From Arctopsyche grandis (taxonomy: Eukaryota > Arthropoda > Insecta > Trichoptera > Hydropsychidae): a stretch of 64,000 nt of DNA. Below the pieces are notes generated by a model. It saw only the letters and a program-made list of their open reading frames with translations. It was not told where the DNA came from and ran no database searches. The translations under genes and the position numbers were made by a program. Numbering within the stretch: position 1 is the stretch's first letter; every line of letters begins with the position of its first letter. The stretch spans positions 8,349,001 to 8,413,000 of the forward strand of contig NC_135358.1 of assembly GCF_051622035.1 (NCBI RefSeq), read 5' to 3'. Positions 1 through 64,000 of the stretch are shown one piece after another.

Positions 1-41
1 TATGATGGACTTTTCGGCTGCCAGATGTTTCGTTACAGAGA

Positions 42-110
42 TTTTAGTGGCTTGGGCGAGCGCTTTGTGAACAATAATCACCGAACCCTCCCAAACATAT
101 GCACTCTGCG
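42..110. repeat. dispersed repeat B, copy 1
   Basis: A motif of about 50 bp (GATTTTAGTG, then GGGCGAGCGCTTTGTGA, then AATAATCACCGAACC) recurs at 27746-27800 and 42350-42412. No coding potential or clear termini were seen. It is probably part of an uncharacterised interspersed repeat that may run on to about 270, because the phrase around 251-268 (CATCGGTCCACGAGCGCC) also has a relative at 7297-7314. Confidence 0.5.
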
Positions 111-304
111 CGTGCAACTACCCCAATCGAATATTCGAATATGTTCGCCCCTTTTTCAATATTCATAAATTCACGCGATCCTATTGGCCGTTCTGCACGA
201 CTCCTCTTTTCGAGGCCACTTCGGCGCGAATGCGAGATCATGTAATCCATCGGTCCACGAGCGCCACTCACCTAATCTTTACGTTACAATATTGACCGTT
301 TATA

Positions 305-395
305 TATTGAGGTTTGCCGAACCTTTTTTACAAAGGATTTACAACAATGGATAGCACTGTGACTATCCTACCTCTACTCATCACATATTTAAGAT
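305..395. repeat. MITE family A fragment
   Basis: Shares the phrases GGTTTGCCGAACC, TTTACAACAATGGATAGC and GACTATCCTACCTCTA with the other family A copies in the window (645-746, 1932-2038, 15424-15558, 57909-59470, 59850-59996). Only one half of the element is present. Confidence 0.5.
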
Positions 396-529
396 AACAA
401 AATCATATATAAGCTCGTAAATTATATTAAAAAGCTAGTTAATAGTCGGCACTTGTAACGAAAGGAATAATAAAGAATATACTTGAAAAATATATGTATT
501 TTAATTTCATCTGGTGTGTTCACTTAAAT

Positions 530-621
530 CGCGCCGTAATATATAGCATGTAACTTTGTTTTAATTCGTGTATCAATTCCTTTCCGACACCACCCGTTGA
601 AATCAACGGGCACAACACTAG
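530..621 (+). mobile_element. Helitron 3' terminus
   Basis: An 18-bp hairpin (CCCGTTGAAATCAACGGG) is followed about 8 bases later by CTAG and then T. This is the diagnostic Helitron 3' end: a stem-loop, a terminal CTRR and insertion before T. About 70 bp upstream of the terminus match a second copy on the other strand ending at 24254. No Rep/helicase ORF and no 5' TC end could be assigned, so it is probably a non-autonomous copy. Confidence 0.65.
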
Positions 622-644
622 TTTAAAATATTTAGTAATAAGTA

Positions 645-746
645 GTCACCGGAGCCTGAGGGGGCTGTGCATTGTTCAAAGGTTGTAAATGCATTGTTAA
701 AGGTTTGCCGAATAATGGATAGCACTGTGACTATCCTACCTCTAGT
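645..746. mobile_element. MITE family A copy
   Basis: A short non-coding element of about 100 bp running from TAGTCACCGGAGCCTGAG to GACTATCCTACCTCTA. The same unit is present inverted at 1932-2038 with only a few differences. Its centre contains self-complementary AACAATGCATTTACAAC-type sequence, so it can fold. Confidence 0.65.
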
Positions 747-1188
747 AATAAGATTAATTTTGAATAAAATCCTACAACTGAAAGTAGAACTTAGTCTTCT
801 TAAACTTGTATCAAAGATGTTATGGGTATGGGTTTGTCTCATCCGAATATTTTTATTTGTTATCTTGGCTGCGTGCTAGCGTTTGAGTGGCACCGATCGT
901 AATGAATTATTCACACTTGAAGAGGCTCTTGTATTAAAATATTTAGTGCTTTTTCACCAAGCCAACTTTCTAGACTAGGTGATTGAGAACCGTTCTCAAC
1001 TAAAAATCGAATCGTGGAAAATTCCGCAATAATAAAATGATACATTTACGAACTAGAAAGAGGCAGATTATATTGTTTGGAAAGAAATACTTGAATTTTT
1101 ATTTTAGCAACATTTTTTTTCTTCAATTTATGCAAATTTATACCAAGTACTAACAAATAAATCTCCCGGTTTTAACATGTAGTTCTTA

Positions 1189-2260
1189 GTGAATAATGCC
1201 TCACATATCTCATCAGAAAAGAGCGGCGGTCAGATTTCCGCCATAGATAACAATAGATCTCTCCATTGTCTGAGAAAGTATGAGAGCAAAAAAATGGTTG
1301 ACAATGTAAATTTTTTTAGAACATTAGAACATGAACCATGTTTTTTAGCCGTTGAGCAACCTGATCGCCGTCCCCTAATCATCAGTAAAGAGTGGCGGTC
1401 AGGTTTCTGACATAAAAAGAGCCTTGTAACAATAGACCTCTCCATTTTCCGAGAAAGCAGGAGCTCAAAAAAATGGCTGACAATAGTGAGCAACCTGATC
1501 GCCGTTCCTTGCTCATCAGCATGGGCCGGCGCGACCCTGGGCACAATTGTTCATTTTTATGGTGAACTTTCTTTTTCTCTAGCATTGTAGTTTTCCTTGG
1601 GGCTTTGAAAATAGCCCCAAAACGCACACTTTCCTGGAGAAAGCACGCTCCACCGCCGAAGACTACTCATCAGTGATGAGTAGAGGTAGGACCGGAAGCG
1701 TGCTTTTTCCAGGAAACAGGGCAAACTACAAAGCTAGAGAGCATAAAAAAGGGTTCATCATAAAAATGAACAAAGCACAGCGAACAATGAACTGCGCAAA
1801 GTTTGTCCGCTCTTTAGTGATGAGTAGTGAGCGGACCGGAAGCGTCCGTTCATCATTAATTGTTCGCGGTGCTTTGTTAAAGGTTCACCGAACCTTTTTT
1901 TTTGCACTCTAGCTTTGTAAATAAACTCATAACTAGAGGTAGGATAGTCACAGTGCTATCCATTGTTCGGCAAACCTTTAACAATGCATTCACAACCTTT
2001 GAACAATACACGGCCCCCTCAGGCTCCGGTGACTACTCATAACGCCCTGATTCCTGGAAAAAGCACGCTCCCTATCCGCCCTTTAGTGATGAGTACGTCA
2101 ATTTTTTTTCTGCATCTGGTGAGCAGAGATCGGCGCTCGGGTGCAAAAATGGGCTCACCATTGTCAATTTCTATGGTCAACCTTTTTTTTTTGTTCTAAC
2201 TTTGTAGTTTGTCTTTTTTCCTAGAAAATAGCACGCTCGCGCCGCGCTATATGACGAGTC
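1189..2260. repeat. cluster of nested MITE fragments
   Basis: Overlapping direct and inverted pieces of small elements fill this kilobase. Recurring phrases are TCATCAGTAAAGAG-GGCGGTCAG, TTTTCC-GAGAAAGCA, CTAGAGAGCAAAAAA, GATGAGTAG-GGACCGGAAGCG and AACCTTTAACAATGCATT. The ORFs here are short, unconserved and run through the repeats in both frames, so none is called. The inverted family A copy at 1932-2038 is the best preserved unit. Confidence 0.6.
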
Positions 2261-2559
2261 AATTAGATGCAAAAGTTAATTAGATGCAAAAAAGAAGTTG
2301 GTATTTGATGTTTTGAAAGCTGTTTATAGGTCTATTTATTGTAAACGACCCATTTTTTGTGACCGGCAACGATTAGTTCCTAACAAGGTTGGTTTCTTTG
2401 TCTCTGCAGCAAGGATCGACAAGTGTTCATTCGCTGTTTATTGCCCACTAGACAAATCATGCTCACTTCCTCAAGTCTTCATTGATTTTCGAGGGTCGTC
2501 ATGATTTAGGAATGTCCTGTAAAAACACGTATTACCAGATTTTAATCGACGAAATGTTT

Positions 2560-3250
2560 TCTCTCCACACAATAGCTTTTGTGATCTTGGTTGCGTTGGA
2601 GTCTTAGTCCTATCTATAAATCTAGCATACAGCATGCATCAAAATGGTGATGCATAATTCTGACACCATTTTACAGACGTCAATTATGTTTTCTACTAGG
2701 ATATCCTTAGTATGAACATTTTTATTTTATTAAAGAACTATACATTTTGAATCCGGACATTGCTCCACCGTTTCAAAATGGTCAATTATTTCGATTCAAA
2801 TATTCGACAAACTTTGTAACCCGAGCTCGGTTACTATTAGTACTGTTGTGAATAATAAAAATGAAGTCGACATCAAGGACACTGCCAGGTTTCATATTCG
2901 GAACCAAATTTCGTGTTTAAAATTTCTATTATTATTGATCCCCATCAACAGAAGGCCCTCTCGACTTATGAAAGACTTGTCTGGGGTGAATGTTTCGACA
3001 CAGGTGGTCGGTACCAGTCTCAGAAGACTGCGACGAATCGTCAACGACAAGCGTCAGCTCGCATGTTATATGGCTCAAAGGATGCTTTTGTTTGCTACTT
3101 GGCAACGCCAATTAAACGCTACTTAAATTTGCTACTTTCATCCATTGTTCAACCTTAAGTTCCAGGTATTCATCCTGACTTTTGTGTTTGTAACTTTTGT
3201 TCGTAGTACGAACTTCGTTCAGTGAACGCCTGGTGGGGTTTTTCCGGAAA
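2560..3250 (-). pseudogene. ancient Tc1-like transposase relic
   Basis: Blocks here match, in order and on the same strand, the complete Tc1 element at 5470-7099. One block lies around 2750-2850 (TTTCAAAATGG-CAATT, GATTCAA, CCGAGCTC); others carry ATCAAGGACAC-GCCAGG near 2872 and TGTCTGGGGTG near 2979. Many substitutions, small indels and stops break every frame. The terminal inverted repeats are not recognisable. It is a much older copy of a related family. Confidence 0.6.
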
Positions 3251-3259
3251 TATCGATAC

Positions 3260-4733
3260 CTCGTTGTCCTATGTACGAAGAAGTAATAGATGAAATTTTG
3301 TAATCATGAAAAATGAAAATATGTCGAAAACGTTAATAACCACAAGCTCGAAAAGGACAAGCTCAACTCGGCCTATAAAATAATGTCTTAATCATGGCTT
3401 CCCAAACGAGCGCTTTTCATCAGGCCCTCGGTTCTTTTGACCTACTCGTTATGTTTTATACGAGAAAAAAATATTTTTATAATATGGTTTCAGGGTTCTA
3501 GGTTTTCACTGACATTATAAAAGTAGAATATTCTGATAGCGAATATATGGATTCTTCAAGTGATGGAGAATTAAGTGGCGTAGAAGAATTATGATACGAC
3601 ATTGTATAGAAACAGAAGACTATCCAAAACGAGCAAAGAAGTAACGAATTAAAGAAAAATTCTATGCAAAATAATGAAAAAATATTTTGATGGTCTAGGC
3701 ACCCAACAGTAAACAAATTTGAAGTGAGCAAATGAACAACAAAGTGTAGCACTTTCTTTGCGAATTTATTTTATTATCTTTGTAACGGTCGGGACTTAAT
3801 ACTAGCCGACAAAGAAGAATGTCTATACATAATAATGAAAAGAACTGCATTATTATCAAAATTCGAACACTTTTAAAATCACTTATTTCCTGTTTAATAT
3901 AATTTATATCCTATATTTTTTTCTCATTTTTTTAATTCGTATTAATTTTTGCATACGTACGTTTGTTTTACTTATAATTAAAAAAAAAAATGCTATTTAT
4001 CATTTTATTCGTGGCACGTATTCAAATATTAAATAAATATGCCATCCAAATTATATCATAGATCTTAAAAACATTACACGATCGGTTGAAATAAAATATA
4101 TAAATATTAGCGTGTTTCTTTCAACAGCCTGTATATGAAAAATGCATCTGTGTGAGTACTGTGCACGCGCCTTCTGTAGCTAATATACCTATATATGTGA
4201 CGACATTACACATTAAAAGCAAATAAATACCTTAATCCCAATGTTTTAAATTGGGGCCTTCTCGTTGGGGAGAATTTTTGCGATCCATCTTACTTGTATC
4301 TCATGCGTACTCGTGTGGGACACCTCTGTCATATTCAAATTGCAAAATAAAGTTATCATTTCGCTGTAAACGTCACAATCCGGAAGAGAAATGATAACCC
4401 TTTGCACTTTGAATGTGATATGAAAGCACTTTAACCCTTGTGCAAAGGGTTATCAATTCCATGAATCTGTGCAAGGCACGGCACATTTTTTTAGCATGTT
4501 TTAAAGTATCTAAAAAAAACCATATGCCACTTAAAAACCAGTTTTGGTCCATTTTTTATGTAGATTTATTCCAATTTCACCTTTATGTAAAATTTCAAAA
4601 CCGTTACTTTAAGAATAAGTTGAAAAAACGCGATAAAACCGATATAATACTACATATGTTCAATACAACAGTTGTTTTCCTTACCGGAACAAAAAGTAAT
4701 AATTTACTTAAGCTTATTAACTTTTGAATGACT
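3260..4733. other. gene-free AT-rich stretch
   Basis: No conserved ORF was found. A short inverted pair, GATAACCCTTTGCAC (about 4394) and GTGCAAAGGGTTATC (about 4440), may be a small foldback element. Nothing else was recognised. Confidence 0.4.
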
Positions 4734-4738
4734 TCAGT

Positions 4739-4850
4739 GAGGGTCTACCTCACGGGACCGAAAGTGAAATGGTCGAAAAAGCAAATATCGGAAGATCAAA
4801 AAAAAGGGTGCATGGTAAACGATACTATGTATATATAATATAATATAGCC
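4739..4850. repeat. left arm of foldback element F (split copy)
   Basis: Contains AAATATCGGAAG-ATCAAAAAAAA-GGTGCATGGTAAACG, the order seen in the left arm of the intact palindrome at 57520-57905. The matching centre and inner right arm (GCGCGCGCAGGATACGGGAG to ATCCTGCTCGCGCAAATTAA) lie at 5341-5440. A SINE occupies the gap, which suggests it landed in or next to the foldback. Confidence 0.55.
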
Positions 4851-4851
4851 A

Positions 4852-5290
4852 GCAGCATAGCTCGGTTGTTAAGCTTCTGCTTAGCGTCGTGAGGTGCCGG
4901 GTTCGATCCCAGGGCCAGGGCCTCGAGTGAAAATGAATTTTTCAGAGTATGCTGTTGGTTAGACCTGGATTTGTGACTCCAAGTTGATCAGTTCCTATCA
5001 GAGTTGGCCAATTTTCTCTGATTTCATTGTTGAAACGGTTCCCGGTAAAAATTGGCTAAAACCCTTCCTATATATACAATATGTCACCTTTAATTTGTTT
5101 GATTAATGTGCAATAAATAAGTTTGTGTACGATTTAATAGATGTCTCATTGATTTGCGAGGTTTTCAGTCTCGTAATTCAGTTACTTATATAATGAAAAA
5201 TGCTGCAATATTTGTAATTGGCCAGGAAGGCGCATTGGGGTTGCCTGTAATGCCTTCCTGGTATGTGTTGTCATAAAAATAAAAAAATAT
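4852..5290 (+). mobile_element. tRNA-headed SINE with LINE-type 3' stem-loop
   Basis: The head looks tRNA-derived: an A box (TAGCTCGGTTGTTAAG), then about 40 bases later a B box (GGTTCGATCCC). The central part (AGACCTGGATTTGT, then CAATTTTCTCTGATTTCATTG) also occurs in the SINE at 44430-44692. The 3' end carries a hairpin, CCAGGAAGGC-GCATTG/TAATGC-CTTCCTGG, followed by an A-rich tail. A hairpin of the same design closes the LINE at 19060-19830. Exact insertion ends are uncertain; AATAT may be the target duplication. Confidence 0.65.
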
Positions 5291-5340
5291 CAGTGGCATG
5301 TCGTGAAATTATCTCTCTTTTTGTCATATAACCTTGTTTA

Positions 5341-5440
5341 ATGTGCGCGCGCAGGATACGGGAGGAAAAGTCTGTTCCTATTGTTCCTGTTGTATCCTGC
5401 TCGCGCAAATTAAGTGAGGATGTACGACGGGGGGAGATAG
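5341..5440. repeat. centre and right arm of foldback element F
   Basis: GCGCGCGCAGGATAC-GGGAGGAAAAG then TGTTGTATCCTGCTCGCGC, nearly the same as the centre of the palindrome at 57640-57790. It stops abruptly near 5440, shortly before the Tc1 element. Confidence 0.55.
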
Positions 5441-5469
5441 TGTTTTACCGCACGCCACTGATATATATA

Positions 5470-7099
5470 CAGTACCCTAACAAATTACTTGGCCCCTTTG
5501 CAATTTTTCGGTATTTGGTAAAAAATGTGAGGATTTTATTGAATTCAACAACCAAAAATGTTCTTAACTATTTAATTACATTATATTACACAAATAAATC
5601 ACAATAAATTTAAAAATATATTAATATTTTGTGGTTCCCCCTTTGTTTACCACTACCGCCCTAAAACGCGCTGGCATACTCGCGATGCATGCCTTAATGG
5701 TGTCCTTAATTTTGACCTCATTTTTCCACACATCCAAAATATTTTTAATCAGAATGTCCTTAGTAGGATTATACCTCATATAAACATATTTTTTTAAAAC
5801 ACTCCAGACATTTTCGATCGGGTTTAAATCGGGAGAATTGCCCGGCCATTTCAAAACAGGCAATTCCTCCGATTCAAGATAATTTGTTATCACCCGAGCT
5901 CTATGGCAAGGAGCGCCATCATGCATAAAAATGCTATCAAGATCAAGGACACCACCAGGCTTCAAATGAGGTACCAGATGTGTCTTTAGCACTTTTAAAT
6001 ACTGTTCGCCATTCATATGGACCCATTAACAAAATAAATGGGCCCCCGACCTTTTCCGCTTATGACGGCCCAAACCATTGTCTGGGGTGGGTGTTTAACC
6101 GTGCTTTAATTAACACACGAGGGCAGGTAGCGTTCTTGGGGGTTGCGACGAACAAATAAGCGGCTTTCTGTCATGGCTTGAAGGATGCATTCGTCGCTAA
6201 AGTATATCTGCAAAAAAACACGAAAATATGGATTCGGCGTTTGTTACAGATTACTTGTGTATTAAATAAAATAAAGCAAATTACCTTCATCCATTCTTCA
6301 GCCGTGAGTTCCAGATATCGTTTGGCAAATTGCAACCGAGCTTTCTTCATCCTGTCGTTCAGGAGAGGTTTTTTGGTGGGTCTGCGGCCCCGTAAATTTT
6401 TCTCCTGCAGACGACGTCGGATGGTCTGTTCGCATAGGTCGACACCGCGGTCATGAATATTTTTTTTTATTTGACTTAATGTTATCGACCTTTTCTCCCG
6501 AACCTCGGTTACAATTTGCCGATCAATCCTTGGGGTTGTTTTGCGTTTTCGGCCACATTTTCCAACCCTTTTGGTATCAATTGTGGTCTTCACGGAACGT
6601 ATACACTCCCATCTTCTGCGCGATTTCTTTTTGGGTTAGGTTTCTTAATTCCAAAAGAGCTTTTATGGCAACTCTTTTTGAATTTGGAATGTCCGGACCA
6701 CCCATTTTTTCCTAAAAATCAATTTTTCATTAAATAAACGTGAAATTCAAAATTATGTTTAATTCAATAATTTTAACTCACCAGAAATAGTCGAAGACAA
6801 CACTAAGTGATATAAAATCACTAAAATCTGCAATTGATTTTGTCCAAAAACTAAAAAGATGCGCTTTGTTCGGCAGACACTCTGATACTGTTTTGACGAA
6901 ACACTTGATGCATTTCGTACATAATGAAAAAAAAGGGTCTAATTTTTTTTGTATAGTCCTGACAAATCACACAATGAATGAAATGGTGTTGGACGCACAC
7001 AAAAAAAATACATTGTTAACAAAGGTACACCCAAGTAGAAAAAAAAATGTGAAAGTTTCCGCACCTGGCTAAGGTGCCAAGTAATTTGTTAGGAGACTG
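5470..7099 (-). mobile_element. complete Tc1-like DNA transposon (inactive)
   Basis: Inverted termini CAGTACCCTAACAAATTAC at 5470 and GTAATTTGTTAGGAGACTG ending at 7099 are flanked by TA, the Tc1/mariner target duplication. Total length is 1630 bp. The interior holds one broken transposase gene on the minus strand, described separately. Confidence 0.85.
5622..6705 (-). pseudogene. Tc1-like DD34E transposase, frameshifted
   Basis: Read on the minus strand it starts with MGGPDIPNSKRVAIKALLEL at 6705, a helix-turn-helix N-terminus. The frame shifts near 6590 into a basic segment (RKRKTTPRID, then RRRLQEKNLRGRRPTKK). An intron-like gap with GTAATT and TTTGCAG ends lies at about 6190-6286 between EWMK and the first catalytic block (IYFSDE). 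A stop (VNWG region, about 6112) and a further frame change near 6016 follow. The last block has HDGAPCHRA and SPDLNPIENVW; 34 residues separate the second Asp from the Glu, giving a DD34E triad. All catalytic residues survive but the frame does not, so this copy makes no enzyme. Whether the gap is a real intron or an insertion is not certain. Confidence 0.8.
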
Positions 7100-7369
7100 T
7101 ATACTATCCGCTCTTCATATGTATGCATGATAAACGAATATTTTCGACTTTTTCACGGTTACCCCTTCAATGAATGGTGTACATATTCATATTGAATACA
7201 AAACTAGTGAGTCTCTCACATGTGCACGGCCCCTCTATACACCGAAGCCCGTATGGCGCGAAAGCGATATCAGATGGATCGGCGATAGTAAACCATCAGT
7301 CCACGAGCGCCTCGCACTCTCTGCATTACATTATTTTATAATCGTTTTTCTGCTATTTTCTCTAGAAAA
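7100..7369. other. upstream region of the PIWI gene
   Basis: A 270-bp gap between the Tc1 element and the PIWI start codon. It should hold the PIWI promoter and 5' UTR. No clear TATA box was seen. The segment 7250-7318 resembles the right part of the repeat at 230-270. Confidence 0.35.
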
Positions 7370-10300
7370 ATGAGTAACCCTGGTGCGGGAAGAGCAAGAG
7401 GACGGGGAAGAGCCAGAGGGGAGAATCCTCAAGGGGGACCACAGCAAAATGTTAGTGGTGGTCGCGCTCGGGGTAGTGGTCCACCGAGACCAATGCAGCA
7501 ACAACAACAACAATACCAACAACCAGCACCGATGCAACGACAACCACCGGTACAGAAACAACCCATGCAACAGCAACGTCAAACCCCTGCCGCAGCAGGG
7601 CGAGCTGCTCCTCGATCTGGTGGTGTAGATAGAGCTATGTCGGGTCTATCGGTTGCAAGTACAAGTTCAGGTATGACACATAGTCCATATTTCATTTCTA
7701 TCGATTAATATTTATTTTATTAATAAATGTATGATAGGCCATGTGAAAAACTTATCTTTCAAATTAAAAACTTGGTTTTTTACTAATACATCAACTTCTA
7801 TTAGATTTTGACGTAAGAATTTTTTTTAGTGCTTTTTACGAATTTTTATCCATTATTTTAGTGGATATCTCTAATTAACTGTTGCTGATTATCATTAAAA
7901 CTAACTAGCTCGAATGTTGTAATAGTGCTATTATTTTTAATCAAACCTCTACTTAAGACAACTTGATTCAATCTCACTTCTTAATCTGATAAATCATATT
8001 TAACTATTATTATTATAATAAATAGACAGTTTATCACATCAACTTTAACATATGCATATGTATAAAATTATATTATTGTGTAATGACTATTTTACTTAAA
8101 GGTTATTGCTAAATAATGTAAGTAAAAATTTCACACTACCTCATAGCTTTAAGCGTTTCTGGTTTATAGTTTGATTTATTTTTCTGCTTCTAAAAATGAT
8201 TTTTGCTATTTTCAAATATGTAGGTGATCCATTGGCACTGACAGGTAGAGGTGGAACACGTTCTGGGCGATACCTTGAAAGTGCATGCTTACGAACTAGA
8301 CCAGAGAGATTCGATATAAAGACAGGTATGATCTTTTGTACAGCATTGTTTTTTTTTATTTTTTTTTTGTTATATTTTATATAATTTTTATTTTGTGTAT
8401 AGGTGTACAAGGAACTCCCGTTAACCTTGTTACAAATTACTTCAAACTTATGACTCGTCCAAACTGGACACTATATCAATATCGTGTTGACATAAGCCCC
8501 GAGGAAGATCGTACTGCAGTAAGGAAATCCTTATTGCGTGATCATCGCAAAACATTAGGAGGGTAAGTTTAATTGATTTTAGATTTCAATTATAAAATAA
8601 GTCGATCCGTGTTCTATCGTCCGAAGTTTTAACTCTTAAAAGATAGCATCAATTTAGTGGACGTTGTGTTTATATATAATACGCACAAAATTATAAATAG
8701 TTGTCATGAACTTCATTCAAAGCTTACGGTGAAGAAATATAATATTAAACAGTTTTAATCTATTTTTTAGAAATTATAACTCAATAGTGGTACAATTTTA
8801 TATAATGTCTGATTTTCATATATTTTCGTACATTTATTATATTTGTAGATACATATTTGATGGTACAGTCATGTACACTCCGTATAAACTAAATGCAGAT
8901 CCAATGAATTTATGCTCGAAACGAACTGAGGATGACCTTGCCATGTCATTAACCCTCAAGGTATGACTGGTATTTTTAATTTATTGGTTACACCACTAAT
9001 TCTGACTTGCATAACTCCAGGAATGTAAATTCTAACATTTGTAATTATCATGTGTCTTGTTGGCTTTTTAGCTCGTAGGGGATGTTACATCTGGTGACTA
9101 CGTATATATCCAAATATTTAACATTCTGATGCGGAAGTGCTATTCGTCTCTGAAGCTACAATTACTAGGTCGTGATTTTTATGACCAAGTTGCTAGGGTA
9201 GGTTTGATGAAATATATTATCAAAAAGTTATAATTAAAAGAAATGAGTGTTGATTCGAATAATTTTTTTTTTTAGATTGATATACGTGAGCATAAATTGC
9301 AAATCTGGCCTGGATATAAAACCACAATAGCGCAACACGAACAATCAATATTGATGGTAGCAGAGATTACACACAAAGTCATCAGGACAGACACAGTCCA
9401 TGAGACCATGAAGATAATTCAACAACAAGCTGGAAATAATTTCAAGGGTGTTTTTTGCAAGGAAATTATCGGTAAGCTAATCTTCCAGTGTTATACACAC
9501 GCATATTTTCTGTCTAATATTATAATATTAATTATGTACATCAACCACATTATTTTAGAATTTCGGATGATTTTTGTTTCATAGCTGTATATTAATATAA
9601 AATATGTTTTAATTTTTCTTTTATATATGAATTTTAGGTCAAATCGTTTTAACCGATTATAACAATAAAACATACAGGATTGATGATGTGGATTGGTCAC
9701 AAAATCCTCTAAGCACGTTTGTCATGAATGAGGAAACCATTACTTACGCAGAATACTACAAAAAAGTTAGTTTTTTTTGTATATTAACCAGGACTGGTTG
9801 AATCTTTGGAAAAAATTCAAACTTTTTCCCACAATCTGATTCATTTTTTAAAAAAAAAAAATTTTCCATTGGATTAATAATTTTTTAATATCTTTTTGAT
9901 GTACCAAAACTGGGTGCTTCGTATACAGTCAGCTGTTGCAAATCTTTTTTTTCATTCAATATTTTGTGTTGGTTTTTTTTTTTTTTAATACATATATCAA
10001 ACTAATAAAATGTACGCATTTGTTGTTGCCAATTTGTCAATAACACTGAGCAACAAAAAAAAATACCAGAGCGGAGACTAGCCAATCTTTACTAAGTTTG
10101 ACCCACTGAATTCGAATATGATATTGATTTTTGTTGGTGGGTGATCGTTTACGAGATATGAGCGTTTAAAAAAATCCGCGATTTTTACAGTTTTTTGGCT
10201 TTTGCGGTCTTTAACTTAAAATTTAGGATTGTTACGCTCAAAGTGAGTATTGGAATCAATAGTCAGATATTTTTCCTATTAATTGTTATATTTTATTGAT

Positions 10301-12926
10301 TTAAAATACTTCTAATTAATTGTCTTAGCGAATAGTCCGACCGCTGTACTCTGTGAGGTGGATTACATGCCATCTCGCTTGCACCCAAATATTACGCGCT
10401 ACAACCATATACACAACGAAAGCATTTAAATTGCAATTACCGCTTGAGTTAGTACGTTTAGATAAAAAAAAAATATTGAGATAGAAAACCAATCCTCATA
10501 AACGTGGTGAAATAAAAAATTTGCCAAATAAATGAAAAATAGCACGGAAAAAAAATCCATAAAAAAAAATATATTTTTGACTTAAAATTCGCTAGACAAT
10601 TATTTAGAAGTATTATAAAGCAATTAAATATAACAATTTATAGGAAAAATATCTGACTATTGATTCCAATACTCACTTTGAGCGGTAACAATCCTAAATT
10701 TTGAATTAAAGACCGCAAAAGCCAAAAAACCTTAAAAATCGCGGATTTTTTTAAACGCTCATATCTCGTAAACGATCACCCACCAACAAAAATCAATATC
10801 ATATTCGAATTCAGTGGGCCAAACTTAGTAAAGATTGGCTAGTCTCCGCTCTGGTAACTCAAAAACGTGATTTTTTGTTGTTCAGTGTAATCAGACTTCT
10901 CAATAAGACCTAAGCACGTGGAAAACTAGACTGATAGAAACACTGTCTCACATCTGCATACATTGTATGTTGATGAATCATTTGTGAGATTTGAACGCTA
11001 ATTTTTAACGATTGATTCCAACCGAAAAGCTAAGACTTCACAGCCCCCATTAATATTTACATTTTGAGTATATTTAATATAGAATATTGATTAAACTTAT
11101 GTAATATTTGTAGAAATATCAACTCACAATAAAAGATCTCGCTCAACCTTTATTATGTTCGCGTGCTAAAGCGAGAGATATTCGCCGTGGTTGTAGTGAA
11201 ATAGTCTTATTAATTCCCGAATTGTCTCGAATGACTGGACTCGACGACAAAATGAGGGCCGACTTTCGTCTGATGAAGTCCCTTTCGAACTATACCAGGG
11301 TTGGACCCGAGTCCAGAATAATGAAACTATTGGCGTTCAATAAACGACTGGCAACAGCCAAAGAGTGTGTTGAGGTTTGTCTTTTTATTAGTTTGAACTA
11401 AGTTTGGTTTTTTTGGGGTTATGTTATCTAATTTTTTCTTACAGGATCTCAAACAATGGGACATGAAGCTAGACGATAAGCTTACTACTATTGTGGGTCG
11501 ACAATTGCCCTGCGAACAGATTTATCAGGGAGAAAGGGGCGAGGTTAAATATAATGTATTGGACACCAACGATGGTTGGACCAAGAATCTTCGTGCCAAC
11601 AAATTCGTTAGCTATGGATTAGTTAAGGATTGGGCAGTTGTAACGATTACAAGGCTCAAACAGGATACAACCGCTTTCATAAGGATGGTAATGTCAGCTG
11701 GTAATGGCATGGGCTTCAATTTACCACCACCTCTAACATATGAAATATCTCATGACAGTATTGGGATATACATAACCGAATTGGAAAGAATAATTTCACA
11801 AAAAAATCCGTCGCTCATATTCTGCGTCATATCGAATAATAAAGTTGATTTGTATAACGCTATCAAAAAGAAGTGTTGTGTGGATAGAGCTGTACCTACT
11901 CAGATAGTCGTTGGACGGACGCTTTCTCACAAATCTGCCATGTCAATTGCCACAAAAGTAGCAATTCAAATGAATTGTAAACTTGGTGGATCCCCGTGGT
12001 CTACGATGCAACCTGTCAAAAACCTAATGGTAATTGGTTACGATGTGTGTCACGATCCCCGAAATAAATCAAACAGCTACGGCGCAATGGTTGCTTCTAT
12101 CAATCAAAACCAAACAAAGTATTACAACGCTGTTACGCAGCATAAAAATGGTGAAGAGCTTGCCAGCGAGTTTTGCGTTAATATAAAGATTGCCCTAAAA
12201 AAATTTAAAGATAATATTAAAGAACTCCCCTCTTGCATCATCATTTACAGGGATGGTGTTGGTGAAGGGCAAATAGCGTATGTGTACAATCACGAGGTAA
12301 TTTAGAGTGAATTTTTATTACGAAATATTATGATTGAATTTTTAATGTTTATATTTTAATAATTTTTTTATATTTTAGGTGGAAGTTATTAAGTCTGCAT
12401 TGCAGGAAACATATGGCACTGCTGAGTATCATCTTCAATTTGTGATTGTCTCAAAGAGACTCAATACCAGATTTTTCCAAAATTCTAAGAATCCGAGACC
12501 GGGAACCGTGATTGATGACGTTGTCACCAATCCCAACAGGTAAATAAATAAATTCATTATATGAATACAAATATTGTTCTTTTTCCAAATTTTCAACCTA
12601 CATACATACTATGATGTATCCATATTTTCATTTAAAATGACCAATCGTTAATTTTTTTCAGATATGATTTCTTTTTGGTGTCGCAGGCTGTGCGAGATGG
12701 AACAGTAGCTCCGACCAGCTACAATGTAATATTTGACAACACCAAAATGTCTGTTGATTACACACAGCGTATGGCATATAAATTTTGCCATATGTATTAT
12801 AATTTCTCTGGCCAAGTTAGAGTTCCAGCTCCGTGTCAGTATGCGCACAAGCTGGCTTTCTTGTCCAGTCAAAATCTTCACAATACGCCCCATGTGAACC
12901 TAAATTCAGTCCTATTTTTCTTGTAA
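7370..12926 (+). CDS. PIWI-clade Argonaute (Piwi/Aubergine type)
   Basis: Germline piRNA-binding slicer that silences transposons. Eleven exons join in frame to 887 aa: 7370-7670, 8224-8325, 8403-8562, 8849-8960, 9072-9197, 9276-9471, 9638-9765, 11114-11374, 11445-12296, 12379-12539, 12662-12926. The N-terminus is Arg-Gly rich (GRARGRGRARGE), typical of sites methylated for Tudor binding, followed by a Gln/Pro stretch (residues about 40-85). A PAZ domain lies near residues 260-380. The PIWI domain (about 570-870) keeps the slicer residues: Asp in GYDVCHD (about 662), Glu in NGEELA (about 700), Asp in YRDGVGEG (about 732) and His in QYAHKLAF (about 862). It ends in a hydrophobic FFL as in the family. 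All junctions are GT-AG. Intron 7 carries a long inverted-repeat transposon. Piwi and Aubergine/Siwi identity cannot be separated without a tree. Confidence 0.95.
10044..10887. mobile_element. non-autonomous element with ~300-bp inverted arms in PIWI intron 7
   Basis: Left end CACTGAGCAACAAAAAA and right end TTTTTTGTTGTTCAGTG are inverted and flanked by TAA on both sides (10041-10043, 10888-10890). The arms (about 10068-10330 and 10595-10860) are near-perfect inverted copies, for example CCAGAGCGGAGACTAGCC against GGCTAGTCTCCGCTCTGG. No ORF is present. The 3-bp TAA duplication fits PIF/Harbinger-like or similar families. A diverged relative is in the PPM1L intron at 46077-46380. Confidence 0.75.
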
Positions 12927-14872
12927 GATTTTGTATTACATTGGAAAGAGCTTTTGTTTTTTGAACATAATTTTTTATTTTTCATTTTGCCAAATAAGTA
13001 CAACTTTTAGTTTTTAATTATTTTTATAAGTGAAAAGACAATTAAAATTAATTTCGCACCATGAAAGTATTTCGTTATGGTAGGTATTACATGACAAATA
13101 TTGTTACATGTAAATGCATTTGTCAGTTATTTTAACTAATTAATGTTCCCAATTCTACTAGAGAAGTAAAATGTAGTAGGTATAAACTAGGGCATCCAAA
13201 TAAATGGAAAATGATAGTTTATGGATTTCTCTTGAAACAAAAGAAGTTTTTTTTTTTTTAGATAGTCGCAAATTATATATTGGAATTTAGTTATACGCTG
13301 AATGTATAATTATATATTTTTTTAAATTAAGATTATTTGACCAAGTGAATTTCATTGGTCTTCTGTTATGATAAAAAAGACAATTTTGCCAGTTTCAACT
13401 TTTCACCAAATCAATATGCATTGGATGCCCAATTAGTAACTAATATTTGTCTATCAATATATTCCGTAGTATCACTGTAAAAAAATATAGCGCGTTTGGT
13501 AAACTCGATAAGAAAGTTGTTTATGTGATCAACATGCGCTCTTTGTATTATTGCTGTGATATTTAAAAATATTGATTGTAATGTATAAGTACCCCTTACC
13601 AGCATGTTTGTTGTTGTTCGTTTAAATGTTGCCATATATGTCAGTTGTTGTGAAAGTGGAATAAGTCATTAATTCAATTGAAAAATTGTGATTTTCAAAA
13701 ACCGACCATTTTTATATATTTACTTTAATCCATTTGGTGTACAATTCAATGTTTGAAACATTACATAGTACTGGGAAATATAGAAAATATTAAAAGTTTT
13801 AACTCTTCGAAATGTTTGAATAAAATTCATAGTCTGTTTTTTAAAGTTTTCTTTTCTCTGCAAGAATTTTATTTCCTCACTATTAATGCCTTATTTCATT
13901 TTCATAACCAATGGCAAATTTTAGTAATAAGTTAAATATAGATGCTTTATTTACTGCAACACTTTGTGGTGAGGTGTGCTTACTGTTATGTTATTTACCT
14001 ACTCTGATTTTGTTATTGTTCTAGGTATTTTTTTATAATTTTCGTTCATAGAAATTTATGTAAAATAAATATTTTTCTAAATCTAAAACTAAAAAGAGTC
14101 ATATATTTTTGGATAAATGGGGGAATTCAAAATTTCGAGCTTCAGAACTTAGTTTGGTGTATGCGAGGATAGGCTATGCGTTGTTTGCGCATGTTGTATG
14201 AGGGTATGTGTTGCCTTATGAGGATAACCGAAATTTTTATTAGATTATTTTAAGATGTTCAGGCCAACATTTTCGAATCGTGGGTTCTATTTTTTTTTTT
14301 ACAAACTCTAAAATTTAAATATCTAGAAATATTGTTTTAAGATTTTTCGACATATTGACAGACTTATTGTTTTTTTTTAAGAGATAACCAAATGTAATGT
14401 TTACATACTGTAATTTTATTTTTGTCAAGTTTTATTGAATAAAATTATTCATTGAGTACTATTCATTGTTTTTAATTCGTATCACCTTTTTATTGTTTTG
14501 AGGAGGACCACACCATAACTTTTCGAGTGCCAGAAAATTCAGTTTTCAGGAAAGACAAAATGAATAAATAATGCATAAATTCATTATTGCAGTATTTATT
14601 AATAAGCTAAAATTCTCCTGAGAGATATTACAATCAATAAATCCTTGATAATAAAAAATAACAATATGTTTTGCCATGATAACATCGTATATACATACAT
14701 ACATATGTACCACTTTCATGATAATAAAAGGACAACTGCTATAATGTCTCTCATCTCTCAGATGTTACCCTGATCATGGTGGCTGAAGATATCAGCTTTT
14801 TGGTGAATCTAAGGGTTTCAGCTAGTCTAATCTGTCCGGTTTTTTTCATGTAGTTTTTCATTTATTATGTAC
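12927..14872. other. PIWI 3' UTR and AT-rich intergenic sequence
   Basis: Several AATAAA signals follow the stop codon (about 13198, 13818, 14064, 14447), so the true mRNA end is unclear. No second gene was seen. Short minus-strand ORFs here are AT-rich and lack recognisable motifs. Confidence 0.4.
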
Positions 14873-15205
14873 GTGCATACGGTTACCTGACAACTCGTTC
14901 ACAGATTTTCTGTAAACCGAGGATGCGCTCCAGGCAACACGTATACGGCCATCTCTTTCTCACCCCGTCTGTTCACCAAGATCTTGTTTACTATGCCATT
15001 ACGTATGCAGCCATCTCTTTCACAGACCGTCTGTTATCGGTGAACAGAAGGTCTGTGAAAGAGATGGGTGCATACGTAATGGCAGAGTAAACGAGATCAT
15101 GGTGAACAGACGGGGTGAGAAAGAGATGGCCGTATATGTAATGCCTGGAGCGCATCCTCGGTTTACGGAAAATCTGTGAACGAGTTGTCGTATCACCCAT
15201 GCATA
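14873..15205. repeat. large foldback palindrome
   Basis: Two arms of about 150 bp are inverted around a centre near 15040-15050. For example ACGGCCATCTCTTTCTCACC (14945) pairs with GGTGAGAAAGAGATGGCCGT (15114), and AGACCGTCTGTT pairs with AACAGAAGGTCT at the centre. The ORF spanning it exists only because both arms are open; no protein is inferred. It is probably a foldback transposon or a collapsed pair of inverted copies. Confidence 0.75.
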
Positions 15206-15423
15206 CAGCATGTAATTTATGTATACTTATATTCAGGGCTTTTTTTCCCATGTAATGCGGTGGAATGAAGTTCCGGCACCTTTTTATCTCAACATTTTTT
15301 ATATAATATTCTATAAACGAATGTTTTATATAATAGAATTTGAATATATGTAATCTTCCAAAAAAAATTGAGTGAGTTCTGGCACCTTTTTTTTTCAAAA
15401 AAAAGGCTTGCCTATATTGATAA

Positions 15424-15558
15424 CTAGAGGTAGGATAGCCAAGGGGCCGCTCATTGTTCCATTGTTGTAAATCCTTTGTAAAAAAGGTTCGCCAAACCTT
15501 TAACAATGCATTTACAACATTTGAACAATACGCGGCACGCTCTGGGTCCGGGCTTTAT
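15424..15558. mobile_element. MITE family A copy
   Basis: Starts ACTAGAGGTAGGATAGCC, has the central hairpin GTAAATCCTTTGTAAAAAA-GGTTCGCC-AAACCTTTAACAATGC, and ends CTCTGGGTCCGGGCTTTA. Non-coding. Confidence 0.65.
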
Positions 15559-16892
15559 TGTTACATGGTAAAATTAATTTTGAAAATAGTCCATTCAAAT
15601 ATTTTTCGATAATTATGTAATCTTAAGAATTAAAGTTTGAAATACCAAGATTTTTTTAGATGCTGCAAAATACGTACATAAATGTAGGATTAGATGCCGG
15701 TAAATTGTATAATGATATCTGCCTTCATACGAATATTCACCGAACATTATTATTTTATATAATTTCGAAATGTGATATTCTTTATAAATAATAATTCATA
15801 TGAATAAAATAAATAAATAATTTTTTAGTTAGCGGATCTTTGCCATATTTATTATTTTACTTAATCTTGAACTGAAACACACATGAAATTTTTGTTCGAT
15901 ACACTGGATGATTTAGAAGAAATACATACATGAAAAACCTCTAAACTCTAATAAAATACTACGTCAGAATTATAATTATCATATTTAATGTGTAAAAATT
16001 TCAGCTCAATCCATTGTACAGCTTAGGAGATAATTAAATCCAATGAAATAAAAAAGAGCAGATCTATAAGGTGAGGTAGCACTTCTGGTCATCTTAAAAA
16101 TTGAAAGAAAATACAACATGACGATAAACGCTACAGTAACCGATATCGAGTTTCAGTTTGGTAAGATTTAAGGTCTTTAAATTATACCCAAAATATACAT
16201 TATCAAACCTCACACATATTTTTTAAAATCCATGAAAACAAGATTGAGTCTGTGTTCACAAAACTTCATCTATTGATAATACGTAAATTGTATTGTAGTA
16301 TTCCATAATGGGATCTTCTGATGGCGTCGAATTTTAATTGTCTTACACCAATTGTATAAATATTGAAGTCGCATTAAACGAAATTCTTCTTAGCCGTACT
16401 GACTAAACATTTGCTTAAATTATTACTACCATCAATTCAGGATTTATCATTAAAAATTGGGTAAAAGTCACAGTCCTTTCCCTGGATATATCTTCTTTTT
16501 TTTGACAAGACTTTTATTAGCTTCACTTCTTCCAAAACTCAACTTTGTAGTCTGAATAATTAACCTTGACGCTTAAAATATTGGGTATATTTTCCAAGTC
16601 TTTTCTTATCTTACACATACAAAGACTAAATCAGTAATGGAGAAGGAGGAGAGAAAAGATTAAACACATAGCTGTTTTGATAAATGAGTAGCTGAATGTT
16701 TCTATTTGAATTTATGGAACTATTTTTATAAATAAACAATGGAAGTGTGTACAGTTAAAGAATTACGTTAAAGTTTATTCATTAGTATAAAATTATTGAA
16801 TTATCATATTATAAAATGAATCATAATGGAAATAACATTTATATATATATGTATAATGAATATTTATGAGATACAAGTACAATACACATATT
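15559..16892. other. gene-free AT-rich stretch downstream of BAF
   Basis: No conserved ORF. A minus-strand AATAAA at 16774-16779, 114 bp past the BAF stop, is the likely BAF polyadenylation signal. Confidence 0.45.
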
Positions 16893-17658
16893 TTACAAAA
16901 ATTCTCCACACCAGTCATTCAGACACTGATAACAATCGGATGATTGCTTTGCATTGGCAGAACAAGTGTCTTTTAACCATTCTTGAAATAATTCTTTTTC
17001 CTTCTTTAAAAGCAGGTATTGGCCCAACACAACGTATGCCTGAAACAAAAAATATCCAACATAACAATTATTCGTTTTATAAATTTAAATTTATTGCTCT
17101 GTATCTATACATATAGACATGAAGTTTTATTTGTACGACATGTTAAATCTATGAATATATGGATTTTAGAAGTAGTCCGAGTTTCAATAAAAAAAACGTC
17201 CACAGTTGTCAATTTACTCTAATGGTACTGACTCAGATCATAGATCGTTTTTCGAGTCCGAGTCCAGGATTGAGGATTTGTATGCGATTTACAATTAGCT
17301 TTTTATTCGATTCCTGGACAATTTTCGTATTGGAAACGATCTATCTAGAATATGAACAAGGACATAGGTAAAATCTGGTGTAAGTGGCAGCATGATTTCA
17401 CAATGCCAATGTTATTTTTGATTTAAGATCGGGATGGAAATGTTGAATAATTAGTGGGAGCAACTACACAACTTGAATATAAGTTTGAAAGGGGGAAAAA
17501 GTTGAAGGCTGAAGTGGTATTAGAATTAGTACCTTGTCAAAACCGGCAGCTTCGAGTCGTTTCCCTAAAACCTCGCCGATGCCCGCTAAGTCCGTCACGG
17601 GCTTATCGCCCATCGGCTCCGCCACAAAATTCTTATGCTTCTGAGAGGTACTCGACAT
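16893..17658 (-). CDS. baf: barrier-to-autointegration factor (BAF)
   Basis: Small DNA-bridging chromatin protein that dimerises, compacts DNA and binds LEM-domain proteins and lamin at the inner nuclear membrane; essential for nuclear reassembly after mitosis. Two exons on the minus strand: 17533-17658 ([20 protein letters not shown] onward) and 16893-17039 ([18 protein letters not shown] onward). The intron has GT and AG ends. The product is 90 aa, almost the usual family length of 89-90. The helix-hairpin-helix region ([20 protein letters not shown]) and the C-terminal [14 protein letters not shown] are both typical. I start at the internal Met at 17658 because the family begins MSS/MTT; the upstream in-frame residues have no family counterpart. 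A minus-strand AATAAA follows at 16774-16779. Confidence 0.95.
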
Positions 17659-18272
17659 CTTGCTAGCGAGACTGTAATCGCGTCTGGTCTGTCCTGTCAC
17701 TTCTCAACTCGCAAACAAACTAACGACACTTTGCGTTCTTGACAGTTCTCTACGACAATCGCTACAACCGCGCCAACCGACCGTCATTGTAGCCAACGCT
17801 ATTTTCACGCATTCCCCAATAAACTAATTTGGTAATGTACACATGCATGTACGTAAATAAAAACCGCGCCTACTTTTCCAGTTGAATATACCTTATTTCA
17901 TTCATCTTTACAATTTACAAATTTTAAATCCTGTATATTTTTTCTTACTGTTGTGTGGACGTGAAGAGGGGTTCCCCGATCTGAGTGAAATACGCAGTAA
18001 ACGACAGCGATAAATGTAGATTGTTGTTCAAATCTTGACTTAAAAGACTTCAGCTTCGAATGAATTCCATCTTACATATATACGCAACGTATATTTTGAA
18101 CGCAGTAAGATCCATTGATAGATTAATCACGAGTACCATTGGCTGTTGAGCGCATTCCGCTAATAGACCATTGAGTTTTGATTGCTAATCAGACGATGAT
18201 ATCTGGTCTCGAACGCTAATCAGCTGGTCGACGAGCACTAATTGTTTAATCTTCAATACACTACTATTAAAT
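17659..18272. other. BAF 5' flank
   Basis: Moderately GC sequence upstream of BAF (17659-17830) is probably its promoter and 5' UTR. The rest to 18272 shows no gene. Confidence 0.35.
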
Positions 18273-18434
18273 TGTGGCGGCTCGCTTGTACGACATGGTC
18301 GAGTTTGGTTGACTTCCTGCGAGTGGGAACCAACTCGGCTGGGTTCGGAGAGCCACTACTCACTCTGCCTTTAGCTGTCATATAATAAACACGTGCATTA
18401 ACATGCCAGTCGTCTCATTCGTTCATCCCCCATA
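18273..18434 (+). mobile_element. short LTR-like element, family C copy 1
   Basis: 162 bp starting TGTGGCGGCTCGC and ending TTCATCCCCCATA, flanked by the 4-bp direct repeat AAAT (18269-18272, 18435-18438). It contains AATAAA near 18390. The TG start, the internal polyadenylation signal and the 4-bp target duplication suggest a solo LTR of a short retroelement, although it ends in TA rather than CA. Related copies lie at 44103-44267, 58022-59395 and, more diverged, 26275-26420. Confidence 0.55.
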
Positions 18435-18664
18435 AAATTAAAAATATCTGCCAAATCAAATTTAAACTATTTGATTATAAACTTTGGGCTGCCAGATGAA
18501 AGATGAAAGGTGTGCAATGAAGAGGTTCCAGTGCTTATAAAAAACTTTTACCGAAGGTTTTTATTTTTTACAAATTACAATTTAAGTTTTATAAACTAAA
18601 TTTTACTGAGCTTTAGAGTATACTGACGAGTAGCTGAGTAAAAAAATGAATAGTACGCATAGAT

Positions 18665-19016
18665 ATATAATACACATAGATGAGCTCTGACGCGTGATTT
18701 TGGTCGGAGATCTTGTCGTCACTAACTGAGGGGTGCGGGGGGTTTAACTAGCGGGGAAGTTGGAAAAAAAAAGCTTTTTTCCCTACGACGCAGCGGTCGG
18801 CGTTTTTTTCACTTCCCCGCTAGTTAAACCCCCCGCACCCCTCAGTTAATGACGACAAGATCTCCGCATATCTATCGACAAGATCTCCGCAATCGACCTT
18901 TCCTACTTGGAAGCTAACTACCTACTGAGAGAAAGTGTGCATGCGCCATGTATTTTGCATGCGCCAAAAGGGAGTCCAGTATAAAGCGTGAGGGCGGATC
19001 TATGTATTATACATCT
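18665..19016. mobile_element. palindromic MITE family D, copy 1
   Basis: Inverted ends ATATAATACACATAGAT and ATCTATGTATTATACAT. The inner arms, GATCTTGTCGTCA-TAACTGAGGGGTGCGG and its complement, form a second large inverted pair around 18770. The right part (GTGCATGCGCCA, CCAGTATAAAGCGTGAGGGC) is shared with copy 2 at 43862-44066. Non-coding. Confidence 0.65.
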
Positions 19017-19059
19017 ATGATAGTACGTCTCCTATTTAGAGAATCAGGTGGTGGATTGA

Positions 19060-19830
19060 GACCATCATTCATTCATTGATTTTTGTGGTGAACTCACGTT
19101 TAAGTGCAAAAAGCATTTCTTCGTTTTCTTTATAAGAAAGAGTATGGGTACTACCCATATCTCTATCCTACTCCTTTCCTTTTGGGCATGCTTGGGTATA
19201 ATTCCCTTGAACTTCGGAGAAACTTCTCGTTAATTCGTTTCGTTCTCCAGCTATTGCGTGGTAATACGTCATGCCCGTTGTTGCTGGAACAGTTGGGACT
19301 TTATGTCCCTAATAATTATGTGCGTGGTAGACATCATCATTTGATGGTTGTACCTGCTGCTCGCACAGTTCTTTTTCGAATGGCTCCTATTCCAAGAGCT
19401 ATTCGACTTCTCAATGAAATTGTTGCTGCCGTCCCTGAATGTGATATTTTCCACCTTGGCGTAGATTATCGGATGTTATTTTAACATATTTATCTGGTAA
19501 CCTGCGCTCATCATTACTTTCTTAATTTGAATGTGATGAATGAGTGGAATCTTAATCTGCTCTCTTCCATTTGGGCCTCGCTGTGATTTTATTTTTTATT
19601 CATATTTTGTTGATTTATTTTACTTTTTATTTCTCCTTTGTACATTTTATGTACTATTTTATTTGTATTATTATTTTCCTTTTGTTACTTTTTATTGTTT
19701 TTTTTATTCTGCTTTCTAATTTTTCTGTTTTTTTTTACTTGTATTATCTTTGTTAAATGAAGACCATTGTGGCGCATTAGGTTCTTCCTGTAATGCCACA
19801 ATGGTCCAAAACTATTAATAAATAATAAAT
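19060..19830 (+). mobile_element. 5'-truncated LINE, 3' end with terminal stem-loop
   Basis: The ORF at 19104-19484 encodes the last 126 aa of a non-LTR retrotransposon polymerase (YGYYPYLYPTPFLLGMLGYN, RAIRLLNEIVAAVPECDIF), a C-terminus I recognise from insect LINEs. A T-rich 3' UTR follows. The end is a hairpin at 19764-19804, CCATTGTGG-C-GCATTA then TAATGC-CACAATGG, followed by an A-rich repeat tail. An identical terminal hairpin on the minus strand lies at 60186-60235. Clade (Jockey/CR1-like) is inferred, not tested. Confidence 0.7.
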
Positions 19831-19904
19831 TAAATTTGCTTCAATGTAATTTAATTAAAACTCATTGAAGAAGTTGTAAGAATACAATGTATCTGAATTG
19901 TACC

Positions 19905-20160
19905 AGCTGCACACTCAGGCGAGTGGCCTCTAGACATACGACTCTGCACTTGAAGAAAAACACGAATCGCACAGCTGCATAGCAAACGATCTCCAAACAA
20001 CAGCCTCTAGACACCCGCAAGTGATCTGGAACGCTCACATCTACAATAATAATATCACACAGCTGCACAACAAACTACCCCTAGTCACTGATCCCATCGC
20101 ACAGCTGCATCACGTGACCTCCATCACTACCAGCACCAGCATCACTACATCAGCACACAG
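19905..20160. repeat. CAGCTG-spaced degenerate repeat
   Basis: Motifs close to (CA)CAGCTGCA occur five times: near 19906, 19970, 20058, 20099 and, degenerate, 20155. They are separated by unrelated sequence. It could be an old tandem repeat or a cluster of E-boxes about 0.7 kb upstream of syntaxin-5. Confidence 0.35.
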
Positions 20161-20169
20161 CCGCGTAGC

Positions 20170-20560
20170 TAATTAAAGTAAACTAATAACTGATAATAGC
20201 TGTCCTCAGAATGGGTTCCCCGACAAATCACTCACGAACTTAACTTAACTACACTCAACGGCGTTACTCGCACGAAATTCGCGTGAGTGATTTATCTGTG
20301 AGTGATTTGGCCGTGAGCCAATTGTCGCGTGAGTGATTTCGTGCGAGTAACGCCGTTGAGTGTAAAGTTCGTGAGTGATTTGTCGTGACACCCTCAGCAT
20401 GGTAGGTAACTTGTTTCTGTCATCGAACGGAGAAAGATGGAATACTGATAGTTTCTGTCACCATACGGATAAATAGAAGGAAGAAAATTAATTGTTAGGA
20501 AACAGTTGTCTTGGCTTCGAGACATGCGCATTTGGACTGATATGAGCGCCGAAGAGCTAT
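20170..20560 (+). mobile_element. RTE-like LINE relic (family Y), interrupted by a foldback
   Basis: AGCTGTCCTCAG before the foldback and CTTGTTTCTGTCATC-GAGAAAGATGG after it match one continuous stretch of the LINE fragment at 60462-60830. Downstream, GTTGTCTTGGCTTCGAGACAT reads QLSWLRDM, a typical end of these elements. Frames are broken. Confidence 0.55.
20210..20391. mobile_element. foldback element inserted in the LINE relic
   Basis: Arms of about 55 bp: CGACAAATCACTCACGAACT (20219) pairs with GTTCGTGAGTGATTTGTCG (20369), and ACACTCAACGGCGTTACTCG pairs with CGAGTAACGCCGTTGAGTGT. The flanks CCTCAGAAT and CCTCAGCAT look like a target duplication of about 8-9 bp with one change, which fits hAT-like insertion. 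Confidence 0.65.
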
Positions 20561-20852
20561 GAGTTCCGAGTAGCCGAGGACCGATGCGGATGTGTTCAAA
20601 TAATTGACGAGGTCAACAGATGCGGACAAGACAAGACAAGAAGAAGAAAATTCGATTGTAAAAAGTAGAGCGAATGATTTGTTTGGCACTAGAGAACATG
20701 CGATATCCGTTTATGTTGTGGTTTTGGAGAGTGGTGAGAGGTGAGAGGCGAAAACGATTCGAAGGTTGGCAAGTGTGTGTGGTGTCGACGATCAGCCGTC
20801 AGTGTGACGTGTGACGTATGAGAGTCTGCTTGTGAGAGTCTGCGAAGATGCC

Positions 20853-22449
20853 ATGCAGGCCAGGCGAAGGGTAGGCGGTCGAGTCCACAGTCCAGAGGGC
20901 CTGCAGGTGCAGGTGCAGGTGGGGCCGGAAACGGAAGCGGACGCGGACGCGGACGAGGACACGGAAGTGGAAGTGGAGTTGGGCAACGTGATGGCGTCGC
21001 GCGACCGCACCAACGAGCTGCAGGCGGCCGTGCGCTCGCTCAGGGGCGGCGCCATGGGGGGCGCTCTTCCCCGCCGCACCTCCTCCGCCCCCCACCTGTT
21101 GCACACCTACTCGCAGTTCATGCACACTGCTCGACTCATCAGCAAGAATATCACCAGCACCTATTCCAAGTTGGAGAAGTTGGCACTATGTATAACAAAT
21201 TCTTCTTCTTCTTCTTCTTCTCCTTCTCCAATTTAAACACAAACCAAATACCGTATTGGTTTGACTGTAATGCGAGCTTTTTATAAAAAAAGCAACACTA
21301 ACGTAGAAGGGGGTCAACTTCATTATTTTTATTAAAAAGCAGATTTGAAAAATAGAGGTCGTCGTATAATAGTAAAACTAATGTGGTAATTTGTAATAAT
21401 TTGTAGTATGTAGTATTATAATTATAAAAAGAAAAAGCTTTTATTTATCTATTTAAAGAATTCCATCTAAAAGATAGATCTATCTATCATCAATAGTTGA
21501 ATAGTATTTCTAGAAATATTTTCTTTCCTAATTCACATTTGATAAATCTTGAGCTGTAAATCATAATTTCCTCTACTATGAATTCTTGAGAAATCAGAAA
21601 CGAAAACTTATATCTCGTTTCTTTGTAACAAGTATTATTCGACCGTTAAAGTTATAAATTTAACTTTGGTTCTTTAAACTTTTTCTAGTGGCCAAAAAGA
21701 AGTCGTTATTTGATGACCGTCCTGCAGAAATACAAGAATTGACATATATAATTAAAGGAGATTTGGGATCGCTCAACCAACAAATAGCAAAATTAGGAGA
21801 AATGCCACGTGGACAGCGACACATTCAGTCACATTCTTCCAGCGTCGTACTCGCTTTACAATCACGACTGGCTTCAATGAGTACTCATTTTAAACAGGTA
21901 TATTGAATGCATTGGAATATTTAATAATCTTCAATTATATCTATATTATTTTAATAATGTAAATGTTTTACTCTCCCTCAGGTGTTAGAAGTTCGATCTG
22001 AAAATTTAAAACATCAGAATAATAGAAGGGAGCATTTCACTAAAGGATTGCCGCCATTGAAAGGTTCGGGCAGCTTAATGAACGATGATCATGTTAGTAT
22101 TGATGTAGACGGACTTTCGAAAAATTCGTCACTACAGAGCCAACAGATGGTTTTACTAGATGAAACTGATACATACGTAGCTCAAAGAGCAGAAACTATG
22201 CATAATATAGAAAGTACCATAGTTGAACTCGGTGGAATATTTCAACAATTAGCTCATATGGTCAAGGAGCAGGATGAAGCAGTTTCTAGAATCGATGCCA
22301 ATATTGAAGATGCAGAATTGAACATAGAAGCAGCACACTCGCAAATTTTAAAATATTTTCAGTCAGTGACAGGCAACAGGATGTTAATGCTAAAAATATT
22401 TGGGGTGCTAATATTTTTCTTTATATTCTTTGTTGTATTTGTATCTTAA
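20853..22449 (+). CDS. Syx5: syntaxin-5 (Golgi Qa-SNARE)
   Basis: SNARE for ER-Golgi and intra-Golgi vesicle fusion. Three exons: 20853-21189, 21689-21897, 21982-22449, all GT-AG and in frame, giving 337 aa. The conserved part starts MASRDRTNELQ (Met at 20991). An N-terminal Habc bundle follows (KLEKLALLAKKKSLFDDRPA, QELTYIIKGDLGSLNQQI, then RLASMSTHFKQVLEVRSENL). The Qa-SNARE motif is near residues 248-308 (TMHNIESTIVELGGIFQQL), with the zero-layer Gln in FQQLAHMV. A C-terminal membrane anchor of about 20 residues (IFGVLIFFFIFFVVF) ends the protein. Two in-frame starts exist: 20853 gives a 46-residue acidic extension beginning MQARRRVGGR; 20991 gives a 291-aa short form, like the two forms known for mammalian syntaxin-5. 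AATAAA lies at 22543-22548. The first exon is far more GC-rich than the others. Confidence 0.93.
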
Positions 22450-23690
22450 ATAATTTTATTACAGTTTATATCATAAAAAATCACTCAATGTTTTACAAAA
22501 ATGTTTATTTCTCATCATCGTATTGGTTTGAATATATTCACCAATAAAACACATACTTCTAAAATTTATATATCGCTTATAAGGATTAATACATTTTTGA
22601 ACAGTGGTGTCAAAGCATGAATAGTGCCTATGTTGATTTCAGCTACAATATATACATTTAACCGTACACTGATTGTGGTCATTAATATTCATCAGAAATG
22701 AATGTCACGCATTTGACTTGACTTCTTATTGCGATACGTGATAATTTGTTCAATAGAAAATGTGTTTTTGTACATTTTTTTCTCGACTAGTTTACAAACT
22801 TAAGGAGAAAAAATTATACAAAATTTTTTGAAGATTATATGTATTACTTTATGATATAAATTTTATGTAGTAATTACTAATCCACCAACCGATTAGTTAT
22901 ATAATTGGTAGAACTATTGTGATGCTGTTGACAATAGTTACGTATGAAAGAAGGTAGCTGACTAGGTTTTGATACCACTAATTACATTCCATTTCAAAAT
23001 ATATTGAGTGTTGCAATCCTATAGCATATTTACTAAACATAAAAAAAGGAGTTGAATGAGTGGATTTTATTAAAATTGATCAAAATATCTATGAATTAAA
23101 AACGAACATTTGAGTTTTAAAATTTTATGAGAAATAAGATGGCTTTTATAATGTTACATATTATGTATAACCAATGTGTTGACCAAATTGTTATTTGATC
23201 TTGACAAATTGATTTTGTTTAAATTTATTTACATTGTGAATTTTAAAGGCGTTGGTAATTTTGATACTTGCATGATAAATAGCCACTGATTGAGTTCTTC
23301 GAAAATGCTGTAAACATCACACCTAATGTGGTGTGATGTTTGTACCACATCCAGTGAATTGTTACAATATTTTCGTGTAACCCAGACGGCATTTTGATTC
23401 CATACAAGCATATATTATGATTTTAAATTATTTTCTCTATTGATTTCGAATTTTTATAATAAAAATATATATTTCAGTAATTATTCGCTACCCTTTTAAT
23501 AATCCAAAATTCCTTATTTTTGGGAAGCATATTTTTACTTTGCGTCCGAGATTTTAAATTTATTTATGTCGTTATAGAGGTCAATGAATTTGACCCATAA
23601 AATCTTCAATATTAGTTCACTACCTCCCCCCCAATGAATATAAACTGAAAGAGGTTGACATTGAAGAATAAGAAGGTTGTCCAGCAGGGG
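22450..23690. other. syntaxin-5 3' UTR and AT-rich intergenic DNA
   Basis: No gene seen after the AATAAA at 22543. A short perfect hairpin (AAACATCACACCTAATGTGGTGTGATGTTT) lies at 23311-23341. Confidence 0.4.
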
Positions 23691-23691
23691 C

Positions 23692-23790
23692 GTCATTTCA
23701 GCTTTTCCCAGGGGGGGGCAAAATTTTTGACCAGTAATGAATGACTTTCTAGGGGGGGGGGGTGTATTATATTAAAAAAATGAGTGAATT
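23692..23790. mobile_element. hAT-like terminal fragment
   Basis: Begins CAGGGGCGTCATTTCAGC, the CAGGGG-type start common in hAT termini, then runs of G. A decayed copy of the same start, GCGTCATTTCAGCTTTTTTC, is at 41809-41890. The opposite terminus was not found. Confidence 0.4.
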
Positions 23791-24253
23791 TTAACTATTT
23801 CTTTTAATATTTTTTTATTTATATATTTTTACCAATAAAAGTAATATAAAAATAATTTTAAAACATTTATTTGGGTATAAACGCAAAAAATAGTACAAAA
23901 AAGATAAACGCATATTTATAAAGTACAAAATAAAAAATGGTTTAAAAAATACATTATACGTAAATATGATACATGACATTCACATTATTTTTTTTTCGAT
24001 GTTTATCAATTTTTAATTGATTTTTGATCTACATATATCCTCGTGCGTCACTGAATTAATAAATACGAGGAGCCATTACTAAGAGAGGCGGTCAGGATGC
24101 TTTTGCCAAAAAAAAAGGGTTCACTGTTGTCAGCCTTTTTTTTGTTCTCTAGAATTGTAGGAAAATAGTAATTGATAATATTTAACCCTTTTTCTTGGGA
24201 AATGGAAACTCCACCGCCTAAGACTAGTCAATGCGAACTTACAGTATTGACAA

Positions 24254-24930
24254 CTAGTGTTGTGCCCGTTGATTTCAACGGGTGGTTTCGAAAAGGAATT
24301 GAAACACGAATAAAAATAAAGTTATGTTATATATAAATATAATATAAGATAATTTATAGGCGCACGCGCACGTAATAAGAAGTGGCACATTATATTCTTA
24401 GCAATCCAACCCGTTCGAAATGATTAATGAATGTGTGTGTATGTGTGCACCTCTAGAATCCAGAATCGAAATCGAAACGGCTGGTTTTGGAAAGATATTG
24501 ATGCACGAATTATGAAGTGATATGTTTTGTGCATCACCAACGCCACCAGCACTTCCGACGACCCCTGCACCTCCGACGCCCCCAAAGCCCCCAACATCCC
24601 CGGGGCTTCGCCCCCAGAACCCACGACGGCCCCAGCACCTCCGGCGCATATACACCTGGAGCCCCCCATTTACTTGATCCACCGCTGGTTGGCATACAGT
24701 GGTTGCTTTTTATCATAGTCTTGTTTGTAGCAGACTAGAATGTGCCTATGATTATCAATTTATGGTCACCTTTTTATCAAGCTCAGATCTACTTCTACGT
24801 TTTTTAACATACAAATTTGGCCATAAAAATACATTAATTACTTATAATAATATAGATAATAGAATCGTGTATTTAAAAAACTTCTGATCTTACGCTGTTG
24901 TACAGATTTATAAACTCCCAAATTAACACT
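24254..24930 (-). mobile_element. Helitron copy 2 (3' end at 24254)
   Basis: On the minus strand the sequence ends with the hairpin CCCGTTGAAATCAACGGG, CACAACA, CTAG and then T, exactly as in the copy ending at 621. The preceding bases up to ATTCGTGTTTCAATTCC also match. The right limit is a guess; a GC-rich, Pro-codon-like block at 24535-24670 lies inside and is not called as a gene. Confidence 0.55.
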
Positions 24931-24937
24931 ATAGTGT

Positions 24938-25382
24938 TATGCGGGCTCTTCACTCGCCCGTGAAAATCGCGCCACGACTCAATGAGTGTGGTGACATCTT
25001 TTTACTACTTTTTACTAACCCCTTAGCTTATACGCAAGTGTATAACAGTGGCGTACGTTGAAATTGTTTCAAATCGAGCGTGGGCCGTGATGGTTTGCAT
25101 CATTCTGCGAAATGGTGGCTACTCCCCTGGACTTCGCACAGAGTTACCGGCCAATAACGGGGAACGTCGCAAACCGGTATTCGACAGCTCGGCGACGAAA
25201 GAATCACGTTTTCACCGTGTGTGTGAATCGAAATGTGAGTGTGTGCGTTTCGCTTCGTCGTCGGGAAAAAAAATACGGGAACGCCACAACGCGCGAAATC
25301 AACGCGCGAAACACACACACTCACATTTCGACTCACACGCACGATGTTCGCGGCCGCACACGATGCGAGTGAAGAGCCCGCT
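24938..25382. mobile_element. palindromic element with GCGGGCTC termini
   Basis: Ends GCGGGCTCTTCACTCGC (24938) and GCGAGTGAAGAGCCCGC (25366) are inverted. A second inverted pair inside (AATGTGAGTGTGTGCGTTTCG and the complementary CGCGAAACACACACACTCACATT) gives a long imperfect hairpin. ORFs on both strands follow the palindrome and are not called. Confidence 0.65.
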
Positions 25383-25456
25383 TTAAAGGAGATGATAACT
25401 TCAATGTTCAAGATAAGATATACTAGATCTCTCTAGTATAATAATACTACATATAC

Positions 25457-25460
<4 letters not shown>

Positions 25461-25549
<89 letters not shown>
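25461..25549. repeat. (TA)n microsatellite
   Basis: An uninterrupted run of alternating T and A of about 89 bp. Confidence 0.95.
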
Positions 25550-25554
<5 letters not shown>

Positions 25555-25732
25555 GCTATTCTGTGTGCCTGTCTATCTGTCTGAAATAATACTCGCCGTA
25601 CTATAATAGTCATTTCGATTCGACATACATATGTCCGTCACAGCTAAACCACTGTATATACGAATACAATAACAAAAGAAAAAAACTTCTATATATACTA
25701 ATTGCTACTAATGTTTCTATTTGGCAGAGAAT

Positions 25733-26270
25733 TTACCGCCATCTATTGAAAAATGATTTAATTAATTTTTCTATTGGTGTTGTACGAACGCCAGGGGTGC
25801 TCAATCGAGAGCCCCCTGAAGTCGGTTTTGTGAGATAGCTCGTGGTAAGCGTAGGCGGGGCTGGTTTCCTCAAGGTGCCTTCCTTCGTCGTCAGTGGTCT
25901 GGTCTCTGCTGATGATGGCTGCTCTGCTCTGTCCCTTTCTCTTTCGTACAGTGGGCGTGGGATGCGTGATGTCGAAAAAGGGCGGGAGATTATATAACAA
26001 TGAAAACAGATCGTAAATCTGATTACAATGATTATATTTCCACGTTGAATGTACATAGAGCAAACAGGGGGAAAGAGGGAGGGGGAGTCAACAAAGAAAC
26101 CACGGGTGCCTTTTGAGGTTAGCCACGCGTAGAGTTGTCTGCCTTCTGGACGAAGACAGACCAGGCTTCCTCTGGTGCACACTAGACGGATACTGGAGCT
26201 GGTCTCCAAGTATCGTCACAACCCCACCAGTCTCAAGCTGGTGGTCGGTGGCAAGAAGCGAAGGGCCACG
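25733..26270. other. unassigned stretch
   Basis: A 158-aa minus-strand ORF is open at 25733-26209, but it has no recognisable domain, low-complexity spacing and no splice context. Given the surrounding elements it is probably retroelement debris. Confidence 0.35.
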
Positions 26271-26274
26271 TAAA

Positions 26275-26420
26275 CACCTGTAGCGGCTCTATGACATGGT
26301 CGGGTTTCGGTCACCATCCTGCGAGCTGGGACCAACTCGGCCATGTTGCTCGCTGCTAAACTAATTCTTTCCCAACCGTCATAATAAATAGTCGTGTGTA
26401 CAACACGCCGTCGTTTCATT
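26275..26420 (+). repeat. diverged family C LTR-like copy
   Basis: TGTAGCGGCTC, GACATGGTCGGGTTT, CTGCGAGCTGGGACCAACTC and CATAATAAATAGTCGTGTG parallel the 18273-18434 element in order. It lacks the matching 3' end. Confidence 0.45.
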
Positions 26421-26479
26421 CCCTTCGACCTCGATACACCCAAGTGTTTACGCGCCAACCGTTTATCGAACAACTGTCC

Positions 26480-27627
26480 GCTGGCCGTTGCCTGTCAGGG
26501 TGGCCAGCACAAAAATATATCGGCCAAATCGTGGGCCGTGTTCTTCACCAGACGAAGGAAGTTAATACCGCCGCAACTCTTCATCGACGGGCACGAGGTG
26601 AAATATAATAGATCGATCCGATACCTGGGAGTATGGATCGATGACAAATTTCGCTTCACTGTACATACAGAAAAGGCGGCGCCAAAAGCAGCAGGAGTTG
26701 CCGAAGACTTGGCCAGGTTGATGCCCAACATAGGAGGACCCAAAACAAACAGAATAAAACTTTATAATGAAGTAGTCCACTCGGTTCTGTTGTACGGCGC
26801 TCCGATATGGGCGGATGCAATGATAACGGAAAAGGCGAGACTCAACATAGCAAGAGTTCAGCGAAGAAGTGCGCTAAGAGTTGCTGCTGCATATCGCACG
26901 GTATCCGAAGCAGCCATCCTTGCAATAACAGCCATACCACCCATCGATCTGCTCGCAGAAGAGCGGAAAGCGGTCTACAGAGGGGAGCAAAAAAATGACT
27001 CAAAAGAAAGAACTATGTCTTTGTGGCAGACTCGATGGGATGCGTCAACTAAGGGTCGGTGGACGCATCGACTCATCAGAGGCCTGAGGGTTTGGAGCCG
27101 GAGAAAACATGGTGAACTGTGCTTTCACCTAACTCAAATTTTAACAGGACATGGCTGCTTCGGAAGCTATCTGCACAAGATAGGAAAAAGAGCAACACCA
27201 GGATGTCATCACTGCAGTGCAGAAAACGACGATGCTGAACACACTGCATTCGATTGTCCAGCATGGAACGTACATAGAACCAATCTAAATAATGAACTCA
27301 GTGCTAACTCATTAACGACGACTAAAATGATTCCTGCTATGCTTGAGAGTGCAGAGGCGTGGACAGCGTGCACTACGTTTGCAGTATGCATCATGTGGGA
27401 GAAAGAAGAGGCAGAACGCGATCGAGAGAAAAGAAGTCGGACTTTGTAAAATGACGAGAGCCTAGATGGCTATCCTGGCTGCCACCCTTGAGCAATACTT
27501 AATTAGTAACCGGGTGGTAGCTGAAGAGGAGGGGGGTTTTAGTGGGTAAAAATCCCACACTACCACCGGAATTAAACACGTCGGTGGTGTCTTCTAGAAG
27601 ATTTCCCCCCGCCGGAAAAAAAAAAAA
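26480..27627 (+). mobile_element. 5'-truncated R1-clade non-LTR retrotransposon
   Basis: An open frame to 27449 encodes the end of a reverse transcriptase ORF2. It has the thumb region (RSIRYLGVWIDDKFRFTVHT), VVHSVLLYGAPIWADAM, ARLNIARVQRRSALRVAAAY, and a C-terminal CCHC zinc knuckle (CHHC-x10-H-x4-C, residues PGCHHCSAENDDAEHTAFDC). The R1 clade typically carries this knuckle. The 3' UTR has the hairpin TTTTAGTGGGTAAAAATCCCAC, and the element ends in an A run at 27616-27627. The frame is still open for about 320 codons, so the insertion is fairly recent, but the catalytic RT core (FADD) is missing. Coding sequence before 26500 is not clearly part of the element. Confidence 0.8.
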
Positions 27628-27745
27628 TCGTGGGTCTGGTGTTTTATATTATTTACATGTAGATAGGTAGTTTTTACCTTTTTTTCATATTAAACAATTA
27701 AACATAAATATTAAATGAAATATATTTAAAAGAGCTAAAGAGATT

Positions 27746-27800
27746 TTAGTGACTTTTGGGCAAGCCCCTTTTTATCAATAATCACCGAACCGTCCTTATC
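27746..27800. repeat. dispersed repeat B, copy 2
   Basis: GAGATTTTAGTGACTTTTGG, then ATAATCACCGAACCG; same unit as 42-110 and 42350-42412. Confidence 0.5.
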
Positions 27801-28110
27801 TAGGGGTCGTGGTGTGTTCTGAGTATGTTCCGCTTGAATAGAAATGCATTCCAGAGGGGTGCGGGCATTTGTGTGACGGGGGAGTATGCGAGTGCATCGA
27901 TAAGGAATAATACGCGATGTAATATATTCCTACATATGTCTAGTCGATTATAATAAAAATCTCAAAAAAAAAAAAGTATTTGCGACCAATTTTGTGAGCA
28001 GTTTTCTTGCGACCAACTTTCAAGTGCGACGGGAGATCCTCGCGAGCGATTTTCATGCGAGCGGTTATCCTGTTAGCGATTCACACATGACTAGCAATCA
28101 CTAATCACCA

Positions 28111-28309
28111 TAAAAGTAGAATGCATAGAATGGTCATTATTAAGAAAAATTTTCGTCTAAAAGCGAGCCATCGAAGAGAGAGACGGAAAGTCAAAAGAGA
28201 GACAAGAGAGAGACGAAGTTTAGCAAACAATGAACAAACTCTGCCGCGCAGAGTTTTTGTAGCAACATTTTTGGAGGCTGAGAGCGATTCTATGCATTCT
28301 ACTTCTATG
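28111..28309. mobile_element. MITE family E, copy 1
   Basis: Inverted ends AGTAGAATGCATAGAAT and ATTCTATGCATTCTACT. The interior includes GAGCCATCGAAGAGAGAGAC and CTCTGCCGCGCAGAGTTT. Near-identical copies lie at 29447-29638 and, inverted, 55554-55735 in an ATG4 intron. Non-coding. Confidence 0.8.
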
Positions 28310-28332
28310 CGAATCACCGAAACGCACTATTT

Positions 28333-28651
28333 TTTTTTACACCCTTTTCTTTTCAGGGATCATATATATATTTGAAAATATTGCACAAATTCGAAGAGAG
28401 GAAACAGTCGCCATATTCTATCCATCAAATCGCTCTCATGGGGGCGTCTGAGGGTAAAGAGGTGGGACAATGGTTCGGATCGAACACTGTCGCGCAAGTG
28501 CTCTAGTAATCATTTTTATTTTTATTCAAATCGATCTTTTTTTAATTACACAACGATGTTTTTAGATCTTTTTGCGTTGTTGTAATAAAATATTGAAATT
28601 TTATATTGTACGCATTTGTGTAGCGTGTTATAAATGTTTATATAAATGTGT
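28333..28651 (+). pseudogene. duplicated ATG4 exon 3 with flanking intron
   Basis: 28357-28505 is a near-copy of ATG4 exon 3 (minus strand, 55895-56041): same acceptor context (TTTTCTTTTCAG) and the reading HKFEERKQSPYSIHQ, ASEGKEVGQWFG. Differences I see are a 2-bp TA gain in the first codons (frameshift), one silent change, a Pro-to-Ser change and AAG to TAG at the last codon. The following intron matches the ATG4 locus to 28651, where a solo LTR interrupts it; it resumes at 29428-29446 and continues into the same MITE family. No other ATG4 exons are nearby, so it cannot encode a protease. Confidence 0.9.
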
Positions 28652-29427
28652 TGTAGGAATCTCGTCGTCGTCATCGTCATCGAAACATTCGAGAATATTC
28701 CGCAACAACAAACTACATTCCCGAAAACCAGACGTCGTACACCTGCAGTCATTATATTAAACTCAAGCGGAACGCCCCTACCAGTCGAGTGGAACCAAAA
28801 CGGTCGAAACACGCCGCCACCATTAAACCACATCGAGCGGAACGGCGCCAATCATTCCAGAAAATTCTACGCCTCGACAAAAGTGCATTCCTCGTTCACG
28901 CATCAACAACCACATGCGCTTACGCATCAACAACCACTTCCATCAATCGTTCCAGAAAATTCTACGCCTCGACAAAAGTGCATTCCTTTCTTACGCATCA
29001 ACAAACCACCACCATCGGTCAGGCGATTCCAGAAACACTATAAAAGGAGGTACAACCCAAACAACGCCAGTCGACCCACAGCAGCAAGTGTCGACATACA
29101 GCTCCTGACCAGCCACCACTACACTACGCGGACTTGGAAGATCAACCAGCCGGACGAGCCAGCAACACACTGCCGTATCCAGAGACCTTCCGAACATAGC
29201 CGAACAACGAGCCAGCAACACACTGCCGCATCCAGAGACCTTCTGAACATAGCTGAATGCCGAGCCAGCGACACTCTACCATATCCAGAGACCGCTGAAC
29301 GACATACTTTTGCCCACAAATACTATACCTTTGTACAACCATAGGCAAACAATAAAACTTTATAAAACTAGCACAACAGTGTTTCGTTAGGCCGGGATAC
29401 GGTCAACACATCGCTACCCCGCCTACA
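28652..29427 (+). mobile_element. solo LTR of a retrotransposon
   Basis: 776 bp from TGTAGGAATC to CCCGCCTACA (TG...CA with a 6-bp inverted end), flanked by the 4-bp direct repeat GTGT (28648-28651 and 29428-29431). The uninterrupted site is preserved in the ATG4 intron near 55750, which proves insertion. A TATA box (TATAAAAGG, 29039) and AATAAA (29351) outline U3, R and U5 in the plus direction. The U3 part contains a tandem duplication of about 80 bp (TTCTACGCCTCGACAAAAGT twice), and 29140-29290 has three copies of a unit of about 50 bp (GAGCCAGC-ACAC, CCAGAGACC). The long ORF across it is incidental. Confidence 0.88.
29039..29047 (+). promoter_or_regulatory. TATA box in the solo LTR
   Basis: TATAAAAGG followed by GAGG, about 310 bp before the LTR polyadenylation signal. 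It faces the striatin gene, whose start codon is about 1.1 kb downstream. Confidence 0.55.
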
Positions 29428-29446
29428 GTGTTTTTACTGTTATCAG

Positions 29447-29638
29447 CATAGAAGTAGAATGCATAGAATGGTCATTGTTAACAAAAGTACCGTCTAAAAG
29501 TGAGCCATCGAAGAGAGAGACGGAAAGTCAGAAGAGAGACAAGAGAGGGAGAGAGACGAAGTTTAGCAAACAACGAACAAACTCTGCCGCGCAGAGTTTT
29601 TGTAGCAACATTTTTGGAGGCTGAGAGCGATTCTATGC
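29447..29638. mobile_element. MITE family E, copy 2 (right end cut)
   Basis: Begins with the full end CATAGAAGTAGAATGCATAG next to GTTATCAG, the same junction as in the ATG4 intron, but stops at GATTCTATGC, losing about 14 bp of the other terminus. It therefore arrived together with the ATG4 segment. Confidence 0.8.
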
Positions 29639-30100
29639 TAATCACAGAACCGCACTGTTTGTCAATAGCCAAAACTGGCGAAGAGCGAGGAGAGAAAAGC
29701 CAAAGTGCGCGGGGAGACAGGTGGCAACACTTGGGACGGAAAAAGCCGTGTCGGTGTCGGTGGCGGTTGAGAGTGTTGGTGCGCGCGTGTGGAGCGGCGA
29801 TGGTGGTGTGCGTGTTTGTACGCGTACGATGGCGATGGTGATGGTGATGGTGGTTGCGTGTGATTGCGGTGTGTGAGTGTGTGGGAGTGAGTGAGTGAGT
29901 GAGTGAGTGCGGTGTCGGCGTGCGCGGCTGCGGCCCGCCTTTGGCTCCCCGCCGCCCCCCCGCCGCCCCGCACGCGCCGCTCCCCGCCGCCCCCCCGCCC
30001 CCGCCACCGCCACCGCCACCGCCACCGCCCCCGCCCCTGCCCCATGATAATCGGTGACAAGTTCGGCAATGGTGGGCATGTCATGAAAATACCGCCGGCC

Positions 30101-33100
30101 ATGGAGGACGGCTCCGGCTCCGGCTCTGGCTCGGGCTCGGCCTCCGGCTCGGGCTCGGGCTCCGGCTCCGGTTCGGGATCAGTGTCGGGCTGCGGGTCGG
30201 GACAGGGCGTCGGCTCGGGCTCCGGCTCCGGCCCTCCCCCGAACGGCGCGCTCGTTCTCACCGACAAGGGCGGCGACGAGCCTCGCCCCCAGCCCGACTA
30301 CTCCATCCCCGGCATCTTGCACTTCATCCAGCACGAGTGGGCGCGCTTCGAGCTGGAGCGCTCGCAGTGGGAAGTCGACCGCGCCGAGCTCGAGGTGACC
30401 CCCTCCCCCCTCGACTACCCCCCCCACCCCACACCCGCCCCGCTCTTACCAAACGTCAAACGTCTTGCTTGCAGGCTCGCATCGCGTTCCTGCAGGGCGA
30501 GCGCAAGGGCCAGGACAACCTCAAGAACGACCTGGTCCGCCGGATAAAGATGCTCGAGTACGCTCTCAAGCAGGAGCGGGCCAAGTTTCACAAGTTAAAG
30601 TACGGCGTGGAGCTGCAGCAGGGAGACGTCAAACCGCCGCCACCCGAAGACGGCGAGCCCGAAACAGAGTTGCCCCCGAGTCTCACGTGGAGGCAGGGCC
30701 GACAACTCATCAGACAATACTTTGAAGTAACGTTCTTCCTCAATATACACACACACACACACACACACACATATACGCTCGATTGATCCTGACTTTATAT
30801 TCTTTTGTTATCAATTTACAATACTATTCTCATTGTAGGTCAAAATCACTCAAGCTGTGTTCAACCGTGCTATTCTCGCGTTAAAGCCTTACAAGTATCC
30901 CTAGAGATATGAATAATGAATGCCCTACTTCTTTGTTAATCCGACTCATTTCTATCGGCACAAAATGACTCGTGATTTTTTTTTTTTTGTATATTTTAAA
31001 CACTACATATTAATGAATTTGCAATATTACTTGATGGTCCTTTTTGGTTGAGCCACTCATGTAGTATGCAATACAAATGCACTTGATAATTTCCTTTTTT
31101 TTTTTGTTTTGTTTTGTTTTGTTGATTTTTAACCTGTTCATTATTGAAAATGTATCTATTTTTTTTTTGTCCATTTGTCACAACTCAAATGAGTCATACG
31201 TTTGAGTCACAAATTGAACACGTATGATGGGCCAACTGTTCTGTGGGGCCTCTAGGAAATATTATAAACGAGACCCGTTACTACTTACATCAGCTGGATA
31301 GGAAAAGTAGGACTAAGAGTTAATATAGATAAGACTAAATTACTGAATAATAAGTATTGCATGCCCGCCATGGACATTAGACAATAAGACGGTAGAAGTA
31401 GTTGAAATTTTTTTTATCTAGATCACATCATTGACATGTTCGATGATATTGTTGTGTAGGGGTGGGTGGAGGATCCAAGTAAAAGGCCAACAGTCGTTTC
31501 ACAGCATTTATTGATGATTCAGGAGATATACGCACTGTCACTGCTCCGTCCAGAATGACATGATATCGCCTACGTACCGCCTTATAAAGGGTAGATCTCT
31601 CAGGACGCCTAATCTGTTTACCTGTTGTATAGTCACGTATTCGGATATGTATTTCCACGACATTGGGTCTCCCCGTACCGATTCTGAGAAATAACTAATA
31701 ACGGTCATTGTTTAGTCTAAATGCACTTAGAGTCCAGATATAATCCTTCAAAGTAAGTGCATGCATTAAGTTAATCCGATAACAGATATCCGTTGGTCTA
31801 AGTGCAATTCGCTCAATCCGCGGCGTACGTAACAATATAAAGACGTGAGAAATTAGTATGGAGTGCATTCGGGCGAATGAAAGCCGTTTTCAAATCTAAA
31901 ATGCCATTTTGTCGAAAGAAGAAGATCTTCAAATCAATGTCTTGCCAGTGATGATGTATGTATACGGAATGTGGACATTGATCAGTAGAATGCTGCATAA
32001 AGTACTCAAACATGCTCGGCATAAGTAGGAGAGATATAAAACGGAATATGTGGGTGAGAAGTATGATAAGGGTAGTTGATATAATGGAGAGAATAAAGAC
32101 ATTGTATTAACTATAGGTGGGTCACATAGCTAGAAGAATGAATAATAGGTGAACAAAAGAAGTGGTAGAATGTAGGAGGGTGGAAGGAAACCACGCGTTA
32201 GATGGGTTGGTGAAATTAGAAAAATGTGTGGGATGAGAGTGGCCCAAAACAGAGACGAATGGAAGCGAATTGGAAAGGTCTTCATCCGACAGTGAATAGC
32301 AAAAAACTGTAAATTAGGATTAGTATTTTGATTTTATGATGGAAATATGTCACTTCTGATCACGGCAAAGCTTTTCAGCTGCTCGTGTGCAAATATATAA
32401 ATATAATACTCGTCTCTTTTTGAATCATTAAATAAATATCATCTGGGCCGACTCATAAATTTTCAATGTGTTTGCAATCCTTTCTTTCAAAAATAAATGT
32501 GTATTCAATTTAAATAAAGAATTTTGTGAAAATAAATGCACAAATTTATTTTCATTGGAACTGCGAAGTAAACAACAGCTGATGCAGTTCGTACTAAAAA
32601 GTACCACAAAAGACTTTGTTAAAAACAATAACGTTATACATTTCTACCCATAGATAAAGAGTTGTATTTGTGTTAGTTGCAAGTTTTGACGAGATAAATA
32701 CTATTTTTATAAAAATTTCAATGCACAGGGTTTGTCCGAATCTCGATGAAGCAACATTTGAGCTGAGCCTGTATGTAAATATGTAGTTACGGTATTGAAA
32801 ATTTTTTGCAAAATTTAAACGGAAATATATATAAAACAGATTAACGAATTGCTCTACTCGTATTAATGCTGACATTATGACTAAAGTTTGGAATTATCTT
32901 TTGTTATTACAATAAATTCTTTGTTTTATTTTGTGGTCACTCTACGTATAAAATAACAGAGTGAAGCTAATAATAAAAAGCTTGTAATTAAAATAATTCT
33001 TATATTAAAGGATTGTTATAAATGCTGATGCTCCTCTATTTACTGCAGTTTCAGACAATTTTTCTTAAATGCTTGTTACTTGAAATGATATTCAAATAGA

Positions 33101-35431
33101 AAATATACATATTTCAGTAATATTGATCAATGCATTTAAATATAATTTATGTGCAGTAATCAAATTATTTTATAATTTGAATTCATTTTCAATCTGATTA
33201 TGGTTTATCATTGATAAACTTATTGATTGTGGAGAATGTGATATTTATTATAATTAATCTACCTGAAAATATCATTTCAATGTTGAAAAAATTGTTAGTT
33301 TTTATTGTTTAGTTTTTCTATTACGCTGCATGTACATATTTTTAAATATACATAATATGCCAACTACTTTGATACTTGGAACAAGATAAGATTGCTATAA
33401 TAATAATTATTCGATGGACATTTTTTAAATGCTATGTATATGTGAAAATAATATATTTATATGTATGTATGACTTTCAGGAAATAGGATATGCTGAAACT
33501 GTGTTGGACGTTCGCTCAAGTAGAGTTCGTACTCTACTGGGACTCAACAATATCCCAGATCAAGATGATAACATTAACACCAACATGAATGGGAATGAGA
33601 CTAATAAAAGAGGACATGATACTCAAAGTTAGTCAGTTTTAAAAAATTATATGTCTGAAATTTAGTATATGTATTTTATTTTTGGTAACGATTTATCAAT
33701 TTATGTTACAGTTATGAAGGATAGCTTACTTTTTGTTTTATAATTTCAGTACGACGTTCTCAAAATACAGTAAAAAAGGGTCAATTTGTCGGATCTGGTG
33801 GACAAAATAATGATTCCTCCATGATGTTGGATAGTGAAGCAGCTGTAATAGCAAATTTTGAATTCCTCTCGGGGCAAGACATAGATGTAGATGACATGGA
33901 AGATTTAGAAACTAAACAGCCATCAAATATGGCAATGAATCAAGGTTATTCATTGTTTGGATTAGATAATAGAAATAACACACTCTTTATGAAATTATTT
34001 TAGTTAGGATATTTATAACCAACGTGTTTTATTTAACAATTTATTACAGATGAGGTTGATGTTGAAGCGGAGGAAGTTTTAAATGAATTGAACCTTTTGA
34101 CCAGTAATGCAGAAGAGTATGGTGTGAAATCAGACGATTATGGTATTTTTTTTAACACATGGATGTCGGATGCACTTTGTATGAAATAGAATTTCATTAC
34201 TGTTACATTAAATATTTTAATTATGTTTGAATAGGAGGTGGAGGTTCAGGTGGTGATGAAGAGTCTTTGGCTCTTGGTGAACTAGCCCAACTTTCAGTAA
34301 CAAATGAGGCTGATGCATATGATCTTGTTTTAACTAAAGTTTCTTTTCGAAAAACCTGGAATGCTAAATATACATTGAGATCACATTTCGATGGTGTAAG
34401 TAATAAATGATTTAAATATCTGTAGAATCGAAAATAATTTTCATTCAAAAGAAATATTTTTCGGTCTTTCATTGATGTATATAAACATATTTAGGGTACA
34501 TTCTTGTTTATTTCAGGTTCGAGCGTTAGCTTTTCATCCAGTGGAACCAGTGCTGATAACAGCTTCAGAGGACCATACATTGAAATTATGGAATTTACAA
34601 AAAACTGTGTCGGCAAAGAAATCGGCTAGTTTAGACGTTGAACCTTTATACACATTCAGAGGTCATCAAGGTGCTGTTCTTTGCTTAGCAATGGATATAG
34701 GAGGTCATAAATGTTGGTCGGGTGGATTAGATGGTGCAGTTCGCACCTGGAATGTTCCTCCACCTACAATCGATCCATATGACGCTTACGAACCACATGT
34801 TATGGGTCCAGCACTTTTAGGACATACCGATGCTGTGTGGTCTTTATCACACTCCCATCGCCGTTTGTTATCTGCGTCGGCTGACGGAACTGTACGTCTA
34901 TGGAGTCCTTATAATTCACAAACTTTGGTATCCACGTTGCGATCGGAAGCTGATGGAGCCCCCACCTGTGTCGATTTCTGTGCAGAAGGCACTCGTGCTG
35001 TTGCGTCATTTCAGAGTGCCAACACTGTGATATTTGATTTGGAAACAGGTAAACCAGTTATGAGACTCGAGGGAGAAGGTTGTGGAGCATCTCGGGTTGT
35101 ATCACATCCTTCCTCACCTCTCACGATCACTGCTCACGATGATCGTCACATTCGTTTTTGGGATAATGATTCAGGTCAGTTAGCGCATTCGATGGTTGCA
35201 CATTTGGATGCCGTCACTAGTCTGGCTGTCGATCCAAACGGCTTATTTTTACTTTCTGGTAGCCACGATTGTTCCATACGCTTATGGAACCTTGACAACA
35301 AAACGTGTGTACAAGAAATCACTGCTCATCGTAAGAAATTCGATGAAAGTATTCTTGATGTAGCATTTCATCCTACACGACCTTACATTGCAAGTGCTGG
35401 TGCTGACGCACTCGCTAAAGTATTTGTTTAG
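30101..35431 (+). CDS. Cka: striatin (Cka), STRIPAK scaffold
   Basis: Regulatory B-type subunit and scaffold of the STRIPAK PP2A complex, acting in JNK, Hippo and cytoskeletal signalling. Seven exons: 30101-30394, 30475-30726, 33480-33627, 33750-33944, 34050-34142, 34235-34395, 34517-35431; 685 aa. The N-terminus is a Gly-Ser tract. Then comes the striatin signature ([20 protein letters not shown]), containing a caveolin-binding-like FIQHEWARF, and a coiled coil ([20 protein letters not shown]). A middle acidic linker follows. The last exon encodes the WD40 propeller ([63 protein letters not shown]). I prefer the ATG at 30101 (GGCCATGG context) over 30044, which would add 19 residues. The first two exons are very GC-rich. 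Intron 2 (2.75 kb) holds a LINE relic and a solo LTR. AATAAA is at 35694-35699. Confidence 0.93.
31262..32310 (+). mobile_element. decayed RTE-like LINE (family X) in a striatin intron
   Basis: Broken frames read, in order, [12 protein letters not shown] (31315), FYLDHIIDM (31410), [20 protein letters not shown] (31840), [20 protein letters not shown] (32020) and [20 protein letters not shown] near 32190. These are the RT palm/thumb and C-terminal blocks of insect RTE-like LINEs. Stops and frameshifts are numerous. A solo LTR (31450-31784) splits it. Confidence 0.65.
31450..31784 (-). mobile_element. solo LTR inserted in the LINE relic
   Basis: 335 bp, TGTTGTGTAGGGG to CCGATAACA, flanked by the 5-bp direct repeat GATAT (31445-31449 and 31785-31789). 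On the minus strand it has ATCAATAAATGCTGTG, a polyadenylation signal, so the LTR is oriented opposite to striatin. The 76-aa minus-strand ORF lies inside it and is not a gene. Confidence 0.8.
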
Positions 35432-36753
35432 CTGCAATGTTCAATTACAAATCAAAGCAAGTGGTTCGTGTTTTGCTTGGCTGGTTCTTGATATACTACA
35501 TTTTTGTTTTATTTTGTGTAATTTCCATGGCAAAGCTTTTATTTTGTTGAATACTGCTGATTGATATGTTTGAGTATTTTCTTAATTATTAAAACATTTT
35601 ATATGTACCGCTCACATTAGTGATTTTATTTTGTATTTAAATGTTGATGAAACTTAGGAGTGTTTTGGATGATATTTATTGACATTGTATAAAAATAAAG
35701 CAATTTGTAGATGATAGATAGCATACAAGTTTAGGCCGAGTGAGTGCCGCGTAGTGAGGTGTGTCATATGTAGCTGTATTGATCCACCACCTTCCATCTT
35801 CATGTCGTCTCACTGCCATTTTTTATCATGTGATCGCTTTTCTGATCTTAATGTTAAGGTGGCCTAAAGATGGCTAGACAGATTGTGCAAGTTAAATTCA
35901 TTTCTATTGAAATATATACAGTATCTGAGAAGATATATTTGCGGTGACTAGTTATATGAATAAAAAGTCTATTGTAAGGCATTTCCAAAAATTAACTAAT
36001 GAAAGAAACACTTCCTCGATTAGTAGTATGACATGTATATCAATATAATATGTGTAAATTTCATCATAGAGAGATACACATTATTCAATAAATAATTACT
36101 GAATTAATTAGAGTTCGGAAGCTATGGAGAAGAGTATTAAAATTTGCGGATAGGAATCTTTAGTCAAAAATCTTACAATGTTTTCGAGTGTAAAAAGGCG
36201 TCTTTTAGTGTTACAATTAATCGAACCTTTTTCTACATATAACTAAGCACCTTCTATTTGATATACAGTTTGTGCCACAAAGAATATCTGAAATGTTGTT
36301 TTTAAAATTGTCAGTGGTCGTAGCTGTGAGAACCATTTTGTGGCACAGATTGTATGTTCATATACAGATGTTAGAGAATGTGTGAGTTTAAATGGAATCT
36401 GTGAAGCCATTAATTTGTACCAATATTAACAGTCACACCGAGCCACCGGGTACATGTTGAAATATTTTTTGCCTTACAAGGTTTTTAATGTTGAATTATT
36501 GAAGTGATGTCATTTATTTATTTAATATTGAAGGCCTTGGAATGATTTTCATTCTGCAAACTGATGGCAATATGTATATCATGATAAATAGTTTAGTATT
36601 TATTGTTTATTAACTACTTAACACAATTATTTTACTTTTAATATGAAGGGTATTTGTGTATCAGAAATTTTACAACAGCTATTGAGTTAGCAACTACTTT
36701 GATGGTTCATAGAATTTTTCGTAATACTTTTGGTCTTGAAATTTAATATTTAA
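35432..36753. other. striatin 3' flank
   Basis: After the AATAAA at 35694 no gene is seen. A hairpin at 36262-36357 is listed under findings. Confidence 0.4.
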
Positions 36754-37291
36754 CCCTTACTGAACAGAATTTAAGTATAGATTAAAATTTTGGGTACACG
36801 TTAATAAATATGGATGGATATACAATACAGTCAGCACTCTATTATCGAAAGGAATTTTCAATTTGCAAAAGCGAAATCATCCGATATGTAACAGGGAATT
36901 TTCTAAAATGTTGATATTTGAAAAGTTCTCGATATAGTACAAAAACCATCGAAAACCGAACGTTTTACGTGAATGTTCCGAATAGAAACTTTAAAAATTC
37001 AATCTGATAAATGAGTCCTGACTGTAATAGTTTAGACTCTTGTTGATTTCAAACTTGCAATAATTATATATTTATAATATCCGGTTTGCTTATTAGATAA
37101 ATTACTATGTAAAAATTTCTCATTTTATCGTAAGTCCTTAAAAAAAGAAATAAAGTTTTGTATTAGCTTTTTGTACTTCACGTATGTGTATATAAACATT
37201 TAATTTGAACATAATATAATGTGTAGGCTTGCTGTTCCTGTCCATGACTATACAGAACGATTGTACTAAAAAATCTAATACCCAGTAAGGG
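36754..37291. mobile_element. piggyBac-like MITE (TTAA), family 1
   Basis: CCCTTACTG at the left and CAGTAAGGG at the right, each bordered by TTAA (36750-36753, 37292-37295). 538 bp, non-coding. Exact TTAA duplication with CCC-starting termini is the piggyBac signature. Confidence 0.65.
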
Positions 37292-40200
37292 TTAACGTAG
37301 GTATTCGTATAATATCTGACACTACAGGTGCGAATTTACTGGTTGAAATTTTATGGTATTGTTTTTGTCGGTAAATGTTTCATATCATGTCTTCTATTCC
37401 ATAGTTAGAAAAAGTTTTTGACAAGAGTTAAATTGTGGGGTATACACACATGCACACACACCCGGCAGGCTTTGACCAATTTCACACGATCACCGAAATA
37501 CGTGTCCGTGTGAGATCTGCCTTACCGTTCTTGCTCTTGGTGTATTCGCTGGATTCATTACAAATTGTTTTACATTATGTGCTGTAGTAGCTATACATTT
37601 GAAAATGGGAAATACTTATTGGAACCATTTCTTTCATTGTCAAACTTTTATTATATTAACTACAAATATTATGGAATTGGCCAATAGGAAAAATTACACT
37701 ATGAAAATGCCTGTACATAGCTCATGGCAATCGTTCTATGCGAATGAATAGATGTTGTACTTTAATGTTTCAATCTCATATACGTAACATTCCCATCTCG
37801 TTGATATATAAAAATTACCAGATTAGTCGTGATTAATGAAACATCATACTGTGTAAATCTTATTTCTGGGGCTTGAAATATTTTCCATAAAAAAAATAGC
37901 AATACATGTATGTATTGATCACTCTTGTAACTTATAGTTAAGCGGTTGGTTAATATTTATCGAGAGGATATATTCTTATAATATGTAATATAACAGTACA
38001 ATTATCATGAGCTATGTGTTTACATAGACAAATTTTACAGTTCACTCCACTGACCACCTCTGCTTTACATAATTAAAAAAATGTTCAAGTATTTAATAGA
38101 AATTTGTTAAAATTACTCGACAAAATACAAACTTCAGTGTAAGACGTCTTAGATTGTATCAAATCTTACAACACACGAGTGCTGTTGAACATTAAAAGAA
38201 TATAAGAATCTCTATCAAGATGCTGCTATCTTAAATTGCAAATAGTTTTGGTCGGTATAAAGTTGTAAGTGTGACTTTGTGTCAATCGCGTTGGTTATTT
38301 AGTTAATTCGCTTACGAAACTAAAGCTTATACGTACTGGGTTTTTGTTAAGAGCTTACAAAATAATAACGCTGGAACTAAATTGTAAATAATAAATATAC
38401 ATTAGGAGTGTATTTCCTGTAGAAAGCTATTTCATCTAAAGGTTTTTTAATGGAAAATGTTAGTGTATTCAGTGTAGGTCCATCTTAGTATTCAAATGTA
38501 GATTAATCATTTGAAAAGATTGCCTCCTTATGTCCACGACGAGGACGAATCCAAAAAGATGTTTTCGATAAGCTTTGTCAAACCCGCTAATCATGAGCTC
38601 TAATGCGTATTCAGATTTGAATTTCAAAGTATTTGTACAGTAACCTTATTACATACAACATGCACCCATAGAATTGTGTGTTCTGTGTGTATACATATAG
38701 CTCGTAAAAAGTAATCTAAACATATTGGTTATGTGTGTTTGTATTCATCACTTAAAATAATATACATACTCGTTGATTAAATCATAATGAAACTCGTGAA
38801 TAATTTCTAATACTTAAATCACTTTGTGTTATGTAAGTGCAAGGACGTATTAGTTAGTGTACGCATACGCATACGTGTACACTGGAATGCAGGATTTTAC
38901 ATGATGGTCTGCGGTTTGATTTATTGTCTTGTAAAAAAAATTATTTAATCATAATGGATGAACACTGGTATGTTTTTTTTTTATTATGATTACTTTTATT
39001 TAGATAAGATTTTTATATGATCTACCATATTGTGATTTCAGGTTTAACTGAAACTTATTATTTAGGGCATTGTAGTCGTCAGATGTTTGAGATTAATCAT
39101 TTATAATTTTTCACAAATGTAATAACACTACATAAGACGATGTATATTTGTAAGATTATGCAAGTAAGTCACATTATTTCGAATGTGTAAGGTTAATTAA
39201 TCTGTAGTGAATTTGTGTACACATACATATTTATATACAATATACATACATACATACATACAGTTTCAATATATTTTTAATTGAATTCAACTGCGAGAAA
39301 TAAGTTTCTATTCGTTATGTGGTTTTTAAAGGGTTTTGTAAAACACGAAAAGTACCTCATGTAATGTCACGTTTATTCTAAACATTTTGCTGTCATTTTT
39401 TTATTGTTGTAATACGATCTTTTTTTTATTAGTAATGTTTTATTATGTGTTTTGGGCACTTTATTTCATGATTGTTTGAACGTAAATCTGATATTTACAC
39501 GCCGACTTTTATTAACAAATGAAATACAATATTGCAGCTAAAGTCGATGAAAAAAATAACCATACATATTATGTGATCTTAGAAATTGCTTTAGCCAAAT
39601 TTTAAAAATGTTCTTTTTGAAAATTTTATTTCTATTTTAGTTTCAATATGAATTGCTTATCCCAAGTCAAATGAATATGTGTTTTATTATAATATATATA
39701 TTATTATTGTGTAATGTAATATACTTCCTTTATAAAATTAAGCTCCGTACATTTAATTGGCAAACTGAATTTTGTGCAGATTACAAAACTGTTTTTCACA
39801 GACTTTTTATACAAAATGGATTTCATTTATTTCTATGAAAAAATAACACTTCGGTAATTATTGTATAAATATATTTATCTTGAATATTCAAATCGTCTTT
39901 TTATTTATTTTGTTATTTTGTAGATGTTTTGTTTAACTTTCAAATTTTATAAGTTGATGAGTTGACATCTTTAAATAAATATTAAAGAAGTCATCTGCTG
40001 TAAAAAGTTTTGAAGGTTTCATTATGAACATGAATGCTTTCATATATTTTTTAAATATGTAATAACACCAGATAAAGAACAATTCATTAATTCAATATTT
40101 GATAATGATAATCTTATTTATGTTAATTTGGCTTCGGTACCGTTCTACAAACATTAGTCGTACACTGAAAAAGCTGTGAACAAACAGTTGATAATCTTCA

Positions 40201-41387
40201 CCCATGACTTACATACCTTTTAAATATTTGAATTACTTTAGCTTTATTATAATATACCTATAATTTTTGTCTACAAATGTTTCATAGTAAATTGATGTGA
40301 AAATAATCTTTTAACGATATTGTAAATATTTATGAAAATCATTTTTATTTTATTCTTTGTATTTATTTATAGGTATAATATAGATAGATTTTTATCGAGA
40401 CTAAACTATAATTGAATTTAAAAGTACATTTTATTATTTTAAGCTTCACCATTTTATTTTTTAAATGAACTATGGCGGAATCATAAATTCGGTTTCCGTA
40501 ATTGGTAGACACCAGAGATGGACTTATATTTTGTGCACCGGTAATCGTTCGATTTCCAAATATCATTATTGTTTTCAGTAAAGCTTAACGAAATCATATA
40601 ATAATTTGGAATTGGAAACATGATTCTTATTTATGCAAAAAAAGTATGCATTCGGTGAAATAATCTATATATTACTTAACCATTCTTAGATTTTTAATAT
40701 AAAAAAAGATAATATTTGTATAAAGCATACGGTAATATACATATTTTTATGTATATCACACTTATTGTTTATCCTTCCTGTTCAAATTTAATAAATAAAT
40801 CATAAATACATTTATCTTATGTACTCATTTTTATAATTAAGTATATTTCATTACCCAAAACTGTGACGCATGTATATAAGGTTAACGTAATAAAATATCT
40901 TTATGTATATTTCAATGCACTTTATCAATATCCAAACATTTATCCTCCATTTCATTGCAAATTAAAATAATAAAATGAAACAATTTTTATATAATTTTGT
41001 ACGAATATGCAAGCTAATTACAATTGTGCAATGTCAAAAATACAGTGCTGTAATCCTCCGGAGTTAGGCTACTGAATTCTAAAGTGTATATGAATGTACA
41101 GATCTATTACATACAAATAGAATTAATATATATATCATAAATAAATTTCTTATATGTTGATAGAGATTTTTTATATCTAATATTCTTTGTTTAAAAATAG
41201 CCCTTTAGAACTTTTATTGGTGTATTATCCTGGTAATGGTGTTTATACTGAATATAATTCAAAAAGTAACAATTTGATTTATGTAGGTAGATATATATGC
41301 AAATGAGTTTAACTAATTAATAAAGTAAAATGTTTTATTAAATATTGCAATATAGAGTTGCCAAGGTAAACGGACTACTAGTAATAT
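37292..41387. other. 4-kb gene-poor AT-rich stretch
   Basis: Only short, AT-driven ORFs. It has a CATA tetranucleotide run near 39236-39262 and many poly-A or poly-T tracts. It may be intergenic or an extended striatin 3' UTR. I see no exon with a recognisable family match on either strand. Confidence 0.4.
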
Positions 41388-41575
41388 GTGAACCGGTCGC
41401 TCTAGATCGGTCACACATGATCACCCGTCACTAAAACTGGTCACACCCGAAAATTAGTCACGAAAAAACTGCTCACAACCAAAAATTCGACCAATTTTTA
41501 ATTTTTGGGTGTGACCAGTTTTTGTGTGACCGGTGATCACGTGTGACCGATCTAGAGCGACCGGTTGTCCAGTGA
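41388..41575. repeat. foldback palindrome rich in GGTCAC motifs
   Basis: ACCGGTCGCTCTAGATCGGT (41392) pairs with ACCGATCTAGAGCGACCGGT (41547), and GTGATCACG/CGTGATCAC-type pairs follow inward. The interior repeats GGTCACAC several times. Non-coding. Confidence 0.7.
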
Positions 41576-41808
41576 CCTACTTACTGATCGTGTATTTCAA
41601 TTACTTACGGGTTTATCAATGCGAACTAATTAAAGGATTAAAGGAATATTAACGTGGAATTAGAATTTTTAACAAATATGTTTTGATTCAAATGGTTTTA
41701 ATAATTTTCTTTTTTTCCAGCAAGATCAATACAGAAGAGAAAGTATGTTTACTCAAATTTTAAACATAACATGAAATGTAGTAATTTATGATTTTGTTTG
41801 ATCTGAAG

Positions 41809-41890
41809 CGTCATTTCAGCTTTTTTCAGGAAAGGAGGAAGGTTAAAAATTTAAGAGGTGTTGTCTTTCTAGAGGGGGAGGGGGGGATAT
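41809..41890. repeat. decayed hAT-like fragment
   Basis: GCGTCATTTCAGCTTTTTTC and later TCTTTCTAGAGGGGGAGGG parallel 23692-23765. Confidence 0.35.
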
Positions 41891-42349
41891 ATAAAGTAAT
41901 ATATTCTAAAATTAAATGAATAAATAAGAAGACTGATTTTGAAACTATAAGTTAACAATATTGAAAAAAAGGATGCATTTCCGGGATTAGCAATTCCTAT
42001 GTTTGGTTTCTCCCGAACACTTAGCGGAAGCCAAAGCTGTTTCAAAACAATAAATATGAGCTTCATAAAAATTTTCGATGCACATATGTATTTTTCCGAG
42101 ACAAACATAAGCAATAATACAATAATAGGCGGTTCTTTCTAACAATTCATTTCGTAAGATAAACAAGTTCTACAAATATCTCTCGAGCAAGCCAATCAAT
42201 AAGACAAGATATATTTGGGAATCATTTTTTTCCAGGAAAAGATCAACATGTTAATATGTACCTGTCGCAACGTTTTAGATAATATCAAAATTTTATTTTC
42301 TGTTACCTTAGTTTATAAGTGATGAATATCGATTTCATCACTTCTAAAC

Positions 42350-42412
42350 TAAGATATTTTAGTGTCTTTTGGGCGAGCGCTTTGTGACCAATAATCACAG
42401 AACCGTTTTTTC
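42350..42412. repeat. dispersed repeat B, copy 3
   Basis: TTTAGTGTCTTTTGGGCGAG, CGCTTTGTGACCAATAATCA, CAGAACCG; same order as at 42-110 and 27746-27800. It sits next to a small hairpin (about 42310-42353, TTAGTTTATAAGTGATGA paired with TCATCACTTCTAAACTAA). Confidence 0.5.
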
Positions 42413-42628
42413 AAACGAAAGCGTGTTGAAATCGAACTCGTATTGGGAGAACGACCCAACATTCTAGACTGGAAGGTAATACGGGACAATTGTGCGTGAG
42501 ATTCATTCAGAAATCGTCTACCTCCACTTCTAATCATAGAGCTTGTACACATTCAAGTCGTTTTATCATTTTTCGAGTTTGTGCCGTAAGATGGACTCGA
42601 AATTTACAGAGTTGCATTATTAGATTAA

Positions 42629-42867
42629 CCACTTAGTCGCCACGCGTTTGTAGAAAACGATTCGATTATTTTATCATATGTGTTCATCGCCAACCCTCGA
42701 CACTACCTCTTGAATATACATATGTATTACAAACTAACGAAACTTTTTTCAATTTCATTAGTATCACAGGATATTTTTACCAAAATTAATTTCGAAATTA
42801 AAGAAAAAACCAAAATTAATTTCGAATTGATTAAATACGAAGGAGTGCGCTCGTGGCGATGAAGTGG
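42629..42867. mobile_element. TTAA-flanked MITE, family 2
   Basis: Termini CCACTTAGTCGCCACG and CGTGGCGATGAAGTGG are inverted with two mismatches, with TTAA on both sides (42625-42628, 42868-42871). 239 bp, non-coding. Confidence 0.65.
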
Positions 42868-42887
42868 TTAATTTTTGACTTGAAACT

Positions 42888-43288
42888 TTTTTTTAATTTT
42901 ATTTTATTTATTGAAAAATCAACAGACAATAAGATGTAGAAATGCATAAAAATACAGAGTAAATATATAACATCCGAGTCCAATTACAGATTTTTACAAA
43001 GATAAATACAAGATAAACAAATGAAAAGGAAAAGAATAAAAGCTATACCATGACTAAATAGCACATTGCATAACTAAACTAAAGTGTCGAAATATTGGAA
43101 AAAGGTTATAAAATAGAATAGAAGAAGAAATGAATCAATCGGTCAAGATTCTCTTGATGTTAGTCCTGAATTGATGTAAGGAAATACCGAGTAGATCAAC
43201 CTCATTCAGCTCCCCGTTAAACATACGATAAACACGCTGCAGATAAGAATATTTTTGGGAATTGGTATTGAAAGGAACAAGTTTCTGC
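42888..43288 (-). mobile_element. LINE 3' fragment
   Basis: The minus-strand frame from 43288 reads QKLVPFNTNSQKYSYLQRVY then RMFNGELNEVDLLGISLHQF, resembling the C-terminus of Jockey/CR1-type polymerases, ending at a stop near 43135. An AATAAA and an A-rich tail follow towards 42890. 5'-truncated. Confidence 0.5.
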
Positions 43289-43429
43289 TACTAACCGACA
43301 ATATGTTGTACATTTTAAATTCTGAAAGAATTAAGCTTTCTAGTGTAGGGCGGATTAAAGGTTTGGACCGTTTCCCGGCCTATGGAAATTCAGTTGTATT
43401 TTGAAGAGGATCTTTATTACTCGATTAAT

Positions 43430-43800
43430 ACATGTGTATTTGTATGTACAGCGAAGTAGGTATTGGATTCGCTGGAACGAGCCAGGTCGAGTTCCTGAAG
43501 CTCACTGGCATCTGGGGACGATGCACTGGTTTATAAAGGTGTTGCTTGAACAACGCGTAGCTGGGCTGGTGAGATCACGTCCTGGAAGATTCCGACGGGG
43601 TCGAGGTCTTCCTTTGTGTTCTATGTTTGATACGTATGTAGTTGCGTAGCTCCTTGGGATTTGCCGTGTACTCGTGATTGCGTATCTAGAGCGAGTCGAA
43701 TCGCCTTTATGGGTAAGCTGCACTAAATATTTCGGCCACTTCTGACTTTCGTGTACGAGAACAGGACTCGATAATGTCATTTGTACAGATTAAGTTCGGC
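43430..43800. other. unassigned repeat-like stretch
   Basis: Moderate GC, ORFs on both strands without recognisable motifs; a minus-strand AATAAAGATCC lies near 43410. Possibly LTR sequence, but no convincing termini or duplication were found. Confidence 0.3.
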
Positions 43801-43861
43801 GAGGGAAATAGGTGATATTATCGACCTAGTTTCGTATGGTACAAGTCGTGCTATATCCATT

Positions 43862-44066
43862 GATGTATAATACACATAGATGGGCCCTGACGTGTGATTT
43901 TGGTCGGAGATCTTGTCTTCACTAACTGGGGGGTGCGGGGGCTTTAACTAGTGGGGAAGTTGGGTTTTTTTCCCTACGACGCAACGGTACCTACCTACCT
44001 ACTAAGAGAAACTGTGCATGCGCCAAAAGGGAGACCAGTATAACACGTGAGGGCGGATCTAGTGTA
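43862..44066. mobile_element. MITE family D, copy 2
   Basis: Begins ATGTATAATACACATAGATG and ends GAGGGCGGATCTAGTGTAT, with the same interior phrases as 18665-19016 (GATTTTGGTCGGAGATCTTG, TGTGCATGCGCCAAAAGGGA). It lacks the second inverted arm of copy 1. Confidence 0.65.
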
Positions 44067-44102
44067 TTTTTATTTTTTACATACATATTTTCACATACAT
44101 AT

Positions 44103-44267
44103 TATGGAGGATGAACGAATGAGACGACTGGTATGTTGAATGCACGTGTTTATTATATGACAGCTAAAGGCAGAGTGGTAGTGGCTCTCCGAACCCAGCC
44201 GGGTTGGTCCCTACTCGCAGGAAGGCAACCAAACTCGACCATGTCGTATAAGCGAGCCGCCACAGGT
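44103..44267 (-). mobile_element. family C LTR-like copy 2
   Basis: The reverse complement of the 18273-18434 element, from TATGGAGGATGAACGAATG to GCGAGCCGCCACA. No target duplication was found. Confidence 0.6.
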
Positions 44268-44429
44268 TCATACGCCTGGACGTAGTTCGTGGTTTTTATG
44301 GGTTCAGTGAGTTCTTCCTTTGTTTCCAAGACACGTTAATAGAAACACGTGTCGACCTTTTGACGAGGCGAGCGTGTGCCATGCGTTAATGACTTTCCTG
44401 GATATGTGTCGCAGTGACCTGATGAGATC

Positions 44430-44692
44430 ATTTCAGTTGTACTATATGCCTACAATATATTACAAGATATAACAATAACTAAAGGTTCGCAACAGAAAAT
44501 TGGGAAGGAAATGCCAATTTTACAGGAATCGTTTCAATGAAAATCAGAAAAATTGGCAAATTCTGATAAGAAACGATCGACCTAGACAAATCAAGGTCTG
44601 GCCAGCAACGAGACTTAGCGGGGGAATCGAATTCGTAACATCAAGTACGAAATAATTCTACATTCACCACTAGACCACGCCGCTGGGTATTA
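44430..44692 (-). mobile_element. tRNA-headed SINE, second family with shared core
   Basis: On the minus strand the head reads CAGCGGCGTGGTCTAGTGG (A box) and, about 45 bases on, GAATTCGATTCCCCC (B box). Then come CCAGACCTTGATTTGT and CAATTTTTCTGATTTTCATTG, the same central order as in the SINE at 4852-5290, although the heads differ. The 3' end is unclear. Confidence 0.6.
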
Positions 44693-44994
44693 TACATCAA
44701 CGGCTATATCTCTACACTGGTACTAACCGACAATATGTTGTACATTTTAAATCTAAATTTGCACAACGAAAAGAATGAGAGGAAGTTTGAATTTGTGAAA
44801 ATTGTAATTTTTAATATGGTATCACTGCTGAATGAGGACAAGCAAAGAAGAGGAAGAAGTGTTGAGTGAAGAGACGGTGGGAGTTGTAGTGGGGATAGGG
44901 AGAGACGAGCAGAAAGAGTCAAGAGTCGGTTAGTGCGCAGTCGGCCTTCGCTGCGGACGGTGGCCGTGGCGTAGGGCAGAGCGAAGAGTGAAGG

Positions 44995-47900
44995 ATGGAA
45001 GACGAGCTGGAGGACCGCGTGTTCTACCAAACGTACGCTTCGCACGCCAGGCTGGTGGCTCGGGCTTCGCTGCCCGGCTGGGGATGGGGATGGGGATGGG
45101 GCCGGCTCGCGCGCCTCTACCTGCTCCGCTACGAGGTGGTGCTCTTCAGCCTGGCCATGGTGGTGGTGCTGATGTACATCCAGGCCGTGGACGTGTGGAG
45201 CCGCGCGCTGCTCGGCCGACTGGGCTCCAGGTCCCGCTCGTCGGTGCTGCCTTCGCCCACCGGCAGCTCCTCGGAGCACCGCTCCTGGGACCTGAAGACG
45301 GCCAACGCGGCCGCCTACGCGCTGCAGGGGCGGCGCCCCCGCATGGAGGACCGCTTCGTGGTGGACGAGGACGTCCGCCGCACCGGAGTGTCTCTCTTCG
45401 CCATATTCGACGGCCACGGCGGTGAGTTCGCGGCCGACTACGCCAGGGACCACCTCATCCCTCTGCTCTCGGACAAGATCCTCGCCGTCAAAGACGTGAT
45501 ATCCGGCAAAGCCACCGACGACAAATTACCCCAACCCGACAACAGCAACAAGTCCCTCAAAGAAAACCCCCTCCTCGTTGACCGCAACAAAAGTTTCAAG
45601 AAGACCATGAGCATGGCCGACGACACCGCCAAGAAGGAGGTGACCGATCCCGAGCTGCTGAGCAAGCTGAGTCTGTCCCGACCCATCACTAGGGAGGTCC
45701 GTCCGACGTCGTCCACTCCCGTCAGAACGGTGCCAACTCCTCTCTCCGCGTACGTAGACGCCGGCAAAATCAATTACGGCAAACTGATCTCCGATCAAGT
45801 GTTGGCTGTGGACAAATCGCTCGTCGAGGAGGCGAAGAAAACTATGGACGTGGCCGGTACGACCGCTCTGATCGCTATTTTGGAGAACGAAATGCTCACC
45901 GTAGCCAACGTCGGTGACTCTAGAGGTGTGATGTGCGATTCTAAAGGCAATGCTATCCCTCTGTCTTTCGATCACAAACCACAACAAGCAAGTATAATTA
46001 TTGTCTTTTTAACTTCACTGAAAAATTACCAAAAATTACCGAGCATTTTTTCAAACTCAATTTAATATCATTCACCGAGAAAACCAATCCTTATAAACGT
46101 GGTGAAAAAAAAGCAGGAAAAAATCTTTAAAAATTAAACTGGGAAAAACACCTGACCATTGATTTCAGTACTCAATTTAGGCACATCAATATTAGATTTT
46201 AAGTTTTAAGAATTAAGCAATTTTCCCGCAAAATTAAAAAATTGCGCAATTTTTAAACGTTCACATTTCATAAACTAGAGCAAATTTAGAAAAATTATTA
46301 CCACGTTCGATTTCAGTGGATTAAACTCTTTAATAAAGTTTTGATTCCGGGTTCTAGTCCTTTCTGAAATTCGTCTGCCATTTAAGTCACTTTGCTAAAT
46401 TTGACAGTCCTAAGTTGAAAACTGTGAATATGCATAATGGAAAAACATTTTTATATCTATTTATTTATTATTTAGATGATTTGCAGGATACAATTCAATC
46501 CAACAACGTGGTTATATATTTTTGACTGTTCATTATGTTGATTAATAAAGGGCGGTACAAAACAAGAAAGCAAAAAGCATGGTTTTTTATGAATTTAATA
46601 ATTGCGATCTTTGTTTGCGCCAAAAGAATTCATGGACTGCCGAAGACTATTGATGACGGTTTTTTTGGGTTTATAAGAAGAAAATTTAATCAGAAGAATG
46701 TTTAAAAAATGAATACATTTAACAATTTATGTAGAATTTAATATTAGGTCATTTTTTTTTGTATTTGCTCGGCAAACAAAGATGTCTTAAAATAGTAATA
46801 TGTAAAAGAACTCTGTCTATTGTCTCAATGGAAATGTTCTTTTTTTTTGCTTTGTCTTTTTAATAATACAAAATTAGAAAACGTGCATAATAATTAGGAT
46901 CAGAATATTTTTACAAAATACTTTGTCTAGCTATGATTACTGAAAGGCTAATTAATTCATCAATAGACTTTATTATGAACGATTTTATTAAATTAAAATA
47001 AATATTTTTTATTTATATATTTTCGGATAGTTTTTTATAGCGAGGCCAATCAAACCCAAATATTTTATATATAAATTCCATATTTTTTAAAAATTAATTT
47101 CCTATTTTTGGGTTACATTTAATTCTAATTGTAAAGACGTGGAAATCATCATCATTATCATCTACAGCCGCTCACCATCCACTGCTGGATGAAGGCCTCT
47201 CCAACACGCTTTCGCTCGTCTCTATTTTGCGCAACTCATATCCACCCATCTTCCCTGCGGTCTTCCTTTTACCCTTTTACATTCTCTCGGGTACCATTCT
47301 AGCACTTCTTTTGTCCATTCTTCTAGCCACGTGGCCCATTGGCATTTCCATTTCAATCTCTTTACCTAATTTCACTATGTCCACTACCCTTGTAATACTT
47401 CTCACCCACGTATTCTGCTTCCTGTCTTTCCTCGTTATGCCGAACTTACAGCTTTCTATACTTCTTTGAGTGCATTGGACTTTGTGTTCAATGTCGAAGT
47501 TTCACATCACTGGCATAACAGTTTGATCAAGATCTTTTTATTCTTCAGGCAGAGTGGCATTTTTAATTAAAAAGAAAACATTCATTCGTCCAAATGCAAT
47601 CCATCCTGATTTCACACGTCTCTTTATTTCTTTTTATTTACTACCGGACATTTTTATTATTTGGAAATAATCAACTGAAATTATTTATATTGTATTATGT
47701 ATATGTTAGGCGAAATTTATACTCGGTGTAAGCTTACATTGCTAGCATTATATCAACACAGTTGGGTTTAATAATGAATATAATCAGTCACATTTCGAAT
47801 AACACATATCAAACAATCGCAATATATTTTTTTTGCAGATGAGAGAACAAAAGCGAATCAAAGAAGCGGGTGGTTTCATAGCTTTCAACGGTGTTTGGAG

Positions 47901-48234
47901 GGTGGCCGGTATTTTGGCAACGTCCAGAGCGATGGGAGACTATCCGTTGAAAGATAAGAAGTACGTGGTGGCCGATCCCGACGTCTTGACATTCAACCTC
48001 ACCGATCACAAGCCGCTGTTTGTGATCCTGGCCACCGACGGACTGTGGGACACGTTCAGTAACGAGGAAGCGGTGAATTTCATCAAAGAGAGACTGGACG
48101 AGCCCCTCTACGGCGCCAAAAGTCTAACTCTGCAGTCTTATTACAGAGGATCCGTCGACAACATCACCATACTCATCGTCAACTTTAAAGATAAGAAAAT
48201 TGTGGTATCGTCCACCAAAAACGATTACTCGTAA
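44995..48234 (+). CDS. PPM1L-type metal-dependent protein phosphatase (PP2C)
   Basis: Ser/Thr phosphatase; the mammalian relative PPM1L is anchored in the ER and acts on stress-kinase and ceramide-transport targets. Two exons: 44995-45987 and 47839-48234, 462 aa. Residues 28-36 are a Trp-Gly tract, and a membrane segment spans about 41-64 (LYLLRYEVVLFSLAMVVVLM). PP2C motifs: RRPRMEDRF (114-121), FDGHGGE (138-144), TVANVGDSRG (302-311), ILATDGLWD (394-402) and SVDNIT (436-441), so the metal-binding acidic residues are present. The region between DGHGG and VAGTTAL (about 150-285) is much longer than in mammalian PPM1L and Ser/Lys rich. The intron starts GCAAGT, not GT; HKPQQ joined to MREQKRIKEAGGF matches the family exactly, so a GC-AG intron is the best model. 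Exon 1 is GC-rich. Confidence 0.93.
45988..47838 (+). other. GC-AG intron of the PPM1L gene
   Basis: The donor CAA|GCAAGT fits the strong consensus of the minor GC-AG class, and the acceptor is TTTTTGCAG. It contains a diverged relative (46077-46380) of the PIWI-intron inverted-repeat element and an RTE-like LINE relic on the minus strand (47130-47530). Confidence 0.8.
47130..47530 (-). mobile_element. RTE-like LINE (family X) 3' relic
   Basis: The minus strand reads RKDRKQNTWVRSITRVVDIV, then MGHVARRMDK, KGKRKTAGKMGGYELRKIET and VLERPSSSSGW in shifting frames. This is the same C-terminal order as the relic in the striatin intron (32020-32310). It ends in a (GAT)-rich tail on the minus strand (ATGATGATTTCC). 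Confidence 0.6.
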
Positions 48235-49998
48235 TCCAATCAATCCGACGCATATCGACTATGTAAGTTTTCTCATAACGAATTCTCAGGGTATTAAAAT
48301 TTTTTCGACGAATCGTCGATGCGGTTTTTGCAAATGTCAAACGATGTGTTGTGTTTATTGTATTATATTCACTAATACTAAGTAATTCAGATATCAAGAT
48401 TATTTAGTATGTTGGATAAAAAATATGTAAGGTCGGTGAACGAAACGAATTATCAATATACATATTACACACAACTGATCATTTTCTGATCACTGATCAT
48501 ATTGAGAGAACTGATCAAATTAATGACTCAGAAATGATGACCACACGTTTATTAGCTAGTTAGATTTATGATCTCACGATGAATTTCACAAAATGTCACA
48601 GAAAATCTCATCCAACTATTCTAACCATAAGCGGAGATCATCATCTTTGATGTATTTTCTTTCTACCGTCCAGTAATTGGTTTTTATAACTCGTATACTG
48701 CTTTATATAATATGTATGTTTATGCAGATACTATTTGTGTGTGCATATGATGTAATGGCGCAAGTTTGATGTGACATGTAATGAAGCAATTGCATAAATA
48801 ACATCCATATTTTGTTGACAGCTATTTTTGACATGCAAATTATTCAATTGAATACACAACACATGTTTGAATCGAATACATGTTAAGTGTGCTTTTGTTG
48901 TATGTATTTGAATTGGTGCTACTAAATTTTATGATATAATGTACGTTTTTAATAAGAATTGGTGGTAAATGTGCAATATGTTGATTTACCACGTCGTAGT
49001 AACAGCGTGCTAGCTTGGATGTTCTTCGAGTCTGAAAATTTGTACTATTGAACTTTTTCGTGGGTGTTTTTTTTTGTTGTATTCGAACTTTTACGTATTT
49101 TTAGATGTGTCTTTATCGGTTCCAAAGAGTACCCCCTAGTCAGCATTCGTCGTTCAGATCAGTGGTCGGAGACCGACAGCTTTCGTTTCTTATACTGGGT
49201 TGACACTGTGTGAATAGTTTGGACGAGTAACTTAGACGTTACTCAAAAGGTAAGCCAAGCATTTGATATCCAACCTAAATAAGATTTCAACTGTATACAA
49301 GAAGCGTTCCAGAATGGCGGCGGAGAACGGAGTGTCGAGGTATATAGGAAAAATGGTCAGAGCCGGAGGCAATACGGTTTTTTAATCTTCTGAGCTTTTT
49401 ACATATCTCCTTTACGTTTCACTTACGATTAAAATTCAGGAAAAAGTTTGCCTCTTATCCGATCGTTTTCATACTTTGCCCAATTGCTCATTTTGGTCAT
49501 CAATATAAGTAAATGGATCCTCCGCCGTTACGATGGTGCAAAAATATCGTGTAAAACGCGTTTGAAATTTGAATTTCTGAAAAGTGCCCGACGTCTATCC
49601 AGTTTTTAGTTTTGAACATAGATGGCGGTAGTAAAATTAAATTATTGGTATATTTATTCAAAATAATAATTTTTGTATCTTCCCGCTAAACCTCACAAAG
49701 AAAATGATTACAGTCCAATGAGTTCATATTTTTCTGTTTGTCGAACGGGAGAGAGTTTGATTAATTTCTAGTTATTTATTAACGTGTCTACGACAGCTGC
49801 TATACCTTGCAGTGCCAGATCCGTCATTTTTATTAACGATCGTTGACACGTCGATTACGTGTCAACCACGTTTACAAGTCACTTGGACGTCCAAGCTACT
49901 CATAGTGTGTCAACTGGGTATTTAAGTTTTGTGCAGAAATAATTAATTTTATATGAAATTTATTTCAAGATATTGGAATGAATCGGGAAACGCCTTAA
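48235..49998. other. PPM1L 3' flank
   Basis: No further exon recognised. It probably includes the PPM1L 3' UTR; no clear AATAAA lies close to the stop. Confidence 0.35.
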
Positions 49999-50211
49999 AC
50001 CTTTGCCCTCGGCCACTTTCACGGTGCTTTTTTTTTAGGGAGTTTTTAAATCGAGTTTTCGACTATAAATATATATTGTAATATTTGCTCAAGTGACCGA
50101 ATATGTATGTCAATTGAAACCTGAAGTATTTTGTTAACACAGTGAGTCACGCTGTGCTCGCTGGTGGTATTTTACGCATGACTTCTGTAGCAGTCATCCA
50201 CGGGCAAAGGG
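49999..50211. mobile_element. piggyBac-like MITE (TTAA), family 3
   Basis: ACCTTTGCCCTCGGCCAC at the left and CCACGGGCAAAGGG at the right, each next to TTAA (49995-49998, 50212-50215). 213 bp, non-coding. Confidence 0.65.
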
Positions 50212-50215
50212 TTAA

Positions 50216-51299
50216 TAAGGCTATTTTCAAATGAAAAATGGTTTAAAACTGATGAACGTAGAGGCTTATTTTGTATACATGTATATTTCTATCAAAACTA
50301 AAAGTGATACTTTTATAAACAAACAATAGAAAGAATATAAAATGGAAATAGTCATTTAAGTGGAGATTATTTTGATTAGTAGTGATATTTATTAAATAAA
50401 ATTTATATTCTATAATATGTCGCAGCTCTGAAAATTTCTCTGAAAGTTTTCTCTAATTTGGAATATGTAGGTTTTTTTTTTTTTGTGATAACTGACTCGT
50501 GGAGACAGTGATAAATGAATTGATGGCGTTACGTTCGCTATGCATTTTATTGATTTATTACCGTTGGGCCGTAATTAATGGATTAAGCTGTGAAAAGTGT
50601 GTGTATATTACTTTTTTTGAGTGACATTTTCTCTATATTCAGTTGCATAAATATTTACATTGTATACTTTCCGACTTCAAACATTACTACAATTTTATAC
50701 GTCGTGTTGATTTATTGTTAATTTATTTGTATCAATCTGCTGTTACGTGTTCTTTTGGCGAATATTCGCTAGTGTATGTATTATGTGCAGTATTTTCATA
50801 TATTAGGCATATAATCTCGACAAGTTCCTTTTATTGATAAATTAGTGTACACGACTCGTCAACCACGTATTCCAGTTTCGATACATTTGAAAGCTATATG
50901 CATACAAATTTGAAATCATTTAATTTAGCTTTTTGTTTGTTAATAAATTGATGTTTATATATTTAAATTCTGATACATGTATGGTTACCAGGAAAATAGT
51001 CTATTGACAAATATAGCTCTATTTTCTTTTCGTTTTCTCGCATTTAAGGCTCTAAGCGATATATGATAGTTCTGAGTACCAAATAATAAACATATTTGTA
51101 TTATAATAATATTAAGAACGTGCTGTGCAATATTCCCCCCTGTTTTATATATATATATATATATATATTTTTAGTAGTTTTGAGCCTTTCTCAAATTCCA
51201 TTGTTTGTATGATCAAGAAGTGTTACAATTATATTGGAAATTGTGTTATTACTTTGTTGAAAGGTCTAATTTTTTACTTATATATTATTTATTGAAAAA

Positions 51300-51376
<77 letters not shown>

Positions 51377-52079
51377 GTTAAAAGTGTTGTTTTTTTTATT
51401 TATTATTATTAGTTATTTGTTGTGTGCCAAATTTTATTTACCTATTAGATGTGATGTATTGGAAATATGTGTTTTTTCTTTTAATAAATACATTTTTTTT
51501 TATATAGAAAGCATTTTATTTTTGTAATTTACATCAATTTCGAATTTCAGTCACTTATGTGATGGTGATTTTGTATATTTGTAATGAATAAAAAAATTGT
51601 ATACATTTAAATGATTTTAAATTCAGTCTACATTATTCACGAAAAATCACAGTGAAGTTAAAAAAAATATACAAATTCAATGCGACGTTTTTAACATAAA
51701 TTTTTGTACACTAAAATTATTCATTATTTAAAAAGTTTGAAAAAGACTTATTGTTCTACAACGAGAAATAATTATGTAATACCTACATATATACAGCAAA
51801 ACTTTATTATAGAGTTCAAGAAGACGAGTATAATTTGCTTATAATGAGGAATTCTCAAAATAAACACTAATTTTTGTGTTAGGCATTCAAATTTTTTGTT
51901 TACCGTCAACAGTCAAAATTTAATAACAAGTGTGTTGCTTAGAAACAAGTTTGACTGTATAAAGAATAATACATATATATTAGATATTCCCGGAATTAAT
52001 GTCGTTTTTATAATATACAATTTTGACTCGGTCTCTTTCGGTTCGTTGGCAAGTGAAGACGTGTCTTGTGTTTTCAAAG
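50216..52079. other. AT-rich gene-free stretch with (TA)n
   Basis: Contains a (TA)n run at about 51301-51374 and a shorter one near 51148-51170. No gene seen. Confidence 0.45.
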
Positions 52080-52680
52080 TCTATAAATACGCTACAATGC
52101 ACGGAATACAATCGGATCAATTTACCTATAAATATGTATCCCATGTTGTTTTTGTATGTTTTTGAATGCATTATGCAATTTTTACTGATGCTTGCTTATC
52201 TTGCGAGTAATATAAACAAACAGAGAAGTTTTTATCGGACATACGTCGAACACCAAGCATCAAATACGACTGATGCTAACATTATTTAGGATTGTCTGTG
52301 GACAGTCGTCACTTGACAACAATATGACGCCTAAAGCCACTTCTATAAATATAAAATTTCTCAGCGTGTCCATCAGAAGCTCATTTAATGAGCATAATGT
52401 TATTGTTGTTTCACGCGAAAAAAAGGGCCGTAGAGGCTTCAAAATTCATTTGAGACATATAAGGCAATATACTGGATGTAAGGAAGTGCCAACGTTGGTT
52501 TAAGAAATTTCAATCGGGCAATCTCAGCTCGGATGATGAGCCTCGAAGTGGACGGTGCGATGCATGCAAGAGGATTAAGCATCTCTAAATGCGGATATCG
52601 AAGCAAATCCAATTTTGACTCTTGATGAATTATCGCAAATCCAATGTTGACTCTTGATGAATTAAAAAAATTAAGTTTGA
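52080..52680 (+). pseudogene. mariner-like transposase relic and 5' flank
   Basis: The frame near 52480-52560 reads CQRWFKKFQSGNLSSDDEPR, then SGR, a hallmark of mariner transposase N-terminal domains, after a damaged RHIRQYTGC region. Later DANPILTLDELS is recognisable but disrupted by stops and a small local duplication (CAAATCCAAT-TTGACTCTTGATGAATT twice). The leading part, 52080-52340 (CACCAAGCATCAAATACGAC, CTGATGCTAACATTATTTAG), recurs inverted at 57265-57440. No catalytic half is present. Confidence 0.65.
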
Positions 52681-53356
52681 ATTTTACTATGAAAAACGAC
52701 GGGACGACCTAATAGATTTTAAATTACATGTATATATTGCTAATTTAGGACAAGAAAATCCAAAGCAAATATACGTATATGTACATATATATCAGTTTAG
52801 ACGTAGTAAACAATTACACAAAATTAGTACAGAACATTTGTAATATGTATGTAAATACCTCAATGCGAGTGTAGGTAGGTAGATAGATATTCACAATACT
52901 ATAAAAATATCCTTTTATGGATAATATACATTATGTTGTACAAAATAATATAAAAATATTAGTTAGGTAACTCTTTAATATGTTTACCACAAACATTATT
53001 GCAATCTTAATCATATTATCGATGTTTCAGAATTAAAAATGAAGGTTTATCAATTTTTAATTTGATCATGTGAAAATATTTTTATCAATTTATTTTCACT
53101 ATATGAATAATACAAAAGAAACGATGGTAGTATACAAAGCTATTAATAATACACATTACATATGAGAATTCACACACGAAAAAAAAACAACACTTAAATA
53201 ATCACAGAACTGAAATTGTAGGATGAAATCAACGTTGTTTGACACCAGTTAGACACAAACTGTTAAGTACTTTCATATATTTTATATTTATTATAAAAGT
53301 TTTTCCATATGCTTGTTATAAATTTAATTGTGTTGTAACAAATCACTTAAATACTA
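52681..53356. other. intergenic stretch downstream of ATG4
   Basis: AT-rich, no gene. A minus-strand AATAAA at 53287-53292, 65 bp past the ATG4 stop, is the probable ATG4 polyadenylation signal. Confidence 0.45.
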
Positions 53357-56300
53357 TCAAAGAATTTCAAACTCCTCATCAGAATCATCAAATTGTCTGT
53401 CTAATTCGTCAAAATCTGTAAAAAATATTCATATGTATTAGATTAGATATAAATTGAAAAAATGCATTTTAGTGCAACTTAATGTTATAACATTGTACCG
53501 TTTAAAGCCTTTGCTCCCAATTGCTGCTCTAGATCACCGTTATTGGGACCCCAGTGTAGGGGACGTTCTTCGCACATTTCAAACAACGGTTGACCTTCTT
53601 TCATGACGCCACTTTCCAAATTTAGGCACAGATCATCAAATTCTGACTTTGTATGACAGAGGAAGCACTGCAAAAAGTTATTTTCGTAACTGGCCAGATA
53701 GCTAAAATCTTTAGAAATATGAGAAGAAAACTTACAACTGCAACAGAGGGATCCATAGCCAAAATTGGAATTCGTGATGCAAATTTGCAGTGATAAGTTG
53801 CATCTATATCTCTCTGATCACTTGTCAATTTATTCTGAAAATGAAAAATTCTAAATTGTGGAATTTCATTGCAATAATATTTCGGTAAATTTATGACAGT
53901 TCATCATTATTATCACGTGTTGCAAATGGTAAAAGCAAAAAAATCAGTCCATAAAACCTAAGTCCAGTCAGTTGATAGGATTAAGTTTGCAATAGCTGGG
54001 AAATACGCGTCAACTGTGCAGTGCCTGGGTTCATTCTCAAGGAAAATTCCTAGAATTTGGGTCAGTTTTATGGTTTTTGGGATATGACATTTTCTATAGG
54101 ACTCGAAAATCATTCCAAATTGTGAATTACGAAATAAAATTTTGTATGAAAACACTATTGGGGGCCAAAACCTCGCCTTAAACTTCGATTTAACCGGGTT
54201 TTACTAATTGGAACAGTACTAGGATTGTTGGGTTGAAGATTAAGTTTTATGTAAACTGGTTATTTGTTAACCGGTTAATGTGATTTATCAGTTTAGGAAA
54301 CGGGTAAGTTATATAAAGTTCAATTTGGTTAAAATTTAAAATGATTTGTTATTACATATGTAATAACAATCATACACTACATATGTAACATTTATATTAG
54401 ACCGGAGCGAAAAACGCGAATTTCCATCGATGGACCTAGTAGAAAACTTTCATTGTATCAAGGGAACATTAAACAGTAAATTTCATCGATTTTAAACAAT
54501 ATCCTCGCAGTTCGCAGTTTTTACTTTAGCCTAAGGTACATATCATGTATACCTCAATATATCCCGCTTTTTGTGTCGTATGTGGATCCAAATATAGAAT
54601 TTCTTCTCCCACACAACCAATCAAATATAATGCTTGGTTGGGTTTGCCACCGATCACTCCCAGAGATTGAGGTAGTTGAAAACACAGCTGTGGATTTTTT
54701 TTATATCAAAAGTCAATTACATACGTAATTAGTTTATAAAATTGATTATTTCTTAACTGACCTTAAGGCCATTTACATATATAGGATTTATTTCATTAAG
54801 TCCTAGTCTTAACGGTATTATTAAAAGTAGCGGCTTCCATTCGTCAATATGACTAGTATTAGCGATTTTTTGAGATTTTTCGTCAGTTCTCTTACTTTTT
54901 TTCGATTCCTTTCCTTTTTTTTCCTTTTTTTCCGATTTTTTCGTGTCTCGCTTAGCTGTGCAAAGCTTTCCTATACAATAATTTTGATAGAAACATTATA
55001 TGGCATGTTTTGTTTAAGTACATATATTGCAATATAATGAAGAAAACGATACTCACTAATATCATCTTTTACCACTGTGTTATCTAGTGCTACGTGAATC
55101 GAAAGTGAACTCCAATTATCATAAACTACAAGTTTTCTACAAATAAAACACGTCGATTTAAAAAAATAAGATAAAAAATACATCCATCACATAATATAAC
55201 AATATTTAAGAAGTACAACATTTGTTTGATAAAGTTTTATATGCCATTCTATAACAAATTTAGAAGTCTATTCATTCTTTTGATGCGTTCAAAAAATAGT
55301 ATGCTATGAAGAGAGCTAAGAAATGAGCCATTTTTTTATACAGTTGTTATTCTGCTTGTCAAACTTACGTTTTAAATAGTGAATTTAAGCAATCGCTCGC
55401 TTCTTATTGTAGCTTTTGATTTACATACAATCGCATCTATTATAAGGCTTTAATACAGTGTTGATTTCACAAATGTAGGTCAAAACCAATTTTTTTTTAA
55501 TTGTAATAAAATTCGAACTTGAATGATCACCCAAAAAAAAGTAGACTGATAAACATAGAAGTAGAATGCATAGAATAGCTCTCAGCCTCCGAAAATGTTG
55601 TTGCAAAAACTCGCGCGGCAGAGTTTGTTCATTGTTTGCTAAACTTCGTCTCTTTCTCTCGTCTCTCTCTTTGATGGCTCACTTTTAGACGGTACTTTTG
55701 TTAACAATGACCATTCTATGCATTCTACTTCTATGCTGATAACAGTAAAAACACATTTATATAAACCATTTACACGCTACACAAATGCGTACAATATAAA
55801 ATTTCAATATTTTATTACAACAACGCAAAAAGATCGAAAAACATCGTTATGTAATTAAAAAAAGATCGATTTGAATAAAAATAAAAATGTTTACTTGAGC
55901 ACTTGCGCGACAGTGTTCGGTCCGAACCATTGTCCCACCTCTTTACCCTCAGACGCCCCCATGAGAGCGATCTGATGGATAGAATATGGCGACTGTTTCC
56001 TCTCTTCGAATTTGTGCAATATTTTCAAATATATAGGATCCCTGGAAAGAAGAGGGTGTAAAACATGAAGCGTCCAGACGACATTGACACACGAGACAAA
56101 GGAAAACGCCACCTGGTTTCCGGCGTCCAAATCCAGCTGGCGGCCATGTGCACCTTGACGAGGGCCTGCGCCAGCACCATCTGTCCGCAACGAAGCATGC
56201 AGCCCCAGCCCCGGTCCGAGGTGAGGCCATCTTCGTCGCCGATCGGGATGAACCCCTTGCGATACGTCAGCCATATGATCGACGTCACGTCGCGCCGAAT

Positions 56301-56538
56301 CTTTTCCAGCTCTGAAGACAACGGTGGATTAATACAATGAAGTGCGTTGGTGTGTGTTGAGGTGTGGTGAGGTGTGGGGAGTGTGGGGAGTGTGGGGTGG
56401 TACGGTACCTTGCGAGATGGTGTAGCGACGGCCGAGCAGCCAGAGCGGGTCTGAGGAGTGAGGAATGTCGGTGTTGGGGGAGGGGGAGTCGGTGGCGCCT
56501 TCCAAGCCGAGGCAGGCCATCTCCAGCAGAGCCTCCAT
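53357..56538 (-). CDS. Atg4: ATG4 cysteine protease (autophagy)
   Basis: Processes ATG8/LC3 C-termini to expose Gly for lipidation and removes ATG8 from membranes. Nine minus-strand exons in frame: 56538-56409, 56311-56113, 56041-55895, 55136-55057, 54970-54762, 54687-54553, 53834-53736, 53667-53499, 53415-53357; 408 aa. The catalytic Cys81 is in DRGWGCMLRCGQM; Asp289 and His291 are in YLDPHTTQ, giving the Cys-Asp-His triad. Other family blocks are SIHQIALMG, GQWFGPNTVAQVLKKL, HVALDNTVV, PLRLGLNEINPIYV and SLGVIGGKPNQALYLIG. The C-terminus EEFEIL is an LC3-interacting motif. Exon 5 carries a Lys-rich insertion (about residues 189-220) between KLC and EWKPLLLIIPLR. The intron between exons 3 and 4 contains MITE family E. 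Exon 3 has a stray duplicate near 28.4 kb. Exons 1-2 are GC-rich. Confidence 0.95.
55554..55735. mobile_element. MITE family E, copy 3 (ATG4 intron)
   Basis: 182 bp with ends CATAGAAGTAGAATGCATAG and CTATGCATTCTACTTCTATG. It is flanked by CTGATAA on both sides (one base from the left end), a target duplication of about 7-8 bp that fits hAT-like MITEs. Confidence 0.8.
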
Positions 56539-56820
56539 GCAGCGGCCGCATCACTCGCACTCTCCCACTGACAGTCAGCTGCTGCTTTGACAACAACAAG
56601 GCAACACGCCCGACACCCGTACTTGAACCCAGCGACGGCCCCAACGCGTCCATCTCCGACCATCGCTCGCTATTTTTTCGCTGCAGCGCAATTGTGTTTC
56701 GTCATCGCCGCAAGGCTGCGATTCTTTTCTTTACATTTTTTACAATCCTAATAAACCATTTTATTTATATATTTTTGCTTATTTCCCATTTTTTAATTAA
56801 GTTAATTAATGGGTGAGGGC
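56539..56820. promoter_or_regulatory. ATG4 5' flank (probable promoter region)
   Basis: GC-rich block ending in AT-rich DNA near 56730, directly upstream of the ATG4 start codon. No specific element was identified. Confidence 0.35.
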
Positions 56821-56864
56821 AGAGCTCAAATCAATCCTTTCCGCTAGAATGACGACTGTCATAA

Positions 56865-56965
56865 GTAGGGATCTACGTGACTTGACAGAATGTTAAATGA
56901 CAGAAAATGCAAATATCGGAAGGCAAAGACCGAAAATCTCGGAACTCTCGGTGCTTAGTATCAAC
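56865..56965. repeat. foldback element F, single arm
   Basis: GATCTACGTGACTTGACAGA, ATGTTAAATGACAGAAAATG and CAAATATCGGAAGGCAAAGA match the outer left arm of 57520-57905. Confidence 0.6.
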
Positions 56966-57008
56966 GCAACCACCGAGCCATACTGCTGGCTATGAATATG
57001 AAGAAATT

Positions 57009-57062
57009 ACATATGTATGTAGGTACATACATATGTATGTAGGTACATACATATGTATGTAC
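57009..57062. repeat. tandem palindromic ACATATGTATGTAGGT repeat
   Basis: A 20-bp unit (ACATATGTATGTAGGTACAT) is repeated about 2.5 times. Confidence 0.8.
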
Positions 57063-57264
57063 TTCTGTTTAACGGGCAAATTTAAACGAACCACGACTGT
57101 TATTTAAATGCGAAGTAGCGAGGGGGGGGAGTGGGAAAGTGGGGGGGGTGGAACATCTGACATGTGCTCCCGATATTGGGCATCTGAATTGGAACGGGTA
57201 ACGTCAGCGTCAGATACGCTGCGCGGGAGCGTACGCCCACATCCACGAAGACACACCCACAGAT

Positions 57265-57440
57265 AAATGTTATAATAATAGAAGTGTCTTTAGGCGTTAT
57301 ATTGTTGTTAAGTGACGATTGTTCACAGACAATCGTAAATAATTTTAGCATCAGTCGAATTTGATGCTTGGTGCATCGTTAAAAATTGCACGATGCAATC
57401 AAAAACAATAAACAACATGGGATACATTTTTATAAGTAAA
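57265..57440 (-). repeat. inverted copy of the mariner-associated repeat
   Basis: The reverse complement parallels 52140-52340 (CCCATGTTGTTT, CACCAAGCATCAAAT, CGACTGATGCTAA). Only the non-coding leading part is present. Confidence 0.55.
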
Positions 57441-57519
57441 TTGATTATTTAAGTAACATATTATTGAATAAACATCGCATATGAAAGTTTTCATGAAAGC
57501 GTCTTGGCGAAAGCTAGCA

Positions 57520-57905
57520 TACGGGTCTACGTGACGAGACAGAATGTTAAATGACAGAAAACGCAAATATCGGAAGGCAAAGATCGAAAATCGAAAGATC
57601 TTAAGTCGAAAGATCAAAAAAAAAAAAAATGGTGCATGGTAAACGGTACATACTCACTTAATTTGCGCGAGCAGGATACAACAGGAACAAGAGGAACATG
57701 CTTTTCCTCCCGTATTTTGCGCGCGCACATTAATACGGGAGGAAAAGCCTGTTCCTCTTGTTGCTGTTGTATCCTGCTCGCGCAAATTAAGTAAGTATGT
57801 ACCGTTTACCATGCACCATTTTTTTTTGATCTTTCGACTTAAGATCTTTCGATTTTCGATATTTGCGTTTTCCGTCATTTAACATTCTGTCAAGTCACGG
57901 AGACC
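57520..57905. mobile_element. foldback element F, intact palindrome
   Basis: Two arms of about 185 bp are inverted around a centre at about 57725 (GCGCGCGCACATTAATACGG). Examples: GACAGAATGTTAAATGACAG with TGTCATTTAACATTCTGTC-type sequence, GGTGCATGGTAAACGGTACA with TGTACCGTTTACCATGCACC, and AATTTGCGCGAGCAGGATAC with GTATCCTGCTCGCGCAAATT. Non-coding. Partial copies lie at 4739-4850 plus 5341-5440 and at 56865-56965. Confidence 0.8.
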
Positions 57906-58047
57906 GCATAAGTAGACACCGGATAGTCACATCGCCTTTTCTAGGAATCTGGGTGGTTTAGTTCTATTTAAAAAGCTAAAGTCCAAAAAAAAAACGTTCG
58001 GCGATCCTTTAACAATGCAATTATGGGGGATGAACGGATGAGATGAC

Positions 58048-58616
58048 TAGAGGCAGGACCGGAAGCGTGACGTTTATTGTTCAATTGTTGTAAATCCTTT
58101 GTAAATAAGGTTCGGCAAACCTTTAACAATGCATTTACAACATTTGAACAAAGTATGATGAATAATACTTAATCGACCGGTAATGCAGTAACAAAGTGTG
58201 TTGAATAATACTTAATCGACCGGTAATGCATAACAATAACTTAATGTATATTTGGTAATATATATAGTAGTTCCCTCCACATATACATACATACCGTCAC
58301 ACACACATCACTCGCACACAATACTCACACACATCACACACACCACACTCATCCCCACTTAATATAAATATTTCTGTTTAATATACCTATTTACTTTCAA
58401 TAGTTGTTAAGTATTGTTTTTATAGTATTTATTGTCTCGCTTATGTATCTTATGTTCGAACGTCTGATTCGTATTTGTACTTTGTAAATCCTAACGTGGA
58501 AATTTGTAATTAGCCTTACTTCTTTTCTTTTTACCTCATGCAAATGTAATATAAATCGCTGTTAATTTCCCAATAAATAAATAAGTACATAGCCCCCTCA
58601 GGATCCGGGCTTTAGA
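58048..58616. mobile_element. inner MITE family A copy with its own insertion
   Basis: AGAGGCAGGACCGGAAGCG at the left and CTCAGGATCCGGGCTTTA at the right, with flanks GAGATGACT and GAGACGACT as a possible 9-bp target duplication. Between about 58153 and 58580 it holds foreign AT-rich DNA starting TGATGAATAATACTTAATCG (partly duplicated in tandem) and ending AATAAATAAATAAGTACA, possibly a solo LTR. Confidence 0.55.
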
Positions 58617-58628
58617 GACGACTGGCAT

Positions 58629-59259
58629 CAGTGGCGGACTGGGACTGAAATCAGTGCATGCCAGGAGTCAAAGGGGGCACACCCAGGGTTAAAAAAAATT
58701 GCCCCCCCCCATATAACAAAATATTCTTCTTTCCATCACGCTAAAAATCAAGGGGGAAAAAAATGGCAAAAGCGAAATAGATCCATAAATTATTTTGAAA
58801 GTATGAAGTAAATTTAAATCGCTGGTTGATGATGAATCATCCTATCAAAATTGTTTTAAGCAATTCAGTTTATATTATTCACGGAAATTTGTTTATTACC
58901 ATTTTTATTTCAGTAGGTAGTTGTTACATAGGTATTGGTATATACATAATATTGACGTTGGAAATGGGCCCGGCAAAAGGGCCCACGCAAATGTTGAAAC
59001 TTACATTTCGAGCCTAATAAAAAAAGTTAACCGATCCTTGGGCTGTTAAAGCAGGTATTAGTTGTTTTTGTATATCGTAAGAAATTTGTTTTGTTGAAAT
59101 ACCCAAACTTTAGGTCCCAAAATGTAATATCCTATAAATTTTTACACACGTGAAATAGTTAAAAAGTTATTTAATTTTACTGAGGGCCCATATTTTCTAA
59201 CAGATAGTGGGGCCCACATGCCATCGGGCATGTTCGCTTGTATGGCCAGTCCGCCACTG
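58629..59259. mobile_element. non-autonomous hAT element
   Basis: Inverted ends CAGTGGCGGACTGG and CCAGTCCGCCACTG are flanked by a perfect 8-bp target duplication, ACTGGCAT (58621-58628, 59260-59267). The 8-bp duplication and the CAGTGGCG terminus are hAT hallmarks. 631 bp, no transposase frame. Confidence 0.88.
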
Positions 59260-59483
59260 ACTGGCATGTTGATGCACGTTCTTTATTTATGATAGCTGAA
59301 GGCAGAGTGAGGTAGCTACTCTGAACACAGCCGAGTTGGTCCCCACTCGCAGGAAGGTGACCGAACTCGACCATGTCGTATAGCGAGCCGCCACACAATG
59401 AACAGTACACAGCACCCTCTGGGTCCGTTTTTTTCAAGACGGCACCTTGGTTATCCGGCCTTTAGTCATAAGCTTTCACTTTA

Positions 59484-59695
59484 AGGTCTGTTCATACCTA
59501 TTCAGCACGACCCGTATCCTGCAGGTGTCCTGCAAGTGCGGATAGTATTATTTGGTACATTATATGGACGTATTCATACATACTCCATTCGCGCGTGCGC
59601 ATTTACGCATTCACGCGCGTCCATATAGAATGTACTAAAGAATACTGTCCGTACTTGCAGGATTCGGGTCGTGCTGGATAGGTATGAACAGACCT
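59484..59695. mobile_element. MITE with AGGTCTGTTCATACC ends
   Basis: AGGTCTGTTCATACCTAT at the left and ATAGGTATGAACAGACCT at the right are perfect inverted repeats, with the 3-bp flank TTA on both sides (59481-59483, 59696-59698). This fits a PIF/Harbinger-like MITE. Inner arms also pair (GCACGACCCG/CGGGTCGTGC). Confidence 0.75.
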
Positions 59696-59849
59696 TTACT
59701 CGTTTATTTAACAATTTCAATAGATTTGTAATCAAAGTCGAATATACTCGAGCGATTGCTTTATTTTTTAGCGCGATATTTCACAACTGATAGTTTTGAT
59801 AACATTAGGGGAAACTTACAAGCAAACGGCTCGGGCATTACTAGACTAC

Positions 59850-59996
59850 GGATACAGACCGTGTTTTTTCCAGAAAACGGGGCGGTTTGGCTCTATTTAC
59901 AAAGCTAGAGTGCAAAAAAAAGGTTCGGCGAACCTTTAACAAAGCATTTAAAACAATTGAACAATGGACGACGCGCTGTGGACTCGTTGTATAGTC
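59850..59996. mobile_element. MITE family A copy, uninterrupted
   Basis: GACTACGGATACAGACCGTG, TTTTTTCCAGAAAACGGGGC, CTAGAGTGCAAAAAAAAGG, TTCGGCGAACCTTTAACAAA and TTGTATAGTC in order. The most complete family A member in the window. Confidence 0.65.
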
Positions 59997-60071
59997 ATTT
60001 CATCCCAAATGTGAAGCGCTACCAGGATAACCACCGCTACGAAAATTGCACGAGTAGGTTTCCTGGCGCAT

Positions 60072-60410
60072 GAAAATTCGTCGCATAGGAAAATTTCCGT
60101 ACAGAAAACTGCCCAAATATTACTCAGCAAATGAATTTTTTACGAAATTTTTATAATTATCAGCATATTATTTATTTATTAATAGTTTTGGACCATTGTG
60201 GCATTACAGGAAGAACCTAATGCGCCACAATGGCCTACATTTGATAAAGATAAGACTAGACATACGAACTTCGCATGTTGATACGTACATACGGGACCCT
60301 AACGTCATTTTAGATTTAATGATAATAAAAATCTCGTTAAAAAAAGCATATGCCGAGCAATATTTGGGCAGTTTAATGTACGGCAATTTTCCTGTGCGAC
60401 GAATTTTCGC
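60072..60410. repeat. inverted repeat with a LINE tail in the middle
   Basis: Arms 60072-60163 and 60321-60410 are about 85-90 percent complementary by eye (GAAAATTCGTCGCATAGG/CTGTGCGACGAATTTTCGC, AACTGCCCAAATATTACTC/CCGAGCAATATTTGGGCAGT). The spacer contains a LINE 3' terminus (60186-60235, minus). Confidence 0.6.
60150..60240 (-). mobile_element. LINE 3' terminal hairpin, second copy
   Basis: On the minus strand, CCATTGTGGCGCATTAGG, TTCTTCCTG and TAATGCCACAATGG, then a (TAAA)-rich tail; identical to 19764-19804. Only the very end of the LINE is present. Confidence 0.7.
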
Positions 60411-60461
60411 ATGTATTACCCAAACAAACATCTTAATCTTCGTACGCGTTTGAGATTCGCG

Positions 60462-60830
60462 ATGAGCTACGTCTCGTCAGTGGTCAGTGCTGCTATATGA
60501 ATGCGAAACGTGGACTCTGAATATCAGGATGATCAGCCAAATCGAAGCTTTTGAGATGTGGGTCTACAGGCGTATGCTGAATATCCCATGGACCAAAAAA
60601 GTTACAAATAAAGCTGTCCTCAGCTTGATACGGAAAGGCAGGGAACTCTTGTTTCTGTCATCAAGTGGAGAAAGATGGATTACCTCGGACACATGATCTG
60701 GTGTTCAAAATACGAATTTCTCCGTTTGATAACCTTGGGAAAAAGGTAGAAAATGGATTGGTAGGAAGAAGTTGTCTTGACTTCGAAACATTCGCCTGAA
60801 TAGGAACACACGTAATATAAAATTTTTATA
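60462..60830 (+). mobile_element. RTE-like LINE (family Y) 3' fragment
   Basis: Reads LLYECETWTLNIRMISQIEA, then FEMWVYRRMLNIPWTKKVTN, then RKGRELLF, a block I recognise from the C-terminal region of RTE-type polymerases, ending with SCLDFETFA-like sequence in a shifted frame. 5'-truncated and frameshifted. Confidence 0.65.
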
Positions 60831-61266
60831 TTAATAATAAAACATCATCATATTTTCGTGTTATTTATTTATTTTCACAATTTGCTGTCGAAAATATAAC
60901 AATAAATAAAAAATGGTTACAATCGATGAAAATTTCGAATGTTCACAATCTACATTTAGCGTGAACTATAAAACCACACTTCGATTTTTCATTTGCGATT
61001 TTTACCTACTAACAGTCGATTTGGTCCCGATTAATTTTGTACTTGTGCATTTGTAACAAATGAACATGTCTCACGCTTACACATACAAAAATCTTAAAAA
61101 GTATAAAAACTATAAATGTACTCGATGACATCGCCCGGTCAAATTAGACCGAGTCGCAAATTATGATATATGCCAATCATGAATGTGAATGCAGTGTTTT
61201 TTTTTTTTTTTGGATAAACTGATTACTCTTATGACTGTGATTATTATTTTTTAAATGGATATGCTT

Positions 61267-62041
61267 TTACAACCGAATGCCTCTGTTGGTGGCTTCAACG
61301 TAACGCAACAGCTCTTCGGAATCCTCGCAGATGAAAGGCTTCTCGTGATAACAGGCAACATCGTGCCATGCAATACCGTCGTTGTACACGTTATTCAAAA
61401 CACTCAAACAGGACTCGTTTGTGCCGTTGATGTCGAATTCAGCATTATCAGGCTGTTTGGTCTTTTTATGACCAGTCTGACTCCACGGATTGTATCCCCA
61501 ACCAGATGGAATCTGTAAAAATTACATTACCATAAACCACAAAACAAAAAAAAAGCGAATAATACCATGGTGTATTTTAAATGTATCGTTAGATATGTAA
61601 ATTAGGAGCTAAAGCGTTTCTTTACATTATCTAACGGTAATTTCAACTTTACCTGGTTGGTTGGGAAGACCTTTTCACGATTGGCGGACCAAAACCAGCC
61701 CAGGACGTTCTTAGGTTCTAGGTCACGTCGGTCTTCGCATCCTTTGAAGTCGCACAATCTTCCGCTCGTCCAAATGTAAGGAACGTCGTCTGTAAAAACG
61801 ATCAGGTCAATTATAAATTGCTAAAATAGATCCTAAAACATAACGTGTGTAAGAGACTCACTCTTTTGAATCAGGCTGAAGACAAGATTATTCTCTTCTT
61901 GAGTTTCCATTGAGACCAAATCCATGCAATATTCGCGGCACAAGTTACGTGCATCTAGCCAGTCGACTTTGCGGCCAGCTAAGGCTGGTACGTGACCACT
62001 GAAGAAGTAGTTGTGCCCTCTGTAGAAGAATTCTTTTGGTC
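61267..62041 (-). CDS. C-type lectin, C-terminal exons (5' end not in window or not found)
   Basis: Secreted carbohydrate-recognition protein of a conserved insect C-type lectin group; the role is probably in immunity or cuticle/haemolymph recognition (inference). Three minus-strand exons join in frame: 62041-61862 (PKEFFYRGHNYFFSGHVPAL, DWLDARNLCREYCMDLVSME), 61789-61653 (DVPYIWTSGRLCDFKGCEDR, NVLGWFWSANREK) and 61512-61267 (IPSGWGYNPWSQTG, QPDNAEFDING, ESCLSVLNN, GIAWHDVACYHEKPFICED). Cysteines typical of a CTLD are present. QPD is the ligand-selecting triplet usually linked to galactose-type sugars, and WHD replaces the usual WND. The first exon here begins in phase 1, so a signal-peptide exon must lie upstream (above 62041). 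I could not identify it up to 64000. Confidence 0.88.
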
Positions 62042-64000
62042 CTGAAAGCAAACACACAAAAATTCATTAGTGATGTGGAGAGATGCAAGATTTTTACAAG
62101 ATACTACATACATACATGAAAGACTTTCGACATATGTAGGTCAAATACTTGACCAATCACCAAATTGAATCAGTGAGGGCAAATTTCAGTTTGTACCATT
62201 ATTTATTTTAAATCGAATAGCTCTATATAAAATTCAACGGAAGAAACTTTTACATATCTGTTTAAGGAAATGGACTGAACTACTTCTGTAGTTGGGGGTT
62301 TTGCAAGAAATTCATATTGAAAACGTTTGTTTCTTTTCGTATCTTATCTAGCTTTTTCTTTACTAATAAATTATATTGAAATATTTGATGATGACTAAAT
62401 AAGTAATTCCCGTTTATTTGGTAGACAATTCCATCCATATTTCATTAGCATAAAATGAATAAATTTTGAAATTTTTTATTCTAAATTTTAAATTTGAATT
62501 TCTTTTGTTTTTTTTTTAAATAATTTTTTAATTAAGGAAGCCATTTTATTATTTTAATTATCGTATAACAACAACTTATTTCGATAATAAAGGAATAAAA
62601 AGAATCTGATCAGAATTTTTTCTGACGACCTACTACTATATATAACTGAATTTAATTTAATTTATAATAATTAACGTCATTAAAGTTTAATATAATGGAA
62701 AATAAATTATGATATTCTTCGTTATTTTCCATTTTATTTACAAATTTCGAAGGCTTTCGTGTCATTTTGTATAAGCATCTTCTCGGCATGCTCACCTTGA
62801 AAATCTCAAATGTCTACCGAGCAGAATACATTTCATTACTACGAAGTAAATTTAAATCAAATTTATTTTAACAAAACCAAAGAAATAGTTTTCAACTTCG
62901 CATGAATATGTATATTTACATACAGATGTTTCAAAATCAAACCGCTTCACCGTTTTGAAACATCAATATTTAACGCAAAAAAATAAAGGGACAGGTGGTC
63001 AAAATTCAGTTTTTTAAGCACACATCTTATGACTAAAGTATGTGGGTAAGCATTTAACTTAAACGTGCTTTGTCGAGTAGTTAACAGTAAACGTGTTTAC
63101 TTCTCAGTATAAGAGCTTCAAGTAAATAGTACGATTGCTGAATAAACAATTGATTCTCAGAAATAGTGGTTGTTGTATTCATAATAAAAAAATAAAAAAA
63201 AACGTTCGGCATAAATTTTTTTGTACTGCGATTCTATTGTTTCTTCCATTTTCTTTTAAAACACGAGACTTAATAAATCCTTCATTTGATTATTCTCTTA
63301 ACAAAAAGAGACTATCAATTCATTTTATCCTTTGATTTGTAATCATATAAGATTGAAATCCACGCATAACACCATTGGTCCATAATAGACGGACGTTTAT
63401 AATGTATTATTTCGCGATTAGAACGTTTTATCGAATAGGCAACTTCCGCAAACTCGCAAACAACAGATTCGCATGCTAACAATTGAGAATTGTGTCGACA
63501 GAGAGCTTTCTAAACAAACGGAATGAGAAGTGGATGATTTCTCTCGTGGGTGCTGACGACGGGCAAGCCTCTGGTCTGCAGATTCTTCTCCTCCACGATC
63601 GGCGAGGACTATCCAATGTTTCAATGGACCGACCACAGTCATGTCATTCCAAGCAGTTGTGTAACTCCTGAAGAAACGGGGCCAAGGAGTCGTTTCTGGT
63701 TTGGACCTACACGAACCGCTTTTACCTGTCGCATGGATAAGTAGCGATTATCCAGAGTCGTATGAAAGAGATGACTTCCGTCGTAAATTTATACAATCTA
63801 CTGGATAGAAGGCACATACTACTGGAAATCGAAAATCTTTAAACGATACTTATTAGTTGACCTGATGACTTAAAAACAGTCTGCAGTATTGCGCCAAAGC
63901 TATTCGAAAATATATGAAATGACCGTAAGAAACTATTATTGGTTCCAATGATGTTCACAAAGCAAATGTACAAAATAAAGACTGTGTTTTCATTTAGCCA
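62042..64000. other. lectin intron or 5' flank, unassigned
   Basis: AT-rich to about 63370, probably intron of the lectin gene. 63430-63760 is more balanced in composition and open in two plus frames (for example FFSSTIGEDYPMFQWTDHSH) without a recognised family. A short hairpin (GATGTTTCAAAA/TTTTGAAACATC) lies at 62926-62966. Confidence 0.35.

Follow-up and report, generated by a model that had tools for sequence, protein, structure and literature searches.

An ATG4 gene fragment in front of striatin in Arctopsyche grandis, probably copied there in one repair event through a shared MITE

How did a single exon of ATG4, together with intron sequence from either side of it, come to lie in front of the striatin gene, and does it do anything there? 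Both loci lie within the stretch of the Arctopsyche grandis assembly that was analysed here as a whole (64,000 nucleotides; NC_135358.1, positions 8,349,001 to 8,413,000) and that is referred to as the window. A preliminary description had reported a near-identical, inverted copy of ATG4 exon 3 about 27 kb from its parent and had attributed it to transposon-assisted or template-switch repair. The copy is found where it was reported, and the anatomy of the MITEs around it supports the suggested origin in a sharper form: the copy probably arose in one DNA-repair event, in which two MITEs paired at one side and about 5 bp of microhomology made the join at the other, and now looks like a dead fragment.

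The ATG4 copy and its parent gene

The complete gene had been said to remain in place, and ATG4 is indeed still at its own locus. Exon 3 lies on the minus strand at 55895..56041 and matches the Pfam family Peptidase_C54 (E 1.8e-14 on 55896-56043), as do exons 1 and 2 when joined; other readable minus-strand stretches at this locus are presumably later ATG4 exons. Striatin runs on the plus strand, with a first exon at 30044..30394 (coding start 30044; end set by eye at a GT donor) that matches Pfam Striatin on 30044-30385 (E 1e-9). WD40 repeats at 34472-35428 are perhaps the C-terminal part of striatin. The window also contains coding stretches for a SNARE domain (21982-22446) and a PP2C phosphatase (44995-46062), and a Piwi domain (E 1e-41) in the open frame 11421-12302.

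Positions 28335-28652 match ATG4 positions 55750-56063 (minus strand) at 95.3% identity over 318 columns (E 1.3e-143). The ATG4-derived piece is about 320 bases long, lies about 27.5 kb from its parent on the opposite strand, and reaches from the closing bases of intron 2 through exon 3 into intron 3, most of which it includes, up to a MITE. By alignment, the 3′ end of intron 2 with its splice acceptor occupies 28333..28356 (+; its upstream join is hidden in a T run), the former exon 28357..28505 (+), and intron 3 a first part at 28506..28651 (+) and a last part, GTGTTTTTACTGTTATCAG, at 29428..29446 (+), separated by an LTR. When realigned from 28339, the copy differs from ATG4 by 9 substitutions in 309 ungapped columns (2.9%), with two gap columns in exon 3 and four in intron 3. 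Substitutions number 2 of 18 in intron 2, 4 of 146 in exon 3 and 3 of 145 in intron 3. The low count in intron 3 disposes of a match restricted to conserved codons, which the preliminary description had named as one outcome that would contradict it; the introns match too. Because the copy includes 18 aligned bases of intron 2 and 145 of intron 3, it is not a retrocopy: a processed retropseudogene is excluded, and the duplication of a gene fragment at the DNA level, as first described, holds. An assembly artefact is unlikely, since the copy is 2.9% diverged, has its own LTR and flanks, and lies on one contig with its parent.

Across the genome (475.7 Mb, 189 contigs), the fragment and its parent are the sole two places found (two candidates scored, both matched). 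In a self-comparison of the window (hits of at least 60 bp, E 1e-10), this pair is the longest match between separate loci. Other repeats in the window include two directly repeated 270-bp segments that are 95.6% identical (10064-10333 and 10587-10856) and two palindromes of about 300 bp, at 14889-15189 (92.7% self-complementary) and 57574-57869 (91.7%), which are perhaps fold-back elements.

The copied exon carries the frameshift and new stop that had been noted earlier, the first from a 2-bp insertion and the second from a change of AAG to TAG at the last codon. In addition, CCG has become TCG (Pro to Ser in WFGPNT), and one change is silent. Both splice dinucleotides, the acceptor AG and the donor GT, are kept. 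The copy looks like a decaying pseudogene fragment.

The inserted LTR and the question of function

The first part of intron 3 in the copy ends in GTGT and is followed by a solo LTR (28652..29427, +; TGTAGG...CCTACA), after which GTGT stands again. Intron and MITE sequence continue beyond the LTR, as the preliminary description had stated. The GTGT duplication is absent from ATG4, where AAATGTGTTTTTACTG is uninterrupted, and the LTR was therefore inserted after the duplication. The fragment had been called recent, which holds only in a relative sense: at 9 substitutions in 309 columns, the duplication is probably older than the LTR inside it, and the LTR much younger. At least 68 places match the LTR family (40 of 1351 candidates scored), and two other genomic copies round to 100% identity with this one. 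Of 20 loci compared, counting the present one, 14 have equal 4-bp duplications at both ends of the LTR (by eye). Paired LTRs were found twice, with starts 2.6 kb apart on contig C8 and 2.0 kb apart on contig C4, and with equal 4 bp at their outer ends (GACG and GTGT, respectively; by eye). The element thus has what marks a solo LTR: TG..CA ends, a short target duplication and relatives with paired LTRs. TTGGTGACCCC follows the right end of the LTR at three loci (L068, L073 and L077), as expected for the interior of an element, and the LTR here is therefore in plus orientation. One two-LTR element of this retrotransposon family (L041 and G000:C8:29893946-29897346) lies inside a copy of the MITE family described below, with MITE sequence and GACG at both outer ends.

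The LTR also bears on whether the copy, however it arose, could function as a cryptic 5′ exon of striatin or as a source of small RNAs against ATG4. The kept donor GT and the acceptor with its pyrimidine run would favour such a role, but the exon is broken by its frameshift and stop, and the LTR, with an AATAAA at 29351-29356, stands between the old exon and striatin, where in plus orientation it would tend to end upstream transcripts. Moreover, reading towards striatin is ATG4-sense rather than antisense, so that antisense RNA would need a leftward promoter. We consider a functional copy very unlikely, and the sequence, as far as it goes, indicates no function for the fragment.

The flanking MITEs, the junctions and the proposed origin

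The ATG4 copy sits between two MITEs of the same orientation, M1 upstream (28109..28309, +) and M2 downstream (29447..29637, +), which flank 1,137 bp, 776 bp of these being the later LTR. The interval first described, 28333..29660, does contain the copy but left out M1, which is part of the structure. M1 has at least 41 matching places (40 of 702 candidates scored). The member of this family in ATG4 intron 3 (55554..55735, minus strand; flanks GTTATCAG and TTTATCAG) has at least 43 (40 of 459 scored). Fifty-seven other copies were compared, drawn from 30 loci per query with one shared and the places of the two queries left out; they are the best matches to M1 or the ATG4 MITE, not a random sample. 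An 8-bp target duplication is exact in 40 of them and has one mismatch in 8, while 7 have none and 2 have unclear ends. Among the 40 exact duplications, position 2 is T in 32 and position 7 is A in 31. Target duplications of 8 bp with the form nTnnnnAn are those of hAT elements, and these elements, which are also short and end in terminal inverted repeats, are accordingly hAT-like MITEs.

M1 was inserted in the terminal region of an older dispersed repeat (27960..28108, no strand assigned), which ends in the left target duplication of M1, CTAATCAC (28101-28108). At least 52 places match the older repeat, its own among them (40 of 338 candidates scored), the others being 73-92% identical, and 11 pairs in inverted orientation were counted by eye. 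Its end motif, AATCACCGAACCG, is found again in the window and in MITE loci. At one other locus (L022, G000:C13:3368077-3368280), a further copy of this MITE has inserted into the end of a different copy of the older repeat; the insertion point (GTAATCAC) is the same and the orientation reversed, which suggests a preferred MITE target site in that end.

Each MITE beside the fragment is followed by a version of the same 23 bases: flank A (CGAATCACCGAAACGCACTATTT, 28310..28332, +), which leads through a T run into the ATG4 sequence, is a diverged duplicate of flank B (CTAATCACAGAACCGCACTGTTT, 29638..29660, +), with 19 of 23 bases equal (by eye). The start of flank B coincides exactly with the M1 boundary. 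Flank B opens with the 8 bases of CTAATCAC unchanged, flank A with 7 of the 8; M1 without the insert would therefore have a perfect target duplication, and flank B is, on this reading of the sequence, the probable original right flank of M1. The first 15 flank bases are the recurrent repeat end, which makes the flank weaker as a unique marker, and the remaining 8 bases, 7 of them equal, are what speaks uniquely for a duplication. That flanks A and B are instead two separate ends of the older repeat is disfavoured by this agreement of 7 of 8 bases past the motif; none of the 23 other places listed for the motif continues with CACTNTTT. The difference between the flanks, 4 of 23, exceeds the 2.9% of the fragment, which tells against the proposed origin unless the join was made by error-prone synthesis. 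At this far junction, TGTTT is common to flank B and ATG4 intron 2 (by eye) and the T run is lengthened, an apparent microhomology (TGTTT/TTTTT) of about 5 bp blurred by the longer T run.

M2 is apparently chimeric, its 5′ part being that of the ATG4 MITE and its 3′ part like M1 and the family, with the change-over at 29502-29509; 15 bp are missing at its 3′ tip, between TTCTATGC repeats. Columns 6-57 hold 8 differences between the ATG4 MITE and M1, and at each of them M2 has the state of the ATG4 MITE. At six of these M1 alone departs from the family, and at the other two the departure is common to M2 and the ATG4 MITE and recurs in 11 and 1 of the 57 other copies. In columns 66-189, M2 agrees with M1 at all 8 events that distinguish the two. 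One GA run of unequal length was not counted here; in it, two columns of M2 match the ATG4 MITE and not M1. The chance of so perfect a two-block order is 2/12870 under random order. By hand count, M2 differs from the ATG4 MITE at 0 of 57 sites in the 5′ part and 8 of 108 in the 3′ part, which points to a moderate surplus of differences in the 3′ part (Fisher p = 0.05 when compared with the MITE 5′ part alone, 0.008 when intron 3 is added to it and 0.03 with the whole of the upstream sequence). The intron 3 bases that abut the 5′ end of M2 are those that abut the ATG4 MITE, whose 5′ part was apparently the donor of that of M2.

From the layout, identities and target duplications observed, we infer a repair pathway and a single event. 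At the start, M1 would have stood upstream of striatin near the end of the older repeat, with a family copy in ATG4 intron 3, 27 kb off and inverted. After a break or a stalled fork beside M1, a repairing strand would have paired with the ATG4 MITE through MITE homology, copied through intron 3 and exon 3 into the end of intron 2, and been joined by the TGTTT microhomology to the flank of the striatin site, 23 bp beyond M1. The strand may also have gone out by microhomology and come back by MITE homology, with an identical product: M1, flank A, ATG4 fragment, chimeric M2, flank B. Flank B is apparently the original flank of M1, and a single insertion would reach from the repeated 3′ half of M1 in M2 back to the join at flank A. 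Afterwards the copy would have lost its frame and M2 the 15 bp of its tip, and a retrotransposon would have left the solo LTR.

The 3′ part of M2 admits another reading. Apart from two changes peculiar to M2, it is the family consensus, without a private M1 state, and the putative change-over accordingly draws on the clustering of differences, not on shared derived bases. The private 3′ changes of the ATG4 MITE (6 substitutions and two deletions) may therefore postdate the duplication. If they do, the strand may have returned through TTCTATGC, an 8-bp sequence that spans the M1 3′ end and the first base of the target duplication; ATG4 fragment and MITE would then have been copied as far as TTCTATGC with microhomology on both sides, and M2 would derive wholly from ATG4. 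M2 does end exactly at TTCTATGC, and its near-consensus 3′ part would fit an ATG4 MITE that had not yet mutated. However, every private change of the ATG4 MITE must then have come after the event and fallen in the 3′ part, with the 5′ part left untouched, and we judge this course of events unlikely.

Repair through MITE homology also accounts for the structure better than transposition of an enlarged element, in which the ATG4 MITE and exon 3 would have moved together through a false left end (end bypass). A MITE directly adjoins the fragment, and similar 8-mers, CGAATCAC and CTAATCAC, stand on its two sides, as such a movement would leave them, but the likeness runs 15 bp past these 8-mers (12 of 15 bases, by eye), further than a target duplication accounts for, and M2 is without its 3′ terminal 15 bp, making this origin highly improbable. 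Ligation of the ATG4 fragment into a filled-in, staggered break of about 23 bp in the flank would yield the direct flank duplication on both sides, yet is scarcely credible: the exact start of the duplicated flank at the M1 boundary, and an insert that finishes with a MITE of this very family, would both be accidents.

Comparison with known systems

Transposon-assisted capture of gene fragments is already known, and the ATG4 copy looks like another case of it; an identical case was not found in the literature searched, and absence from print is not claimed. The proposed repair resembles long-tract gene conversion ended by microhomology joining (Hartlerode et al. 2016, PMC5104497) in combining homology-led copying on one side with template switching and microhomology joining on the other. 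There, however, breaks were induced in a mouse-cell reporter and the sister chromatid was copied, whereas here the event would be natural and the homology that of an ectopic MITE.

The copy also resembles the single-copy Pack-TIRs formed by gap filling in animals (Tan et al. 2021, PMC8277862). As in Pack-TIRs, a DNA fragment from the same chromosome stands, as a single copy, between two TIR elements of one family, a junction shows apparent microhomology, and the transposon was there before the capture, as we infer for M1. In contrast to Pack-TIRs, the captured ATG4 piece adjoins one element and is not inside it, and the parent gene itself carries the same MITE. Against the definitions used in that study, the internal sequence between M1 and M2 falls within 100-5000 bp, and the copy falls within 80-120% of the parent length without the LTR and outside it with the LTR, but the parent is not free of TEs in its flanking 100 bp, since the copied segment reaches the ATG4 MITE. 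The Pack-TIR pipeline left out parents whose flanking 100 bp held TEs and would therefore probably have filtered out the ATG4 case. At 27.5 kb from its parent, the copy also lies beyond the class of less than 15 kb that is reported to hold 56.9% of Pack-TIRs (PMC8277862).

A tentative and rather doubtful generalisation is that intronic MITEs serve as portable homology, through which exons could be copied into any site with the same MITE while microhomology closes the far side. If this were true, surveys that discard parents near TEs would miss the class, and exon scattering could be common in MITE-rich animal genomes. The ATG4 copy is one well-preserved case, in which the junctions, donor, recipient and event order of a transposon-assisted exon duplication can be made out, and it points to a class, that of parents carrying the element themselves, which is filtered out by at least one published survey (PMC8277862).
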